Shown: positions 1 through 64,000 of the stretch, in pieces
Position numbering within the stretch: the first letter of the stretch is position 1
How the letters are laid out: each line of letters starts with the position of its first letter
Origin: Acidobacteriota bacterium
Lineage (GTDB): Bacteria > Acidobacteriota > Terriglobia > Terriglobales > Acidobacteriaceae
Direction: 5' to 3'
DNA: 64,000 nt
Assembly: GCA_018268915.1 (NCBI GenBank)
Contig: JAFDVQ010000005.1
Span: forward strand, 1-64,000
Translations under genes and position numbers: made by a program
Notes under the pieces: generated by a model
The model's database searches: none
What the model saw: only the letters and a program-made list of their open reading frames with translations
Told to the model about the DNA's origin: nothing

Positions 1-1020
1 AGCCGTGTGACTCGCCGGATGGATCGCGATGTAGGTAGCAAAGCCCGCGCCGCCACCGGTCTTCTCGACCACGTGATTGAGGTCATCGGTTCCACCCAGA
101 TGCATCCATCCCAAGCCGATTCCCGTCGGACGCCCCGCGTGATCCAGACCGTACTGGCCCTTCAGGCTCGAAGGTAGAAGATAGGCGCGTCGCGCATTTT
201 CCGCCTGCTTGTGTTCACCCGCACCAACCAGATACTTCAGAAATTTCTCCATGTCCGCCGGTGTCGAATACAGGCCGCTGCTTCCGGCGGTGTTCTCAGT
301 CATCGTGCACGGACCCTCGTCGTGCGCGCCCGTCATCAGCTTTTCGCATTGCTTCGGAGTCGGGAAGAACGTAGTCTGCCACATCCCCAGCGGAGCAAGC
401 GTGCGCTTCTGGAGCAACGCTGCATAGGGCGTCTTCGCTGCCGCCGACAACGCATCGCTCAGCAGATCGAAACCCACATTCGAGTAGTAGGCCTGCGTAC
501 CCGGCGTGAACTTCAGTTGCGCACTCGCGAGCCAGTTCCAACGCGTGTCGTAATTCGGATAGGTGAAGTGCGGAGTGTGTCTGGGCGCTGTGCCGATCTC
601 CCGCTCGAGTCCTGCCGTGTGCGTCGCCAGATCTTCCAGCGTCATCGGTCCATCGTGCTCGGGAACAATCGCCGCTTCCGGCGCAAACTTCTTCAGCGGA
701 TCATCCAGCTTGACGGTCCCATCCGCGATCATCTTCGCCAGTAAATCCGTCGTAAAGATCTTCGTCAACGAACAGATCCGCACCACAGACTCACGCGTGG
801 GAGCGGCATGCGATCCCGGTACCGCTTCTCCATATCCGCGAAAGAACGCCTTGTCCCCGCGCACCACCACCAGCACCAGACCCTCCGCGCCCGAATTGGT
901 ATAGAGATTGGCCCCCAACTGATCGGCGTCCTGCAGATCATGCAATGACATGGTAGGGGGCGTCTGCGCAGCGGCAGTCGTAAGGCTCAGCAGAAGAAAA
1001 AGGGCTATCAGGAGGCGCAT
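1..1020 (-). CDS. Serine hydrolase, beta-lactamase class C / AmpH-type family (C-terminus cut off)
   Basis: The reading frame starts at ATG 1020 and runs off the left edge, giving 340 codons with no stop. A signal peptide is visible (MRLLIALFLLLSLTTAAAQ), so the protein is exported. The three signatures of penicillin-binding/beta-lactamase-fold enzymes are present: SLTK (S84-K87, the SxxK nucleophile and base), YSN (the YxN box, near residue 178) and KTGG (K320-G323). The family covers class C beta-lactamases, AmpH-like carboxypeptidases and esterases, and the sequence does not tell which substrate is used. The gene converges on nothing visible here and lies head-on to the eno terminator. I am sure of the fold and unsure of the function. 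Confidence 0.85.
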   Translation of the reverse strand, partial: MRLLIALFLLLSLTTAAAQTPPTMSLHDLQDADQLGANLYTNSGAEGLVLVVVRGDKAFFRGYGEAVPGSHAAPTRESVVRICSLTKIFTTDLLAKMIADGTVKLDDPLKKFAPEAAIVPEHDGPMTLEDLATHTAGLEREIGTAPRHTPHFTYPNYDTRWNWLASAQLKFTPGTQAYYSNVGFDLLSDALSAAAKTPYAALLQKRTLAPLGMWQTTFFPTPKQCEKLMTGAHDEGPCTMTENTAGSSGLYSTPADMEKFLKYLVGAGEHKQAENARRAYLLPSSLKGQYGLDHAGRPTGIGLGWMHLGGTDDLNHVVEKTGGGAGFATYIAIHPASHTA

Positions 1021-1122
1021 CTATTTTCAAGTGTAGGCTGATTCAACTTCTTCCGGCATGGAATGTCAACACTGAGGTACCACGAAAGTTTCACCCCGCC
1101 TCTACCGACCAATGTGAATCCC

Positions 1123-1161
1123 CAAAACGAAAATACGGAAGGAGCCTAGCTCCTTCCGTAT
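1123..1161 (-). terminator. Intrinsic terminator of eno
   Basis: A perfect 13-bp inverted repeat (arms 1133-1145 and 1149-1161, loop 3 nt) lies 30 bp past the eno stop. On the minus strand it is followed by a T-rich tail, TTTCGTTTT. Stem and U-tract order fit rho-independent termination of leftward transcription. Confidence 0.85.
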
Positions 1162-1191
1162 CAATACAGCTTCGATTCAAGACTCGCTTGG

Positions 1192-2932
<1,741 letters not shown>

Positions 2933-3841
2933 ATGAATCGGCCACTATTTGCATGCGCATTCTTCGCACTTGCAACCACTGCGCTCGTGGCTCAGGACGC
3001 CACCCAATCGCAATACTCGGGAACCTCCAATCCGCCGCCTGACGACACCATCATCACCACCGAGCAGCAGGCTCCCATTGCCAAGCCATCGCCTGCTCAT
3101 CCAGTGCAGGCCCAGCCGGCTCCCGTTCAGGCAGCTCCGTCCCCGATCAATACCGCGCCGCGCACCGTCATGTCCGACGGCACAGATCAAGGCATCGTCT
3201 CGGCACCTGCGCTGAATACCCGCGCCAGCGGCAGCTACGATCCAGATAGCGACATCGTCCATCCCGCTCCGCTGCCACCTGGAACCATCGGCGAAGGCAC
3301 CCTGATCCGCATCAAGCTACTCGACGAGCTCTCCAGCAACCTCTCGGAAAAAGGACAGCCCTTCCGCAGCCGAGTCGCTACCGATGTTCTTCAGAACGGC
3401 CAGGTCGTGATCCCGGCCGGCGCTGAAATCGACGGACGCGTCGCCGATCTCTCCACCGGACACTTCGGCGGACACGGGTCAATCCTCCTCGAGCCAGAAA
3501 CCGTCACCCTCGAAAACGGCAGCAAGTTCAAGCTGCACGCCATGGTGGCATCGACACCCGGAACGAATGCGAAAGTCAACTCGGAAGGTCTCATCACTCC
3601 CGGCTCTCGCCTGAAACGTGATGGCGTCGAATATGCCGGAGTTGGCGGTGGTGGCATGGTTGTCGGCGCAGCTCTCGGCGGACCGGTGGGAATGCTCGCT
3701 GGCGGCCTCGTTGGAGCGGGCGTTGTAACGGCCCACCTGCTGCAGAGCCATCCTCAGACAACTCTCGAAGAGGGCTCGTACCTAATGCTCACAGTCACCG
3801 AACAGATCCAGCTCGTTCCCGCAGCTCCCCAGGGAAACTAG
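2933..3841 (+). CDS. Secreted protein with glycine-rich hydrophobic segment, function unknown
   Basis: 302 aa starting at ATG 2933, with GGGAG (2921-2925) as ribosome site; an in-frame ATG lies five codons upstream. An N-terminal signal peptide (cleavage near ALVAQ) is followed by a Pro/Ala/Gln-rich linker to about residue 105. A compact domain of about 110-240 comes next: GEGTLIRIKLLDELSSNLSE, and VIPAGAEIDGRVADLSTGHF. A glycine-zipper-like stretch (GVGGGGMVVGAALGGPVGML, about 240-270) follows. The central domain resembles TrbI/VirB10-like beta-barrel folds (inference from the 'VIPAGA' pattern). The glycine zipper suggests membrane or self association. No operon partner is evident. Confidence 0.8.
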   Translation: MNRPLFACAFFALATTALVAQDATQSQYSGTSNPPPDDTIITTEQQAPIAKPSPAHPVQAQPAPVQAAPSPINTAPRTVMSDGTDQGIVSAPALNTRASGSYDPDSDIVHPAPLPPGTIGEGTLIRIKLLDELSSNLSEKGQPFRSRVATDVLQNGQVVIPAGAEIDGRVADLSTGHFGGHGSILLEPETVTLENGSKFKLHAMVASTPGTNAKVNSEGLITPGSRLKRDGVEYAGVGGGGMVVGAALGGPVGMLAGGLVGAGVVTAHLLQSHPQTTLEEGSYLMLTVTEQIQLVPAAPQGN

Positions 3842-3854
3842 CGATTCATCTACC

Positions 3855-3885
3855 CAAAAAAGCAGGCGCTGCTTCGGCAGCGCCT
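3855..3885 (-). terminator. Intrinsic terminator for the PAS histidine kinase (possibly bidirectional)
   Basis: A perfect 9-bp stem (3864-3872 / 3877-3885) has a TTCG tetraloop on the plus strand. Read on the minus strand it is followed by GC and then TTTTTT, placing a U-tract correctly for the kinase gene that ends at 3964. In the plus direction there is no T-run, so it would end the 2933-3841 gene only weakly. Confidence 0.8.
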
Positions 3886-3924
3886 TGCCATTTAATCGGA
3901 GACTCGCAGCAAACACAATCGCCC

Positions 3925-3954
3925 TGTCATCCCGAGCAAGGCCGAGGGACCCGC
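3925..3954. repeat. Dispersed 'TGTCATCCCGAGC' type intergenic element
   Basis: The stretch TGTCATCCCGAGCAAGGCC followed by GAGGGACC resembles a short intergenic element frequent in acidobacterial genomes (recalled, not searched). A related copy begins at 47771 (TGTCATTCTGAGCG). It overlaps no recognised gene. Confidence 0.4.
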
Positions 3955-3963
3955 ATTTAGTGC

Positions 3964-5889
3964 CTACTCACCCTCTCCGAGCTCAGACCCAGCCGGCAGC
4001 CAAACTGAAAACGCAGTACCGCTCTTCCCCGCAGTCTGCCTGCTCCGCACGCGTAGGGTTGCGTGGTGCTTCTTCAAGATCTCCCTGCTGACCCACAAGC
4101 CTAGTCCGGTCCCTTTTTCGCCTTTGGTGGTGAAGAATGGCTCAAATAGGCGCCGTTTCGTCGCTCCGTCCATTCCCGACCCGCTGTCTGCGATCGAAAC
4201 CAGAACTCCCTGCTCTCCAGTACGAGGGTTCACCCGGTCGCGCGTTCTCAGCAGCAGCCGCCCTCCCGGCTTCAATGCATCGAAGGAGTTCCCGATCATA
4301 TTCGCGAACACCTGCCTGATCTCTGATCCGTAACATCTCACCGCTTCGCTGTCTCGATAATCGCGAATAATCTGAACACCCAGACTTTTCATCCTCGGCG
4401 TGTAGATCGCCGCTGACGAGTCCAGCAGATTCGACACCTTCTCGCGTTCGGCGCCATGAGGCTGCCGATTGAAACGCAGCGTGTGCGTCACGATATGTGA
4501 GACACGTGCAAGCTCCTGCTGGGCCGATTCGCTGAAGCCTCTCACCATCTCTTCAGTTGAACTTTGGCTGATCAGGTAGAGCAGATTGATCACGGCTTCC
4601 AAAGGATTGTTGATCTCGTGGGAGATTGCCGTCGCCAGTCTGCCCACCAGTGCCAGCTTCTCGCTTCGGATTAATGCCTCTCGCGTTTGCTTCAGCGCGG
4701 TCACATCCTGCGTGACGCCGTCGAATCGGATCGGCTTCCCGCTTTCGTCGTAAGCAGTCCGTCCCGTCGCCCGAATCCACTTCTGCTTTCCTTCAAGCGA
4801 GACCGTCCGGTACTCGACGTCGTAATTCGTGTGATTCGCGATTGACTCTTCTATCGCTCGCCGCGTCAGTTCGCGGTCGTCGGGATGGATGCATCGATAG
4901 AACAGAGTGATATCCACATCCGCGTCCGGCTGCAGCCAGAAGTGTTCCTTCACCCGCTCGTCCCACACCAGCTTGTCAAAAGGCAGGTCACAGAACCAGT
5001 AGCCGATATCTCCAGCGCCCGCCGCAAATTCGAACCTCTCTCTGTGTTCTGCGGCAAGCTTCTCGGCATTCTTCTGGTCCGTAATATCCAACACCACGCC
5101 CGTCAGTTGCGTTCCATTGCCGACTCTGCGGCCCTTGCTATAGAGAACTCTCTCGCCCCGCTCTGGATGGAGATAACGGTACTCCACTTCCATGAGCCCC
5201 GACTGCATCGCTTCGGACATCACTTCATACACGTGTGATTTGTCTGCGGGGTGGACGCGAGACGCCCATACCTCCTCGATTGCGCTCTGGACCTCACTCG
5301 GATCGGTTCCAAAAATCTCATGCAATTCTGCCGAAAGTGCACGAGTGTTTGCGTCCCCATCCCACTCCCACGTTCCTATCTGCGCCGCCTCATGTGCCAG
5401 GCGCAGCCTTTCCTGGCTGGCCTCAAGAGCTCTACGGCTTAATACGCGATCCGTCAGATCGACAGCATGGATGAAAATGCCCTGCAGTTCGCCGTGTGCT
5501 CCCGCCATCGGCTGGCAGACTAAGTCGAGATATCGATCCGTCAGAACACCGCTCTCAAATTGCAGCAAAGGCACCTTCACTTCCCGCCCGCGGAATGGCT
5601 GCCGGGATCGAGCGACTTCATCGAGAATCTCGAAGACCCCAGTACCCTCGAGTTCAGGCAGTCCCTCACGAAATGTATGCCCTAAAAGTTGATCCGCAGA
5701 CGTTCTTCCCGTGACCCGCACTGCCATCTCGTTGACATAGGTACAACGCAGGTCAGGTCCGCTCAAAATGGCGATAGCTGCCGCCGCATAACCAAGCAGA
5801 TCCTCAAAGTTGGGTTGTAACAGGACGGGTCCAGCTGCAGTTGGTACCAGAGCGTCCTTTTGAACAGTTCCGCCGGGGGTCGTCGCCAT
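3964..5889 (-). CDS. Soluble triple-PAS sensor histidine kinase
   Basis: 641 aa with no transmembrane segment. Three PAS-type modules are visible. The first is about residues 30-155 (YAAAAIAILSGPDLRCTYVN). The second is about 160-280 (AHEAAQIGTWEWDGD). The third is about 285-405 (AAGAGDIGYWFCDL). A PAC-like link precedes the HisKA box LVGRLATAISHEINNPLEAV, with the phospho-acceptor His424. The HATPase domain has its N box (NMIGNSFDAL), G1 (DSGSGMD), F box (FEPFFTTKG) and G2 (GTGLGLW). It would autophosphorylate in response to a cytosolic ligand, redox or light cue bound by a PAS domain; the cue cannot be read. It is an orphan: no response regulator is adjacent. ATG 5889 has GGAG about 8 nt upstream. 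Confidence 0.93.
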   Translation of the reverse strand: MATTPGGTVQKDALVPTAAGPVLLQPNFEDLLGYAAAAIAILSGPDLRCTYVNEMAVRVTGRTSADQLLGHTFREGLPELEGTGVFEILDEVARSRQPFRGREVKVPLLQFESGVLTDRYLDLVCQPMAGAHGELQGIFIHAVDLTDRVLSRRALEASQERLRLAHEAAQIGTWEWDGDANTRALSAELHEIFGTDPSEVQSAIEEVWASRVHPADKSHVYEVMSEAMQSGLMEVEYRYLHPERGERVLYSKGRRVGNGTQLTGVVLDITDQKNAEKLAAEHRERFEFAAGAGDIGYWFCDLPFDKLVWDERVKEHFWLQPDADVDITLFYRCIHPDDRELTRRAIEESIANHTNYDVEYRTVSLEGKQKWIRATGRTAYDESGKPIRFDGVTQDVTALKQTREALIRSEKLALVGRLATAISHEINNPLEAVINLLYLISQSSTEEMVRGFSESAQQELARVSHIVTHTLRFNRQPHGAEREKVSNLLDSSAAIYTPRMKSLGVQIIRDYRDSEAVRCYGSEIRQVFANMIGNSFDALKPGGRLLLRTRDRVNPRTGEQGVLVSIADSGSGMDGATKRRLFEPFFTTKGEKGTGLGLWVSREILKKHHATLRVRSRQTAGKSGTAFSVWLPAGSELGEGE

Positions 5890-6124
5890 CTCAACTGCTC
5901 CAAATTCAGGACGCCTGCCAGCCAGGTTCCGATCAGGTCGCTTCAGAATTCAACGCAAGACTGTCGACGGCTGATCCACCCGCGACTTTTCAGCTTCAGT
6001 GTACAGCTAGGTATCTGACTACGATGAGGTCGAAGCCTTCGGAAGTTGCATCACATTGCAAAATCCCCGCACTCTTTGTATCCCCGTCGGCCTGCTACAC
6101 TCCCTCTTGCCCGGAGGTGGAGGG

Positions 6125-6982
6125 GTGTCAGACATTCAATCGGTGGCAGTCATCGGAGCGGGAACCATGGGCTCCGGGATCGCCCATGTATTCGCCAAGT
6201 CGGGATTTTTCGTCACCCTCTGCGACGTCGAGCAGCGTTTCCTCGATCGCGCTCTTGCTTCCATTCGCACCAACCTTGGCCGCGAGGCTGCCAAGGGCAA
6301 GCTGCCTGAAAGTGAAGTCGAGCCAATTCTCGCTCGCATCACTTCAGCGACCAGCATGGAATCGCTCTCTGATGTTCAACTCGCTGTTGAGGCTGCCCCC
6401 GAGCGCTTCGAACTGAAAGCCGAAGTCTTCGGCACGCTGGACCACATCCTCCCTGAATCAGCTATTTTGGCGACCAATACCTCATCTATATCTATAACCA
6501 GACTTGGCGCCCTGACCCATCGCGCCGAACAGGTCATCGGCATGCATTTCTTCAATCCAGTGCCTGTGATGTCTCTCGTCGAGGTTGTTCGCGGGATGGC
6601 TACCAGCGAATCCACATTCACAATGGTGCGTGACCTCTCGACTAGACTCGGCAAGACGCCGGTCGAAGTCAACGACGCGCCGGGATTCGTATCCAATCGC
6701 GTCCTGATGCCTTTGATCAATGAGGCCGCCTACTCCGTCATGGAAGGCGTCGCCACTCCAGAGGCAGTTGATCAGGTCTTCAAACTGGGGATGGCTCATC
6801 CGATGGGCCCACTCACGCTCGCAGACTTCATCGGCATTGACGTTTGCGTCGACATTCTTCGCGTACTACATGAAGGTTTTGGCAACCCCAAGTACTACCC
6901 TTGCCCGCTGCTGGTCCGTATGGTCGATGCGGGCTGGCTGGGCCGCAAATCCGGCCGCGGCTTCTACACCTACGACAAGTAG
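6125..6982 (+). CDS. 3-hydroxybutyryl-CoA dehydrogenase
   Basis: Oxidises 3-hydroxyacyl-CoA with NAD+ (or reduces acetoacetyl-CoA) in beta-oxidation or butyrate-type metabolism. The 285 aa length matches single-domain enzymes of the family. The Rossmann motif VAVIGAGTMGSGIAHVFAKS is at residues 7-26. The catalytic region MHFFNPVPVMSLVEVV contains the active His, and NDAPGFVSNRVLMPLINEA begins the dimerisation domain. The start is GTG 6125: a strong GGAGG (6113-6117) sits 7 nt before it, and the longer frame from 6056 would overlap that site. No thiolase or crotonase gene is next to it. Confidence 0.93.
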   Translation: MSDIQSVAVIGAGTMGSGIAHVFAKSGFFVTLCDVEQRFLDRALASIRTNLGREAAKGKLPESEVEPILARITSATSMESLSDVQLAVEAAPERFELKAEVFGTLDHILPESAILATNTSSISITRLGALTHRAEQVIGMHFFNPVPVMSLVEVVRGMATSESTFTMVRDLSTRLGKTPVEVNDAPGFVSNRVLMPLINEAAYSVMEGVATPEAVDQVFKLGMAHPMGPLTLADFIGIDVCVDILRVLHEGFGNPKYYPCPLLVRMVDAGWLGRKSGRGFYTYDK

Positions 6983-7050
6983 TCATCGTGACATTGATTG
7001 TCAGGGCGCCTGGACTCTCGCACTGGCTATGGGAATGCAATTGGGCGCAC

Positions 7051-7590
7051 CTATCCCCGTAGTGCCTTCAGCACCTTGGCCGTCGTCACCACCTGCCCCA
7101 CATGCCGCATCGTGTGGTCGGCTACATGCACCAAGGCCCCGCCAACAGATGTCGGCAACTGCTTGCGACCCACTCCGCGAAACGTATTCATATTCGCATT
7201 GGCAAGAGCGCGCACTCGATCCGACGCATTCGCAAACGAAGCCTTCACCTCTTCCAGCAGCGCAGCAAGCGTCTCACGCTCATCGTGCTGCGGACCGACT
7301 TCTTCCGCCTTCAGCTTCGTCAGTTGTTCGGCAGAAAGCTGCCCGCCCTCCGCATAGGTCAGCAAGCGATCCGTCGATCGTGCGATGTGCCGCAAATGAA
7401 ACGCAACAGGCGGAAGCTCCAGCGGCAGCGTATGAATCTCAACGTCAGAAAGTCCGTCAGTCCACTTCGTCAAGTCGTCGATCGCTAGATCAAAAGCATG
7501 CAGCACAGCCCGTGCCACCGCCGGAACATCGCCGTGCGTCCCGCGCAGCCACGGTTCAACGTAAGGAACAGAAGCAGTATGAGTGCTCAT
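7051..7590 (-). CDS. DinB-family four-helix protein
   Basis: 179 aa. Conserved DinB/YfiT-type features are visible: FHLRHIARSTDRLLTY (first metal His region, about 63-78) and HVADHTMRHVGQVVTTAKV (about 150-168), giving the three-His metal site typical of this fold. Members include metal-dependent thiol transferases and many uncharacterised stress proteins. ATG 7590 has a strong GGAGG about 7 nt upstream. It lies convergent with the dehydrogenase gene. I infer a cytoplasmic metalloprotein; substrate unknown. Confidence 0.8.
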   Translation of the reverse strand: MSTHTASVPYVEPWLRGTHGDVPAVARAVLHAFDLAIDDLTKWTDGLSDVEIHTLPLELPPVAFHLRHIARSTDRLLTYAEGGQLSAEQLTKLKAEEVGPQHDERETLAALLEEVKASFANASDRVRALANANMNTFRGVGRKQLPTSVGGALVHVADHTMRHVGQVVTTAKVLKALRG

Positions 7591-7707
7591 CGTGAACCTC
7601 CGGATTCTTTGGGATTAGTTGGATACGCGAACAGGAGCAGAAAGAAACCCGCGACAGTTTCTTGCTCGTATATGAATCAGCTAGATGATACGCCCGAGAC
7701 GAACGAG

Positions 7708-8505
7708 CTACGCGTTCTCCCGCTTCACTCGTACCACCGTAATTTTCGAAAATCCTTCTTCGAACGCTGGCGCTTTGAGCTTCTCGGCCATCTTGCGCAT
7801 CACGTCTTCGCTCACCATGCGGTCGCGCGAGCGATTTCGCTCCAGGCAAACTTCCAGCGGCACATCGAAGAACACCGCCTGCACTTCAAACCCAAAGCTC
7901 TTCGACATTTTGATCCACTGGCGCCGTTCGTGGACGGACAGGTTTGTCGCGTCCACGTAATTCCACGGCATCTTGGCAATCAACCGCGCCCGCAGCAGCG
8001 ACCGCAGCGTTGAGAAAACAAGTCCTTGAAATTTCTGTTCTTCCACGTCATCGAACAGGATGTTCCGCAACAAATCGCTCGACAGCGGTGTCACTCCTCG
8101 ACGCCGGAACCAAGTCGTCTTCCCCGAACCCGGCAACCCGATCGCCAGCACAACATATCCGCGCGGAGCCTTTTCTGCTTTCTCGGTCTGTGCCTCGGGC
8201 AGTACGGAAGGCGACTCCGGCTGTGTCTCAACTTCCAGCCGACCCGAACCCACTGGCTCATTCCACTCAGCGCGGTGCTGTTCGCGGGCTGGCCGCTGCT
8301 GTTCGCGCGCTGGATGCTGTTGCTCACGCTGCTGCACTGGTGGCCGTTCCTGTCGTTGATTCCCTGTGCCCGCAGCATTCACCTGCGGCAATGATTCATC
8401 CAGATACGAAGGCACCAGAGGTCGCGGCTGATTCTGCGGGAGTTCCTGTCCAATCTTGCCTGTGGATTCCGAATTGTTTGCGCCGCGTCTTGAACGTCTT
8501 CTCAT
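7708..8505 (-). CDS. P-loop kinase-like ATPase (polynucleotide/zeta-toxin-kinase type)
   Basis: 265 aa from ATG 8505, which has GGAGAGG just upstream; a TTG start at 8562 is possible but less likely. The first 110 residues are low-complexity, rich in Gln, Glu, Arg and Pro (REQQHPAREQQRPAREQH). The ATPase domain follows with Walker A GLPGSGKTTW, then a DATNLSVHERRQW stretch and a lid region CLERNRSRDRMVSEDVMRKM. This matches the AAA_33 group of small kinases related to polynucleotide kinase. The substrate could be nucleic acid ends or a small molecule. The disordered head is unusual and may bind RNA or partners (inference). Confidence 0.82.
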   Translation of the reverse strand: MRRRSRRGANNSESTGKIGQELPQNQPRPLVPSYLDESLPQVNAAGTGNQRQERPPVQQREQQHPAREQQRPAREQHRAEWNEPVGSGRLEVETQPESPSVLPEAQTEKAEKAPRGYVVLAIGLPGSGKTTWFRRRGVTPLSSDLLRNILFDDVEEQKFQGLVFSTLRSLLRARLIAKMPWNYVDATNLSVHERRQWIKMSKSFGFEVQAVFFDVPLEVCLERNRSRDRMVSEDVMRKMAEKLKAPAFEEGFSKITVVRVKRENA

Positions 8506-8779
8506 GCCTCTCCGTACCCTTTCATACGGGATATCACACGAACCAAAGCCCCTGCAAACCAAGTGCGATCCATCACATACAGTCCCGCATCAGGAACGCA
8601 AACTAGCGTTGAGCGCATTTTGGAGCGGGAAGGCATCTTCGCCCGCGTTCATTTGGTTCTTGTTGACAACTCTGTTAGCCTGATGAGTTTGGTGGAACTG
8701 TCTGGTGCACATCCTGTTGCCCTCAAGCCATCACTCACAAAACTGATTTCGAACCACATAGAAACGAAGGAGAATACGC

Positions 8780-9784
<1,005 letters not shown>

Positions 9785-9791
9785 ACAACGA

Positions 9792-9908
9792 GTGGTCAGA
9801 GTTCAGTGATCAGTGGTCAGACCGAAACGTTCCATGTGTCTGATCACTGACCACTGATTCCTGACCACAGGTTGTCTCTGATCACTGACCACTGATCCCT
9901 GATCACTG
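9792..9908. repeat. Long imperfect inverted repeat with a further tandem copy between gap and ridA
   Basis: Left arm 9792-9821 and right arm 9839-9868 are each 30 nt and complementary at about 25 positions, with a 17-nt loop. A second copy of the right-arm sequence follows at 9877-9908. All are built from a degenerate unit, CTGATCACTGACCACTGAT. The transcript would fold into a large hairpin directly in front of ridA-pgk. Confidence 0.85.
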
Positions 9909-9910
9909 TT

Positions 9911-10285
9911 ATGCGAACCAACGTCACTGGCGGATCACCCTTCGAGCCCATCATCGGCTTCTCACGCGCCGTGCGGATTGGCAACACCATCCACGTCGCT
10001 GGAACCGGCCCAGTCGGCGCCGACAAAGAAGATGTAACCGGCCAGACCCGCCGCGTTTTCGCCATCATCGAAAAAGCTCTCGCGGACGCGGGCGCATTTT
10101 TCAACGACGTCGTCCGCACCCGCATGTACCTCACCCATGTCGAAGACTGGGAAGCAGTCGGTCGCGTCCACGGCGAAATATTCGGCGCCATCCGCCCCGC
10201 CGCCACCATGGTCGTCGTCGCAGCCCTGCTCAATCCCAACTGGCGCATCGAAATCGAAGCAGACGCCGTCCTGTCTGAACCCTGA
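9911..10285 (+). CDS. RidA/YjgF/UK114-family enamine/imine deaminase
   Basis: 124 aa. Members hydrolyse reactive 2-aminoacrylate-type enamines released by PLP enzymes, and form cytoplasmic trimers. Visible family features are GNTIHVAGTGPVG, the VVRTRMYLTHVEDWE segment with the conserved Arg, and RPAATMVVVAALLNPNWRIEI near the end. It sits in the gap-pgk interval, only 17 nt before pgk, so it is probably co-transcribed with pgk. The start has no visible ribosome site because the repeat ends 2 nt before the ATG. Translation may therefore be weak or depend on the hairpin. Confidence 0.88.
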   Translation: MRTNVTGGSPFEPIIGFSRAVRIGNTIHVAGTGPVGADKEDVTGQTRRVFAIIEKALADAGAFFNDVVRTRMYLTHVEDWEAVGRVHGEIFGAIRPAATMVVVAALLNPNWRIEIEADAVLSEP

Positions 10286-10302
10286 CCCCTCGAAAGGTTT
10301 TT

Positions 10303-11517
10303 ATGTCCAAGCTTTCCATCCGCGACATCGAACTCCGCAACAAGCGTGTCTTCATCCGCGTCGACTTCAACGTGCCGCTCTCCGAAGACGGCTCGACCAT
10401 CACCGACGACACCCGCATCGTCGCCACTCTGCCCACCATCGAGTACGCCCTCCGCCATCACGCCAAAGTCATCCTCGCCTCGCACCTCGGCCGTCCTAAG
10501 GGCAAGCCGAATCCGAAATACTCGCTCCGCCCCGTCGTCGATCGCCTTCGCGAACTTCTCGACAAGCACGTTGGTGAATCCATCAACGTCGCCTTCTCGC
10601 CCGACTGTGTTGGCGAAATCGCCGAAGAAATGTCGCGCCAGCTCGAGTCGCGCCAGGTCCTGCTCCTCGAGAACCTCCGCTTCCACGCCGAAGAAGAAGC
10701 CAACGACCCTGCGTTCTCAAAGCAGCTCGCCTCTCTCGCCGAGGTCTACTGCAACGACGCCTTCGGCTCCGCGCATCGCGCCCACGCCTCTACAGAAGGC
10801 ATCACGCATCATCTCAAGCCGTCTGTCGCCGGACTGTTGATGGAGAAGGAAATCACCTATCTCGGCAAAGCCCTTGAGGCTCCCGAGAAACCCTTCGTCG
10901 CCATCATCGGCGGCTCCAAGATCTCCGGCAAGATCGACGTAATCCAGAATCTCCTCGACAAGGTCGACACCCTAGTCATCGTCGGAGGCATGGCTTACAC
11001 CTTCTATCGCTCCAAGGGCGTAGCCACCGGAAAATCCCTCGTCGAAGAAGACAAGATCGATCTCGCCAAACAGACCCTTGAGAAAGCCAAGGCAAAAGGA
11101 GTCAGCCTCCTCCTCCCGGTGGACAACATCCTTGCAGACAGCTTCGCAAACGATGCCAAGACCCAGCCGTGGGACACCTCGAAGGACTTCCCCGCGGACT
11201 GGCAAGGCCTCGACATCGGTCCCAAGTCGGTCGCCGCTATCGAAGATGTAATCTCCCGCGCCCGCACCATCGTTTGGAACGGCCCCGCCGGCGTCTTCGA
11301 GTTCCCGAATTTCGCCAAGGGAACCAACGCCATCGCCCGCGCTGTTGCCGCCAACAAAGCAGCCACATCGATCATCGGCGGCGGCGACTCTGTCAGCGCT
11401 ATCAACCAGGCAGGCGTAGCCGACCAGATCACTCACATCTCCACCGGCGGCGGCGCCAGCCTCGAATTCCTCGAAGGCAAAAAACTGCCTGGAGTAGAGG
11501 CCCTCACAAGCAAGTAA
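10303..11517 (+). CDS. pgk: Phosphoglycerate kinase
   Basis: Transfers the acyl phosphate of 1,3-bisphosphoglycerate to ADP. 404 aa, normal length. The N-domain has RVFIRVDFNVPLSEDG and the basic patch residues in HLGRPKGKPNPKYSL. The middle has LLENLRFHAEEEANDPAF, and the C-domain has the nucleotide loop GGSKISGKIDVIQNLLDKVD. The C-terminal end shows SIIGGGDSVSAINQAG and THISTGGGASLEFLEGK. An AAAGG site lies 6 nt before ATG 10303. It follows ridA closely and ends just before a hairpin repeat at 11533. Confidence 0.98.
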   Translation: MSKLSIRDIELRNKRVFIRVDFNVPLSEDGSTITDDTRIVATLPTIEYALRHHAKVILASHLGRPKGKPNPKYSLRPVVDRLRELLDKHVGESINVAFSPDCVGEIAEEMSRQLESRQVLLLENLRFHAEEEANDPAFSKQLASLAEVYCNDAFGSAHRAHASTEGITHHLKPSVAGLLMEKEITYLGKALEAPEKPFVAIIGGSKISGKIDVIQNLLDKVDTLVIVGGMAYTFYRSKGVATGKSLVEEDKIDLAKQTLEKAKAKGVSLLLPVDNILADSFANDAKTQPWDTSKDFPADWQGLDIGPKSVAAIEDVISRARTIVWNGPAGVFEFPNFAKGTNAIARAVAANKAATSIIGGGDSVSAINQAGVADQITHISTGGGASLEFLEGKKLPGVEALTSK

Positions 11518-11532
11518 GGCTCGGTTTCGAAT

Positions 11533-11568
11533 GGGTGCCCCAGGTCTCGATTCTGAGACCTGGGATGC
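11533..11568. repeat. GGGTGCCCC hairpin repeat, copy 1 (after pgk)
   Basis: A GGGTGCCCC head leads into a perfect 10-bp stem (11539-11548 / 11555-11564) with loop GATTCT. Copies at 13439 and 40674 share stem length and loop. No T-run follows, so it is a repeat first and a terminator only possibly. Confidence 0.8.
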
Positions 11569-11637
11569 CAACCGCTTCTCATCCTCCGTGCCTCATTCAA
11601 ATCGTCGATCTGCTATCCTCCGCGTAGGAGCCGCATC

Positions 11638-12051
11638 ATGGACATCCTCGCCGAAGCGCTGATCGCCTTCGCAACCCTCATCGCCTCATCCCTGGCTGCA
11701 CTGGTTTCCCTCGCGATTCCGCGGCTTCGCCCGTTCTCCCTTGCGATCTTGATCACGCCTCCCGCCGCCGTCTCCCTCTACTACATCTGCGGACTCATTC
11801 CCAACACGAGCATGGCGTGCGGGCCAGACATGATGTGGGGCAATTGCTCCAGCGCTCGCGCCGAAATCACGGGCTGGGCCATCTGGCTTGTCTGCTCGCT
11901 CTGTGCCATCGCCGTCGGTTTCTGGGGCCAGCGCTTCCTTCAGCGCACCCTCAGAGTCTGCTTCAACTCCAGCCCTATGAGCATCTACCGCAACCGCCCC
12001 CGCTGGAGCCGAGTCGCCTCCTACAACCCTGAACCCACAAACGACTTGTAG
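11638..12051 (+). CDS. Small multi-pass membrane protein, unknown
   Basis: 137 aa. Three hydrophobic segments are visible: about 5-28 (ALIAFATLIASSLAALVSLA), 33-52 (PFSLAILITPPAAVSLYYI) and 79-97 (GWAIWLVCSLCAIAVGFWG). A Cys-containing loop (MACGPDMMWGNCSS) lies between the last two. The tail is basic and probably cytoplasmic. TAGGAG about 8 nt before ATG 11638 supports the start. I do not recognise a family. It is on the same strand as pgk and tpiA, but repeats on both sides suggest it may be a later insertion into the glycolytic run. Confidence 0.65.
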   Translation: MDILAEALIAFATLIASSLAALVSLAIPRLRPFSLAILITPPAAVSLYYICGLIPNTSMACGPDMMWGNCSSARAEITGWAIWLVCSLCAIAVGFWGQRFLQRTLRVCFNSSPMSIYRNRPRWSRVASYNPEPTNDL

Positions 12052-12092
12052 GTGTCTCCGGCCCCAACAGCCGTAACAATCCTTCCTCGACC

Positions 12093-12150
12093 AGTCCCTA
12101 ATCCCTACGTCCCTAGTCCCTAACTTCCTGTTCCGTGTTCTGTTCCTAAG
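12093..12150. repeat. Degenerate TCCCTA tandem repeat, copy 1
   Basis: TCCCTAATCCCTACGTCCCT and further TCCCTA/TTCCTG units recur every 6-9 nt from 12093 to about 12150. Similar tracts are at 12563-12602 and 50547-50580. Confidence 0.7.
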
Positions 12151-12214
12151 GAGTGCTCCTCATCACTTCTCTGCCCCGCTGACGAGCCCATAATCCTCTA
12201 TCGGTAAAGAGCTT

Positions 12215-12247
12215 CCGCTGCCGCACTACGGCAAGCGGTCCCTTTTT
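12215..12247 (+). terminator. Stem-loop plus T-run, terminator or attenuator
   Basis: Arms CCGCTGCCG (12215-12223) and CGGCAAGCGG (12229-12238, one bulged A) enclose loop CACTA and are followed by TCCCTTTTT. It ends 11 nt before the ATG of the next gene, so it either ends transcription from 11638 or attenuates entry into 12259. Confidence 0.6.
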
Positions 12248-12258
12248 CCAGGTACTCA

Positions 12259-12534
12259 ATGGCACGCAACGTACTGGTTGTTGTCGGTGCAGCACTTCTC
12301 TCCATTGGTGGAATGGGCATCGTCGGAGGCCTTGTTTGGCTTACGGCTACACACCTTCAGGGAACATTCCCATACATCCTCGACACACGTGCCGAATCGC
12401 TACTCTACTTCCTCCCGGCCCTGCTGCTCACCATCGCAATCATCGGCGCCTGCTTTGTCGCTAGCGCCCTCGCGCTCCCCACAAAAGAGGAACGGATCCC
12501 GCGTCCCCTGCGCCTCACTCACCACCGCGCCTAG
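12259..12534 (+). CDS. Small two-helix membrane protein, unknown
   Basis: 91 aa with two hydrophobic helices, about 5-29 (VLVVVGAALLSIGGMGIVGG) and 47-70 (LLYFLPALLLTIAIIGACFV), and a short basic tail. AGG lies 6 nt before ATG 12259. No family recognised. It sits between a terminator-like hairpin and a TCCCTA repeat, 137 bp before tpiA. Clear membrane topology and a ribosome site make it more likely real than not. Confidence 0.55.
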   Translation: MARNVLVVVGAALLSIGGMGIVGGLVWLTATHLQGTFPYILDTRAESLLYFLPALLLTIAIIGACFVASALALPTKEERIPRPLRLTHHRA

Positions 12535-12562
12535 CCGGCGCTCAACGCCAGACAGCAGGTCC

Positions 12563-12602
12563 GGTCCCTTACCTTGGTCCCGTCCCTAAGTCCCTATTCC
12601 CT
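12563..12602. repeat. Degenerate TCCCTA tandem repeat, copy 2
   Basis: GTCCCTTACCTTGGTCCCGT is followed by CCCTAAGTCCCTATTCCCTC, in the same orientation as copy 1. It lies 70 bp before tpiA. Confidence 0.65.
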
Positions 12603-12671
12603 CACGAGTGTCTTCCATCACCCAGTCCCCGTTTTCCCTCCGATAAAATCAACCTGAGGACTCCACACAAC

Positions 12672-13424
12672 ATGCCACGTAAGAAACTCATTGCTGCCAA
12701 CTGGAAGATGTACAAGACTCCTTCCGAGGCAAAGGCCTTTGTCGATGCATTCTTGCCCCTCGTTGCCGGACATACCCGTGACGAGATTGCCCTCTTCCCG
12801 TCTCCCGCTCTCCTCCCCACCGTCATCGAAGCCGCCAAGGGCTCCAACGTGGCCATCGGAGCGCAGAACATCTACTTCGTCGAAGAAGGCGCCTTCACTG
12901 GCGAGACCTCGATCCTTCAACTAAAAGCCGCCGGCGGAACCCACACCCTCATCGGGCACTCTGAACGCCGCCAGTACTTCGGCGAAACCGACGAGATAGT
13001 GAATAAAAAGCTCCAGACCGCGCTAAAGCTCGGCATCATCCCCGTGGTCTGCATTGGAGAAGTCCTCGCCGAACGCGAAGCCGGCCAGACCGAGCAAGTT
13101 CTGAAGACGCAAGTCACCGGAGCCTTTGCTGGCATTACGCCCGAAGCCGCCGCTCCCATCGTCATCGCCTACGAGCCTGTCTGGGCCATCGGCACCGGCA
13201 AGACCGCGACGCCCGAAATGGCCGTAGAAGCCCACAAGATCGTGCGCGCCGAAGTCGTCAAGCTCCTCGGCAGCGAGGTGGCCTCGAAGATGCGCATCCT
13301 CTACGGCGGAAGCGTCAAGCCCGACAACGCCACTGCCCTTTGCGGCCAGGAAGAGATCGACGGCGCACTCGTCGGCGGCGCCAGCCTCAAGCCCGACTCC
13401 TTCACCGCTATCGTCAAGTACTAG
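12672..13424 (+). CDS. tpiA: Triosephosphate isomerase
   Basis: Interconverts dihydroxyacetone phosphate and glyceraldehyde 3-phosphate. 250 aa, a complete TIM barrel. Catalytic residues are visible: Asn and Lys in LIAANWKMYKT, the electrophilic His in HTLIGHSERRQYFGETDE, and the base Glu in IVIAYEPVWAIGTGKTATPE. The phosphate loop ILYGGSVKPDNA is also present. ATG 12672 is preceded by GAGG at a slightly long spacing (about 12 nt). secG, a frequent neighbour of tpiA, is not here. Followed by a hairpin repeat. Confidence 0.98.
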   Translation: MPRKKLIAANWKMYKTPSEAKAFVDAFLPLVAGHTRDEIALFPSPALLPTVIEAAKGSNVAIGAQNIYFVEEGAFTGETSILQLKAAGGTHTLIGHSERRQYFGETDEIVNKKLQTALKLGIIPVVCIGEVLAEREAGQTEQVLKTQVTGAFAGITPEAAAPIVIAYEPVWAIGTGKTATPEMAVEAHKIVRAEVVKLLGSEVASKMRILYGGSVKPDNATALCGQEEIDGALVGGASLKPDSFTAIVKY

Positions 13425-13438
13425 CCACACGACAAAGC

Positions 13439-13474
13439 GGGTGCCCCAGGTCTTGATTTTGAGACCTGGGATAC
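13439..13474. repeat. GGGTGCCCC hairpin repeat, copy 2 (after tpiA)
   Basis: Same head as the copy after pgk. The stem 13445-13454 / 13461-13470 is nearly perfect (one G-T pair) with loop GATTTT. It starts 15 nt past the tpiA stop. Confidence 0.8.
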
Positions 13475-13589
13475 GTCACTGATGTGGGTGTCTGTGACCC
13501 ATTCATCGCACAGTCTCATCGTGCAATGAATTCGAAAGATTAAGTCTGAGATCACGAACCTTTTTCCGCCCCCCGCCGTATCATCTCTC

Positions 13590-14780
13590 ATGCCACAAAC
13601 AGCGGAAATCGAAATCACCACGTCCGCCCCGTCCAACAACACCCTCACAAACACCGCACCGCCTCGCGACCTCTACATCGACCGCCTTCGCACCGTCATG
13701 ACGGTGTTCGTAATCCTTCACCACACCGCCATCACCTACGGTGCGTCGGGCAGCTGGTTCTACAACGAACTCCATGTCTCCGGCGATCCTCAGAGCATCC
13801 TGCTGACGCTCTTCTGCGCCACCAATCAGGCCTACTTCATGGGCTTCTTCTTTCTTCTCGCCGGATACTTCACACCCGGCTCACTCGAGCGCAAGGGCTT
13901 CGGCCAGTTCATCGGCGACCGCTTTACGCGTCTTGGCATTCCGCTCCTCGCATTCATATTTATCCTCGGCCCGCTGACGGTTGCGATGGTTGCCGCCCAC
14001 GACGGCAAACCCTTCTGGAAGGCCTTCCCATATCTCTGGAATCACGCCATCATCATCAACGGACCTCTCTGGTTCGCACAGGCATTGCTGATCTTCTCCC
14101 TGGCCTATTGTGCCTGGCGCGCTGCATTCGGATCGCCGCTCTCATCGAACTCTCGCCTTTCTCGAGCGATACCGCTATATTCGCGCTGGCTGCTTAGCGC
14201 CATCCTCGTCGGCGCAGGCAGCCTCGCCATACGCCAGTTCGTTCCTACCGGTGTGAACATCATCGGCCTGCAACTCGGCTACTTCGCGCCCTACATCTTC
14301 CTCTTCGCCATCGGAATCGCCGCATGGCGCTACGATTGGCTTCGCCAGCTTGAGTGGAAACACGCACGCCCTTGGATCATCACGCTCATCGCAGCGTGGC
14401 CCGCGATGCCCGTCGCCATCGCGATTGCGATGCGTATATTCCCTCCAGGCAAAGCCAACTTCGGCGGCGGACACACATGGCCCGCCATCGTCTACGCATT
14501 CTGGGACCCATTCGTGTCCTGGGGACTCATCGCCGCGTGGCTGATCATCGCGCGCGCAACAATGAACAAGCCATCAGCACTCTGGTCGTGGCTCAATCGC
14601 CGCGCTTATGCGGTCTACATCATTCATCCGCCCGTGCTCGTCGGCGTCAGCCTATTGCTTCATTCATTCGCCGCGCCCGCGATTCTGAAATTCGTCATCA
14701 CCGGTACGCTCAGCTGCATCGCAACTTGGCTAATCGCAGATCCGCTCGTGCGCATTCCTGTCATTCGCCGCATCGTGTAA
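13590..14780 (+). CDS. Membrane acyltransferase, acyltransferase-3 family
   Basis: 396 aa with about ten hydrophobic segments. The family-defining opening YIDRLRTVMTVFVILHHTAI (about 30-49) carries the conserved Arg and the His pair. Members move acetyl or succinyl groups to sugars, lipids or glucans across the inner membrane. The N-terminal 28 residues are hydrophilic (Thr/Asn/Pro rich). No polysaccharide cluster surrounds it, so the acceptor cannot be inferred. No strong ribosome site is seen before ATG 13590. Confidence 0.82.
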   Translation: MPQTAEIEITTSAPSNNTLTNTAPPRDLYIDRLRTVMTVFVILHHTAITYGASGSWFYNELHVSGDPQSILLTLFCATNQAYFMGFFFLLAGYFTPGSLERKGFGQFIGDRFTRLGIPLLAFIFILGPLTVAMVAAHDGKPFWKAFPYLWNHAIIINGPLWFAQALLIFSLAYCAWRAAFGSPLSSNSRLSRAIPLYSRWLLSAILVGAGSLAIRQFVPTGVNIIGLQLGYFAPYIFLFAIGIAAWRYDWLRQLEWKHARPWIITLIAAWPAMPVAIAIAMRIFPPGKANFGGGHTWPAIVYAFWDPFVSWGLIAAWLIIARATMNKPSALWSWLNRRAYAVYIIHPPVLVGVSLLLHSFAAPAILKFVITGTLSCIATWLIADPLVRIPVIRRIV

Positions 14781-14882
14781 CAATAACTTCACTCCTGCGT
14801 GCGTCGCAATGCAGCCCCATGCGTCTCTGCATAGACAACTTGCCTCAAGCTGGATGCCATCTGACCTCCGAGGAGGATAGTT

Positions 14883-15230
14883 ATGGCAACGAAAAAGGCA
14901 GCCAAAAAGAAATCCAGCGGCAGTTCCAGAAGCGGAACTTCCCGCTCTCGCACAACGCGCGGCGCCGCTAAAAAGAGCACGCGTAGCAGCAGCGCGAAGA
15001 AAAGCACGCGCAGCTCATCGGCAAAGAAATCGAGTGCGAAGAAATCATCAAGCCGCAAGTACTCGCCATCTGCCGGCAAAGATGTTCAGCGGGAAATGCA
15101 CGCGATGAAACGCGGAAAACTGAAGTCAGGCCGGAGCGGAAAGAAAGTGACGAATCCGAAACAGGCCATCGCCATTGGCCTCTCCGAAGCGCGCCGTGAA
15201 GGCAAGAAGGTCCCTTCGAAGAAGAAATAG
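14883..15230 (+). CDS. Histone-like Lys/Ser/Arg-rich protein (DUF6496-type)
   Basis: 115 aa. Residues 1-60 are a disordered basic tail of AKK/SSS blocks, including an exact internal duplication (KKSTRSSSA twice). The C-terminal part, SAGKDVQREMHAMKRGKLKS followed by KQAIAIGLSEARREGKKVP, matches a small conserved bacterial domain that I recall as DUF6496. Composition resembles histone H1 tails, so nucleic-acid binding is a reasonable inference. GGAGGATAGTT precedes ATG 14883. It is a single gene, ending before a convergent hairpin. Confidence 0.85.
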   Translation: MATKKAAKKKSSGSSRSGTSRSRTTRGAAKKSTRSSSAKKSTRSSSAKKSSAKKSSSRKYSPSAGKDVQREMHAMKRGKLKSGRSGKKVTNPKQAIAIGLSEARREGKKVPSKKK

Positions 15231-15278
15231 TAGTGTGCGCTTCAAGATCACGCTCTGCCGCAATCTACTCAACCCAAT

Positions 15279-15311
15279 GCGGCCGATCCCGCTCTGACCT
15301 CGATCGGCCGC
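15279..15311. terminator. Convergent hairpin between histone-like and Rieske genes
   Basis: A perfect 9-bp GC-rich inverted repeat (15279-15287 / 15303-15311, 15-nt loop) lies between two convergent stop codons. No U-tract on either side, so termination is tentative. Confidence 0.45.
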
Positions 15312-15327
15312 TCGAGCCCGATCCTAT

Positions 15328-15636
15328 CTAGAGCTTCGCTCGCAGCTCTCCGTTTTCCACCCTCGCCTCCAGAACGTCGGCCTTCACTTCCGGATCCTCG
15401 TCTGTCGATCCAGTCTTCACATCAAACGCATAAGCGTGCCACGGGCAAACCAGTTTGCCACCCTCAATCGATCCCTCTCCCAGCGGCCCGCCCTCATGCG
15501 GACATGTCCCGTCCAGCACGCACACCGCGCCGTCCACATTCCCGACGCACAGCGCTCGCCCATCCACCACAAACTCCTTCACCTGGCTAGGTGATGGAAT
15601 CTCCGCCTGCGAACAGATCCTCACAAATTCTGCCAT
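15328..15636 (-). CDS. Rieske-type [2Fe-2S] ferredoxin
   Basis: 102 aa, soluble. The cluster ligands are in CPHEGGPLGEG (Cys-x-His) and CPWHAYAFDVKTG (Cys-x-x-His), 18 residues apart, typical of NirD/dioxygenase-ferredoxin Rieske domains. These carry electrons to oxygenases or reductases. No oxygenase, reductase or nitrite reductase gene is adjacent, so the partner is unknown. ATG 15636 has a GGAG-rich leader (GAGGAGATGGAGAG). Confidence 0.92.
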   Translation of the reverse strand: MAEFVRICSQAEIPSPSQVKEFVVDGRALCVGNVDGAVCVLDGTCPHEGGPLGEGSIEGGKLVCPWHAYAFDVKTGSTDEDPEVKADVLEARVENGELRAKL

Positions 15637-15744
15637 CTCTCCATCTCCTCACTGACAGCGTCTCACGTCACTCGACCAGCCCAATTAGCATAAACGTGTG
15701 CCGCCCTGCGAAAGCAAGGAGATGCCCGCAGCAGATAGAAAACG

Positions 15745-16695
15745 ATGAGCAAGTCCAAGCCGTTCGCGAAATCCCGCTCCGCACCGTCGTCGCAATCTCC
15801 GCAGCGTCGCACATCACCTGCCCAACCCGCCCCACCCACGATCTCCGGCATATGGCTTCTTAGCGGTCTCGGCCTCGCGCTCCTTGCAGCTGTCATCTGC
15901 GCCTGGGGAGCTCTATGCATACTCTTCTGGCAGGGCAGCTGGCAGTTGCTCTACCACCCAACCTCGGCAGTCACAAAAACTCCAGCCAACGTAAACCTTC
16001 CATTCGAGTCCGTCGGCTTCGCAACCAATGCGTCCGGTGAACCACAGCTCCGCGGCTGGTGGATCCCCGTCGCATCGCAGCCTCGCTTCACCGCCGTCTA
16101 TCTTCACTCCCAGACCGGCAATCTCGGCGACACCATCAATGATCTCCTGCCGTATCACGAGGCGGGCCTCAATATCTTCACCTTCGATTACCGCGGCTAC
16201 GGCCAAAGCCACTTCGAGCATCCAAGCGAAAAACGATGGCGCGAAGATGCCGAGTCAGCTCTGCGCTATCTCACCGAGACCCGCCACATACCGGCCGCGT
16301 CAATCATTCTCGTCGGCCAGTACCTCGGCGCAGACCTCGCACTTGAAATCGCTTCCGCACACCCCAATCTCGCCGGCGTCATTCTTGAACAACCCGACGA
16401 ACACCCCACAACAAGCATCTTCAATGATGCGCGCGCCCGCCTCGTTCCTGCGAAGCTGCTCGTCAGCGATCGCTGGGATACAAACTCCGCTGCATCCAAC
16501 CTGATCATTCCTTCGCTATGGATCTACTGGGCTCCGGCCGAGATGACGGCCCTGGAAGGTGAAGCTCCTCAGAGTTATCGAAATGTACCCGCGCGCAAAA
16601 CGATCGTTTGGCTCGGCAAATCGCTGGACGATGAGCAACAGCTCCGCAGTTCTCTCTCCGCATTTCTCGATCAATTACGGAAGCCCGCGAATTAG
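15745..16695 (+). CDS. Membrane-anchored alpha/beta-hydrolase-fold protein lacking the catalytic triad
   Basis: 316 aa. One transmembrane helix (about 34-60) follows a basic Ser/Pro-rich head, so the domain probably faces the periplasm. The fold is recognisable: FTFDYRGYGQSHFEHPSEKR is the usual strand-turn of ABHD-type hydrolases. The nucleophile elbow reads GQYLG, with Tyr193 (codon 16321-16323) where GxSxG needs Ser. The later acid loop is WAPAEMTALE and the His loop GKSLDDEQQL has no His. All three catalytic positions therefore look lost. It may be a pseudo-enzyme with a binding role. It faces rapZ, with 3 bp between stops. Confidence 0.82.
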   Translation: MSKSKPFAKSRSAPSSQSPQRRTSPAQPAPPTISGIWLLSGLGLALLAAVICAWGALCILFWQGSWQLLYHPTSAVTKTPANVNLPFESVGFATNASGEPQLRGWWIPVASQPRFTAVYLHSQTGNLGDTINDLLPYHEAGLNIFTFDYRGYGQSHFEHPSEKRWREDAESALRYLTETRHIPAASIILVGQYLGADLALEIASAHPNLAGVILEQPDEHPTTSIFNDARARLVPAKLLVSDRWDTNSAASNLIIPSLWIYWAPAEMTALEGEAPQSYRNVPARKTIVWLGKSLDDEQQLRSSLSAFLDQLRKPAN

Positions 16696-16698
16696 CCA

Positions 16699-17616
16699 CT
16701 ACCGCGGCATGTCGCGGTGCACTGCCTTGGCGACATATCCTGCCTTCGACAGCCGCCGCGCCATCTCCTCCGCCATCATCACGCTGCGATGCTGTCCGCC
16801 TGTGCAGCCAAATGCGATCGTCAGATAGCTCTTCCCTTCCTTAACGTAGTGCGGCATGAGGTAGAGCATCAGGTCCGTCACCTTGTCGAGGAACTCCCCT
16901 GTCTGCGGAAATCCCTTCACATAGCTCGCCACTCTCGGATCCAGTCCCGTCTTCTCCTTGAACTCGGGTACAAAGTGGGGATTCGGCAGAAACCTCACAT
17001 CAAACACCAGGTCCGCATCCAGCGGCACCCCGTTCTTGAATCCAAAACTCAAGCACGACACCAGAAGTCTTTCCGTCTGATCTCCGTGCCCGAATCTCTT
17101 CAGGATTTCTTCCCGCAGCTCATGCACATTGAATCGCGATGTATCGATTTGCGTATCCGCCACGTTGCGAACAGTGTCCAGCATCTGTCGCTCTTCCACG
17201 ATGGACCGCGACACGCTTTCCGATCGGCGCAATGGATGCGGCCTTCGCGTCTCTGAATACCGCCGTACCAGCACCGGATCCTGCGCATCCAGAAAAACCA
17301 CTCGCGTCGGCAGTACTCGCTTCACGTGCTTGATGATCTCCGGAAGTCGGTCCAGAGCCTGCCCTTCCCGCACATCCACCACGATCGCAGCACAATCGAT
17401 CTCTTTCGATTTTGCGACCAGCCCTGCAAACTCCTGCATCAACTCCAGCGGCAGATTATCGACAGCCTGATAACCAAGATCCTCAAACGCCTTCAGAGCC
17501 GAGGCTTTCCCGGCCCCGGATATCCCGGTGAGAATGATCAGTTCTTTTCCGGATGCTTTTGCTGACTTGCCGGCAAGGGCGCGGGGGCGCACACCGGTCT
17601 TGGACTGCTTGGGCAT
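16699..17616 (-). CDS. rapZ: RNase adapter / nucleotide-binding protein RapZ
   Basis: 305 aa. In Enterobacteria RapZ guides RNase E to the sRNA GlmZ and so controls GlmS; outside that group its role is less clear. Visible: P-loop GISGAGKASALKAFEDLGYQ followed by AVDNLPLELM, a second nucleotide motif DVRE, and the C-terminal RNA-binding domain with SFGFKNGVPLDADLVFDVRF and CTGGQHRSVMMAEEM. The Walker A reads GKA rather than GKS. It sits 79 bp behind hpf on the same strand, echoing the common rpoN-hpf-rapZ neighbourhood, although rpoN here is 12 kb away. Confidence 0.94.
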   Translation of the reverse strand: MPKQSKTGVRPRALAGKSAKASGKELIILTGISGAGKASALKAFEDLGYQAVDNLPLELMQEFAGLVAKSKEIDCAAIVVDVREGQALDRLPEIIKHVKRVLPTRVVFLDAQDPVLVRRYSETRRPHPLRRSESVSRSIVEERQMLDTVRNVADTQIDTSRFNVHELREEILKRFGHGDQTERLLVSCLSFGFKNGVPLDADLVFDVRFLPNPHFVPEFKEKTGLDPRVASYVKGFPQTGEFLDKVTDLMLYLMPHYVKEGKSYLTIAFGCTGGQHRSVMMAEEMARRLSKAGYVAKAVHRDMPR

Positions 17617-17695
17617 GCGCCCATCCTAGCATCCTCAATCAACGGCAAACATCAGCAAACAAAAACAGCGTCACCGCAGTAACGCTGCTTTCGTC

Positions 17696-18322
17696 TTATG
17701 GAACTTCTACAAGCTCCATCTGCCCATCGCGCCTGCGGTGAAGCACATAAAGGTCGCCGGCTCGATTCCTGAAGATCAGCAGGTCCTTATCGCGAAATTC
17801 CGCGTCCTTTACCGCCTCTTCAATTGTCATGGGCTTTACGGAGATCGCCTCAGCGCTGGCGAGAACATGAGGCTCGACAAATGCGGTACTCGCGGGAAAG
17901 GAATGCACCGGAATCGCAGTCTTCACCTTTGCCCGCGTCAGCTTTCCGTTCTCATGCACTCCTTCGGGCTGCGCACCGCGCTTTGCCGGAACCACCGGTG
18001 GTGCCGTCAGCACTTTGTCCAGTTTCGGCATGCGCTTCCTTTCGTACTGCCTGTCGCGATATTTCAGCGCCTGATTCTCCGCGTGCTGAATCGCAATGCG
18101 CAGGGCCGCCTCCAGCGTGTCGGCTTTCCCCGCTGCCTCAATTGTCTGCACCCGCGCCTTGATCGTCAGCTCGGCGATTTGCAGATGCCGCTGCGCGCGA
18201 AACACAACGCTCGCGCGCGCTCCCTTGCCAAGAATGCGGGATATCCGTTCCAGGCCCTCTTCGGCCAGCGAACGCAACCCCCTCGGTACGCTAACTTGTC
18301 TCGCGGTGAACTCCACTTCCAT
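17696..18322 (-). CDS. hpf: Ribosome hibernation promoting factor, long form
   Basis: 208 aa. The N-terminal S30AE domain (MEVEFTARQVSVPRGLRSLA to about residue 100) binds the 30S decoding centre. The C-terminal domain (KPMTIEEAVKDAEFRDKDLL to the end) is the dimerisation module that makes 100S ribosomes. A Lys/Pro-rich linker joins them. ATG 18322 is chosen over an upstream codon at 18337 because GGAGG lies 6 nt before it and homology starts there. Likely co-transcribed with rapZ. Confidence 0.93.
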   Translation of the reverse strand: MEVEFTARQVSVPRGLRSLAEEGLERISRILGKGARASVVFRAQRHLQIAELTIKARVQTIEAAGKADTLEAALRIAIQHAENQALKYRDRQYERKRMPKLDKVLTAPPVVPAKRGAQPEGVHENGKLTRAKVKTAIPVHSFPASTAFVEPHVLASAEAISVKPMTIEEAVKDAEFRDKDLLIFRNRAGDLYVLHRRRDGQMELVEVP

Positions 18323-18386
18323 GGTCAGCCTCCGCACTTTTCTTCTCCGGCGTTTTAGTCACCGCCAGAGAACCTCGGATTTTAAC

Positions 18387-18412
18387 GCATTCCGCCTTGG
18401 GGCGGAAAATGC
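18387..18412 (-). terminator. Weak terminator-like hairpin behind the YihY gene
   Basis: GCATTCCGCC and GGCGGAAAATGC pair around loop TTGG with a 2-nt bulge. Leftward, TTAAAATCC follows. It lies between yihY and hpf. Confidence 0.45.
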
Positions 18413-18463
18413 CTTAATCCGACTGTGTTGGAGATTGTACGACTTCCCAATGAAGTGCGATCC

Positions 18464-19519
18464 TCAGCCCCGCGGTGCCGACGCCACAGCCTGAGCATGG
18501 ACGCCAGTCGACCCGCTGTCGTGCAGTTCCAGGCTTCGCTCAGCGGCGGCCGCCTCAATCTGGCTGTTTACCTCTGCACCAATCAGCAGCATCAATCCCG
18601 TGATGTAGAACCACATCAGCAGAATCACCACGGCTCCCAGCGACCCATAGGTAACGCTGTACGAATTGAAGTAGTGCAGATAGATTCTGAAGCCTAGCGA
18701 AGCCAGCATCCAGCCGACAATCCCAATCACCGCTCCCGGAGTGATCCAATGCCACCGCATGTTGCAGTCCGGAGCCCAGTAATAAAGAACTGCAAATGTT
18801 AGGGCCAGCAGAAGCGCTGCAAGAGCCCAGCTCACCAGCCGCACAGATACGATCCCCGCCATGCGCAGAATCGTGTCATGCACCTGCACGCCAATCAGGT
18901 GCGAAAGGTAATCTCCACCGAGCATCGAACCCAACCCGAGTGACACCATGATGATCAGCAAGATCGTCAGCCCGATCGCCTGCAGTCTTGCCATCAGGTA
19001 CGATCGCCTGTCCTCAATGTTGTAGACCGCGTTCAGCGTCTCCTGGATCGCCGTGACTCCCACCGACGCCGACCAGATCGCCGCAACCAGCCCGAACGTT
19101 ACTTTTCCCGATGTCGCGGAAGTCGTCGTCTCATTAAACGTCTTCAATACCGCGCCCATCGCCGACGTTGGAATCACGATGGCAAGGTGTCCGAGTAGCT
19201 GCCCATAAAATGACTGGGCAGACCGCGCCACAAGCCCCAGGATGGAACTCGCACAAATCAGGGTTGGGAACAATGCGAATAAGAAGTAAAAGCCCAACTC
19301 CGCAGCCCACCCGAACACCCGATCCTCGAATAGGCCTCGCCATACTCGCTTTGCAACCCTGTTATATGGAATGTCCCGAAGACTCCAGAAAGAGGTTATC
19401 GGCTTCCGGAAAACGGTCTCCCAGATGCGTCGCTCATGACGCGGCAATGTCTTATCCAGCTTCGGCACGGAATCGGAAACGTGTTCAGCAGAATCGGAGA
19501 GGTGTTCAGCAGAGCCCAT
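18464..19519 (-). CDS. YihY/BrkB-family inner membrane protein
   Basis: 351 aa. About six transmembrane helices follow a 75-residue hydrophilic head. Family motifs are AAELGFYFLFALFPTLIC (about 92-109), FGLVAAIWSASVGVTAIQ and a late GAVVILLMWFYITGLMLLIG. The family is widespread. It was once called RNase BN, which is now considered wrong, and its transport role is unproven. The head contains a short duplicated motif (AEHLSDS, AEHVSDS). Position before hpf-rapZ on the same strand may be coincidental. Confidence 0.9.
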   Translation of the reverse strand: MGSAEHLSDSAEHVSDSVPKLDKTLPRHERRIWETVFRKPITSFWSLRDIPYNRVAKRVWRGLFEDRVFGWAAELGFYFLFALFPTLICASSILGLVARSAQSFYGQLLGHLAIVIPTSAMGAVLKTFNETTTSATSGKVTFGLVAAIWSASVGVTAIQETLNAVYNIEDRRSYLMARLQAIGLTILLIIMVSLGLGSMLGGDYLSHLIGVQVHDTILRMAGIVSVRLVSWALAALLLALTFAVLYYWAPDCNMRWHWITPGAVIGIVGWMLASLGFRIYLHYFNSYSVTYGSLGAVVILLMWFYITGLMLLIGAEVNSQIEAAAAERSLELHDSGSTGVHAQAVASAPRG

Positions 19520-19662
19520 GGCGGTTTGCCCCCAACTACAACAAGCCTTAGATGCTGCGTTCCAAGTACCCGGTTAACTCTGATTCATATCCGTCTCGAG
19601 GCCACGATTCCCGTCCAATCCCTTGAGCAAACACCTACATACCACCTGCATCCAAACTCCCG

Positions 19663-22600
19663 ATGGTGTGTTCAGCCGGTAGTGCCCGGAACTTCCTCCC
19701 CTCCCTCGCTCGGATCGCCGCATTGTCGTGCTTTCTACTACTTAGCCCGGTCACTCGCACGCTCTCCGCGCAGGCCAACTCGAATGCTCAATCAACTCAG
19801 CCGAAGAAGACACCGCAGGACTCAACCACTCCGCCGGCCGAGCAGATACTTTCATCTTATGAAGGTCAGGCTGTCACGTCCGTCGAGATCGCCGGCCGAC
19901 CCGATCTGAAAACTGCTGACTTCGAGTCCAAGATTGCGCAGAAGACAAACCAGCCCTTCTCACGCGATAGAGTCGACGCCACTGTCTCCGCTCTCAAGTC
20001 AACTGGCCAGTTCCAAAATGTCCGCGTTGAGGTTGAGCCGCTCTCAAACGGACTCCGCGTTCTCTTCATCCTCGATCCTGCTGTCTACTACGGGATCTTC
20101 CAGTTCCCCGGCGCCGAACGCTACCCATACTCTCGCCTGATCCAGGTCTCCAACTACACCTCACAAGCCCCATACGATGCCGCCACCGTAGAGCAGGACC
20201 GTCAGCGCCTTATCCGCTTCTTCCGCCAGGAGGGCTACTTCAAGGCCGACATCACCACCAAACTTCAAGCCGACTCAAAGCACGGCATTGTGAACGTCAT
20301 ATTTCAATCGGACCTCGGGAAGAAGGCCAAGTTTGGTGACGTCAACATAGCCGGTGTTTCTCCCGCTGAGGAAAAAGAACTCCACAATCAAGTCACCGGC
20401 ACTCTCGCTCGATTTCGCGGAGCCGCCATCCGCCATGGCAAGACATACCGGCGCGGCAACCTCACCAAAGCCACCACCCGTTTGGAGTCGCACCTTCAGA
20501 AGGAAGGCTACCTCGCCGCCCAGGTTAAGCTGTCAGGCGCGCAATTTCACGCCGACACCAACCGTGCCGACATCCAGTTCAAAGCCGCCCCCGGCTCCAA
20601 GACAAAAGTACAGATCGAAGGCGCTCACCTGTGGCCGTGGACAAAGAAAACACTTCTCCCCGTTTATCAGGGTGTCGGCGTCGACCCGGAAACCGTGGCA
20701 GAAGGAGAACAGTCTCTTAGCTCCTATTACCAGAAGAAGGGCTACTTCGATATCAAGGTCTCTTCCGATATCGCAGGCAATGATCAGCTCCGCACCGTTA
20801 CTTATCGCATCGTCAAGGGCAAGAAGCACAGCGTTACGGATGTTCACGTCGCCGGCGAGCAGCAACTGAAAGAAGACGACTTGGCACCGCATCTCGCCGT
20901 CCAGAAGAAACACTTCCTCTCGCACGGACAGTTTAGTGATCAGCTCGTGCGTACCAGCATCAAAAACCTGAAGGGTGTCTACCTATCACAGGGATTCAGC
21001 AACGTTCAGGTCACGTCGAATGTCATTCATCACGGCGGCGACATCGAGGTCACCTTTCACGTCACAGAAGGTCCTCGTGATGTAGTCAGCTCCCTCTCCA
21101 TCCAGGGCGCCAACACATTTCCGCAGGCGCAGTTCGCTCCGCAGGGTCTCAAGCTCGCAGAGGGTCAGCCTTATTCACAAGCCAACGTACAGTCTGACCG
21201 CGCCGGCATCATGGCCAACTACTTCAAGGCTGGCTACCTGACGGCCAGTTTTCGCGAGACAGCGACGCAAGTGGCCAAGGACGATCCGCATCACATCAAC
21301 GTCGTCTACCACATCTACGAGGGCCCTCGAGTCTTCACTGGCGAAGTCCTCACGCTCGGCCGCAACTACACCCGCCAGCGCCTCGTCGATCAGGACGTAA
21401 ATATTCTCAAGCCCGATCAGCCCCTCACAGAAACAAATCTCCTCACCGCCGGCAGCAGCCTCTACGATCACACCGGTGTCTTCGACTGGGCTGAAGTTGA
21501 TCCGAAGCGGCAGATTACCACTCAGACGAGCGAAGACGTCCTCGTAAAAGTCCATGAGGCCAAGCGCAACGACTTCACCTACGGCTTTGGCTTTGAACTC
21601 GTCAATCGCGGTGGCAGCATTCCCAGCGGAACCGCCGCCGTTCCCAGTCTTCCGCCAGTCGGATTACCGTCGAACTTCAAAACCAGTCAGAACACCTTCT
21701 ACGGTCCGCGCGGATCGTTTCAATACACGCGCAACAACTTCCGCGGCAAGGGAGAATCAGTCACCTTCACCGCATTCGCCGGCCGCCTTGACCAGCGCCT
21801 CGGCCTCTTCTACATCAATCCAAATTTCCGCTGGTCGCCCTGGAAATCCACCTTTTCTTTCACCGCCGAACGTAACGAGCAGAACCCCATCTTCTCTCTG
21901 CAACAGGAAGTCGGAAGCTGGCAGGTTCAGCGGTTCATCGACAGCGCCAAGAAGAATCTTTTCTTCGTTCGCTACAGCTTCAGCAAGACAGATCTGACCC
22001 GCATCGAAATCCCGGACCTCGTTCCCGTGGAAGATCGCAACGTCCGGCTCTCAGGCTTCGGCGCGAATCTCACGCGCGACTCACGCGACAACGTGCTCGA
22101 CGCCCACAAGGGCGTTCTCAACTCCGTCGAGCTCGACCTCAACTCCACCAAGCTCGGTTCCAGCGTCAACTTCGCAAAGCTCACTTCGCAGACCGCTATC
22201 TACCGTGAGAAGTTTCACAACATCGTCTGGGCAGGCAGCATCCGCCTCGGCTTGGCACAACCTTACGCCAGCAGCCGCGTTCCTCTCAGCGAACGCTTCT
22301 TTACCGGCGGTGGCGACTCTCTGCGCGGCTTTCCGCTCGACGGCGCTGGCCCGCAGCGCAACATCTTCGTCTGCAGCTCAGATGAAACCGCTCCCAACTG
22401 CCCGCAGATCAACGTGCCAAGCGGCGGCAACGAGCAGCTCATCATTAACGCTGAAGCCCGCATTCCGCTCCCCATTAAAAAAGGCCTCGGCATCGTACCT
22501 TTCTATGACGGCGGCAACGTATTTCCGAATATCGGATTCCACAATTTCACGTCTCTATATTCAAACAACGTAGGTATCGGCCTGCGCTATTCCACGCCGG

Positions 22601-22695
22601 TCGGCCCCATTCGCGTCGATCTCGGGCACAACCTGAACCCCGTCCCCGGTGTGAAATCGACGCAATATTTCATCAGTATCGGCCAGGCATTCTAG
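19663..22695 (+). CDS. Omp85-family outer membrane assembly protein with seven POTRA domains (TamA/BamA-like)
   Basis: 1010 aa, longer than BamA (about 810) or TamA (about 580). A signal peptide covers about 1-36. By eye, seven POTRA units of 75-90 aa run from about residue 65 to 645. Their ends recur as VLFILDP, VIFQSDLG, IQFKAAPG, YRIVKG, FHVTEG, YHIYEG and VKVHEA. The beta-barrel follows, with loop-6 motif GGDSLRGFPLDG (LRGF for VRGF) and a C-terminal beta-signal ending YFISIGQAF. It inserts barrel proteins into the outer membrane or couples to TamB. tamB follows after 10 nt, which favours a TamA role; BamA is the alternative. Confidence 0.93.
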   Translation: MVCSAGSARNFLPSLARIAALSCFLLLSPVTRTLSAQANSNAQSTQPKKTPQDSTTPPAEQILSSYEGQAVTSVEIAGRPDLKTADFESKIAQKTNQPFSRDRVDATVSALKSTGQFQNVRVEVEPLSNGLRVLFILDPAVYYGIFQFPGAERYPYSRLIQVSNYTSQAPYDAATVEQDRQRLIRFFRQEGYFKADITTKLQADSKHGIVNVIFQSDLGKKAKFGDVNIAGVSPAEEKELHNQVTGTLARFRGAAIRHGKTYRRGNLTKATTRLESHLQKEGYLAAQVKLSGAQFHADTNRADIQFKAAPGSKTKVQIEGAHLWPWTKKTLLPVYQGVGVDPETVAEGEQSLSSYYQKKGYFDIKVSSDIAGNDQLRTVTYRIVKGKKHSVTDVHVAGEQQLKEDDLAPHLAVQKKHFLSHGQFSDQLVRTSIKNLKGVYLSQGFSNVQVTSNVIHHGGDIEVTFHVTEGPRDVVSSLSIQGANTFPQAQFAPQGLKLAEGQPYSQANVQSDRAGIMANYFKAGYLTASFRETATQVAKDDPHHINVVYHIYEGPRVFTGEVLTLGRNYTRQRLVDQDVNILKPDQPLTETNLLTAGSSLYDHTGVFDWAEVDPKRQITTQTSEDVLVKVHEAKRNDFTYGFGFELVNRGGSIPSGTAAVPSLPPVGLPSNFKTSQNTFYGPRGSFQYTRNNFRGKGESVTFTAFAGRLDQRLGLFYINPNFRWSPWKSTFSFTAERNEQNPIFSLQQEVGSWQVQRFIDSAKKNLFFVRYSFSKTDLTRIEIPDLVPVEDRNVRLSGFGANLTRDSRDNVLDAHKGVLNSVELDLNSTKLGSSVNFAKLTSQTAIYREKFHNIVWAGSIRLGLAQPYASSRVPLSERFFTGGGDSLRGFPLDGAGPQRNIFVCSSDETAPNCPQINVPSGGNEQLIINAEARIPLPIKKGLGIVPFYDGGNVFPNIGFHNFTSLYSNNVGIGLRYSTPVGPIRVDLGHNLNPVPGVKSTQYFISIGQAF

Positions 22696-22705
22696 GAGTT
22701 TTCAC

Positions 22706-25700
22706 GTGGCTCTCCTTCATCATTCATCCCGCAACAGCGAGCAACAGGCGGCGAGTCCAGCGCGCCACCGTGCTATCGCCATCGCGAAATTCATCGGCGC
22801 AGTCGTCGTCTTTCCCATCATCTTCGGCTTCATCATCGCGATGTTCCTGCTCAACAGCTCTCGCGGGCATGCCTATCTTCTCGGTCAGATCCAGGACCAG
22901 GCCACCAAAGCTCTCAACACCGGCGTCCATCTGCAGAACTTCGATCTCCATCTCACCTCACTCAGCGTCGACCTCTACGGCCTGAAGGTCGACGGCGCCA
23001 GTCCGCACACTGATCCGCCGCTCCTTCAGGTACAGCACGCACAGGCCGGTGTCCGCGTTGTCTCCGTCTTCGGAGCTAAGTGGTACTTCGACAGTATCCG
23101 CATCGACAATCCCGTCGTTCAGGTTTACGTCGACAAAAACGGCGTCTCCAACATCCCCACGTTAAAGAGCAGCAACTCCAACAGCAACACATCCATCTTC
23201 GATCTCGGAATCCGCCGCGCCGTCATCACCAACGGATTCGTTTTGTACAACAGCGTTCCCGCCGCAGTCGCCGCCGATCTCAACGACCTCCAGTTCAACG
23301 CATCCTTCGATCCCGGCCCCAAGCGCTATTCCGGCAGACTGAGCTACTCCAACGGCCGGCTCAACTACGCCGGCAGCCAGCCTCCTTCGCACACGTTGAA
23401 CGTAACGTTTGACGCCGATCCCAACACCGCCCATCTTTCCTCCGCGAAGATCACGGTGGGCAACTCCAACGTGGAGCTCGTCGCAACCCTGAACAACTAC
23501 AGCAATCCCTTCGTACAAGCTCAGTACAACGCCACAGTCGACGGGCAGACTTTCGCCGACGTCCTTCACAATCCATCCATACCTTCGGGCCTCGTTGCCG
23601 TCTCCGGTAACGCCCAATATCAGGCAGCGCCCAATCGCCCTCTGTTGCAACTGCTCGTCGTCAACGGCGATCTGCACAGCCGCCAGCTCGTCACCAAAAC
23701 TCCCAGCCTCAGGGCCGAGGTCTCCGACATCGCGGCCCACTACTCGCTCGCGAATGGCGATGCCACTCTCCGCGACTTCCGTGCGAGTCTTCTTGGCGGA
23801 GAAGTCACTGCTCAGGGCACGATGAAAAGCCTCGGTACCCACGCCGCCCGGAATAGCTTCAACGCCAACATCCGCAACATCTCCCTCGCACAGGCGAAAC
23901 GTCTCGCCGGAAAATCTGCAGCCACCGGCCCCGTCAATATCGCTGGCAATCTCAATGGCACCGCGACAGCAGCCTGGGGCAAGACCATCAACGACCTTGT
24001 TGCCAAAGCCGACGCCACCATCAAAGCGAACGTCTCGAACCCGCAGCAGGCCCACATGGTCAATGCCTCTGCGGCTCCGCCCAATACATCGAACCCTAAC
24101 GCCATCCCGATCGACGCGGCGCTCCACGCCACTTACAACGGAGCAAATCAGCAGCTCAACGTCGAACGCAGCTTTTTCCGCACGCCGCAAACGAACGTTA
24201 ATCTCAACGGCGCCATCAGCAAGAACTCAGCGTTGAACATCCAACTGCAGGCCAACGACCTTCGCGAAGTCGAAACCATCGCTAATCTGTTCATGACACC
24301 AGCGCCCGGCCAGCCCGCACCACAGCCGCTCGGCCTTGCCGGAACCGCCACTTTTAACGGAGTCGTCCGCGGATCCACCTCTGCCCCACATCTCACGGGC
24401 CAGCTAACCGGGAATAATCTGCAAGCCCACGGCAGCACCTGGAAGCTCATCCGCACCAATGTCGACGCCAGCCCCTCGCGCGTGGCCCTTCAGAACGCCG
24501 AGCTCGATCCAGCCTCACAAGGCCGCATCACCCTGAACGCAAGCGCGCAATTGAAGAAGTGGTCCTTCGAGAAGACCAGTCCTATCCAGGTTGATCTCAA
24601 CGCCTCACAGCTCGACATCAGCGAGCTCGTCAAGCTCGCCGGCCAGCAGGCGCCCGTTACCGGAACACTCGCTACGAATGTCAAAATGCACGGCAGCGTT
24701 CAGAACCCCATCGGCAACGGAAATGTCACGCTCAACAAGGCAGCAGCCTACGGCGAGCCCCTCAATACCGCTAAGATCACCTTCGACGGTAGCGGTGACG
24801 AAGCACACGCGCTTCTCGACCTTGCCGCTCCTGCCGGCAGCATCAACGGCAAAGTCACCGTCAGCCCCAACCGCAAAACCTATGTTGCCGAGCTGACTTC
24901 TTCCGGCATTCACCTCGATAAAATTCAGCAGCTTCAATCCAGCAGCGCGAAGCCCACCGGAGTCGTCGCCATCAATGCGAAAGGCCAGGGCACCTTCGAC
25001 AACCCCGGGCTTGATGCCACCATCGAGATACCCACTCTTACCGCCCAGAAGCAGACCATCACCGACATTCGCCTTCACGCTAATGTCGCAAACCATCTCG
25101 CAACCGCGCAGCTCACCTCATCTGCCGTCAACACAGCCATCAAAGCTAACGCAAAGATCGAACTCACTGGCAACTACCAGGCCGACGCCACTTTCGACAC
25201 ACAAGGCATTCCGCTCGCGCCCATACTCGCCGTCTACGCGCCAGATCAGGCCGGCAACATCTCCGGCCAGACCGAACTCCACGCCACGCTGCATGGTCCG
25301 CTTAAGAACAAGAAACTCCTCGAGGCTCACGCCACCATCCCCGTGCTCAAGCTCGCCTACGGCAAGGACGTGCAGCTCGCTGCCGTCGCGCCCATCAAGA
25401 TCGACTACAAAGACGGCATCGTCGATCTTCAACGTTCCGCCATCAAAGGCACCGACACCGACATCCAGTTCCAAGGACACGTACCCACCACCGGCGATGC
25501 CCCCATGTCCGTGCTTCTGCTCGGCTCGCTCGACTTACACATTGCGCAGCTTTTCGATCCCGAACTCCGCACCGGAGGACAAATCAAGTTCAACGTCAAC
25601 TCCTACGGCGCCGCACATGCTCCGGGAGTCGAAGGCACCATCGACATTGTCAATGCCTCCTTCGCCTCGCCCGACCTCCCCGTCGGCTTGCAAAACGCCA

Positions 25701-26764
25701 ACGGCTCCCTCGCACTCACAAAAGACCGCCTCAACATTACGAAGTTTCAAGGCCAGGTCGGCGGCGGCACTCTTACCGCGCAAGGCGGCGTTGCTCTTCG
25801 TCCCTCCATTCAATTCGACATGGGCCTGAGTGCGCGCGGAATTCGCCTGCTCTACCCGCAAGGCATGCGCGAGGGCATCGGCGCAAACCTGCGTCTCACG
25901 GGCACCACAGATGCTGCGCTCCTCGGTGGAACCGTCAATCTTTCCGATGTCTCATTCACTCCTGGCTTCGACCTCTCGAGTTTCATCGGCCAGTTCTCCA
26001 GTGGTGTTGAAGCACCGCCCACGCAGGGCTTCGCTCAGAACCTCGCCCTCAATCTGGCAGTCCACTCATCCAACGCCGTCAACCTCGTCAGCCGCACTCT
26101 CAGTGTTGGTGGTACTGCCAATCTCCAGGTCCGCGGAACCGCAGCCGAGCCCGTCATCCTCGGCCGCGTCAATCTCTCCGGCGGCGACATCATTCTCAAC
26201 GGCAACCGCTATCTCCTCACAGGCGGCACCATCCAATTCGTCAACCCCACCATGACGCAGCCCGTCGTGAACCTCACCGTCACCACCACCATTCAGCAGT
26301 ACGATATCAGCCTTCGTTTCGAAGGGCCGGTCGATCAGCTTCGCACGCAATACACGGCGAATCCTGCGCTCCCGCAGGCTGACATCATCCATCTCCTCGC
26401 ATTTGGTCAGACCTCTGAAGCCAGCGCTATGAACTCCACGCCAGCCAATCAGGCCGCAGAGACACTCGTAGCCAATCAGGTCTCGAGCCAGGTCACTAGC
26501 CGCCTGTCCAAAGTTGCCGGCATCTCGCAGCTCTCAGTCAACCCCGTGCTTGCGAATGGCAGCGGTCAAAATGCAGGAGCCAATATCACGATCCAGCAGC
26601 GCGTCACCGGAAATCTCTTCGTCACGTTTTCCAGCAACGTCACCACCACCCAGGGCCAGACCATTCAGGGCCAATATCAAGTGACGCCGGGCGTCGCCTT
26701 GAGCGCCACACGCGACCCGAACGGCGGCTTCGCCGTCGACGCGCTGATAAAGAAGAGCAAGTGA
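22706..26764 (+). CDS. tamB: TamB/DUF490 translocation and assembly protein (AsmA-like)
   Basis: 1352 aa. One N-terminal membrane anchor (about 28-50) leads into a very long repetitive beta-rich region with AsmA-like segments. This is the bridge-like fold thought to carry lipids or substrates across the periplasm. The C-terminal DUF490 domain is clear: NLSGGDIILNGNRYLLTGGT, then IIHLLAFGQTSE and a final VTPGVALSATRDPNGGFAVD. The start is GTG 22706, with TAGGAG at 22693-22698 overlapping the stop of the Omp85 gene. The pair is surely one operon. Confidence 0.95.
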   Translation: MALLHHSSRNSEQQAASPARHRAIAIAKFIGAVVVFPIIFGFIIAMFLLNSSRGHAYLLGQIQDQATKALNTGVHLQNFDLHLTSLSVDLYGLKVDGASPHTDPPLLQVQHAQAGVRVVSVFGAKWYFDSIRIDNPVVQVYVDKNGVSNIPTLKSSNSNSNTSIFDLGIRRAVITNGFVLYNSVPAAVAADLNDLQFNASFDPGPKRYSGRLSYSNGRLNYAGSQPPSHTLNVTFDADPNTAHLSSAKITVGNSNVELVATLNNYSNPFVQAQYNATVDGQTFADVLHNPSIPSGLVAVSGNAQYQAAPNRPLLQLLVVNGDLHSRQLVTKTPSLRAEVSDIAAHYSLANGDATLRDFRASLLGGEVTAQGTMKSLGTHAARNSFNANIRNISLAQAKRLAGKSAATGPVNIAGNLNGTATAAWGKTINDLVAKADATIKANVSNPQQAHMVNASAAPPNTSNPNAIPIDAALHATYNGANQQLNVERSFFRTPQTNVNLNGAISKNSALNIQLQANDLREVETIANLFMTPAPGQPAPQPLGLAGTATFNGVVRGSTSAPHLTGQLTGNNLQAHGSTWKLIRTNVDASPSRVALQNAELDPASQGRITLNASAQLKKWSFEKTSPIQVDLNASQLDISELVKLAGQQAPVTGTLATNVKMHGSVQNPIGNGNVTLNKAAAYGEPLNTAKITFDGSGDEAHALLDLAAPAGSINGKVTVSPNRKTYVAELTSSGIHLDKIQQLQSSSAKPTGVVAINAKGQGTFDNPGLDATIEIPTLTAQKQTITDIRLHANVANHLATAQLTSSAVNTAIKANAKIELTGNYQADATFDTQGIPLAPILAVYAPDQAGNISGQTELHATLHGPLKNKKLLEAHATIPVLKLAYGKDVQLAAVAPIKIDYKDGIVDLQRSAIKGTDTDIQFQGHVPTTGDAPMSVLLLGSLDLHIAQLFDPELRTGGQIKFNVNSYGAAHAPGVEGTIDIVNASFASPDLPVGLQNANGSLALTKDRLNITKFQGQVGGGTLTAQGGVALRPSIQFDMGLSARGIRLLYPQGMREGIGANLRLTGTTDAALLGGTVNLSDVSFTPGFDLSSFIGQFSSGVEAPPTQGFAQNLALNLAVHSSNAVNLVSRTLSVGGTANLQVRGTAAEPVILGRVNLSGGDIILNGNRYLLTGGTIQFVNPTMTQPVVNLTVTTTIQQYDISLRFEGPVDQLRTQYTANPALPQADIIHLLAFGQTSEASAMNSTPANQAAETLVANQVSSQVTSRLSKVAGISQLSVNPVLANGSGQNAGANITIQQRVTGNLFVTFSSNVTTTQGQTIQGQYQVTPGVALSATRDPNGGFAVDALIKKSK

Positions 26765-26826
26765 AAGCTATAACAACGCGCCCCGAATGGGGACATCAGG
26801 GCGAAAGGGCAAACTCTTTACTATGT

Positions 26827-27135
26827 TCAGCAGTCTGTTCCGCTCCCTATCTTGATTGTTCCTGGCACGCCGCCAGTTATCCCCGGCCCGGAACCACATT
26901 GACTACCGTTTGGAACATGAGAGTACTGGACCGTCGCATTGGTTACAACAGCCCTGCCGGTCCAGGTGTTTCCGTTGCTCTGCTGTACGCCAACAGGAAG
27001 GAGCGGTGAAAAATCGCTTGCGTTCCCTGAGTTGATACAAAATTGATCGTTTCCATGAAACGTGATCGTGAGTGAATCGCCTTCCTGCATATTGATGTTT
27101 ATGTGTCCGGGAATAGTGATTGAGTAGCTTGCCAT
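26827..27135 (-). CDS. Small unknown protein downstream of a Ser/Thr kinase
   Basis: 102 aa from ATG 27135, with AAAGGAAAG 4-12 nt upstream; the frame is open further but lacks support there. The sequence (YSITIPGHININMQEGDSLT, then FHGNDQFCINSGN) alternates polar and hydrophobic residues like a small beta-sandwich. It has three Cys, no signal peptide and a Gly-rich tail (GSGPGITGGVPGTIKIGSG). It lies 61 bp after the kinase gene on the same strand. I recognise no family. It could be a kinase-associated or effector-like protein (inference only). Confidence 0.55.
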   Translation of the reverse strand: MASYSITIPGHININMQEGDSLTITFHGNDQFCINSGNASDFSPLLPVGVQQSNGNTWTGRAVVTNATVQYSHVPNGSQCGSGPGITGGVPGTIKIGSGTDC

Positions 27136-27196
27136 ATACTTTCCTTTCTGAGTCTGAACAGAGTTCTGGGTCATTCGCGCCACGTCGGCGCGCCGT

Positions 27197-29866
27197 TCAC
27201 TTCAGCAATGCCTTCACCGCAGGATCGCTCAATGCATCCTGTAACTCCGGATCGGCGATCAGTTGTTCTTTCGTAGAGCCCGCGCGAATCGCCCTCGATA
27301 AAAACTCGACTGCCTTTTTGCGATCTCCAAGCTTCTCATAGGTGTCAGCACCCAGATCGAGAACCCCTGGATCATTCGGAGAGAGGGCCAGTGCCGTGCG
27401 CATATTCGCGATAGCCTTGTCCCGCTGCCCTTCCTCCGCAAACAGGTTCGCGAGTTGCGCATAGGGTTCCGCGTCGCGGGGATGCAATTGAATTGCCTGC
27501 TCCAGCAATGGAATCTCCCTGCGTCGAGCTTCAGCTGCCTTCTCCGGTTGCTTCAACCACTCATAGTCGATGCGCAGATTTGACCAGACCACATAGTTTT
27601 CCACGTTCATCTCAAGTGCCTTCTGGGTCATAGCTGCGGCCTGTTGATAGTTCCCTTCCCGGTCATATAGCGCGCCCAGATTCGCATACGCCGGAAAGCT
27701 CGGGTTGATCGCGATCGAGCGCTTCAGCGCGGCCTCCGCCTCCCCGAAAAGCTTGCCGTCGCCCGTGTCTATGTAGGTCGCCCCCAGATTGAACAGCACC
27801 TGCGCATTGTCCGGCGCTAGTTCCAGCGCTCTCTTGAACTCCGCAATCGACGCCTCGTACTTCCCCTGACGACCCAAGAACATTGCAAGATTGTTGTGCG
27901 AATCCCAATCATTCGGCTGCAGATCCGCTGCCTTACGGAATGAGGTCTCTGCATCACTGATGCGTCCAGCCGACTCAAATGCTCGCCCCATACCGGCCAT
28001 GGCTGTTGCATTCCGTGGGTCGAGTTGCAGCGCATGCTTGAACTCCTCAAGAGCAAGGTCATGCTTTCCCGACGCATCGTGCATACGGCCCAGCGTGACA
28101 TAGACGGAAGGGATGCGATTGTCTAATTCAACCGCTTTTCTCGCGTTTGCTTCTGCCTGCACAAGCCATCGCTGATTCTGTTCCACGATGCTTTTGATCC
28201 GATATGCCTCGCCGATCTGTGCATAGCCGAGCGCAAATCCTGGATCCGATTTCAGCGCAGCCTCGAGTGCCCCGATCGCCTGTTCCAGATTGCCGGGCTT
28301 GTCATAGCGTTGCATTAAACCTAGCGCAGTCAGATACCCCTCGTATGCCGCAGGATTCACTCTCCCGCCTGTGTTCCGCAGCATCTCCGCCGTGACCGTG
28401 ATGTTCATCAGCTTCGCCAGCCGCGACACTGCCTCGTCTTCCAACGTCGACAAGTCCCCTGCCGGATCCTGCAGCATTGCCGATCCCATCTGCCGCATGT
28501 TCTTGGTGTCAATCAGATTCACGGTCAGGTGAATATCGTTTCCGTTCCGCTCCACCGCGCCCTTGATCACGAAATTCGCGCCCAGGGTTTTCAGTGCTTC
28601 CGCCGGATCCGACACATGCTGCCGTCTTACCTCGCTTGTCGGAACAATCCACAGCGTCTGATTTCCGACATCAAGATTCGTCAAGCGCCCTGCCAACGAC
28701 TCCATCAGTCCGTCCGCCAGCGCCGCGTTTTCCGGATTGCTGCCGATGTTGTCAAAAGGCAAGACCGCCACGTGCTTTTCACTCGGCGAGCCCGTCAGCA
28801 GCGAGATAACCCTCTCGCGCAGAGGCGCGATAAATGCCACTGACAGCCCGATTGCCAGAAGCAGTATCAGGGCCGCGAACAGCCAATTCCACAGCGCTGA
28901 CCTCTCGCTCTTCGCTGGTCCCCACGCAGTTCGCGACGCCTCCGCAATCAGCCTCTTCGTTTGCGCGTTGGTTCGGCCGCCCAGCGCCGGCGGCGCTAGT
29001 TTCTGTGTGACTTCGCCATCCGCCACATCCTCAGGTACCTGCTTCGCCGCCTTCTCCAGATCGACTAGCAACTCTCTGCATGATCCATACCGCTTGTCCG
29101 GATCCTTTGCCAGCGCTCTGTACAGAATCGGCTGTAGCGCCGGGTGCACCGATTCCAGATTTTTGGGCGGCTCGTTCAGAATTGCGAAGAGCATCGCCGT
29201 TAGGCTCTCAGCATGAAAGGGCGAAGTCCCAGTCAGCATCTCCGCGAACACCACGCCCAGCGCCCAGATATCGCAGCGCTGATCGAGCGCGCGTTCCATC
29301 GCCTGTTCCGGCGACATATACCGCACCGTTCCCGTCACGCCGGTCTGCGATGCCGTCGCTTCAGTCATCGCCCTCGCCAAGCCGAAGTCGACGATCTTCA
29401 CCAGTCCTGACGACGTAAGCATTACGTTTGACGGCTTCACGTCACGGTGGATGATGCCGTGCGAATGCGCTTCGCCTAGACCCAACGCCATCTGCCGCGC
29501 GATTCCTATAGCGTGATGCGCTCGCAACCTGCCCTTCGCGATCCGTTGCGAAAGCGATGAGCCGTCATAGAACGCCATTACGATGAATGTGAGTTCGTCC
29601 TCGGTCTCCTCAATCCCATGAATGACGCCGATGTTCGGATGATCTAGAGACGAAGCCGTCCGCGCCTCACGCAGGAAGCGGTCCTTTTCCATTTCGCTTG
29701 AGTTCAATTCCGCAGGCAGGAATTTCAGCGCTACGGTGCGGCCCAGCCGTTCGTCGCGAGCCCGGTACACCACGCCCATGCCGCCCGAGCCCGCGATCGA
29801 GAGCACCCGGTAGTTTCCAGCAATCAACTCGCCTTCAGAAAAGCTCGTTTTCAGCACAGGCACCAA
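27197..29866 (-). CDS. Membrane Ser/Thr protein kinase with TolB-like and TPR domains
   Basis: 889 aa. A PknB-type kinase domain spans about 18-285: glycine loop GSGGMGVVYRAR, ATP Lys in VALKFLPAE, HRDVKPSNVM catalytic loop, DFGLAR and the MSPEQ P+1 motif. A transmembrane helix (about 328-350, LFAALILLLAIGLSVAFIAP) follows. Next is a FlgO/TolB-N-like domain (KHVAVLPFDNIGSNPENAAL, about 362-480), then about ten TPR units to the end, which would lie outside the cytoplasm. This architecture is typical of Acidobacteria. The start is TTG 29866 or the adjacent GTG; GAGG lies just upstream. Ligand and phospho-targets are unknown. Confidence 0.93.
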   Translation of the reverse strand: MVPVLKTSFSEGELIAGNYRVLSIAGSGGMGVVYRARDERLGRTVALKFLPAELNSSEMEKDRFLREARTASSLDHPNIGVIHGIEETEDELTFIVMAFYDGSSLSQRIAKGRLRAHHAIGIARQMALGLGEAHSHGIIHRDVKPSNVMLTSSGLVKIVDFGLARAMTEATASQTGVTGTVRYMSPEQAMERALDQRCDIWALGVVFAEMLTGTSPFHAESLTAMLFAILNEPPKNLESVHPALQPILYRALAKDPDKRYGSCRELLVDLEKAAKQVPEDVADGEVTQKLAPPALGGRTNAQTKRLIAEASRTAWGPAKSERSALWNWLFAALILLLAIGLSVAFIAPLRERVISLLTGSPSEKHVAVLPFDNIGSNPENAALADGLMESLAGRLTNLDVGNQTLWIVPTSEVRRQHVSDPAEALKTLGANFVIKGAVERNGNDIHLTVNLIDTKNMRQMGSAMLQDPAGDLSTLEDEAVSRLAKLMNITVTAEMLRNTGGRVNPAAYEGYLTALGLMQRYDKPGNLEQAIGALEAALKSDPGFALGYAQIGEAYRIKSIVEQNQRWLVQAEANARKAVELDNRIPSVYVTLGRMHDASGKHDLALEEFKHALQLDPRNATAMAGMGRAFESAGRISDAETSFRKAADLQPNDWDSHNNLAMFLGRQGKYEASIAEFKRALELAPDNAQVLFNLGATYIDTGDGKLFGEAEAALKRSIAINPSFPAYANLGALYDREGNYQQAAAMTQKALEMNVENYVVWSNLRIDYEWLKQPEKAAEARRREIPLLEQAIQLHPRDAEPYAQLANLFAEEGQRDKAIANMRTALALSPNDPGVLDLGADTYEKLGDRKKAVEFLSRAIRAGSTKEQLIADPELQDALSDPAVKALLK

Positions 29867-30050
29867 ATGACCTCATCGCATCATGAATCCTCTAGCAGGT
29901 GATCCAAATACGAACGGGGGAAGGCGAGTAGGTTCTTCGACTTACGCGGTGATGAGATGGTACGGCCACAGGCAGGCGGATTGCAACAAAAACGCTGGGA
30001 GATTGACGGAGCGAGTAAAGAAATGAGGCCCACCGTTCGTCCGGCGTTAG

Positions 30051-31640
30051 CTACTCTTCCCTCTTCCGCCTCTGATGCGTTGACGGAATATTCATATCCT
30101 CGCGATATTTCGCCACTGTCCGCCGCGTCAGCTGAATTCCCTGCCGCTGCAGCTCCGCCGCAATCTGATCATCCGTAAGGGGCTTTTTGGGGTCTTCCTC
30201 GTCGATGAGCTTCCGCACCTTCCGCTTCAGAAGCAGCAGCGGAGTATCCGCCCCCTCAGGCCCATTGGCCCCTTCTGAGAAGAAGAATCGCAGCTCGATC
30301 ACGCCCTGTGGCGTATGCGCGTATTTATTTGCCACCGCGCGGCTCACTGTCGAAGGATGCACCCCGATCTCTTCCGCCACTTCCTTTATCATCATCGGCC
30401 GCAGCGCCTCGATACCCTGATCCAGGAAGTCCTGCTGCCGCCTTACAATCACTTCGCAGGTCCGGACAATTGTGCTCTTCCTCTGCGCGATGTTACGCAT
30501 CAACTGCATCGCCGACCGGAAACGCTCCTTCACGTACTCCTTGACTTCCTTCTCGGTTCCCTCTGAAGTCAGCATTCGCCGGTAGCGCGCGCTCAATCGC
30601 AGACTGGGCAGGTCTTCTTCGTTCATCGAGACGACCCACTCGCCGCCGCGCTTCGTGAAAACCACATCCGGCTCGATCAGCCTCGTCTGCTCGCGGTTAT
30701 AAAGTCTTCCCGGCCTCGGCTCCAGCGTGCGGATAAATTCCACGCCGGCATGCGCCTCCTCGGCACTGACGTGCAGCGCTTTCGCCAGATCCTTCACATC
30801 CCGTTTCTGTAACAACGACAGATGGCCATGCACAATCTGCGCCGCCACCTCCATCGAACGCTGCCGCTCCTCGAGCTTTGCGTCCGCTTCCGCCCTCAGA
30901 ATCTCGGTCGGCTCATCATAACCGTCTTCTTCGTGCTTGGCGTAGACCTGATTCAGTTCAACCTGCTGCGCCGCGATCTGAATCAGAAGGCACTCCCTCA
31001 AGTCCGCCGCGCCCACTCCCGCGGGATCGAGATGTTGCACCAGATCGATGCCGCGCCTGATTTGCTCTCCAAGCGCTTCTCTGTCTCTGTCCTTGTTTTC
31101 AGGAAACTGGGCGAATGCCTCAATCAGTTCATCCCGGTTCACTGTCAGGTACCCGTCTTCATCCAGATTTCCAATGATGAAGTCCGCAGCTATCTCCAGC
31201 TCAGGTTCAAGCGTCAGTGCTCCCAGCTGCCACGCCAGGTGATCGGTGAGCGTAGTAGGTTGCGAAAGAAAGTTCTCGAACGACGGCTTCTCGCTGTCTT
31301 CATACTCCGGCTGGGTGCGATAGCCCGGGTCAAGGTACTCTTGAAAGTACGACCCGAAATCAATCTCGGCGAAAGGATCCTTGGGTTCGGTCGCCGCGTC
31401 CGCTTGTCCGTCCACACGCTCCGGAAGCAAATCCTGCTCTTGCCTGCTTGCCACCTCATCCAGCATTGGAACCGATTCGTCAATCTCTTCCAGGACGGGG
31501 TTTTCCACCATTTCGGCATCGATCATCTCCTTCAGCTCGAGCTTGTTGAGCGCTAGAACGCTCACCATTTGCATCAGGCCCGGCGTAAGGACCTGGCGTT
31601 GTGCCACCTTCAAGTTCAGTTTGGGTTGCAACAACGCCAT
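30051..31640 (-). CDS. rpoN: RNA polymerase sigma-54 factor
   Basis: 529 aa. Region I (LNLKVAQRQVLTPGLMQMV) binds activators; an acidic region II follows; the core-binding domain and helix-turn-helix come next. The RpoN box RRTVAKYRED sits near the C-terminus and reads the -24 element. ATG 31640 is chosen because homology starts at MALLQPKLNL; an open extension to 31703 is possible and no strong ribosome site decides. It follows lptB by 193 bp, the classic lpt-rpoN arrangement. It serves NtrC-type activators such as the one at 59762. Confidence 0.96.
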   Translation of the reverse strand: MALLQPKLNLKVAQRQVLTPGLMQMVSVLALNKLELKEMIDAEMVENPVLEEIDESVPMLDEVASRQEQDLLPERVDGQADAATEPKDPFAEIDFGSYFQEYLDPGYRTQPEYEDSEKPSFENFLSQPTTLTDHLAWQLGALTLEPELEIAADFIIGNLDEDGYLTVNRDELIEAFAQFPENKDRDREALGEQIRRGIDLVQHLDPAGVGAADLRECLLIQIAAQQVELNQVYAKHEEDGYDEPTEILRAEADAKLEERQRSMEVAAQIVHGHLSLLQKRDVKDLAKALHVSAEEAHAGVEFIRTLEPRPGRLYNREQTRLIEPDVVFTKRGGEWVVSMNEEDLPSLRLSARYRRMLTSEGTEKEVKEYVKERFRSAMQLMRNIAQRKSTIVRTCEVIVRRQQDFLDQGIEALRPMMIKEVAEEIGVHPSTVSRAVANKYAHTPQGVIELRFFFSEGANGPEGADTPLLLLKRKVRKLIDEEDPKKPLTDDQIAAELQRQGIQLTRRTVAKYREDMNIPSTHQRRKREE

Positions 31641-31833
31641 ACAAGAAACTCGATTCCCTTTAGGACTACCATCCAGTGTAATCGGGTAGCAGGATACCTG
31701 CACTCTATGCCTTGTGAAAGCGCTCTATTCCCGGAATATCCGTAACTTGCTGTCCCGATTGAGAAAAGCCATAAAGAGAATCAACCCTGATTGCTTGCCA
31801 CACCTTCGGGCTACCGGCTACGAGCTGCCTGCT

Positions 31834-32562
31834 CTAGTTCAGCGAGAACCCCTCCCCCAGGTAGATCCTCCGCACCTCTACGTCGTTCCCCAGCTCGTGC
31901 GGCGTCCCAGCCCGGAAGATCAGCCCTTCTGAAATGATGTACGCGCGATCCGTCACGCTCAACGTCTCCCGCACATTATGATCCGTGATAAGGACCCCGA
32001 TCCCCGCTGACTTCAGATCGAAGATGATTTTCTGCAGCTCGGCCACCGCAATCGGATCGATCCCACTGAACGGCTCATCCAGCAGAATGAAATTTGGCTG
32101 AATACACAGCGATCGCGCGATCTCTACCCTGCGCCGCTCGCCGCCCGAAAGCGCGTACCCTTTCGTCCCGCGAATGTGCCCCAGGTTCAGTTGCCCGATC
32201 AGACGCTCAGCCTTTGCCTTTCTTTCCCGGGTATTGAGAGCCTGGGCCTCCAGAACTGCCAGAATGTTCTCTTCAACCGTCAGTTTGCGAAACACCGACG
32301 GCTCCTGCGGCAGGTAGCTGATCCCAAAATTTCGAGCTCGCAGGTACATCGGCACATGCGTGATGTCGTTCTCGTCTACAAGGATCCTTCCCGACTCCGG
32401 GGGCACCAGCCCAACGATCATGTAGAAACTCGTCGTCTTCCCGGCGCCGTTCGGGCCAAGTAGGCCAACAACCTCTCCACGCGAAATCTTCAGCGTGACA
32501 CCGCGTACAACCTGGCGTCCCTTGTATGTCTTGCCGATTCCCTCAGCGATCAGTGTGTCCAT
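31834..32562 (-). CDS. lptB: LPS export ABC transporter ATP-binding protein LptB
   Basis: 242 aa. It powers extraction of lipopolysaccharide from the inner membrane with LptFG. Walker [22 protein letters not shown]-loop [17 protein letters not shown] signature [12 protein letters not shown], Walker [16 protein letters not shown] and the switch His in [11 protein letters not shown] are all present. An upstream GTG (32601) would add 13 residues lying against a repeat element, so ATG 32562 is preferred. lptFG are not in the window. Same strand and order as lptC/A upstream and rpoN downstream. Confidence 0.96.
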
Positions 32563-32604
32563 CGAACCCGTATCTGGGGTCTCCCCCGGACTCCAATGCA
32601 CCGT

Positions 32605-32690
32605 GAAGGGTACGGGCTTCAGCCCGTACGCCGAAATCCAGGAGGGTGAACGGGCTTTAGCCCCTGAGGCATTCAGCCTCCTGCTCCCTC
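32605..32690. repeat. Palindromic ACGGGCTTCAGCCCGT-type intergenic element
   Basis: A perfect 9-bp stem, GTACGGGCT/AGCCCGTAC (32610-32629), is followed by CGGGCTTTAGCCC (32651-32663) and GAGGC/GCCTC (32666-32680). Such REP-like palindromes recur in acidobacterial intergenic DNA (recalled, not searched). It separates lptC/A from lptB. Confidence 0.75.
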
Positions 32691-32709
32691 GTGCACGGCT
32701 TACTTCTAA

Positions 32710-35151
32710 CTACTTCGGCGCCTTCGTCATCGTCGTCGTCTTCTGACCCTCGCCGTCGACTCTGACGCTATCATTGCGACTATTGAAAATCAAAGCCTGC
32801 CCGGTCACTGTCCCATGCGCGGGATCAATTAACCGCGGCGGTGCTTCGGCAGTCCCTGTCAGCACGAATTCTCCCGTCTCGTTCGAATACACAAGCTGCT
32901 CTCCAACTCCTCGCCGCCCTGCCGAGGAGACCTCCACATGTCCACGCGATGTCATGCGATCGATCTGCCCGCCCGCGCCTCCTGCGCGCGCATGATCTCC
33001 CGCAGGCAGCAGTAGCAGCTCAACCTCATTCGACGTTGTCTTCGCATCTGCGGTGTTTGCCACTACGCTTCCGGCAAGACAGGCCTTCATGACGGCCCTT
33101 CGTTCTGAACCCGAATACTTCAGGTCGCCCCCGCTCACCCTGATCACCGATGGTTCCGCTTGCTTCGGTTTGGTCTGTTCACCTGGAAGAACCGCCATCG
33201 CGCTCACCAGCACAACCTGCACCGGAGTTTTGGCGCTCGAAGTCTGTGCGGCGAGACTCTGCTTCCCGCGGTCCAGCGACACCATGGGAGCGGCAATCGA
33301 ATTCCCTTCCTGCCACAACCGCACACTCCCTCGGAACGTCGCCGCCCCATTCGATCGCTTCAGTTCCGCTTCCTGAGCCACTACGTGAACAGGACCCTGC
33401 GCTCCAAATCCAACCGTCGAAGTGCCAGAGCTGCTCCGCTTGGAATCCCCTGCCCACGTGCCTTTCACGTTTCCTTTCGCCATGGCATCGCCCGTCTCCT
33501 GCGACACGTCCAGCTTGTCCGCTGCGATCTCGAGCCCACCATCGCTCACTCTCGGACTTCCGGACAAGTGCAGCCACGCTCCGCCGTCCCCATAATCCGC
33601 ATGGCTGGCCGTTGCCTTCACTGCGGCTTGCACCACGCCGTTTTTCGGCGCCGGCTGCTGTGTCAGAACCACATGGCCATCCACCGTTGCCGAGCTGATC
33701 TGCAAGCCGCCCTGTGCTGAACTCTTTCCGCTCGCACCCTGTACCGTCGCCAGGTGAGCAACCACTACGTCTCCGCTAGTGGACTGCTGCACGCCGGCCG
33801 CTGTCGTTTGCGTAATAGTCGTGTGTCCACGCCCAGTAAAGGCGCTCAACGCTCCGTGAGTTCCGAACTCTCCCGTCACATCATCGGCCGTCAACCTCTC
33901 GGGAGCGGCCGGTCCACTTCCTTTCTGTGTCGAAGCAGCAACCACCACGCCACCCGACCCATGCATCGACGCTGGCTCGATCTTTCCTTTACCCGCCTCG
34001 CGGAACGCGATGTCCAGCACGGGAGACGCCCATTCTCGATGCGACTTCTCAGCCCCGTTCGTTTCGTCGCTCGCTAGCTGCACGTCTCGCTCCAGATGCG
34101 CGCTCCGCATCACGCCTTTCCGCGCGAATGCCAGTTCCATTGACGGTGCGCTGCCATGCACTTTGCGGCCCTTGGCATCGGAGTCGATCGTCGTTCCGCC
34201 ATCCAGCCGTCCGTGCAGCGGCTCGTTGTGCTCATCGAAGCTTAGTGTCGCCCTCGGAGCCGCTATTCTTCCCCCCGCCAGCGTGGTTAAAGAGAACCCG
34301 CCCGCTGCATCCAGGCGCTCCGCCGACCCGTCATCGCGGAAATAAATCTTTGCATTCTCCGCGCTGGCAGCGTCGTTCCCATACCGCACTGTCGCAGCTT
34401 GCAAAGAGCATGCCTGGTCGTCTCGTTTGAACTCCGCATGCCGTGCGAACATCTTCAATGGCTGCGCACCGCGCTGCACATTCAATTCGACATCGCGATC
34501 CAGCACCAGCACACCGTCCCGCGCAACGTACTTCGCTCCGACCGCGCTGCCATTACCCTGCTGCAGCGAAAACTCCACCCTGTTCTCGGTGGACGCCTCT
34601 CCGCTTTCACGATTGAAGATCAGCCCGCTCGTCTTCACATGGATCTCACCGCTCGCAGCCGTCTGCGCCGCTGAAGCCAGCTTTCCCGGCATCTGCTTTG
34701 ACCCGATCGCACTTCCCGCAGCCGCCTTCGGCGCAATCGCTGGAGCCACCGTCGGCTTCATCAACGTGATTTCCACCGGCCCCATCGCCTTCGCAATCCC
34801 CACGCCCGGGTTGTACTCAAACTCGCCGCCCTCAATCTTGTCCACCCGGCTTCCATCCTCGGCGAACAGCTCAATCGAAACATCATGCAATTGCAAGAAG
34901 ATCTTCCCCTCTTTCTTCAATTGCAGCTGCTTCGAGGCGCGAATCCTATACAGCGTGTGTCCGCGCACGTCGTGCGTATACACGAACCCGTTCGCCTCCT
35001 CCTGGATGTTGAGACCCAGCGCATGAGGAATGTCTTTCTTGTTGAACCGATTTCGGAACTTCCCGACTCCCAGAAACACACCGAGAGCAATCACCAGCAG
35101 CACTCCCGCTGCCAGAATCAACGTACGAAGTCGCTCGATCGTGAAGCGCAT
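32710..35151 (-). CDS. LptC-LptA (OstA) fusion, periplasmic LPS transport protein
   Basis: 813 aa, far longer than LptC (about 190) or LptA (about 180). A single N-terminal anchor (about 10-30, LILAAGVLLVIALGVFLGVG) precedes an LptC-like domain (YTHDVRGHTLYRIRASKQLQ). A long beta-jellyroll-like region follows. The C-terminus is typical LptA/OstA: RMTSRGHVEVSS, QLVYSNETGEFVLTGTAEAP and GTVTGQALIFN. One chain could therefore form the inner-membrane-attached part of the LPS bridge. ATG 35151 lies 1 nt past the stop of the preceding gene, so the two are translationally coupled. Confidence 0.88.
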   Translation of the reverse strand: MRFTIERLRTLILAAGVLLVIALGVFLGVGKFRNRFNKKDIPHALGLNIQEEANGFVYTHDVRGHTLYRIRASKQLQLKKEGKIFLQLHDVSIELFAEDGSRVDKIEGGEFEYNPGVGIAKAMGPVEITLMKPTVAPAIAPKAAAGSAIGSKQMPGKLASAAQTAASGEIHVKTSGLIFNRESGEASTENRVEFSLQQGNGSAVGAKYVARDGVLVLDRDVELNVQRGAQPLKMFARHAEFKRDDQACSLQAATVRYGNDAASAENAKIYFRDDGSAERLDAAGGFSLTTLAGGRIAAPRATLSFDEHNEPLHGRLDGGTTIDSDAKGRKVHGSAPSMELAFARKGVMRSAHLERDVQLASDETNGAEKSHREWASPVLDIAFREAGKGKIEPASMHGSGGVVVAASTQKGSGPAAPERLTADDVTGEFGTHGALSAFTGRGHTTITQTTAAGVQQSTSGDVVVAHLATVQGASGKSSAQGGLQISSATVDGHVVLTQQPAPKNGVVQAAVKATASHADYGDGGAWLHLSGSPRVSDGGLEIAADKLDVSQETGDAMAKGNVKGTWAGDSKRSSSGTSTVGFGAQGPVHVVAQEAELKRSNGAATFRGSVRLWQEGNSIAAPMVSLDRGKQSLAAQTSSAKTPVQVVLVSAMAVLPGEQTKPKQAEPSVIRVSGGDLKYSGSERRAVMKACLAGSVVANTADAKTTSNEVELLLLPAGDHARAGGAGGQIDRMTSRGHVEVSSAGRRGVGEQLVYSNETGEFVLTGTAEAPPRLIDPAHGTVTGQALIFNSRNDSVRVDGEGQKTTTMTKAPK

Positions 35152-35152
35152 T

Positions 35153-35767
35153 TCAGTTCGTCATGCCCAGACGTGCCGCCAGCCTCTGCGCCAGGCTCTC
35201 GCCCAATTCGCTCCACAACAGCCTCGCTGTAGCGCCCGACTCCTTCTCGACCGCCGCCGTCAGCTCAACCAGCTGCCGCACGTTTTCTTCCACGTGTTTC
35301 GCAGTGTCGGCGTCGAGCTCCAGTTCCTCATCGAGAAACGGAGCATCGCTTCCAAAGTCGATACGTATATGCCCGTCCTGCTCGTACGCGCCCGAGTCAA
35401 ATAGCGGTCCATACCCCACTACCCGCACGAGACGGGACTGTTTCGCCCAGCGCGCATCCAGCCCACCGCTGGCCGGCTCAAACTCCCAGAGCGACCACTC
35501 AATCTGGAACTCGTATGCGTAGTCCTCATGCAGCAATTCCAGCGCATCTGTCACGGCCGCCTCCGGCTCGACACCCCGCTCGCCGTGTCCATACACCCGC
35601 TGAAAAGCCGCAGTCTCGCTCCAGCTCACCGGCCAAACCGTCGCAGAGTACACTCGCGACTCGCCGCCATGTTTAGCAAACGTACCCAGCACCGCGGTCA
35701 GCTTCTGAGCCAATCCCGCCAGGCGCAAATTCGGGTACCACAAACTCAAATAAAGCGTGTCCGCCAT
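35153..35767 (-). CDS. Unknown protein at the head of the lpt-rpoN operon
   Basis: 204 aa, soluble, no signal peptide; start ATG 35767. Visible stretches are MADTLYLSLWYPNLRLAGLA, then YEFQIEWSLWEFEP, a VRVVGYGPLFDSGAYEQDGH segment and an acidic helix LDEELELDADTAKHVEENVR. I do not recognise a domain. Its stop TGA is separated from the LptC/A start by a single base, so it is produced with the LPS transport proteins. Whether it acts in envelope biogenesis is unknown. Confidence 0.75.
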   Translation of the reverse strand: MADTLYLSLWYPNLRLAGLAQKLTAVLGTFAKHGGESRVYSATVWPVSWSETAAFQRVYGHGERGVEPEAAVTDALELLHEDYAYEFQIEWSLWEFEPASGGLDARWAKQSRLVRVVGYGPLFDSGAYEQDGHIRIDFGSDAPFLDEELELDADTAKHVEENVRQLVELTAAVEKESGATARLLWSELGESLAQRLAARLGMTN

Positions 35768-35932
35768 CTCTATCAATTTTAGACGCGCAGCCGCCCATCA
35801 AGCCGGGTGACCCTTTCCCTCCGGTTGAGGCAAGGGATTCCAGCCTGCCCCCTTCTCAACGAGCGGACTGATCACTGCTTCCCTCTTGCGCCCTCATCCC
35901 CCGGCCCCACATCCTACTTGTCAGGAGTCCTC

Positions 35933-36805
35933 ATGCCCTCAGCCGCCGCTGCCACCGCCGGAACCGTATCCCTCGGCAAACTCACCGTGAACCGTCTTGG
36001 CTACGGCGCCATGCGTATCACTGGCAAAGGCATATGGGGACCGCCCGCCGACCGCGACGCCGCAATTGCTACCCTCCGCCGCGCCGTTGAACTGGGTGTC
36101 AACTTCATCGATACCGCCGACTCTTATGGCCCCAATGTCTCAGAAGAGCTGATCGCCGAAGCTCTCTACCCTTATCCCGCCGATCTCGTTGTGGCCACCA
36201 AGGGCGGATGGCAACGCCTTGGACCTGGCCAATGGATACACAACGCCAGCCCCAACCACCTCCGGGAGTCCGTAGAGGGCTGTCTTAAGCGACTTCGCCT
36301 CGACCGAATCCCCGTCTACCAGCTACATGTCCCAGACCCGGCGGTCTCATTCGACGCCTCAATGGAGGCTCTCGCCGAGCTTCGCACCCAGGGAAAGGTC
36401 CAGTATGTGGCCCTTTCCAATGTCACCCTCGAGCACCTTGAGCGCGCCCGCAAGATCGTTCCCATCGTCTCCGTTCAGAACCGCTACAGCTTTGCTGACC
36501 GCGAGTGGGACTACCTGCTCGACCACTGTGAGAAGCTTGGCATCGCCTTCATTCCCTGGGCGCCACTGGGGCAGAACAGGCAAGCCTACGACCTTCTCAT
36601 CCGCATCGCCGGCGAGCTGAGCGCTACGCCTATGCAAGTGGCCCTCGCCTGGCTTCTCTCTCGTTCCCGCATCATGCTCCCCATTCCTGGTACATCCTCA
36701 GTCGCGCACGTTGAAGAAAACATCGCCTCCGCATCGCTTAAGCTCCCGGAGGATCTTTTCCAGGAGATCTCCGACTTTGAAGCTCCCCCGGCTGTTCTTC
36801 GCTGA
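35933..36805 (+). CDS. Aldo/keto reductase
   Basis: 290 aa, a cytoplasmic NADPH-dependent oxidoreductase TIM barrel. Catalytic tetrad pieces are visible: Asp and Tyr in NFIDTADSYGPNVSEEL, Lys in VVATKGGW and His in VYQLHVPDP. The cofactor end is LPIPGTSSVAHVEENIAS. ATG 35933 has AGGAG 5 nt upstream; an open extension to 35807 lacks support. It stands alone, divergent from the lpt operon. The physiological substrate is not evident; members of this subgroup often act as general carbonyl reductases. Confidence 0.92.
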   Translation: MPSAAAATAGTVSLGKLTVNRLGYGAMRITGKGIWGPPADRDAAIATLRRAVELGVNFIDTADSYGPNVSEELIAEALYPYPADLVVATKGGWQRLGPGQWIHNASPNHLRESVEGCLKRLRLDRIPVYQLHVPDPAVSFDASMEALAELRTQGKVQYVALSNVTLEHLERARKIVPIVSVQNRYSFADREWDYLLDHCEKLGIAFIPWAPLGQNRQAYDLLIRIAGELSATPMQVALAWLLSRSRIMLPIPGTSSVAHVEENIASASLKLPEDLFQEISDFEAPPAVLR

Positions 36806-36957
36806 TGGCTCAAACATATCGGCGGCTTCTTTACACGGGAACCTCATTCTGCACTCAAACAAAAGTTGCACATCAAGCGTCCCTCAGACTGCTATAAGGA
36901 AGGAAAAGCCCGACAAAACTACTCCCCTTTTGCAATGAGCGTTCGGAATTCTTGATC

Positions 36958-38304
36958 ATGCCGATACGGGCTTCAAACATTCACGAACCGAGCCACAATC
37001 TTCTTCACAGTGTCTTCTTCCTTGAACAAATCTGCCTGATCACCTCCACGCAGATCGCCCTGCTTAATCTCCTCTCGCTCTTCCTGCCGCCGATCGAGCA
37101 CTATCTCCCCTCGCCCTTGCTGCACATGACGGCATCGTCTGCCTCTGGCGCCCTCTGCGCCTCCCTCGCTCTGTTCTTTCTCGAGAGCGGAAGAACGGAA
37201 CGGCTTCGACGTGCAGGTCAACTTCTCGGCGTCGCAACCGCCATCATCGCCATCGTCGCTTTGTGGTCCAACTCCTCAATCTCGATATCCTCGCTGACGC
37301 AGAGTTCGATCGGACAACACGCTGGTCACTTCCTGCCGGCTCCGGTAGCATTCTTGCTTCTCGGGATCATCATCTTTTTCCTTCGCAGCAGCCATTCTCT
37401 TCTCAGCCATATCACCGACGCCTTGGCGTGCATTCTTGCCTTCATCGTATTGGTGCTGCTCTCTGAGTTCATTTATGGCCTGATGCAGATTCCCGGATCA
37501 TCGGTCGTCGGCCCGGTCAAGCTTCCCACACTCGCCTGTCTCGGACTGCTGGCCGTCACTGCTGTTCTCCGACGCACCGAATTCGGGGTGTTTTCGTTTT
37601 TGGTCACCGGCGGAGTCGATGGTCAGCTCGCTCGGATCCTTGCGCCGCTTTTGCTCGTTCTCCCGATCATCCGCGAGGTCAGCAGAGCTCGGCTACTTGA
37701 CTCTCGTCTCGTTCCGACCCACTACGTAACTGCGATCCTGTCCTCTTCCGCAACGCTCATTTCGTTCATTCTGCTCTTCGGACTTTCACGACTGATACTC
37801 AGGATGCAGTCTGAGATACAGCAACTGAATCTTCGCGACGACCTCACTGGCCTCTATAACTACAGAGGCTTCAATCTTTTCGCCGAGCAGGCTTATCGTC
37901 TCGCTGCACGGTCGCGACAACCGTTCGGCGTTCTGTTCGTAGATATGGATAACTTGAAGGTCATCAATGACACGCTGGGGCACAGCACAGGCTCAGTCTT
38001 CCTCGTCGAGACCGCAAGGCTGTTAACCTCAACTTTTCGCGAGACTGACGTCATCGGCCGTCTGGGTGGCGACGAATTTGTTGTAGCCGGGCTCTTCGAG
38101 TCAAATGAGATCGAAGCTGCCATCGAGCGACTTCGCTCCGGCGCTGCCACCAGAAATGTAATGGATGGCCGCAGCATCTCGCTTAGTCTTGGCTACGCAG
38201 CCAGTGAGCCTGGCTCATCCGAATCCCTTAAGTCTGTAGTCGCTCGAGCAGACAAAGCGATGTACAAGGAGAAGCGAGAAAAGAAGAGAGCCGTTGCGTC
38301 CTGA
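36958..38304 (+). CDS. Membrane diguanylate cyclase (GGDEF)
   Basis: 448 aa. About eight transmembrane helices span residues 20-285 and form an unrecognised sensory module. The GGDEF domain spans about 290-445: DDLTGLYNYRGFNLFAEQAY, FVDMDNLKVINDTLGHSTG and the intact catalytic RLGGDEFVVA. It should make cyclic-di-GMP from GTP. No RxxD inhibitory site is obvious. ATG 36958 is used; TTG 36952 is in frame. A PilZ receptor gene (51881-52468) and a second GGDEF gene (46091) lie in the window. Confidence 0.9.
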   Translation: MPIRASNIHEPSHNLLHSVFFLEQICLITSTQIALLNLLSLFLPPIEHYLPSPLLHMTASSASGALCASLALFFLESGRTERLRRAGQLLGVATAIIAIVALWSNSSISISSLTQSSIGQHAGHFLPAPVAFLLLGIIIFFLRSSHSLLSHITDALACILAFIVLVLLSEFIYGLMQIPGSSVVGPVKLPTLACLGLLAVTAVLRRTEFGVFSFLVTGGVDGQLARILAPLLLVLPIIREVSRARLLDSRLVPTHYVTAILSSSATLISFILLFGLSRLILRMQSEIQQLNLRDDLTGLYNYRGFNLFAEQAYRLAARSRQPFGVLFVDMDNLKVINDTLGHSTGSVFLVETARLLTSTFRETDVIGRLGGDEFVVAGLFESNEIEAAIERLRSGAATRNVMDGRSISLSLGYAASEPGSSESLKSVVARADKAMYKEKREKKRAVAS

Positions 38305-38350
38305 AGTGAAGCAGCGCCCGGGCGGAAACGATTCCTGCTATTCTCCACCC

Positions 38351-39019
38351 ATGAAGCCAGCTGCCCTTACCGTCAGCATTGCACTACTTCTCTGGCTCAC
38401 CGCCTGCAAATCATCGACGGCGCCGGCTGCATCCGCGAGTGCGTCCTCCACCGCTCAGAGGACCTCACTCCCCGAAGGCTCCGGCTTCGACTACTACCTG
38501 CTCAACCTCTCCTGGTCGCCTGAGTTTTGCCACTCTCACCCTGATGCCCCGGAGTGCGCCATGCATTCCACCTTTGTCCTGCACGGTCTTTGGCCGCAGA
38601 ACTACGATGGCACCTACCCGGAAAACTGCTCGAACGCTCCCGGCCCCGCCGATCCAGCCACTTATAAAGACATCTACCCCGATCTGGGACTGCTACAGCA
38701 CGAGTGGCGCACCCACGGTACTTGTTCCGGCCTTCCGGCCGACGCATTCCTCTCAACCGCTCGTGCCGCCTATAAAGCAATAGTCGTTCCGCAGAGACTC
38801 CAAACACTCGCTCAGCAAACCTCGATGTCCCCTAATCAAATCATGAATCTATTCATGGTGGATAACCCCCGGATCCCGCGCGAGAGTCTCGCCGTCAGCT
38901 GCGGTAACAACTACCTCACTGCCGTCGAAATCTGCCTCGACAAAAGTCTCAGACCCATTCAGTGCGGCCCCCTCCGCTCATGCCGCGCGGTTATTGTCCG
39001 CATTCCGCCCCCGCGCTAA
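38351..39019 (+). CDS. Ribonuclease T2 family lipoprotein
   Basis: 222 aa. The signal peptide ends in a lipobox (LTAC), so the mature protein is lipidated on an envelope membrane. Both catalytic boxes are complete: CAS I FVLHGLWPQNYDG with its His, and CAS II HEWRTHGTC with Glu, His and Lys-equivalent positions. RNase T2 enzymes cut RNA without metal outside the cytoplasm, giving 2',3'-cyclic then 3'-phosphates, and may scavenge nucleotides or phosphate. The next gene is also a phosphoesterase, consistent with phosphorus scavenging (inference). ATG 38351 is chosen because the signal peptide starts there. Confidence 0.92.
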   Translation: MKPAALTVSIALLLWLTACKSSTAPAASASASSTAQRTSLPEGSGFDYYLLNLSWSPEFCHSHPDAPECAMHSTFVLHGLWPQNYDGTYPENCSNAPGPADPATYKDIYPDLGLLQHEWRTHGTCSGLPADAFLSTARAAYKAIVVPQRLQTLAQQTSMSPNQIMNLFMVDNPRIPRESLAVSCGNNYLTAVEICLDKSLRPIQCGPLRSCRAVIVRIPPPR

Positions 39020-39196
39020 GTCACTCAGGAGGGGACAGGCTAACAGGCAGAAAGGTAAGCGCCTCGCAAGTCTCTTCAGCGCCTGTTACCCCGCGACTTT
39101 CGTTACTTAGGCATTCACTGAAACTTAATTGCCCCCTGCAACTTTCGTTGTATATCTATGCCTAGTCGATAACTCAACTACATCGGGGCTTAATAC

Positions 39197-40642
39197 ATGC
39201 AGTCGAATGCTATACGTGTGTCCGTGATCTTACTCGCTGTTTCAACAGGATTGATTCAGGCGCAAACCGTTCCGCGATCCTCGCACGTCTGGATCATCAC
39301 CGAAGAAAACCATAGCTATGAGAACATCGTCGGCAATTCATCGATGCCTTATTACAACGAACTTATAAAGAATTACGGGCTCGCTACACAGTTCTATGCC
39401 AATCAGCACAGTTCCCTGCCAGCGTTAATGTGGTTTGTCGCAGGCGCGCCCGTCGAACTGGACAACAACACCATTTCTTGCGCGCACACTCATGACAACG
39501 TCGTCCGTGAACTCCTCAATCGGGGATACACCTGGAAGACGTATCAGCAAAATCTGCCTTACGCCGGATATCAGGGGTTGAAATACGGTACTACGGATGC
39601 TTACTACCGCCGCCACAACCCGCTCATCGACTTCACCGATGTCTGCCCGGGAACCGGACAGGACAAAAAAAGCGTCCCCTACACGCAACTCGCAACCGAC
39701 ATCGCCAACAACAAGACGCCTAACTTTGCCTACGTCACTCCTGATGGCGATGAAGATGCGCATGACGGCTCTTTGGCGTCTGCAGATCAGTGGTTGCAAG
39801 CTCACCTTCCTGCGATTCTTGCGCTTCCCGAGTTTGCGCCTGGCGGTGACGGACTGCTCTTCATCGTCTGGGACGAAGGCACTCTTTCCACGGACAACCG
39901 CTGTTCTGCCAGCGACTCCACTGGCTGCGGTGGTCGCACCGCTAACCTGGTCATCGGGCCGCAGATCAAGTCCGGATATAAGTCCACCATCACCTACCAC
40001 AACGAAAACGTGCTCAAAACGATATGCGCTGCGATGGGTCTCTCACCTTGTCCGGGAGCTGCAGCGAACGCCGCGCCAATGACCGACTTTTTCAAGTCAT
40101 CGACGTCTGCTTCTCCGACAGATAGCATCATCATCTCAACGCCCGGTAGCGGGTCCGTCGAGACCGGTCCTGTTCGTCTGATTGCAACTGCATCAGAGAC
40201 CAAGACCGTCAGCCAGACACAGGTCTGGGACAATGGGAAAAAACTTGGCGTCTATGGAACCAACATCGACGCGGTCTACAACCTGGAGCCGGGTACGCAT
40301 ACGACAACGGTCGTCGACTACGATTCCTCCTTCAATCCTATCCATCAGGCCTCCGTCACTCACAACGTCGAAGTGGCCGTACAAGGTGTGCATGTCAGCT
40401 CGCCGACTCCCGGCGAAACCGTCAGCATGGCAACGGTGCATGTGGTTGCAAATGCGACGGAGCCGGTGCCTGTCAACCAGATGCAGGTCTGGGACAACGG
40501 CGTGAAACTCGGACGCTACTACGGCTCTGACGTCAACCAATACTTCAGCCTGCCTCCGGGATCACACAACATTACTGTCCTCGATCTCGATTACCACTAC
40601 AACGTCCTTCACCGCACCCGCGTCTCATACAACGTACAGTAA
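39197..40642 (+). CDS. Secreted phosphoesterase (acid phosphatase/phospholipase C type) with two Ig-like repeats
   Basis: 481 aa with a signal peptide (about 1-22). The catalytic domain (about 25-300) opens with HVWIITEENHSYENIVG, the metal-binding entry of the phosphoesterase family. It continues with YANQHSSLPALMW, the TPDGDEDAHDG segment and FIVWDEG. The C-terminal 170 residues form two tandem units of about 90 aa, marked by QTQVWDNGKKLGVYG and QMQVWDNGVKLGRYYG. These are probable Ig-like carbohydrate- or surface-binding domains. The family removes phosphate from lipids or nucleotides; the substrate is unproven. It lies 177 bp after the RNase T2 gene. Confidence 0.88.
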   Translation: MQSNAIRVSVILLAVSTGLIQAQTVPRSSHVWIITEENHSYENIVGNSSMPYYNELIKNYGLATQFYANQHSSLPALMWFVAGAPVELDNNTISCAHTHDNVVRELLNRGYTWKTYQQNLPYAGYQGLKYGTTDAYYRRHNPLIDFTDVCPGTGQDKKSVPYTQLATDIANNKTPNFAYVTPDGDEDAHDGSLASADQWLQAHLPAILALPEFAPGGDGLLFIVWDEGTLSTDNRCSASDSTGCGGRTANLVIGPQIKSGYKSTITYHNENVLKTICAAMGLSPCPGAAANAAPMTDFFKSSTSASPTDSIIISTPGSGSVETGPVRLIATASETKTVSQTQVWDNGKKLGVYGTNIDAVYNLEPGTHTTTVVDYDSSFNPIHQASVTHNVEVAVQGVHVSSPTPGETVSMATVHVVANATEPVPVNQMQVWDNGVKLGRYYGSDVNQYFSLPPGSHNITVLDLDYHYNVLHRTRVSYNVQ

Positions 40643-40673
40643 CTACAAACTACATAAATCCTGATGCGGGCGG

Positions 40674-40699
40674 CCCCGGTTTCGATTCTGAGACCGGGG
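40674..40699. repeat. GGGTGCCCC-type hairpin repeat, copy 3 (after the phosphoesterase)
   Basis: A 10-bp stem (40674-40683 / 40690-40699, one G-T pair) carries the same GATTCT loop as the pgk copy. The arms have changed at matching positions (CCGG for CAGG), keeping pairing. Confidence 0.75.
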
Positions 40700-40791
40700 T
40701 ATCACTTCAGCCGGAGGAGCCGCGCGTTCTCCTGATCTGGCCTCCCGGCTTGCCACTTCGCGATGCTAGACTGGCTCGGCGAACCAGAGCC

Positions 40792-42672
40792 ATGAAACAT
40801 CTTCTTCAGAAAGTTCGGCGATCTCACCTGCGTTTGTTGTTCGCATTCGTGTTCACCCTGGCGTGCACGAGCAAGACGATACCGTCGCAGATTCCGTTGC
40901 AGGACGCCCGCAACGCAGACATCATAACCACCAACACGCATCTTCCTTTGCCCAAATTCTCCAGCCTTTCAGAATGGGAGCAGCGCAAGGCATTTCTGCG
41001 CAACCAGATCCTCGTTTCAGCCGGCCTGTCACCTTTGCCAAACAAGGCTCCGCTCCACTCGCAGATCTTCGACAAGCTTGAAACAAAGGACTACACCATT
41101 GAGAAAGTGCTGATTGAGACTCTCCCTGGCTTCTATCTGGGGGGCAATCTCTATCGGCCTCGGAACGGCGCCGCAAAGCATCCGGCAATTCTGAATCCAC
41201 ACGGACACTGGACCTATGGGCGGCTCGAGAATACGCCAGTGTTTTCGGGCCCATCTCTCGGCATCAGCCTGTCGCGCCAGGGTTACGTTGTGTTTGCGTA
41301 TGACATGCTGGGCTACAACGACACAGTGCAGTTGCCGCATCGCTTCGGCAACGCGGAGCAGAGACTATGGTCCTTCGGCCCGCTCGGACTGCAGCTCTGG
41401 AATTCTATTCGCGCCCTCGACTTCCTCGCTTCGCTTGATGACGTTGACCCAGCACAGCTCGGCGCAACGGGCGCGTCCGGCGGGGCAACACAGGTCTTTC
41501 TTCTTACTGCTGTCGACGACCGCATCCAATTCGCATCGCCTGTCAACATGGTCTCCGCGATCATGCAGGGCGGAGACCTCTGCGAAAACGCACCGGGGCT
41601 GCGTCTCGGAACCAGCAACGTGGAAATCGCTGCCATGTTTGCGCCGAAACCCATGCTTCTGGTATCAGCAACAGGAGACTGGACTCACAACGTACCGAAA
41701 GAAGAGTTCCCTGCCATCCAGCGCATCTATGATCTTTACGGCAAAGCGGACCAGCTTGGAGTCGTTCAGTTCAAAGCCGATCACAATTTCAATCAGGAAA
41801 GCCGCGAGGCGGTCTATCGCTTCTTCTCCAAACATCATCCTCAACTAACTGCGCCCGGCGAACTGCACGAACACGATATCTCCGTTCCTATGCTCCAGGA
41901 AATGCTGGCTCTTTCGAAGCATCCGCTGCCTCAGAACGCTTTAGACGCTGATGGTGTTTTCAGTCTATGGAAGAGCCTTGCGAGCAGTCAGAACCAGCAG
42001 AATCAGGCACCAGACTTTCTCCGCAGCCGGTTGCGCCAGACGCTTGCCGTTCAACTTCCACGTGACGTGATCGTCGAAAGACACGGTGACCAGATTGTCC
42101 TCAGTCGAGAGTCGAAGAAAGACCGAGTGCCTGGCCTGTGGTTTGACGGCAAAGGAAATCCAGCCATCGTCATCAATCCTGATAGATCATCGGCGGCAGA
42201 CCAGACTGAGATTGTTAGACAGCTAAAGAAGGATGGGCGCTCTGTTTTTCTGCTCGATGCCTTCCAGACAGGTATCGCAAAAGCGCCACGACCCGGCGAC
42301 TTCGGTGTCTCACCCCCTTCGAAGCCCGGCGAGGACGAAGAAGAAAGTGCCGATGCAGCTGCCGGTTATCCCAAATTCCTGACTTTTAACGTGAGCATCA
42401 ACGCGGCCCGCGTCCAGGATATTCTCACTGCCGTTGCCTACGCATCCAGAGACCATCAGCAGATCGACATCTACGCTAACGGCGATGCCTGCATCTGGGC
42501 CACCTTTGCGGCAGCCGTAAGCGATGTTCCCCTATCGCTTCACCTCGGCAACGCTCCATCAATAGAGTCGGACGCCGACTATCTCAAGCACTTCAACGTT
42601 CCTGGAATTCTTCGCGCCGGCGGAATCACCACGGCGAACCAACTCCTGAAGTCCAGCCCTGGAATTCAATGA
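40792..42672 (+). CDS. Exported alpha/beta hydrolase (acetyl-esterase / dienelactone-hydrolase type)
   Basis: 626 aa. An N-terminal export signal (about 10-30) ends in LAC, so it may be a lipoprotein, though the lipobox is imperfect. The hydrolase core spans about 85-375: NPHGHWTYGRLENTPVFSG, the nucleophile elbow GATGASGGATQVFLL and the late His in ADHNFNQESREAVYRFF. A C-terminal half (about 390-626) repeats a weaker hydrolase-like pattern (GLWFDGKGNPAIVINPDRSS) without an obvious catalytic set. Likely an esterase on plant or microbial polymers (inference). ATG 40792 is preferred over TTG 40750. Confidence 0.82.
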   Translation: MKHLLQKVRRSHLRLLFAFVFTLACTSKTIPSQIPLQDARNADIITTNTHLPLPKFSSLSEWEQRKAFLRNQILVSAGLSPLPNKAPLHSQIFDKLETKDYTIEKVLIETLPGFYLGGNLYRPRNGAAKHPAILNPHGHWTYGRLENTPVFSGPSLGISLSRQGYVVFAYDMLGYNDTVQLPHRFGNAEQRLWSFGPLGLQLWNSIRALDFLASLDDVDPAQLGATGASGGATQVFLLTAVDDRIQFASPVNMVSAIMQGGDLCENAPGLRLGTSNVEIAAMFAPKPMLLVSATGDWTHNVPKEEFPAIQRIYDLYGKADQLGVVQFKADHNFNQESREAVYRFFSKHHPQLTAPGELHEHDISVPMLQEMLALSKHPLPQNALDADGVFSLWKSLASSQNQQNQAPDFLRSRLRQTLAVQLPRDVIVERHGDQIVLSRESKKDRVPGLWFDGKGNPAIVINPDRSSAADQTEIVRQLKKDGRSVFLLDAFQTGIAKAPRPGDFGVSPPSKPGEDEEESADAAAGYPKFLTFNVSINAARVQDILTAVAYASRDHQQIDIYANGDACIWATFAAAVSDVPLSLHLGNAPSIESDADYLKHFNVPGILRAGGITTANQLLKSSPGIQ

Positions 42673-42731
42673 TGTTGAACTCATGAATGTGGGTGCCCCC
42701 GTCCAGGATCTGGCTGGGTGGGAAGAAACAC

Positions 42732-44813
42732 CTACGCCGTCACAATCTCGGAGAAATCCGCGATACCCGAGAATCCCTTCAGCACTCCATCAATCAATCC
42801 CAGGTGTGCACCGCGAATCTTCTCATCCGGATCGAGCACCATCACCTTGTCGAAGAACGCATCGACTGCCGGACGCAATGTCGCAATCTTTCCCAGGGCG
42901 TCTCCATACTTGCGCTCCTGCCGCAGCTTCGCTACTTCAGGTGCCAGCGTCGCTGCCGCATCTTTCAGTTTCTGCGCCTCCGGAGCCTTCACAGCATCCG
43001 GTGAACCCACAGCAAACCCCTTCTCCGCCGCCTGCCGAAGAATATTGTTGATTCGCTTGAACGCCGCCGATACCGCCTCAAAATCCGCTGAGGCCCGAGC
43101 CGCACTCAACGCCTCCGCCCGCGCAATCGCATCGCGAACATCATCCGCACCCGACGCCAAAACAGCGCTCACCACGTCGTACGAGAACCCGCGCACATCT
43201 TTCAGATAAAAGTTCAGCCGCTCCGTAAGGAACTCCAGAACCTTGCGCTCGTGAACATCGTCTGTCAGTGCCGAGTGCGCAACTTCGCTCAGCTTAAGCG
43301 GCAGTTCCGACTCAGCAAGGATCTTAACGATCGCATTTGCCGCACGCCGAAGCGCAAACGGATCTTTTGATCCCGTCGGCTGTAGTCCAATTCCAAACAT
43401 CGCCGCGATCGTCTGGATTCGATCGGCCAGTCCAAGCAATTGCCCTTCGACTGAAACCGGAATATTGTCCTCCACCGACGCCGGCGTGTACTGGTCGTAG
43501 ATCGCCAGCGCGGTTTTCTCGCCCAGACCCTGCGCGCGCGCATACAGTCCGCCCACAACGCCTTGCAACTCGGTGAATTCCTTCACCAGTTCTGCTGTCA
43601 AATCCGTCTTGGCCAAACGCACTGCAGTCGTTAGTGCATCTGAGTCAAACTTCACGCCAGCCTTGGTACACAATTCCGCCAGAAAGCTGGCAGTCTCCAG
43701 ATTTTCTTCCGTCTTCCAGTGATACGATCCCAACTCCTTCTGGAACGTCACCGACTTCAAGCTCTCCACACGCTCTGCCAGCGGTGTTTTCTGATCTACC
43801 TCCCAGAAGAATCGCGCATCCTTGAACCGTGCACGCAGCACCTTCTGGTTCCCATGCCGGATGATCGCCTCGCCATCCTCATCCGCTTTCGTATTCAAGA
43901 CCGCGAGAAAATGCGGAGCCAGTTTTCCGTTTCCATCTTCGACCGCGAAATACTTCTGGTGATCGCGCATCACTGTCACCAGCACCTCTTCCGGCAGATC
44001 CAGATACTCCTGCTCGAAACCTCCAAGGATGACAGCGGGCCACTCCGTCAGGTTGACGACCGTCTCCACCAGCGGCTCATCTTCCCGCCACCGCGCGCCT
44101 GCGACCAACCTTGTCGCCTTATCCAGCGCCTTCCGAATCAACTGCCGCCGTTCTGCCACGTGAACCACAACGCTCGCCGCTCTCAATTCGTCAACATATG
44201 CTGCCCCAGAAGTTATGACTACCGAGTGGTCGCCATGCAGGATCCGATGTCCGCGGCTCGCCTTCCCTGCCGCAATCCCCGCAATCTCCAGCGGCACCAC
44301 CGCCGCATCCAGCATCGCCACTATCCAGCGCACCGGCCGCACAAACCGCTCCGGCTTGGCCGCGCGCCAATACATGTTTTTGGCCCAGTAGATCGCCAGT
44401 ACTTCCTTCGGCAACTCGCTCGCGAGCACCTCCGGTGCGGCCACTCCCCTGCGCTTGATCGTGGCTCCTACGTACTCGCCCTTCGGCGTCGCCACCCTCT
44501 CCAGCGCTGTAACGTCCACACCCGCCTTTTTTGCAAACGCCTCGGCAGCCTTCGTCGCCCTTCCATCCTTGAACGCCGCGCTCCATGACGGCCCGGTTAC
44601 CTTTTCTTCCACATCTGCCTGCTCCGATTTCACACCGGCAACCAGCACCGCCAGCCGCCTCGGCGTCGAGAACGTCTTCACCGTAGCGCCGTCATCCAGC
44701 AGCCGCTCGCGCGTCAGCAACTGCTGCACGCGCTTGCCGAGTTCCGCCTCGGCCCCTGCAATCATTCGCGCCGGAATCTCCTCCAGCCCAATCTCAAATA
44801 AGAAGTCAGACAT
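42732..44813 (-). CDS. glyS: Glycyl-tRNA synthetase beta subunit
   Basis: 693 aa. It supplies tRNA binding and stability to the alpha2-beta2 bacterial GlyRS. Visible: N-terminal FLFEIGLEEIPARMIAGAEA, then WRAAKPERFVRPVRWIVAML, an HD-like region (GDEAI-type LNTKADEDGEAIIRHGNQKV) and the C-terminal anticodon-binding-like domain with FFDKVMVLDPDEKIRGAHLG. AGGAAAG lies 8 nt before ATG 44813. It follows glyQ by 92 bp and is co-oriented, forming a glyQS operon. Confidence 0.97.
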   Translation of the reverse strand: MSDFLFEIGLEEIPARMIAGAEAELGKRVQQLLTRERLLDDGATVKTFSTPRRLAVLVAGVKSEQADVEEKVTGPSWSAAFKDGRATKAAEAFAKKAGVDVTALERVATPKGEYVGATIKRRGVAAPEVLASELPKEVLAIYWAKNMYWRAAKPERFVRPVRWIVAMLDAAVVPLEIAGIAAGKASRGHRILHGDHSVVITSGAAYVDELRAASVVVHVAERRQLIRKALDKATRLVAGARWREDEPLVETVVNLTEWPAVILGGFEQEYLDLPEEVLVTVMRDHQKYFAVEDGNGKLAPHFLAVLNTKADEDGEAIIRHGNQKVLRARFKDARFFWEVDQKTPLAERVESLKSVTFQKELGSYHWKTEENLETASFLAELCTKAGVKFDSDALTTAVRLAKTDLTAELVKEFTELQGVVGGLYARAQGLGEKTALAIYDQYTPASVEDNIPVSVEGQLLGLADRIQTIAAMFGIGLQPTGSKDPFALRRAANAIVKILAESELPLKLSEVAHSALTDDVHERKVLEFLTERLNFYLKDVRGFSYDVVSAVLASGADDVRDAIARAEALSAARASADFEAVSAAFKRINNILRQAAEKGFAVGSPDAVKAPEAQKLKDAAATLAPEVAKLRQERKYGDALGKIATLRPAVDAFFDKVMVLDPDEKIRGAHLGLIDGVLKGFSGIADFSEIVTA

Positions 44814-44826
44814 GTATTTCTTTCCT

Positions 44827-44855
44827 GAAGCTCTCAGCTGTCAGCCGTCAGCTTC
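44827..44855. repeat. AGCTGTCAGC-type degenerate repeat
   Basis: GAAGCTCTCAGCTGTCAGCC then GTCAGCTTC forms a short inverted repeat from 9-nt units in the glyQ-glyS gap. A related tract is at 50067-50091. Confidence 0.6.
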
Positions 44856-44905
44856 TATCTCCAATCCATCCAATTTCATGTGTCAACAAAGTTGAAGGCT
44901 GTATG

Positions 44906-45859
44906 CTAAGTCGCCGCCTGCTGCACCGCGAACGCCTTCGCAACGCCCACCGCCAGCGCTCGGATTCTGCCAATCACACCCACCCGTTCCGTCACGCTGA
45001 TCGCTCCACGCGCATCCAGAATGTTGAACAGGTTCGAGCACTTCAGAGCCAGTTCATAGGTCGGCAGCAACGGAAATCTTTTCTTGTCCGTTGCCGAAGC
45101 ATCTTCTTTCTCAAACAGCGCACCAGCCCGCACCAGCAGCGCATGCGCCTCTGCCTCGTACGAGTTGAAGTGCTCCCAGAGCCGCGGGACATCGGCTTCC
45201 TCGAAGTTGTAAACCGAGAACTGCAACTCCTCGGCCAGGCGCACCTCGCCGTAGGTAATCTTGGCGCCCGTCTTCGGATCGCGTGCCCAAACAATGTCGT
45301 AAATCGAATCCACATCTTGCAGGAAAGCAGCTATCCGCTCCAGCCCATACGTCAATTCCGCGCAGATCGGGTCCAGGTCCATCCCGCCACACTGCTGAAA
45401 ATAAGTGAACTGAGTGATCTCAAGGCCGTCCAGCATCACCTGCCAGCCCACGCCCCACGCGCCGCCCGCAGGCCACTCCCAGTTGTCCTCTTCGAACTTC
45501 AAATCGTGTTTTGACAGGTCAATTCCCAGCGCTGCAAGGGACTCGAGATAAAGTTCCTGAACATTCACCGGCGGCGGTTTCAGAATCAGCTGAAACTGCG
45601 TGTGCTTGAAGAGCCGGTTGGGGTTCTCGCCATACCGCCCGTCCGCGGGCCGGCGCGATGGCTGAGCATAGCCGACGCGATACGGATTCGGTCCCAGAAC
45701 CCTCAAAAAAGTCTCCGGAGCCATTGTCCCTGCGCCCACTTCCACGTCATAGGGCTGCTGCAGCACACACCCGCGTTCCGCCCAGAAACCCTGAAGCCTG
45801 AAGAGCAGTTCCTGAAACGTCAACGCTGATTTTTGAGTAGAAGATCCTATAGAAGCCAC
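44906..45859 (-). CDS. glyQ: Glycyl-tRNA synthetase alpha subunit
   Basis: 317 aa. It carries the class II catalytic domain that forms glycyl-adenylate. Clear family segments are [40 protein letters not shown] and [20 protein letters not shown]. Further on are [20 protein letters not shown] and [12 protein letters not shown]. The start is GTG 45859, preceded by a GAGGAAAGAG leader. A two-subunit GlyRS fits a Gram-negative bacterium outside the single-chain GlyRS lineages. Confidence 0.97.
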
Positions 45860-46090
45860 GATTTATTCTCTTTCCTCGAAACTAGTGCCCAGTCTATCAG
45901 TCGGCTCTTTGCGAAGAACTATGCCGATGCACCGCGTTCGCCCCTCTCAGCTTTCCTTACACTTCTTTACAACGCTTTTCGAATCAGCGTGAAATCGGTG
46001 ATCCAAAAGTACTAGATACCTACCACCTTCTACCCCTGTCTCACGACTGTCCGATTGCCGATAATCAATGCTGGAGTAGTGAGGGCACCC

Positions 46091-47731
46091 GTGCGCAAGA
46101 CCATGAAATTCTGGATTGCTACCGCAATCTCCCTCACTCTGATCCAGTCACTCGCTTCCGCCTTTCTGCGCCGCGGACGTATCCTCAGCGGGGTAACTGA
46201 CGTTTGCTCTTCTCTTCTCCTGCTCGCGCTCGTCATTGCCTTTGCCCGAAACGCCGTCCCCACTCGCGGCCGGCTTCGCGTCTTCTGGACAATGCAGTCC
46301 ATCGGTTGGTCCGTTGCGCTCGTCAATCAGCTCTGGTGGATGTATTACGACGTTGTCCTGCAAAGGCAAGTTCCCATGCTTTTCGCGGGAGACGTGCTCC
46401 TTTTCATTCCTGGCTTGCTGATGCTCTCGGGCTTTCTCCTGCGCCCTCACCTCCAGCAGTCGCGCCGCAGCGCCCGCCTTGGAGCCGTGGACTTCCTATT
46501 GCTTGTTCTCTGGTGGGTGTTTCTCTACGCCTATCTTGTCAGTTGCTGGCAGTACGTCTCACCCAACGAGAATCTATACAACCGCAACTACGACAATCTT
46601 TATCTCGGCGAGATCGTCGTTATCATCGGCGTGCTTACCCAGCTGATTCGCCACAGCTCTGCTCACTGGCGGCGCTTCTATGCCCTCTACTCCGTCGCAA
46701 TCCTCTTTAACTATCTTTGGTTTGCACTCGAAAACCAGGCTATCGAAAAATACACCTACTTCGTAGGCAGCTGGTACGATGTCCCCTATCTCGCATCCTG
46801 GGCGGCCTACATTCTGCTCGCCGTCGTGGGTGGAAGTTTGCGCCTCGACCGCGAATCCGATGAAAACCAGAACGACCGCTCATGGATGACCGCCCTTTCT
46901 ATCGTCGCGGTCCTATCACTACCGGTGATGGTTGTTATCGCCATTCTCGAGCCGGGCCTCTCGGTCCGAATCGTTCACTTCCGGGTCCTGGTAACCGCTT
47001 TCGTTATGTTCGCGATGGCCGGCCTCGTCTTTCTGAAGCAGCAGCTACTCCACCTCGAACTTAAGCACTCCAACCTTGTCCTTCAATGGTCCTCTACCAC
47101 CGATCCGCTCACCGGAACGCGCAATCGCCGCTTCTTCTTCGAGAACATCCAGCGCGACATCGCTCAATCCGTTCGTGCTCACTTGGAAAGCGGCGAACAG
47201 ACAGAACGCGATATCGTTTTCTATCTCATCGATCTCGACAACTTCAAGAAGATCAACGATCGTTTTGGGCATGACGGCGGAGACCGCATACTCATCGAGT
47301 CCGCGCGTCGGATATCCTCTGCCATCCGCAATTCAGACTTGCTGGTGCGGTGGGGCGGCGAAGAGTTTCTCGTCGTCTCTCGTTGCACCGATCGTAAGCA
47401 GGCCGGCACCCTTGCCAACCGTATCCTCGATGCATTCCGTTCGAATCCCTTCCAGATCGACCCCGCTGAAGAAACGGCACAGACTTGTTCGATCGGTTGG
47501 GCAGCGTTTCCCTGGTACGAAGACGACGTCCAAGCCCTCAGCTATGAGGGCGTCCTCAAATACGCCGACCGCGCACTCTACCGAGCAAAGAAAGCAGGCA
47601 AGAATCAAGCGATTGGTATGGTCCGATCCCAGGAAGGCGCAAACCCAGTCACCGTCTCTGACTCTCTTTCCGAAGCTCTCATCCAAGCTGCGAATCTCGG
47701 CCGCGACGAACTGCTCGAATCCTCCAAGTAA
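46091..47731 (+). CDS. Membrane diguanylate cyclase (GGEEF)
   Basis: 546 aa from GTG 46091, which has GAGGG 5 nt upstream; ATG 46103 and TTG 46055 are alternatives. Nine or so transmembrane helices fill residues 5-330 and include Trp-rich parts (WWVFLYAYLVSCWQYV). The GGDEF domain (about 345-510) has STTDPLTGTRNRRFFFENIQ, LIDLDNFKKINDRFGHDGGD and the active VRWGGEEFLVV. The module resembles MASE-type membrane sensors, but I cannot assign it. Predicted to make cyclic-di-GMP. Flanked by glyQ (divergent) and a GNAT gene. Confidence 0.92.
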   Translation: MRKTMKFWIATAISLTLIQSLASAFLRRGRILSGVTDVCSSLLLLALVIAFARNAVPTRGRLRVFWTMQSIGWSVALVNQLWWMYYDVVLQRQVPMLFAGDVLLFIPGLLMLSGFLLRPHLQQSRRSARLGAVDFLLLVLWWVFLYAYLVSCWQYVSPNENLYNRNYDNLYLGEIVVIIGVLTQLIRHSSAHWRRFYALYSVAILFNYLWFALENQAIEKYTYFVGSWYDVPYLASWAAYILLAVVGGSLRLDRESDENQNDRSWMTALSIVAVLSLPVMVVIAILEPGLSVRIVHFRVLVTAFVMFAMAGLVFLKQQLLHLELKHSNLVLQWSSTTDPLTGTRNRRFFFENIQRDIAQSVRAHLESGEQTERDIVFYLIDLDNFKKINDRFGHDGGDRILIESARRISSAIRNSDLLVRWGGEEFLVVSRCTDRKQAGTLANRILDAFRSNPFQIDPAEETAQTCSIGWAAFPWYEDDVQALSYEGVLKYADRALYRAKKAGKNQAIGMVRSQEGANPVTVSDSLSEALIQAANLGRDELLESSK

Positions 47732-47770
47732 TTGCTCAAAGACCCTGCCGCGCTGAACGACAAGAATGAC

Positions 47771-47820
47771 TGTCATTCTGAGCGTAGCCGGTCCTTTCTC
47801 GAGCGGCGGAGTCAAAGACC
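47771..47820. repeat. Dispersed 'TGTCATTCTGAGCG' type intergenic element
   Basis: GAATGACTGTCATTCTGAGC includes a short palindrome (GAATGAC/GTCATTC). It resembles the element at 3925. It follows the GGEEF gene by 39 bp. Confidence 0.4.
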
Positions 47821-47967
47821 CGCAGTCGCTCCCCAGACGCCGACTTCATTGAACTGTATGGGGAACAAAGAATTCAAGTGCTTGCGGCGATTGCTGAGAG
47901 CCGACGACTGAGACCTGGAAGCTCATCTTTGCTATACTTCCCCCGCCCCCCAGAGGTCATTCCCTGA

Positions 47968-48837
47968 ATGTCACCCAATGCCGACATCCTCATTCGCCAG
48001 GCCACTCCAGACGACGCACCAGCCTGCGGCAAAATCTGCTTCGCCGCCTTCTCCGCCGTCAATACCGCGCACAACTTCCCCTGCGATTTTCCTAATCCTG
48101 AATACGCCGACCGCCTAATCCAAGGCATGTTCAATGATCCAGGCGTGTATTGCGTAGTGGCTGAGGCTGACGGTCAAATCCTTGGCTCCAACTGTCTCGA
48201 CGAGCGCGCCATGATTCACGGCGTCGGCCCCATCACCGTCGATCCCAACACACAGAACCGCGGCGTGGGCCGACGCCTGATGCAGGCTGTCATAGACCGC
48301 TCGCATGAACGCAACGCCGCCGGTATCCGCCTCGTCCAGGCCGCCTTTAACACCCGGTCGCTCTCGCTCTATGCTTCTCTCGGCTTCGACATTCGCGAGC
48401 CGCTTGTCGTCATGCAGGGACGCACTCAAGAACGATCAATTCCCGGCTGCACGGTCCGCCCCGCAACCTCGGCTGATCTCGCCGCCTGCAACGCGCTATC
48501 CCTGAAGATTCACGGCTACGATCGAAGCGACGATCTTGCGGCCTGCGCGCAGCAAGGCAGCGCACTTGTCGTCGAACGCGCCGGTCGAATCACCGGGTAC
48601 ACAAGCGCCCTCGCCTTCTTCGGCCATACCACTGCTGAATCCGACCAAGACTTGCAGGCTCTTCTCGCGTCAGTCGAATCCTTCGGCGGTCCCGGCGTCC
48701 TCATCCCCACGCGCAACGCCGAACTCTTCCGCTGGTGCCTCTCCAACGGCCTCCGCGTTGTTGAACCAATGAACCTGATGTCCACCGGCCTCTACAACAG
48801 CCCCGCAGGAGCCTGGCTCCCCTCCATCCTCTTCTGA
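47968..48837 (+). CDS. Double-GNAT N-acetyltransferase
   Basis: 289 aa. The N-terminal GNAT domain (about 6-150) has the acetyl-CoA loop VDPNTQNRGVGRRLMQAVID and a NTRSLSLYASLGF motif. The C-terminal half (about 155-289, VRPATSADLAACNALSLKIH) is a second, degenerate GNAT-like domain lacking the Q/RxxGxG/A loop. The first domain should transfer an acetyl group; the second may only bind substrate. AGAGG precedes ATG 47968 at a longish spacing. The gene is convergent with recO. Confidence 0.87.
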   Translation: MSPNADILIRQATPDDAPACGKICFAAFSAVNTAHNFPCDFPNPEYADRLIQGMFNDPGVYCVVAEADGQILGSNCLDERAMIHGVGPITVDPNTQNRGVGRRLMQAVIDRSHERNAAGIRLVQAAFNTRSLSLYASLGFDIREPLVVMQGRTQERSIPGCTVRPATSADLAACNALSLKIHGYDRSDDLAACAQQGSALVVERAGRITGYTSALAFFGHTTAESDQDLQALLASVESFGGPGVLIPTRNAELFRWCLSNGLRVVEPMNLMSTGLYNSPAGAWLPSILF

Positions 48838-48887
48838 TTTTGTGTCCTGAAGGAAATAAGATCGCTCGACATCTCGTTCCCCGCCTC

Positions 48888-49625
48888 TCAAAACCGCGCC
48901 AGCATCTCCGCCGACTTCATCTTCCGCTCCAGATGCCTCTCCAGCGACTGCAGCGCAAACCGTCGCAGGTCCTGTCCTCTTCTCCGCGGCCACTCCTCAC
49001 CTGCAAACGCTCCCACCGGCGCCCGCAGCATCTTCAACGCCATCTGCCACGAATCCGCAGACAGCTCGCTCGCATTCCCCGGCCTGTGCACCCGGCAGAA
49101 CAGCCCATCCGCATACGCATTGAAGCTCGTCTCACCCGCTACCAGCGCCTCTCCGCACGCAATGCAATGCGCCAGGTCCGGCAGCAATCCCATCAGTCGC
49201 GTCATCCACAGTTCGAAATACGTCAGCGGCATCCAAGGCTGCTCGACCGTTGTCTGCTCCAGCACCGACGCGATCAGCCGAAACACCGTCTCCTGTGGAT
49301 CGTGTTCCGGCAGCGCCTGCTCCAGCACCTCCGCATATAGACTCAGCACCATCAGCCGCACTGCATCCACCGGCATCGACAGTGGCGACCGCATAATCTC
49401 CAGCTGATCCAGCCTTACTAACTCCTGCTTCGGCTTTTCAACGAACCACGCCCGCGCCAAAGTCATCGGCTCCAGCGCTCCGCCAAACCGCTTGCGACTT
49501 TTAAGAGCAGACTTCGCCACGCCCTTCATCTTCCCGTAGTCGCGCGTAAAGAAGCTCACTACCAGGTCAGCCTCATGCACCGGCCAGGTCCGCAACACCA
49601 CCGCTTCCGAAGTCAGCACCGCCAC
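48888..49625 (-). CDS. recO: DNA repair protein RecO
   Basis: 245 aa. RecO loads RecA and anneals single strands with RecR in the RecFOR pathway. The N-terminal OB fold begins TSEAVVLRTWPVHEADLVVS, with DYGKMKGVAKSALKSRKRFG basic residues for DNA contact. A zinc-binding stretch CIACGEALVAG with a later FCRVH lies in the C-terminal domain. GTG 49625 follows AGGAAAGATC. Alone on the minus strand before a 529-bp gap. Confidence 0.92.
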   Translation of the reverse strand: MAVLTSEAVVLRTWPVHEADLVVSFFTRDYGKMKGVAKSALKSRKRFGGALEPMTLARAWFVEKPKQELVRLDQLEIMRSPLSMPVDAVRLMVLSLYAEVLEQALPEHDPQETVFRLIASVLEQTTVEQPWMPLTYFELWMTRLMGLLPDLAHCIACGEALVAGETSFNAYADGLFCRVHRPGNASELSADSWQMALKMLRAPVGAFAGEEWPRRRGQDLRRFALQSLERHLERKMKSAEMLARF

Positions 49626-50002
49626 GATCTTTCCTCATCTAGTATCGGAACGCATCGAGTCTCTCTGCGGATTTTCTCCGGAGAAACGTCACAAGCGTGC
49701 ACAGATGGCTATCATGAACAGTAATGGATCTGAGCTCGTGCGGCATATTTATCAAACAGGAAAGCGGAGGACTATATTCGGCTGCGGCCTACAAGTTCTC
49801 GCCTTCTCTATCTTGGGTCAAACCGGAGGGGGCTACGTCCACGCCGATGACCACTGATGATTTGATCCAAGAATTGCTCGCACTCTGTTTTCATCAGATT
49901 GATACGATGCATTCTACGCGGCGGATCCCGATTGGCTAACCAAGAAACCTGATACCTGAAGATCCGTCGAAAGTTCTCGATCGGAACCAACACTTAAAAT
50001 TC

Positions 50003-50030
50003 GGGTGCCCCATTCAAGCTCTGCTTGGGC
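50003..50030. repeat. GGGTGCCCC-type hairpin repeat, divergent copy
   Basis: It has the GGGTGCCCC head but a different stem (CAAGC TCT GCTTG) than the copies at 11533 and 13439. Confidence 0.55.
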
Positions 50031-50066
50031 CTGGACATGAGATCTCACCTCACCATTGAAGTAGCA

Positions 50067-50091
50067 AGCTGAGGGCTGAAAGCTGACAGCT
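50067..50091. repeat. AGCTGACAGCT-type degenerate repeat
   Basis: AGCTGAGGGCTGAAAGCTGA then CAGCT. Same unit family as 44827-44855. Confidence 0.55.
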
Positions 50092-50154
50092 GGTCCTCCA
50101 AACGCAAAACGCGCCCGCCGCAGCGGACGCGTCTTTCAAGCTCACTCGAACTAA

Positions 50155-50415
50155 CTACCGACCGAAATGCTCCGCGTTCTTCTGCGTGAAGTGTGCCCAT
50201 TTCTCCGGCACATCGTCCTGCGCAAAGATCGCCGACACCGGGCATGCCGGAACGCACGCTCCGCAGTCGATGCACTCTACGGGATCGATAAACAGCTGGT
50301 CAGCCGTCCCGTGATCGGCCTCGTCCTTTTTGGGGTGGATGCAATCGACCGGACACGCATCAACGCAGGCGGTGTCCTTCGTGCCGATACAGGGTTCTGC
50401 GATTACATAGGCCAT
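50155..50415 (-). CDS. 7Fe-type ferredoxin ([3Fe-4S]/[4Fe-4S])
   Basis: 86 aa, soluble. The first cluster motif CIGTKDTACVDACPVDCI spaces its Cys as C-x7-C-x3-C, the three-ligand pattern of a [3Fe-4S] site. The second motif CIDCGACVPACPVSAI is a full [4Fe-4S] site. The length and tail (DDVPEKWAHFTQKNAEHF) match Thermus/actinobacterial-type 7Fe ferredoxins. It is a low-potential electron carrier with no obvious partner gene adjacent. GGAGA lies about 9 nt before ATG 50415. Confidence 0.94.
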   Translation of the reverse strand: MAYVIAEPCIGTKDTACVDACPVDCIHPKKDEADHGTADQLFIDPVECIDCGACVPACPVSAIFAQDDVPEKWAHFTQKNAEHFGR

Positions 50416-50546
50416 TTCTGAATATCTCCGAAGAGTTAAAGTCTCGACGCTGATAGTAGCACACGCCCCTTGACCCTGACCTCAACACAATCGTCCCCGG
50501 TTTTGCCATGCGGGAACACTGGCTCTCGCCTGCCGACTCGTGGCAC

Positions 50547-50580
50547 TTCCCTAATTCCCTGATCCCTGTTCCCTGTCCCT
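50547..50580. repeat. Degenerate TCCCTA tandem repeat, copy 3, entering the phosphatase gene
   Basis: TTCCCTAATTCCCTGATCCC then TGTTCCCTGTCCCT. It overlaps the 3' end of the inositol monophosphatase CDS and supplies its last residues and stop codon on the minus strand. Confidence 0.75.
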
Positions 50581-51456
50581 CCGCATCGCCGCGAACTCTT
50601 CCGGACTCGGCAGCGGCATCAAGTCCCGACCAGCAAACAAATCCTCAAACACCTTCACTAGCTCATCATGAATCAGGCCGTTCGAAACCAGCGTCTCCGC
50701 GCTGTTCAGCTGAAACGGCCCTCCAGAGAAATTCGAGACCCGCCCTCCAGCCTCTTCAACCAACAGAATCCCCGCCGCCGTGTCCCACGAGTTCAGGTTG
50801 AACTCCCAAAAGCCCTCAAGCCGCCCCGCTGCCACATATGCCAGGTCCAGCGCCGCTGACCCTGCCCTTCGCACCCCATGCGACCGCAGAGTGATCTCGT
50901 GGTAGAAGTGTATGTTCGGATTCCGGTGCCGCTTTTTGCTCGGAAAGCCCGTAGCCACCAGTGACTCGGCCAAGGATGCAATCTTTGAGACGGTGATCGA
51001 CTTCCCATTCAGCGTCGCGCCTTTTCCTCGTTCCGCCTCGTACAATTCATCCCGCATTGGGTCGTATATCACCGCGGCCATAAGCTGGCCATCTTCCTCA
51101 TCCTTCAATCCCGCTTTGCGCTGCTCCAGCCCCATCGAGACGCAGAACTGCGGAAAGCCATGCGCAAAGTTCGTTGTCCCATCCAGTGGATCTACGTACC
51201 AGCGGAACTCGCCATCCAGCCGCTCGCGTGTACCTTCCTCGCCATAGATCCCGTGATCGGAAAACACCTCGGTCAGGCGAGCCAGAATCAGCTTCTCAAC
51301 CGTCCGGTCCGCCACCGTTACGAGATCCACATCGCCTTTGTACTCGGTCTCAACACCCTGCACGAAGAACTCGCGCAGCCGTGCGCCCGCCTCACGCGCG
51401 ATCTCTGATGCCTTCGGTGTCCACGTCATGTTCTGATTGCTTGCAGCAGTCGTCAC
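50551..51456 (-). CDS. Inositol monophosphatase family protein
   Basis: 301 aa. An Mg2+-dependent phosphatase of the IMPase/SuhB/CysQ group. Metal sites are visible: IYGEEGT (Glu), VDPLDGTTNFAHGFPQF and the late NSWDTAAGILLVEEAGGRVS. Substrate could be inositol phosphate, another sugar phosphate or PAP. The start GTG 51456 overlaps the stop of the Hfq-like gene (GTGA), so translation is coupled. The C-terminal residues REQGSGN come from a TCCCTA-type repeat read in reverse, an odd, probably recent tail. Confidence 0.92.
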   Translation of the reverse strand: MTTAASNQNMTWTPKASEIAREAGARLREFFVQGVETEYKGDVDLVTVADRTVEKLILARLTEVFSDHGIYGEEGTRERLDGEFRWYVDPLDGTTNFAHGFPQFCVSMGLEQRKAGLKDEEDGQLMAAVIYDPMRDELYEAERGKGATLNGKSITVSKIASLAESLVATGFPSKKRHRNPNIHFYHEITLRSHGVRRAGSAALDLAYVAAGRLEGFWEFNLNSWDTAAGILLVEEAGGRVSNFSGGPFQLNSAETLVSNGLIHDELVKVFEDLFAGRDLMPLPSPEEFAAMRRDREQGSGN

Positions 51457-51767
51457 TCGCCTGCCTTCGCACTTCCTGGAGACTGCGGGATGCCCGCCTC
51501 ATTCCTCGGCGCCCGGCGTTTGCCCGCCTCGGTGATCGTCTCGATCTGGTGCTTGTAGATGAAGAGGTTTGGCTTGCCTTCGCGGGTCAGCCGCAGCATC
51601 CCGTCGTCGAAATACTCAATCCAGCCGCGCACGGTCTCTCCGCCGCGCAGTTTCACCGACACCGGAACCTGGCGTTCGCTCAAAGAACGCAGATAAAGTG
51701 CCTCTTGGCCCGTTTCGCCGGGAGGGGGAGTTTTCGCGTGCCGGCGGGTAGTTATCGCAGGGGTCAT
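51453..51767 (-). CDS. Hfq-like Sm-fold RNA-binding protein
   Basis: 104 aa. The core, about 22-80, has a short helix (EALYLRSLSERQ) then Sm1 (VPVSVKLRGGETVRGWIEYF) and Sm2 with FIYKHQIETITEA, matching the YKH motif of Hfq. Sequence away from these motifs is divergent. Basic, Pro-rich tails lie on both sides. It may be an RNA chaperone for sRNA pairing; a hexamer is expected but unproven. No ribosome site is visible before ATG 51767. The overlap with the phosphatase gene is unusual for hfq, which normally follows miaA. Confidence 0.82.
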   Translation of the reverse strand: MTPAITTRRHAKTPPPGETGQEALYLRSLSERQVPVSVKLRGGETVRGWIEYFDDGMLRLTREGKPNLFIYKHQIETITEAGKRRAPRNEAGIPQSPGSAKAGE

Positions 51768-51880
51768 AGTGCCATTTTAGATGCACCATCCATCCCCCGC
51801 GTTCTTGAACCAAAGTACAAGTCCAGCTTCGACGTTTGAGAGAAGTTCGTTTCAGGGACTGTAAGAAGTAGACCCATCTC

Positions 51881-52468
51881 CTAGTCCCCCGCAGTATGCG
51901 GCGACACATGTAATCGAGTATGGAAAGCTGTTTGCCGCGAAGAATCTTCGACGTTCTCTCTTCGATGGTCGGCGACCCCTGCCTTCATCTCTTCCGGACT
52001 CTTCAAGCGCTCAAGAAAAAGCTTCATATCCTGCCTGCTCGCCCAGTACACCTGCAGGGGGTTACCCGAAACTGCAGCAGAATCTTCTTCGAAGAGCACG
52101 ATTGAAAACGCCACGCCTTCCTCCGTCCATCGAACGACCGTCGCTTGAACCGTAAAAAGATCCTCCGGCTCGTTTACAGGCAGGTTTGAACGCCGCAGCG
52201 TGATCGGCATCTCCGTGCCCGCCGCCCAACGTTCTTCGGTGACAAGACTGAAACCGCCAAGGCTGACATCACCAACTTCGAAAGGCCTTGAACCTTGCAT
52301 CGTTCCCAGGTATCCCATCAGCGGCGGGGCCGGGCATCGCGTCTCGGTCCGCTGGTCCGGAAATATCTTCCTCAATAACCTCTTGAGCAACGACTCTTTA
52401 ACTCCGCCTTTGGCCCGATCGGCGATCTCGATCCCCGATACCTTCCACGTCTGCTCGCTTGTACTCAT
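51881..52468 (-). CDS. PilZ-domain protein (probable c-di-GMP receptor)
   Basis: 195 aa. The PilZ domain spans about 40-135. The first motif is RTETRCPAPPL (RxxxR) and the second DVSLGGFSLV (D/NxSxxG), the residues that bind cyclic-di-GMP. The tail (to about 195) is charged and probably flexible. ATG 52468 has GGAG at 8 nt; an upstream frame to 52498 is not supported. Two GGDEF genes in the window could provide its ligand. Target process unknown. Confidence 0.88.
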   Translation of the reverse strand: MSTSEQTWKVSGIEIADRAKGGVKESLLKRLLRKIFPDQRTETRCPAPPLMGYLGTMQGSRPFEVGDVSLGGFSLVTEERWAAGTEMPITLRRSNLPVNEPEDLFTVQATVVRWTEEGVAFSIVLFEEDSAAVSGNPLQVYWASRQDMKLFLERLKSPEEMKAGVADHRRENVEDSSRQTAFHTRLHVSPHTAGD

Positions 52469-52720
52469 GGTCGATCTCCAACGCAACTGAGGATTCAATC
52501 AAACACAATCTCTACTGTGGTGCTAGCAGCAACGCCGGTTCTGTCGCCGGTTTTCGCAGCACCGGCTCAACTACCCGGACTTCTGCTCTAAATCCAGACA
52601 ATAGAGACGTTCAACCCACTCGTGAATCCTCCGAGAGTGGACAGTGCCTGGCTCTTTGGAATTCGCGGCAGGTTACCTCTACCCTCGAACTGGTCGTTAC
52701 GCAGGTGAGAAACGCAGGGC

Positions 52721-52752
52721 AAGAAAAATGGGCTTGATATCAATCAAGCCCA
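52721..52752 (-). terminator. Intrinsic terminator of the cytochrome-propeller operon
   Basis: A perfect 10-bp stem (52729-52738 / 52743-52752) with a 4-nt loop is followed on the minus strand by TTTTTCTT. It lies 36 bp past the propeller stop. Confidence 0.85.
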
Positions 52753-52788
52753 GTGAAAATGCCCTGAATGTCTTCATTACCTAAGGAT

Positions 52789-54093
52789 TCAATTCGGCTT
52801 ACTCTCCGCGGGCTTCTGTCCAACCGGCTCTACCGATTTGCTTTCAGGTGCCGACGCTGCCGCCTTTTGCCTGCGCTCCGCGGCTCTCTGCAGCTCCTCG
52901 TCCCTCTTTACCTTCGCCGCCGCCGCCTCCGCGTCCGTCACATAACGGAACACCTGCAGCCTTCCCGGCTCCTGCTCCGTTGTAAACACCCGGTTATGCT
53001 TGTCGATCGCAACACCCACCAGCGTCTTGAATTGCCCTGGAAGCTCCCCATGTCCGGTTCCCACGAAGGTCAGCAACTGTCCTTCGCGATTGAACACCTG
53101 TAGCCGATCCTGCACCTGGTCTGCCACCCAGATGTGCCCGTCAGCATCCACCGCAATTCCCTTTGGCCGCGCAAAATATCCCGGCCCGTCTCCGTTCTTT
53201 CCGAACTCACGGATGAAGTTCCCATCCGCATCGAAGATCTCAACGCGGTTATTCATCGTGTCCGTTACGTAGACGGTACCCTCGGCGTCCACAGCCACTC
53301 CCTGCGGCGCGCCAAAGTCTCCCGGTGTAGTCAAGAAGTGATTCTTCCCGCCTGTCCCGATTCGCCTCAGTAGTTTGAGCGAGTCCGCGTCATAGACCAG
53401 CACCTGGTCCTGCTGGGTATCCACGACATACAGAAACCGGTTCGTCGTGTCAATCGCTAATCCAACCGGATCTTCCAATCCCTCCGTGATCTGCCCCTCC
53501 ACCTCGTGTTTCGCATTGAAGATCAGAACTTTGTGGATCTTCCCGTCCGAAACAAACAGCCGGTCGTCATCGTCGATCGCCACGCCGTTCACCCAGCCAA
53601 AGTGCGCTTCGTATCCATTGCGGATCATCTGCACATCCAGGGTCTCGGTGTTGATGATGAACACGCCGCCCACCCTCTGATCCGCGACATAGACCAGGCC
53701 CTTCGAGTCGATCGCGATTCCGTATGGCCCGATCATCTGGTACGGAAAATCCTTGGGATTGAATTTCTCTTCCTCGGTCTGGCCGCCCGCCAGGCGATCC
53801 ATCCAGCTTGCCTTGGCTTTCGACTTCGCTGTCTGCGTGTAGTCGATCTTCTGCCCGGCGAAGTAACTCACCCATTTCACCCGCGCTACATTTGGCGGGC
53901 TCGGCCACACCAGCTTCGTCGGATCGAAACCGAATTTCCGCGGACCAGCCTCCGGAGCTGGCGTCTCAGCTTTCTTCTTCTTTTTCTTATCCGCATAAGC
54001 GTTCGCCGTCATCAGCGTAGCGAACACGCTCAGCAGCACAACCAGCCCTAGTGCCTTCCGAAACCGAATCGATTTGTAGAGGAAGCTATGCAT
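52789..54093 (-). CDS. Periplasmic NHL-repeat beta-propeller protein
   Basis: 434 aa. A signal peptide (cleaved near NAYA, about 34) is followed by a Lys-rich patch (KKKKKK). About six NHL blades run from about 110 to 385, each with the form GIAIDSKGLVYVADQ, GVAIDDDDRLFVSD, GLAIDTTNRFLYVVD, GVAVDAEGTVYVTD, GIAVDADGHIWVAD or GVAIDKHNRVFTTE. The acidic-basic tail is low complexity. Such propellers are protein-binding scaffolds or lactonase-like enzymes. It follows the 16-haem cytochrome by 24 bp, so they probably act together. GGAG lies 9 nt before ATG 54093. Confidence 0.9.
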   Translation of the reverse strand: MHSFLYKSIRFRKALGLVVLLSVFATLMTANAYADKKKKKKAETPAPEAGPRKFGFDPTKLVWPSPPNVARVKWVSYFAGQKIDYTQTAKSKAKASWMDRLAGGQTEEEKFNPKDFPYQMIGPYGIAIDSKGLVYVADQRVGGVFIINTETLDVQMIRNGYEAHFGWVNGVAIDDDDRLFVSDGKIHKVLIFNAKHEVEGQITEGLEDPVGLAIDTTNRFLYVVDTQQDQVLVYDADSLKLLRRIGTGGKNHFLTTPGDFGAPQGVAVDAEGTVYVTDTMNNRVEIFDADGNFIREFGKNGDGPGYFARPKGIAVDADGHIWVADQVQDRLQVFNREGQLLTFVGTGHGELPGQFKTLVGVAIDKHNRVFTTEQEPGRLQVFRYVTDAEAAAAKVKRDEELQRAAERRQKAAASAPESKSVEPVGQKPAESKPN

Positions 54094-54117
54094 TCAAAAA
54101 TCTCCGACCCTGAAAAC

Positions 54118-55602
54118 CTATTTCCCCGGCAGCACCGTTTCCTTCATATTCAGCCGGTTCTTGTGGCAGCTGTCGCAGAAAGCCATGTTGTTCGACTGGT
54201 CTTTAACCAGCAGATTCGCCTGACTTGAAGCGTGTGGTTGATGGCACGAGAGACAGCTCAAAGGCATCTTCAGTTTTGTCTGATCCGAAGGATCCATCAC
54301 GTCTGAAACCGGGTGATACTCCACCGGATGTCCCAGCCCGAATCGCAGAGGGAGAATCGCCACCTTGTTCTTCTGGTAGTAGTCCTCCGGCAACCGGACT
54401 TTTCCGTTGAAGATTGTCAGCAGATGATTCGCTTCATCCCTCTTCGCCTGTGAATCCGGCCCGTGGCACTCCAGGCACAACGAATTCCCCTTAGCACGCA
54501 GCAGATGATCGTTCTCGCCGCCGTGCGGCGTATGGCAAGTGGAACAACCCTGTGCGAACGCCGGTTGATGATGCGCAGGCTTCTTCCGCAACTCATCGAT
54601 ATCGCTATGGCACCCGAGGCAGATGCTCACCGAGTCTGTCTTCGGCAACCCTGGCTGCTTGCTCGCATGTGGACTGTGGCAGTCAGTGCAGTCTCCGGCT
54701 GCGCCCGGATGCGGCACCTTCGCCGACTCAATCTCTTTGCCTTTGTCCTCGTGGCACGTCACGCACAGCAGCTTTGCGTCTGTCTGCGTCAGAACTACCT
54801 TGCCGTCCTTCGCTGGCTGATGGCAGGTGTCGCATCCATTGCCCTGGAACGGTGCATGCAGGAACTTCACCATCAGCTTGGGCTGGTCTGACTGGTGCGG
54901 ATCGTGGCACTGCAGGCAGTTCGCAGTCCCGAACGGCTGATTATTGTGCTTCTTCTGCAGCTCCGCATCTTTCACGTCGTGGCAATCCACGCACAGCGCA
55001 GGTGCAGCCTTCGTCAGGTGAAAGCGGTTCTCCGCCGTCGGCTCCGCGCCCGTCTTATGCGTCGTATGACACGTGTCGCAGCCGGCATCCAGCGCCGCGT
55101 GTCTGCTTCCCTTCTCCGCAACATGCAGGCCCGTCTGGTGACAGCTCAGGCAGAGATTCTCTTTTGCGTCTCCCGAAGCAGGCTTCAGCAGTTGATTCTT
55201 GTTTTCGCTTCCATGCGCGTCATGGCACGTCATGCAATCCCGAACCGCCGGAGGATGCACCACGCGCTTGATGTTCTTTGCGCTCTTGTCGTCGTGGCAC
55301 GACAAACACAGCGCCGACGTCGTCGCCGTCATCAGCTTAACCCGCGTCACATCCTTGCTCACCCGCACTTCATGGCAGGTCAAACACCCGCCCTGCATCG
55401 CGGAGTGAACAAACTTGTGCTTCGTTCTATCCTCGTGGCACTCCAGGCATTTCTTTGCATCGACGTTCTTGTCCAGCGGCACAGGATGCACCGCCGCCCT
55501 TGCATGGGCTCCTGACAGCAACATCAACAACGCACAGAAGCCGGCTGCAAGCACTCTGCTGCCGACGGAAGGGAAAGGCCGAACAAGAGGAAGCAATTTC
55601 AT
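54118..55602 (-). CDS. Sixteen-haem periplasmic cytochrome c
   Basis: 494 aa with a signal peptide (cleaved near ARA, about 36). I count sixteen CxxCH haem motifs, from CLECHED near residue 51 to CDSCHKN near the end. They alternate as pairs such as CMTCHDAH and CTDCHSPH, the doubled pattern of DmsE/NapC-like multihaem chains. Interspersed His residues could be distal ligands. Such chains store or wire electrons through the periplasm. ATG 55602 is chosen because the signal peptide begins there; the open frame to 55671 starts with TTG. No barrel porin is adjacent. It heads an operon with the NHL propeller. Confidence 0.95.
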   Translation of the reverse strand: MKLLPLVRPFPSVGSRVLAAGFCALLMLLSGAHARAAVHPVPLDKNVDAKKCLECHEDRTKHKFVHSAMQGGCLTCHEVRVSKDVTRVKLMTATTSALCLSCHDDKSAKNIKRVVHPPAVRDCMTCHDAHGSENKNQLLKPASGDAKENLCLSCHQTGLHVAEKGSRHAALDAGCDTCHTTHKTGAEPTAENRFHLTKAAPALCVDCHDVKDAELQKKHNNQPFGTANCLQCHDPHQSDQPKLMVKFLHAPFQGNGCDTCHQPAKDGKVVLTQTDAKLLCVTCHEDKGKEIESAKVPHPGAAGDCTDCHSPHASKQPGLPKTDSVSICLGCHSDIDELRKKPAHHQPAFAQGCSTCHTPHGGENDHLLRAKGNSLCLECHGPDSQAKRDEANHLLTIFNGKVRLPEDYYQKNKVAILPLRFGLGHPVEYHPVSDVMDPSDQTKLKMPLSCLSCHQPHASSQANLLVKDQSNNMAFCDSCHKNRLNMKETVLPGK

Positions 55603-55623
55603 ACGAACTCTAAATCGATCTCT

Positions 55624-55638
55624 AGCAAGCGTCTCGCC
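55624..55638 (-). promoter_or_regulatory. Candidate sigma-54 (-24/-12) promoter of the cytochrome operon
   Basis: On the minus strand GGCGAGACGCTTGCT has GG and GC dinucleotides 12 nt apart, the RpoN spacing, with GGC and TTGC cores. It would start transcription near 55613, about 11 nt before the ATG. The leader would be very short, so this is tentative. Confidence 0.35.
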
Positions 55639-55744
55639 TTTCCTGCGAGCATGACGCAAGCCCTGCCGCAATCCCCCACTCAGCTAATCAGGCTCCAATG
55701 TGAGGTTTCGCAACTCGATTAGATATCCGTCCTCATCCTCAATC

Positions 55745-55760
55745 CGTGATTTGGATCACA
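55745..55760. promoter_or_regulatory. CRP/FNR-type palindrome, site 1
   Basis: CGTGATTTGGATCACA matches TGTGA-N6-TCACA at nine of ten positions and also contains GTGAT-N4-ATCAC. It lies about 150 bp before the cytochrome ATG. Confidence 0.65.
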
Positions 55761-55785
55761 TCATGACCCTCTACCGCGAAGCCAA

Positions 55786-55801
55786 CGTGAAATGCCTCAC
55801 A
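55786..55801. promoter_or_regulatory. CRP/FNR-type palindrome, site 2
   Basis: CGTGAAATGCCTCACA has the same half-sites as site 1 (CGTGA-N6-TCACA). The centres of the two are 41 bp apart, close to four helical turns. Confidence 0.65.
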
Positions 55802-55813
55802 ACTCGCCCTGAT

Positions 55814-55845
55814 TGCGCCAAATGGCAGTGCTCCATGCGCCATTT
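55814..55845. promoter_or_regulatory. Repeat pair (TGCGCCA twice) with inverted AAATGGC/GCCATTT
   Basis: TGCGCCA occurs at 55814-55820 and 55836-55842, 22 bp apart. AAATGGC (55820-55826) and GCCATTT (55839-55845) form an inverted repeat. It could be an activator site or a small RNA hairpin; function is inference. Confidence 0.45.
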
Positions 55846-55978
55846 AGCCCAAACTCCGCTGCATCGTTGCTCCTAACTCCTTTCGAGCGGTCTCTACCTC
55901 CGGCCTGGAGCCTCTGGAAAACAACGTGCTAATTATTCGCTGAGAACGACCGCGCAGCCCTCAACGAGGAGCCCTAAA

Positions 55979-57049
55979 GTGCACACCGTACGCGTCAACT
56001 GGCAGATCAAGGCGATCCTGCCCGTGGTGTGCGTGCTCATCGCCGGCCTGCTCCTCTTCGCCATCGCGACCCTCACCCTGCGCGATCCCGACCGGGACGC
56101 CCTTCTTCTGCTCGCCGGAGCTGGATCCGTCACCGTCTGCGGAGTCACCATCGCCGTTCTGGCCTACCTCATCCAGCGCCCCGTAGTCGAACTTCAAAAG
56201 AAGATGGCGCTCGTCAGCCAGGGCGATCTCAACACCACCGTCTCCTTCTGCAACAGCAATGACGAAATTGGAGACCTCGGTCGAAACTTCAATCACATGG
56301 TGCAGCAACTTAGAGAAAGCCGTCAGGAGATAGAAACCATGCATCGCACACAGATGTCGCGAGCCGAGCACCTGGCCACGCTCGGCGAACTAGCGACAGG
56401 CCTCGCCCACGAGATCCGCAATCCCCTTGCCGGAATCGCCGGCGTCATCGACATCATCGGTCGCGATCTCCCCGTCACCAGCCCTGCGCGCGCCATGGTC
56501 AAAGACGTTCGTCTCGAGATCGATCAGATCAACCGCATTCTTACCGACCTGCTACAGACTGCACGCCCCCATCCACCCCGCATGATGAAAAGCAACCTCA
56601 ACACCACCGTCGAGCACGCCGTGATGCTCGCTCGTCAACAGGTCATCTCTAAACCCATTCGTATCGAAGTCGTCACTGACTCCAATCTTCCTGAAGTGCA
56701 GCACGACAGCGACCAGATCCACCAGGTCGTCTTGAACCTCTTGTTGAACGCAGTTCAATCCATTGAGGGCAATGGCTATGTGACTGTCCGAGTCAGCTCC
56801 AGTGACGACTGCGCCATCTTTTCTGTAACCGACACCGGCCGAGGTATGTCTCCGCAGCAGATCACGCAGATCTTCCGCCCGTTCTACACTACAAAGCCCA
56901 CTGGAACCGGACTTGGCCTCTCTCTCGTGAGCCGCATCGTCGACGAACACGAAGGACGCATCACCGTGACCAGCGAACCCGAAAAAGGCAGCACCTTCGA
57001 AGTCCATCTGCCCTTCGCTGCAGTAGCCGAACCCGCTCAGGTCGCGTAG
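55979..57049 (+). CDS. Membrane sensor histidine kinase with HAMP domain
   Basis: 356 aa. Two transmembrane helices (about 11-33 and 43-65) enclose a very short periplasmic loop of about ten residues, so sensing probably happens in the membrane or through a partner. The HAMP domain (about 66-118) has DLNTTVSFCNSNDEIGDL. HisKA has LGELATGLAHEIRNPLAGIA with phospho-acceptor His144. The HATPase has LNLLLNAVQSI, DTGRGMS, FRPFYTTKP and GTGLGLSLV. It resembles NtrB/ZraS-type partners of sigma-54 activators. GTG 55979 has GAGGAG about 8 nt upstream. Likely cognate to the regulator at 59762. Confidence 0.93.
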   Translation: MHTVRVNWQIKAILPVVCVLIAGLLLFAIATLTLRDPDRDALLLLAGAGSVTVCGVTIAVLAYLIQRPVVELQKKMALVSQGDLNTTVSFCNSNDEIGDLGRNFNHMVQQLRESRQEIETMHRTQMSRAEHLATLGELATGLAHEIRNPLAGIAGVIDIIGRDLPVTSPARAMVKDVRLEIDQINRILTDLLQTARPHPPRMMKSNLNTTVEHAVMLARQQVISKPIRIEVVTDSNLPEVQHDSDQIHQVVLNLLLNAVQSIEGNGYVTVRVSSSDDCAIFSVTDTGRGMSPQQITQIFRPFYTTKPTGTGLGLSLVSRIVDEHEGRITVTSEPEKGSTFEVHLPFAAVAEPAQVA

Positions 57050-57197
57050 AGATCTGGATCTCGGGTGCCAGGGTGCGGCGGAGCGAATCCGTGGGCCAAC
57101 CCAACCAAGACGATCCCAGTCCCGTTGGAAAGTCCGCATAAGGCCCATGATTGTCCTACACCCGCCAGCATAGAATTCTTCTGACCGATTTTTCGCC

Positions 57198-59540
57198 ATG
57201 AGACTCACTTGCCTCGTTCTCTTCCTCGTCTCGACTGCCGCCTTGCCAGCGCAAAATCTTAAGCTTCTTCGCCTTCTCGAGGCCGATTCTGCCGAACTCA
57301 CCGACGGCCGCACCACCTCCTCCGTCCACGTCGGTGCACGCTTCGCCAACTGGACCCTCATGGCCATCGCCGGCGAGCCCTCATCCCCAGACCACTTCGC
57401 CGTTCTCGAAGACTTCACCACGCAAACCGGCCACCTCGTTGTCATCGACACCCACGGCATCCGCTTCGATCTCCCCAAGACCGCCGAACCCACCTGGGCT
57501 GATCCAGCAAAGCTCTACAACGGCCATAAACTCGAAGAAGTCATCAACAACCCCTCCGATCTTCTCGGCGACGAAGTCCTCTCTCGCCCCGGCGATCCCG
57601 ATTACGACACCATCGCCCCACTGATCCCGCCGATCCAGAAGATCAACACCTACTCCTTCGTCGGCACTCCCAATACCGCCGACAAAGTCGGCTTCGCATA
57701 CGGCGGTCGCTCGCCCGACTTCGACCCTGCTCCCTACGATGACGCAATCCGGAAAATCCGCGAAGAGGGCCGCGTTCTCGACGGCATCGTCGGAGGCTGG
57801 CTGCCCATCCTTCGCTTCGTTTATCCCGAGACGCCCGACAAATGGACGGAGATGATCACCTTTGCCCCCTTCCGCACTGTTAACGGCAACAACCGCATTC
57901 AGCCGGTCTGGTACCGCATCGTTCATGTCGAAAACGGTTCCGTCGCATGGACGCGTTACGTCGACTCGTACCATCCCTTCCCGCCGCGCACTGACTACGA
58001 CCGACGCCTCTTCTATCGCGATCTCATCTCGCTCCGCGCCGGCTGGCAAAAACTTCTCGCTCCCGCCATGAAGATCGAAGTCCCCGACACGCGCCTCCAG
58101 AACATGGCGCAGCTAAGTCTCGTCCGCGAGATGATGACACGCATCAACGACTACCCCAAGTACGGCGTCGTCGATCGCGACTACGGCGGCAGCGAGCACG
58201 ACGGCTTCCCCGACACCTTCACCGTTGACACCACCGCCATGCTCGAGTGGGGCCTCATCGAAACAGCCGGCCGCTACATCGACAACTATCTCGGCAAATT
58301 CGTCCGCGACGACGGCTCTCTCCTCTATCGCGGCCCCGAGACAGGCCAGTACGGCCGCATGCTCTCCGTTCTCGCACAATACGTGAACTACGGCGGCGAT
58401 CCCGCGCTCCTCGTCCGCCACCGCACTCCAATCGACGGCATCACGCGACTGCTCCTCGGCATGCGCGACAAGGCAAAGCAGCTTCCCCGCGATAACCCCG
58501 CTTACGGCATGCTCGCCGGCTGGAGCGAAGCCGACGCCTCGCTCGACCCCGATCCGCCCCGCTACATGCAGCCGTATTTCTCCAACAGCGCCGAAGCCGC
58601 GCAGGGCTTTCGCGATCTCGGCCATGTTTGGTCGCAAATCGGCAAACAGCAGCACTCAACCGAAGTTGCGACCTGGGGCGATCGTCTCGTCCGCGAATCC
58701 ACCGAGCTTCAATCCGACCTGCAAACTTCCATCTCCCGCTCGCTTCTTCACGACGGCAGCGAAACCATCCTCCCCTCGATCGCCGGAGCCAAAGAGCCCT
58801 TCCACGTCGTTGTGCCCCGCGATCCCACCGATCCGCAGTTCCGCTCCTACCGCGCCTACATGGAGATGATGTACTCCGGCCTGATGACAAAAGACGATGT
58901 CAATCAGATCGACAACTATCGCCGCACGCATCACGACATCATCCTCGGCATACCCACTGCCTACGGCTACAAAACCGGTGCTGTCGCCGGCTTCCTCGCC
59001 TATGGTCACGCCTACGGACTCATCCAGCACGACATGAATCGCGAAGCGCTGCTCCTGCTCTACTCGATCATGGCCCACCAGTACACCCGCGGCACATGGA
59101 CCGCGCCTGAGACGCGCCCGGTCTTCGACAACTCAAACGCCGCGCCCTACTGCACTCCCGCCCAGCTCATCGTCCCGCTCATGGCCAAGTGGCTCCTAGT
59201 CTTCGAAGACCCGAACTCCGACACTCTCTGGTTCGGCAAGTCGATGCCCGAGCAATGGCTCGAAGACGGCCAGAAGGTCTCGATCTCTGACGCTCCCACC
59301 CGCTTCGGCCGCGTCTCCTTCTCCACCGCATCCCACCTCACCGACAACCGGATCGAAGCCACACTCAACCTCCCACCCAACTTCAAGGCCGCCGCCAAAC
59401 TCCGCCTCCGCGTCCACGGGCAGCGCAAGCTCGTCTCCGTGACCCTCAACGGAAAGCCCTGGAGAGACTTCACCCCCGAAGGCATCATCACCGTCCCACC
59501 AGACCCAACGCCCAAAATCACGCTCACTGCTCATTACTAG
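57198..59540 (+). CDS. Large secreted protein, probable alpha/alpha six-hairpin (glycosidase-like) fold
   Basis: 780 aa with a signal peptide (about 1-19, cleaved near LPAQ). The N-terminal part (about 20-300) is beta-rich. The middle (about 310-640) has helical repeats typical of (alpha/alpha)6 barrels: VREMMTRINDYPKYGVVDRD, VDTTAMLEWGLIETAGRYID, then GMLAGWSEADASLD. A late beta domain ends TLNLPPNFKAAAKLRLRVHG. This resembles GH-type or polysaccharide-handling six-hairpin proteins, but I cannot name a family or catalytic pair. It lies between the histidine kinase and its likely regulator, so its product may relate to their signal. Confidence 0.75.
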   Translation: MRLTCLVLFLVSTAALPAQNLKLLRLLEADSAELTDGRTTSSVHVGARFANWTLMAIAGEPSSPDHFAVLEDFTTQTGHLVVIDTHGIRFDLPKTAEPTWADPAKLYNGHKLEEVINNPSDLLGDEVLSRPGDPDYDTIAPLIPPIQKINTYSFVGTPNTADKVGFAYGGRSPDFDPAPYDDAIRKIREEGRVLDGIVGGWLPILRFVYPETPDKWTEMITFAPFRTVNGNNRIQPVWYRIVHVENGSVAWTRYVDSYHPFPPRTDYDRRLFYRDLISLRAGWQKLLAPAMKIEVPDTRLQNMAQLSLVREMMTRINDYPKYGVVDRDYGGSEHDGFPDTFTVDTTAMLEWGLIETAGRYIDNYLGKFVRDDGSLLYRGPETGQYGRMLSVLAQYVNYGGDPALLVRHRTPIDGITRLLLGMRDKAKQLPRDNPAYGMLAGWSEADASLDPDPPRYMQPYFSNSAEAAQGFRDLGHVWSQIGKQQHSTEVATWGDRLVRESTELQSDLQTSISRSLLHDGSETILPSIAGAKEPFHVVVPRDPTDPQFRSYRAYMEMMYSGLMTKDDVNQIDNYRRTHHDIILGIPTAYGYKTGAVAGFLAYGHAYGLIQHDMNREALLLLYSIMAHQYTRGTWTAPETRPVFDNSNAAPYCTPAQLIVPLMAKWLLVFEDPNSDTLWFGKSMPEQWLEDGQKVSISDAPTRFGRVSFSTASHLTDNRIEATLNLPPNFKAAAKLRLRVHGQRKLVSVTLNGKPWRDFTPEGIITVPPDPTPKITLTAHY

Positions 59541-59761
59541 AAACCAGCAATGCAAGTCTCCCCAGCCTCCCGGTTCCCAAGTCCACTGCTTTCTCCCGTG
59601 ACCCACATCACATTCTTCCTGGCCCTTCCCGCCTCTAATGAACTCAAGCGTTGTATCGGGGATCACTCACCCAGGGTCCCGCAGACAAAAGATCCCCTCC
59701 ACCACGCTCATGCATAGAGAACTAAAACTGCGAAAACGGTCAGTCGTACATGAGAGAACCG

Positions 59762-61204
59762 ATGCCAGCAGAAAGAATCCTCATCGTCGACGACGAACGC
59801 CTCGTGCGCTGGTCGCTGCGTCAAAAATGTGAAGAGTGGGGTTTCCAAGTCCTCGAAGCCGATGCCGGCGAGCCTGCTCTACGTCTCGCTGAGCGCGAAT
59901 TACCCGACCTTGTCCTTCTCGATGTCCGTCTCCCCGATCTCTCCGGGATTGAAGTCCTCGACCAGCTCAAGAAGACTGCCGACACGGCCCCCGCCGTCAT
60001 CATGATCACAGCCGATCCGCAGCTCGACGACGTCAAAGCTGCCATCAGGCTCGGCGCGGTCGACTTCGTTGGTAAGCCCATCGACTTCGAGCTGCTCCAC
60101 GAGGTCATCCTCAGCACCCTCGAAGAACTTGCCGTCCGTCGCGGCAATCCGCAGTCCGCAAACGCCCGCCCTCGCCCCGGTGTCGGCTTCGAAAGCATCG
60201 TCAGCGTCTCACCAAAAATGACCGAGCTGATGAACTTCGTTCGCAAGGTCGCCTTGTGCGAAGCCTCAACGATCCTCATCCAGGGCGAAAGCGGCACCGG
60301 CAAAGACCTCATCGCCAAAGCGCTCCACTACGAAAGCGCCCGCCGCGATAAGCCCTTCGTCGCCATCAACTGCTCCGCGATTCCCGAAACCCTGATGGAA
60401 GCCGAGCTCTTCGGTCACGAAAAAGGCGCATTTACTGACGCCAAGCAGATGAAGAAAGGTATCTTCGAAGCAGCCGACGGCGGCACCCTCTTTCTCGACG
60501 AAATCGGTGAGCTGTCTCCCGTCCTTCAGGCCAAGCTCCTCCGCGTCCTTGAAGATCAGGTCATCCGCCGGGTCGGCGGTCTGCGCGATATCCAGGTCGA
60601 TGTCCGTGTCATCGCCGCCTCAAATCGTGACCTCGAAAAAGCTGTCCGGGAGAATCAGTTCCGCCAGGATCTCTTCTACCGTCTCGCCATCATCGCCATC
60701 TTCATTCCGCCTCTGCGTGATCGCAAAGAAGACATCCTGCCTCTCGTCGACTTCTTCGTCGATCGCTACAACCGCCGCTTCAAAAAATCCATCCGCGGCC
60801 TCACCGGTGAAACGCGCAGCTTGATTCTCGCCCACAACTGGCCCGGCAACGTCCGCGAACTCAAAAACACAATCGAGCGCGGCATGATCCTCGAAGAAGA
60901 GTCGTACCTCCGCTCGATCTATCTTCCCTTCTCCGTCGGCGAGTCTAACGGCCGCACCGCCTTCGAGCAGACATCTCCTCCAGACTCGGGACGACGCCTG
61001 CCCAACGGCCGCTCGCTTCCGCGCCTCTACATCCCTGAAGGCGGAACATCTCTCGAAGAAGTCGAGCACTCCATGGTCGAACTCGCCATGACCCAGGCCA
61101 ACGGCAACCAATCCAACGCCGCCCGCCTGCTCGACATCAGCCGCGACGCCCTCCGCTACAAGCTGAAGAAGTTCAGCCTGGTCCCCTCCGACCTCGAGGA
61201 CTAG
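59762..61204 (+). CDS. NtrC-family sigma-54-dependent response regulator
   Basis: 480 aa (484 if ATG 59750 is used; GAGAG sits just before 59762). Receiver domain about 1-120 with RILIVDDERLVRWSLR, acceptor Asp54 in LVLLDVRLPD and Lys in FVGKPID. AAA+ domain about 140-375: Walker A GESGTGKDLIAKAL, sigma-54 loop GAFTDA (usually GAFTGA), Walker B GGTLFLDEIGEL and Arg-finger region FRQDLFYRL. The C-terminal Fis-type helix-turn-helix has NQSNAARLLDISRDALRYKL. It remodels sigma-54 holoenzyme bound at -24/-12 promoters. Partner kinase is probably 55979-57049. It may act on the cytochrome operon (inference). Confidence 0.94.
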   Translation: MPAERILIVDDERLVRWSLRQKCEEWGFQVLEADAGEPALRLAERELPDLVLLDVRLPDLSGIEVLDQLKKTADTAPAVIMITADPQLDDVKAAIRLGAVDFVGKPIDFELLHEVILSTLEELAVRRGNPQSANARPRPGVGFESIVSVSPKMTELMNFVRKVALCEASTILIQGESGTGKDLIAKALHYESARRDKPFVAINCSAIPETLMEAELFGHEKGAFTDAKQMKKGIFEAADGGTLFLDEIGELSPVLQAKLLRVLEDQVIRRVGGLRDIQVDVRVIAASNRDLEKAVRENQFRQDLFYRLAIIAIFIPPLRDRKEDILPLVDFFVDRYNRRFKKSIRGLTGETRSLILAHNWPGNVRELKNTIERGMILEEESYLRSIYLPFSVGESNGRTAFEQTSPPDSGRRLPNGRSLPRLYIPEGGTSLEEVEHSMVELAMTQANGNQSNAARLLDISRDALRYKLKKFSLVPSDLED

Positions 61205-61359
61205 TTCCAAAGTGATACTCCCGGTCAGTCCGTCGCCGGTGGATCAAAAAGGCCTTCCCCTGTGCCGGCAAGGCAAAACGCTCTGCTTCCTGTTGCATTT
61301 GGTTCCCCGCTCGCGTTCCACCTCCGCTCATCGCAGCCCGACCCGCTACAATCGCGGTG

Positions 61360-61767
61360 ATGGCGACGACGCGCACGGAAATGTGGAAGAACCAGACGTT
61401 CACCATTGAACGCATCGAAGGGCAGGCACCGCTCACGATCATTTATCAGATCACCGGAGTGTTCAATGCCCGGGACATGTACGGATCGATGAAACAGGTT
61501 CAACTCGGCAACATCTTCGAGTTCAAACCTGAGTCTGGATCTGAGACGCCGACTCGACACATCTTCGACTTGACGGAAGTGCCGCAAATGGATTCCTCCG
61601 GCCTGGGTGTCTTGGTCAGCCACTTCATCGCATGCCGTTCAAAAGGCATTCGCGTCATTATCGTCGGCTCCAGCCCGAACGTAAAACAGCTGTTCAAGTT
61701 CACCAAAGTCGACACGATTCTCCCCATGGCAGCCACGGTTGAAGAAGCGCTCCGGTCCAACCCCTGA
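61360..61767 (+). CDS. STAS-domain anti-anti-sigma-factor-like protein
   Basis: 135 aa. The STAS core ends with the phosphorylatable site PQMDSSGLGVLVSHF (Ser80 by SpoIIAA alignment) and VRVIIVGSSPNVKQLFKFTK-like strands. SpoIIAA-type proteins bind anti-sigma kinases when unphosphorylated. Here the first 25 residues are longer than usual. GTG 61357 or ATG 61360 may be used; no ribosome site decides. It lies 155 bp after the sigma-54 activator, so a regulatory link is possible but unproven. No anti-sigma kinase or PP2C gene is seen nearby. Confidence 0.82.
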   Translation: MATTRTEMWKNQTFTIERIEGQAPLTIIYQITGVFNARDMYGSMKQVQLGNIFEFKPESGSETPTRHIFDLTEVPQMDSSGLGVLVSHFIACRSKGIRVIIVGSSPNVKQLFKFTKVDTILPMAATVEEALRSNP

Positions 61768-61897
61768 CCGGGCAATCTCAGCATCTTCCACCATGCCAAG
61801 CAATCCACTCGAGCCACTTCCTCGATCCAGGACCGATCAGATGTGATCAGAGCGACAGCCGTTCTCGCTAGCCAGGTGTTAGTCTGCGCCATGTGTG

Positions 61898-62647
61898 ATG
61901 GTGTTAGGTAAACCAACTTATCTTCTGCGCTTCGATGACCTCTGCCCAGCAATGTCGAAGCAGCGTTTCGATCGCTTCATAGACATCGTGAAACGGCACA
62001 GGATCCGTCCCATTCTTGCCGTAGTTCCAGACAACCGGGATCAGGAACTGGTCGTCGACTTTCCGGACCCAGACTTCTGGCCTCGGATGCGAGCTCTTGA
62101 AGCATACGGAGCCACGATCGCTCTGCACGGCTTCCAGCACACTTGCAACAGCTCAGGCCGATCACTACTTTCTCTTCACTCTCGAACCGAATTCGCCGGC
62201 GTTCCCGAAAACATCCAACGTAAATGGATTCGAGCAGGTCTCGACATCCTGCGCGGACACGGCCTTTCTCCTCGCCTCTTCGTCGCCCCGCGCCACGGCT
62301 TCGACTCCGCGACGCTGCACGCGCTTAAACAAGAAGGCCTTCCCTTTCTATCCGACGGATTTTCGAACCGCCCATTCCAACGCGAAGGTGTGATCTGGAT
62401 CCCCCAGCAACTATGGGAGCCTGTCGAGCGACCAGAAGGCCTGTGGACGATCTGCCTTCACACAAACACGTCCGCTTCTTTTCTTGAGAACCGGCTCGAC
62501 CTGTTCCTGCACGAACGCGCCGATCAGTTCACAAGCTTCGAGGAAGTGATCTCCACCGAAAGCGCAAACCAACTGACGTGGCGAGAACGGCTACGTGAAA
62601 TAGCGACGCTTCAACGAATCAGGCTACGGTCGGCCCTGGCCCTTTGA
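61898..62647 (+). CDS. DUF2334 polysaccharide-deacetylase-like protein
   Basis: 249 aa, cytoplasmic (no signal). The carbohydrate esterase 4-like barrel is marked by LLRFDDLCP (metal Asp pair) near the start, IALHGFQHTC with the His ligands and FVAPRHGFDSATLHAL. DUF2334 proteins are NodB-like deacetylases of unclear substrate. The start has several candidate codons in a row (GTG 61895, ATG 61898, GTG 61901). It may act on a cell-wall or lipid-linked sugar (inference). Confidence 0.8.
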   Translation: MVLGKPTYLLRFDDLCPAMSKQRFDRFIDIVKRHRIRPILAVVPDNRDQELVVDFPDPDFWPRMRALEAYGATIALHGFQHTCNSSGRSLLSLHSRTEFAGVPENIQRKWIRAGLDILRGHGLSPRLFVAPRHGFDSATLHALKQEGLPFLSDGFSNRPFQREGVIWIPQQLWEPVERPEGLWTICLHTNTSASFLENRLDLFLHERADQFTSFEEVISTESANQLTWRERLREIATLQRIRLRSALAL

Positions 62648-62662
62648 GAGAACGGCGCAGCG

Positions 62663-63121
62663 TCAGTGCGCGTAACCGAAGACGCCGCAGACCTCGTTGG
62701 AACTGGATAGAGCCTCAGCAGTGAGCACCGGCATGGTTGCCCCGGAGAACAGTGCAACATGCAGCGTCCGATCCTGAACGTAAGTCGCCATCCATTGCGT
62801 CTCTTCGGATCCGCAAAGCGTATTGTGGTGCAGGAAGCGCTTATCCGCAGGAATGCTCAGGCGATAGAGATTTCCTCCCCCCGCAACATTGCTGTCGACA
62901 TCGAACGCCGCGCCGGCCTCAGCTTGTGTCAGCTTCCGAATCGGCGCAAGCGAGTAGCTGAGGAAGTTGATGGTGAGTTTTGATTCCGAGATCACGACGT
63001 CCCCCGTGATCTGATTGGCAGTGTTGCTTTCCGCGCGCCAGTAGCCCTTGTCCTGCGCAATTCCCGCAGCAGGCCAGAGCAGCAACACTGTGACACCAGC
63101 CAGGAGTAGTCCCTTCGTCAT
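62663..63121 (-). CDS. Small secreted protein, unknown
   Basis: 152 aa. ATG 63121 begins a signal peptide (MTKGLLLAGVTVLLLWPAAG) cleaved near IAQ; a TTG at 63157 is less likely. The mature part has three Cys and alternating strands (LTINFLSYSLAPIRKLTQ, TQWMATYVQDRTLHVALFSG) that could be a beta-barrel or lipocalin-like fold. I do not recognise a family. It is convergent with the DUF2334 gene and divergent from ruvC. Confidence 0.7.
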   Translation of the reverse strand: MTKGLLLAGVTVLLLWPAAGIAQDKGYWRAESNTANQITGDVVISESKLTINFLSYSLAPIRKLTQAEAGAAFDVDSNVAGGGNLYRLSIPADKRFLHHNTLCGSEETQWMATYVQDRTLHVALFSGATMPVLTAEALSSSNEVCGVFGYAH

Positions 63122-63262
63122 GCTTCGAGCATGACATCCGGAGAACCGCTTGAGCAAATGATCGCGCTAGTGTTAACGCATTGGCCGCATCAGGTACGTC
63201 CGGTCCGCCTCGCGAGGGCCATTGCATCCAATTACCAGCTTTCGGTTTAGACTTGCAGATAA

Positions 63263-63772
63263 ATGCGAGTATTCGGCATCGACTGTGGCACCGAGATAAC
63301 GGGTTTCGGCGTGGTGGAATCGTTTGAAACCGCCCGCCTTGGCCGCATCGTATGCCTTTCCTCCGGCGCAATCCGGCTGCCCAAAAACAAGTCTCTGCCT
63401 CTTCGGTTAGCTGAGCTGCACCGCACTCTTACAGCCGAGCTCGAGCATTGGCGGCCCGACGTGGTCGCAATCGAAGAAGTCTTCCATTCGGTCAATGCGA
63501 AATCAGCCTTGAAGCTCGGCCAGGTGCGAGGGGTCGCTCTACTGGCGGCAGCTGAGCTGCAACTCAACGTGGCAGAGTATGCGCCGCTCAGTATAAAGTC
63601 GAGTGTCGTAGGCTATGGTCTTGCCAAGAAGGAGCAGGTGCAATTTATGGTGGCAAGGCTCCTCGAGTTGAAAGAGATACCAGAGCCCGCGGATGCCGCT
63701 GACGCCCTGGCGATTGCAATATGTCATCTGCATACCGCTCAGACACTTGCACTACAGGGAGCACAGGCATGA
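63263..63772 (+). CDS. ruvC: Holliday junction resolvase RuvC
   Basis: 169 aa. RuvC cuts four-way junctions with RuvAB. The RNase H-like fold opens MRVFGIDCGTEITGFGVVE with the first catalytic Asp (Asp7). The next acids are in DVVAIEEVFHSVNAKSALKL, and the last pair in EPADAADALAIAICHLHTAQ. A KSSVVGYGLAKKEQVQFMV segment is also typical. The expected ruvA/ruvB are not next to it here. Its stop overlaps the start of the next gene (ATGA). Confidence 0.95.
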   Translation: MRVFGIDCGTEITGFGVVESFETARLGRIVCLSSGAIRLPKNKSLPLRLAELHRTLTAELEHWRPDVVAIEEVFHSVNAKSALKLGQVRGVALLAAAELQLNVAEYAPLSIKSSVVGYGLAKKEQVQFMVARLLELKEIPEPADAADALAIAICHLHTAQTLALQGAQA

Positions 63773-64000
63773 AAGCTGTCATCCTGGCCCTCATTATCGC
63801 TCTCTGCGGACTGCCTTCGCGCGCCGACCAGGACCGCGTAGTTCAGGTGGAGTTCTCGAACCCGTCGCTCTATCCCGCTCAATGGACTCTGGTTCTGCAC
63901 CCCGATGGCAGCGGACATTTTCGCGCGGAGGGGGGTACCCCCTCGAAGGACTACCCGGAGACGATGTCTCCCGGCAAGATTGATCGCGACGTGCGCCTCA
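63769..64000 (+). CDS. Secreted protein of unknown function (C-terminus beyond window)
   Basis: 77 codons are visible before the right edge. A signal peptide (MKAVILALIIALCGLPSRA) is followed by QVEFSNPSLYPAQWTLVLHP and a Gly/Pro-rich stretch. ATG 63769 overlaps the ruvC stop by 4 nt, so the two are translationally coupled. No family can be judged from this length. Confidence 0.7.
   Translation, partial: MKAVILALIIALCGLPSRADQDRVVQVEFSNPSLYPAQWTLVLHPDGSGHFRAEGGTPSKDYPETMSPGKIDRDVRL

Follow-up and report, generated by a model that had tools for sequence, protein, structure and literature searches.

Between the genes for a 16-haem c-type cytochrome and a membrane histidine kinase, an Acidobacteriaceae genome carries two CGTGA-N6-TCACA palindromes, which raises the question of whether these are genuine operators and, if so, of which promoters and for which protein. 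The analysis covered a whole stretch of 64,000 nucleotides (C15:1-64000), referred to here as the window, together with the rest of the genome and related loci. The initial annotation of this DNA described the palindromes as a matched CRP/FNR-type pair through which one factor could control both divergent arms. Both palindromes proved exact, with centres 41 bp apart, and they do lie between the two genes named [Table 1]. The CRP/FNR-type site itself withstood the analysis, by virtue of the enrichment of the motif, its recurrence in related loci, its -10 distance in the genus clade and the presence of regulators with fitting helices; the conserved pair and the control of both arms did not. It is sites 1 and 3, rather than the 41-bp pair, that form the useful units. 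In the reading that we favor, with a probability of roughly two in three, a CRP/FNR-family activator would switch on the cytochrome-NHL operon via site 1 and the response-regulator gene via site 3, both from class II positions and within a redox regulon.

Table 1. Location of the palindromes, predicted promoter elements and neighboring genes in the window.
Feature	Position	Strand	Sequence	Remarks
NHL-repeat protein gene	52789-54093	-		Pfam NHL; downstream of the cytochrome gene; adjoins the cytochrome in relatives too
16-haem c-type cytochrome gene	54118-55602	-		Paired_CXXCH_1; 16 CXXCH counted
Predicted -10 of the cytochrome-NHL promoter	55718-55723	-	TCTAAT	22 nt from site 1; predicted start near 55711
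Site 1	55745-55760	no strand	CGTGATTTGGATCACA	Exact CRP/FNR-type palindrome; leftward cytochrome promoter predicted to be activated from it in class II fashion
Site 2	55786-55801	no strand	CGTGAAATGCCTCACA	Exact palindrome; predicted tandem booster
Membrane histidine kinase gene	55979-57049	+		HAMP, HisKA, HATPase_c
Site 3	59597-59612	no strand	CGTGACCCACATCACA	Exact match; predicted class II site of the response-regulator promoter
Predicted -10 of the response-regulator promoter	59634-59639	+	TCTAAT	22 nt from site 3; predicted start near 59646
NtrC-type (sigma-54) response regulator gene	59750-61204	+		Response_reg, Sigma54_activat, HTH_8

Exact copies of the palindrome in the window and the genome

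The window had been said to hold no third strong site, which is wrong: site 3 matches in 10 of 10 half-site bases and is located upstream of the NtrC-type response-regulator gene. This site is intergenic, its centre lies 145 bp ahead of the gene start, and it has CCGTGA-N5-ATCACAT in common with site 1. A fourth exact CGTGA-N6-TCACA match (22204-22219) and a fifth one restricted to the GTGA-N6-TCAC core (43573) both fall within long open frames and may be chance occurrences. With two mismatches allowed, scanning the window returned 58 matches for 58.19 expected, that is, no enrichment, and the weight thus rests on the near-perfect sites only.

Counted over the 5.9 Mb of the genome, GTGA-N6-TCAC has 153 copies compared to 50 for the pattern read backwards, a threefold excess, and the more extended GTGAT-N4-ATCAC occurs 20 times compared to none for the control.

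Recurrence of the palindrome upstream of the cytochrome

Cytochrome loci were gathered by protein similarity (to the cytochrome or the kinase) and not by motif, and 450 bp of sequence ahead of the cytochrome were scanned in 37 non-redundant loci, the window included. The set consisted of the 30 loci given for 38 cytochrome matches plus nine earlier loci, L070 and L071 having been dropped as near-identical to L111 and L114. An exact GTGA-N6-TCAC was present in 16 of the 37 loci. As a control, all 256 tetramer palindromes of equal spacing were scanned in the same 37 loci, yielding a runner-up found in 7 loci and a mean of 0.39, and GTGA/TCAC at other spacings from 2 to 12 occurred in 0-3 loci. 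In a smaller set of 21 loci, from which L067 and L069 were omitted (same contigs as L047 and L049), the site was found within 400 bp upstream in 11 loci; 500 dinucleotide shuffles gave 0.13 loci on average and 3 at most. The remaining 21 of the 37 loci were devoid of an exact site, including the same-genus locus L112, which shares its genome with L049; some of them harbor a site with one mismatch (e.g. L048, L114 and L118). Pairwise alignment with the Occallatibacter savannae locus (L047) revealed site 1 to be identical there at 16 of 16 bases. GTGA-N6-TCAC is very likely a real CRP/FNR-type operator.

Predicted promoter geometry of sites 1 and 3

At both site 1 and site 3, a TCTAAT hexamer begins 29.5 bp from the centre of the palindrome; if TCTAAT is the -10 element, both sites are therefore centred at -41.5, in the class II position. 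In Escherichia coli, class II CRP/FNR sites are centred at -41.5, according to PMC5957442, and the E. coli class II promoters described there resemble those of the window in their GTGA-N6-TCAC sequence and, on the same proviso, in the -41.5 centre, but differ from them in that the window's starts are only predicted and belong to another phylum, the Acidobacteriota.

The distance recurs in relatives. On the cytochrome side, TCTAAT is found at 22-23 nt in L047, L050, L068 and L111 (the L070 locus); in L115 its place is taken by TGTAAT at 23 nt, and in L048, which has a one-mismatch site, by TGTAAT at 22 nt. Across the 37 loci, 6 of 20 exact sites were followed 21-24 nt toward the cytochrome by a -10-like hexamer, differing from TATAAT at one position at most, and all six lay at 22 or 23 nt; in the direction away from the cytochrome the count was 0 of 20. 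For two adjacent positions, chance would produce such a hexamer with a probability of about 0.3%. The cytochromes of the six loci combining site and hexamer are 71.6-100% identical to that of the window. At the response-regulator promoter, compared with the exception of loci carrying the gene on the other strand, five of the six same-genus loci have a site in the corresponding position (four exact, one with one mismatch; none in L049), and all five have a hexamer with no more than one mismatch to TATAAT at 22-23 nt. The class II spacing, with the palindrome centre at about -41.5, was accordingly found at sites 1 and 3 of the window and in the genus clade. Ten of the 16 site-bearing cytochrome loci lack a hexamer at this distance, for which reason the site may act from another position in the wider family. 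Nor does the class II layout serve as a genome-wide signature, a proposal that we rejected: the combined pattern of site and -10 gave only 9 matches in the genome versus 1 in the control, so most genomic sites use other positions.

Under the favored reading, a CRP/FNR dimer bound at site 1 would replace the -35 box and touch RNA polymerase, turning on the cytochrome-NHL operon, and a dimer bound at site 3 would likewise turn on the response-regulator gene. For these two sites we infer from the sequence which protein binds, where transcription starts and in which direction the effect goes. The direction could in principle be the reverse, with a CRP/FNR protein bound to the same operator as a repressor and its dimer blocking polymerase at -41.5, a position that does overlap the -35 region; yet the fixed -10 distance in two promoters of the clade fits activation better, whereas a repressor would tolerate other positions, and we regard repression as unlikely.

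Candidate CRP/FNR regulators

The earlier observation that the window lacks a CRP/FNR-like gene holds, as all 12 cNMP_binding matches of the genome fall outside C15:1-64000. The search of the host genome that had been suggested for a regulator with a matching recognition helix retrieved, among these 12, six full-length CRP/FNR proteins encoded at C13:63139, C2:86114, C8:26123, C8:5545, C17:257089 and C4:110480, all with an R-E-x-x-x-R recognition helix, which is the CRP pattern reading GTGA. The helix reads RETV-x-R in L003, L004, L006 and L010, and RELISR in L001 and L005; HTH_Crp_2 has nine matches in this genome. Genes with a CRP-type helix were found with the same HTH_Crp_2 search in 34 of 34 genomes, with and without the site, and their presence alone therefore singles out no regulator.

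L003 (C2:86114) stands out by its conservation. An N-terminal C-x2-C-x8-C motif, also present in L006 and L010, was found in 89 of 90 homologues of at least 230 aa, among the 120 listed of 1552, and R201, E202, T203 and R206 are invariant across 21 aligned rows. C112, present by eye in the 18 rows of the L003 group, is shifted relative to E. coli C122 in a manual alignment and is absent from L004, L006 and L010. FNR chains of solved structures match L003 with E values of about 1e-12. Compared with FNR of E. coli and Aliivibrio fischeri, as described in PMC6659574, L003, L006 and L010 are alike in having a putative N-terminal cysteine cluster, but L003 differs in its C-x2-C-x8-C spacing (cysteines at positions 20, 23 and 29 in E. 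coli FNR) and in its CRP-type recognition helix. Against the curated NCBIfam Fnr model, L003 scored 63.2 bits for a cut-off of 228, and the best score against the curated CRP model was 84.2 bits (L001) for a cut-off of 266; no class III adenylate cyclase (PF00211) was found in the genome. The best solved sequence relatives of L003 and L004 are the Protein Data Bank entries 4cyd, 4byy and 3d0s, the last also of L001, all of which we take to be actinobacterial CRP/FNR regulators. Their helix likewise reads RETV in the alignments shown, but these alignments begin at residues 27-28 of L003, past its N-terminal cysteine motif. Judging from these sequences, the binder is most likely one of the six full-length CRP/FNR proteins, with the highly conserved L003 as first choice, and leans toward an FNR-like, redox-responding protein.

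Exact sites lie within 500 bp upstream of 5 of the 12 cNMP-domain genes, for a total of 0.16 expected; among these, only L009, L010 and L011 have the site within about 100 bp upstream. The exact site near the L003 gene is 333 bp upstream, inside the preceding gene. Palindromes are read by many dimeric regulators, and a protein of another family could be the one that reads GTGA-N6-TCAC; the sites ahead of cNMP-domain regulator genes, the class II distance in the genus clade and the fitting helices nonetheless speak against this alternative, to which we give little credence.

Three cNMP-domain proteins of the same genome, L007, L009 and L011, are short (137-179 aa as read) and, being below full CRP-type length, probably lack a DNA-binding domain. 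The exact GTGA-N6-TCAC of L009 and L011 is situated about 100 bp upstream of each gene.

Site 2, the pair and the kinase arm

The scan of orthologous regions that had been proposed for the 41-bp pair did not support it as a conserved unit: besides the window, only O. savannae has such a pair, at 42 bp (2 of 37 loci). Two exact sites also occur together in two more of the 37 loci, where they are separated by 55 and 181 bp. Site 2 is identical to its O. savannae counterpart at 10 of 16 bases in a pairwise alignment and has no -10 element in either direction. Arrangements in which a site at -41.5 has another one 40-50 bp above it were found in the window and in O. savannae only, and in none of the 35 other loci.

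Site 2 could be a lineage-specific tandem booster, lying at -82.5 from the predicted cytochrome start. According to PMC4595672, CRP acts jointly from two tandem sites, at -41.5 and -84.5, at the Vibrio cholerae tfoX promoter, and by analogy a second dimer bound at site 2 would be added in tandem to the one at site 1. The two promoters are alike in that a palindrome at -41.5 is accompanied by another about 41-43 bp farther upstream; they are unlike in that the upper site of the window is found only there and in O. savannae, and the likeness is one of geometry only.

Control of both arms by the palindromes, as first proposed, received no support, -10-like hexamers facing the cytochrome at 6 of 20 sites and the other side at none. 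As second target in the window, the response regulator, via site 3, is more probable than the kinase, which likely has a promoter of its own. That the two palindromes together constitute a conserved two-dimer operator governing both divergent arms would agree with the exactness of the pair, its placement on the same face of the DNA by spacing, the 42-bp pair of O. savannae and the low chance, about 0.005, of finding another exact site no more than 100 bp away to either side; with the pair present in only 2 of 37 loci and no -10 toward the kinase at any of the 20 sites, we nevertheless consider it very improbable. The notion that both palindromes are functionless chance matches draws on the lack of window enrichment with two mismatches and on the poor conservation of site 2, but is scarcely credible in view of the enrichment in the genome and in the family and the fixed -10 distance.

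Ahead of the kinase gene, the block at 55911-55935 recurs unchanged in O. savannae and is possibly the kinase's own promoter; nothing ties this block to the palindromes. It holds a weak GG-N10-GC element, conserved only in O. savannae. A sigma-54 promoter before the kinase was considered and rejected, its best GG-N10-GC candidate (8/12, at 55915) being equalled or beaten in 314 of 2000 random windows.

Gene order and a possible redox regulon

The NHL-repeat gene likely forms one operon with the cytochrome gene. Open frames of five family loci (L052, L054, L059, L061 and L066) place two genes between the cytochrome side and the kinase, which Pfam, run on L061 and L066, identified as ResB (PF05140) and Cytochrom_C_asm (PF01578); the stretch of L061 has no close cytochrome relative. 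These two genes are missing from 55602-55979 of the window. Given that ResB and assembly genes precede the kinase in other family loci, the older gene order was likely NHL-cytochrome leftward and ResB-assembly protein-kinase-regulator rightward. ResB has no match in the window's own genome, which holds three Cytochrom_C_asm genes, none of them at this locus.

An exact site precedes each of the three Cytochrom_C_asm genes by no more than about 450 bp, for an expectation of about 0.013 per 500 bp, and the site of the gene on C14 has a 14-base core identical to that of site 1, with TAGATT 22 nt further. Of the 153 sites, 50 were listed individually. The neighborhood of other sites was surveyed in 24 loci (three of them the window's own), and 20 proteins from 14 of the 24 loci were assigned by Pfam. 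Genes near the examined sites encode HypD, two multihaem cytochromes and a cbb3-type cytochrome c. Also nearby are a universal-stress protein beside a radical-SAM protein, and outer-membrane efflux proteins, as are genes with no redox role (melibiase, carboxyl transferase and beta-eliminating lyase) and two further proteins with no Pfam match. The redox share of these genes is suggestive, and we infer from the sequence that the sites belong to a redox regulon.

A broader picture is possible but doubtful, namely a global low-oxygen/redox regulon extending across the Acidobacteriaceae, in which an FNR-like C-x2-C-x8-C sensor with a CRP-type helix drives the 16-haem cytochrome, cytochrome-c maturation and hydrogenase-maturation genes and the sigma-54 response regulator. 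If true, a redox activator would govern the level of a second tier of control, based on sigma-54. To our knowledge, the control of low-oxygen respiration in soil acidobacteria has been little studied. A literature search, with most subscription journals outside its reach, revealed, among the papers listed, none describing a CRP/FNR regulon in Acidobacteria, and the terms 'fnr' and 'crp' are absent from the accessible part of a paper on Acidobacterium capsulatum under nanoxia (PMC11636273). The likely mechanism, an activator promoter, is of a type already known, here in a little-studied phylum, the Acidobacteriota. The analysis yields a concrete motif, two promoters with predicted starts, six candidate regulators and a candidate regulon.

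Several further features of the locus were noted. A 780-aa protein with no Pfam or NCBIfam match is encoded at 57198-59540, between kinase and response regulator, and the kinase-regulator gap measures 2704 bases in the window compared to 355-370 in L048, L049 and L051. Of 80 same-genus genomes searched, just 6 contained a protein closely related to the kinase. For the cytochrome, a single solved sequence match was retrieved, chain 6r2q_A, which bears the label cystathionine beta-synthase; this label looks wrong, since we take entry 6r2q to be a cytochrome complex. Lastly, two other elements recur upstream of the cytochrome. One, TGGGCTAAATGGCGCA on the minus strand at 55836-55851, is of a TGGGCYAAAT type found with at most two mismatches in 11 of the 37 upstream regions. 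The other, of the TGTGGGAGAA-GCCCA type, appears as TGGG-N6-CCCA in 7 of the 37 loci (e.g. L120, L121 and L124), mostly about 130-210 bp ahead of the cytochrome.
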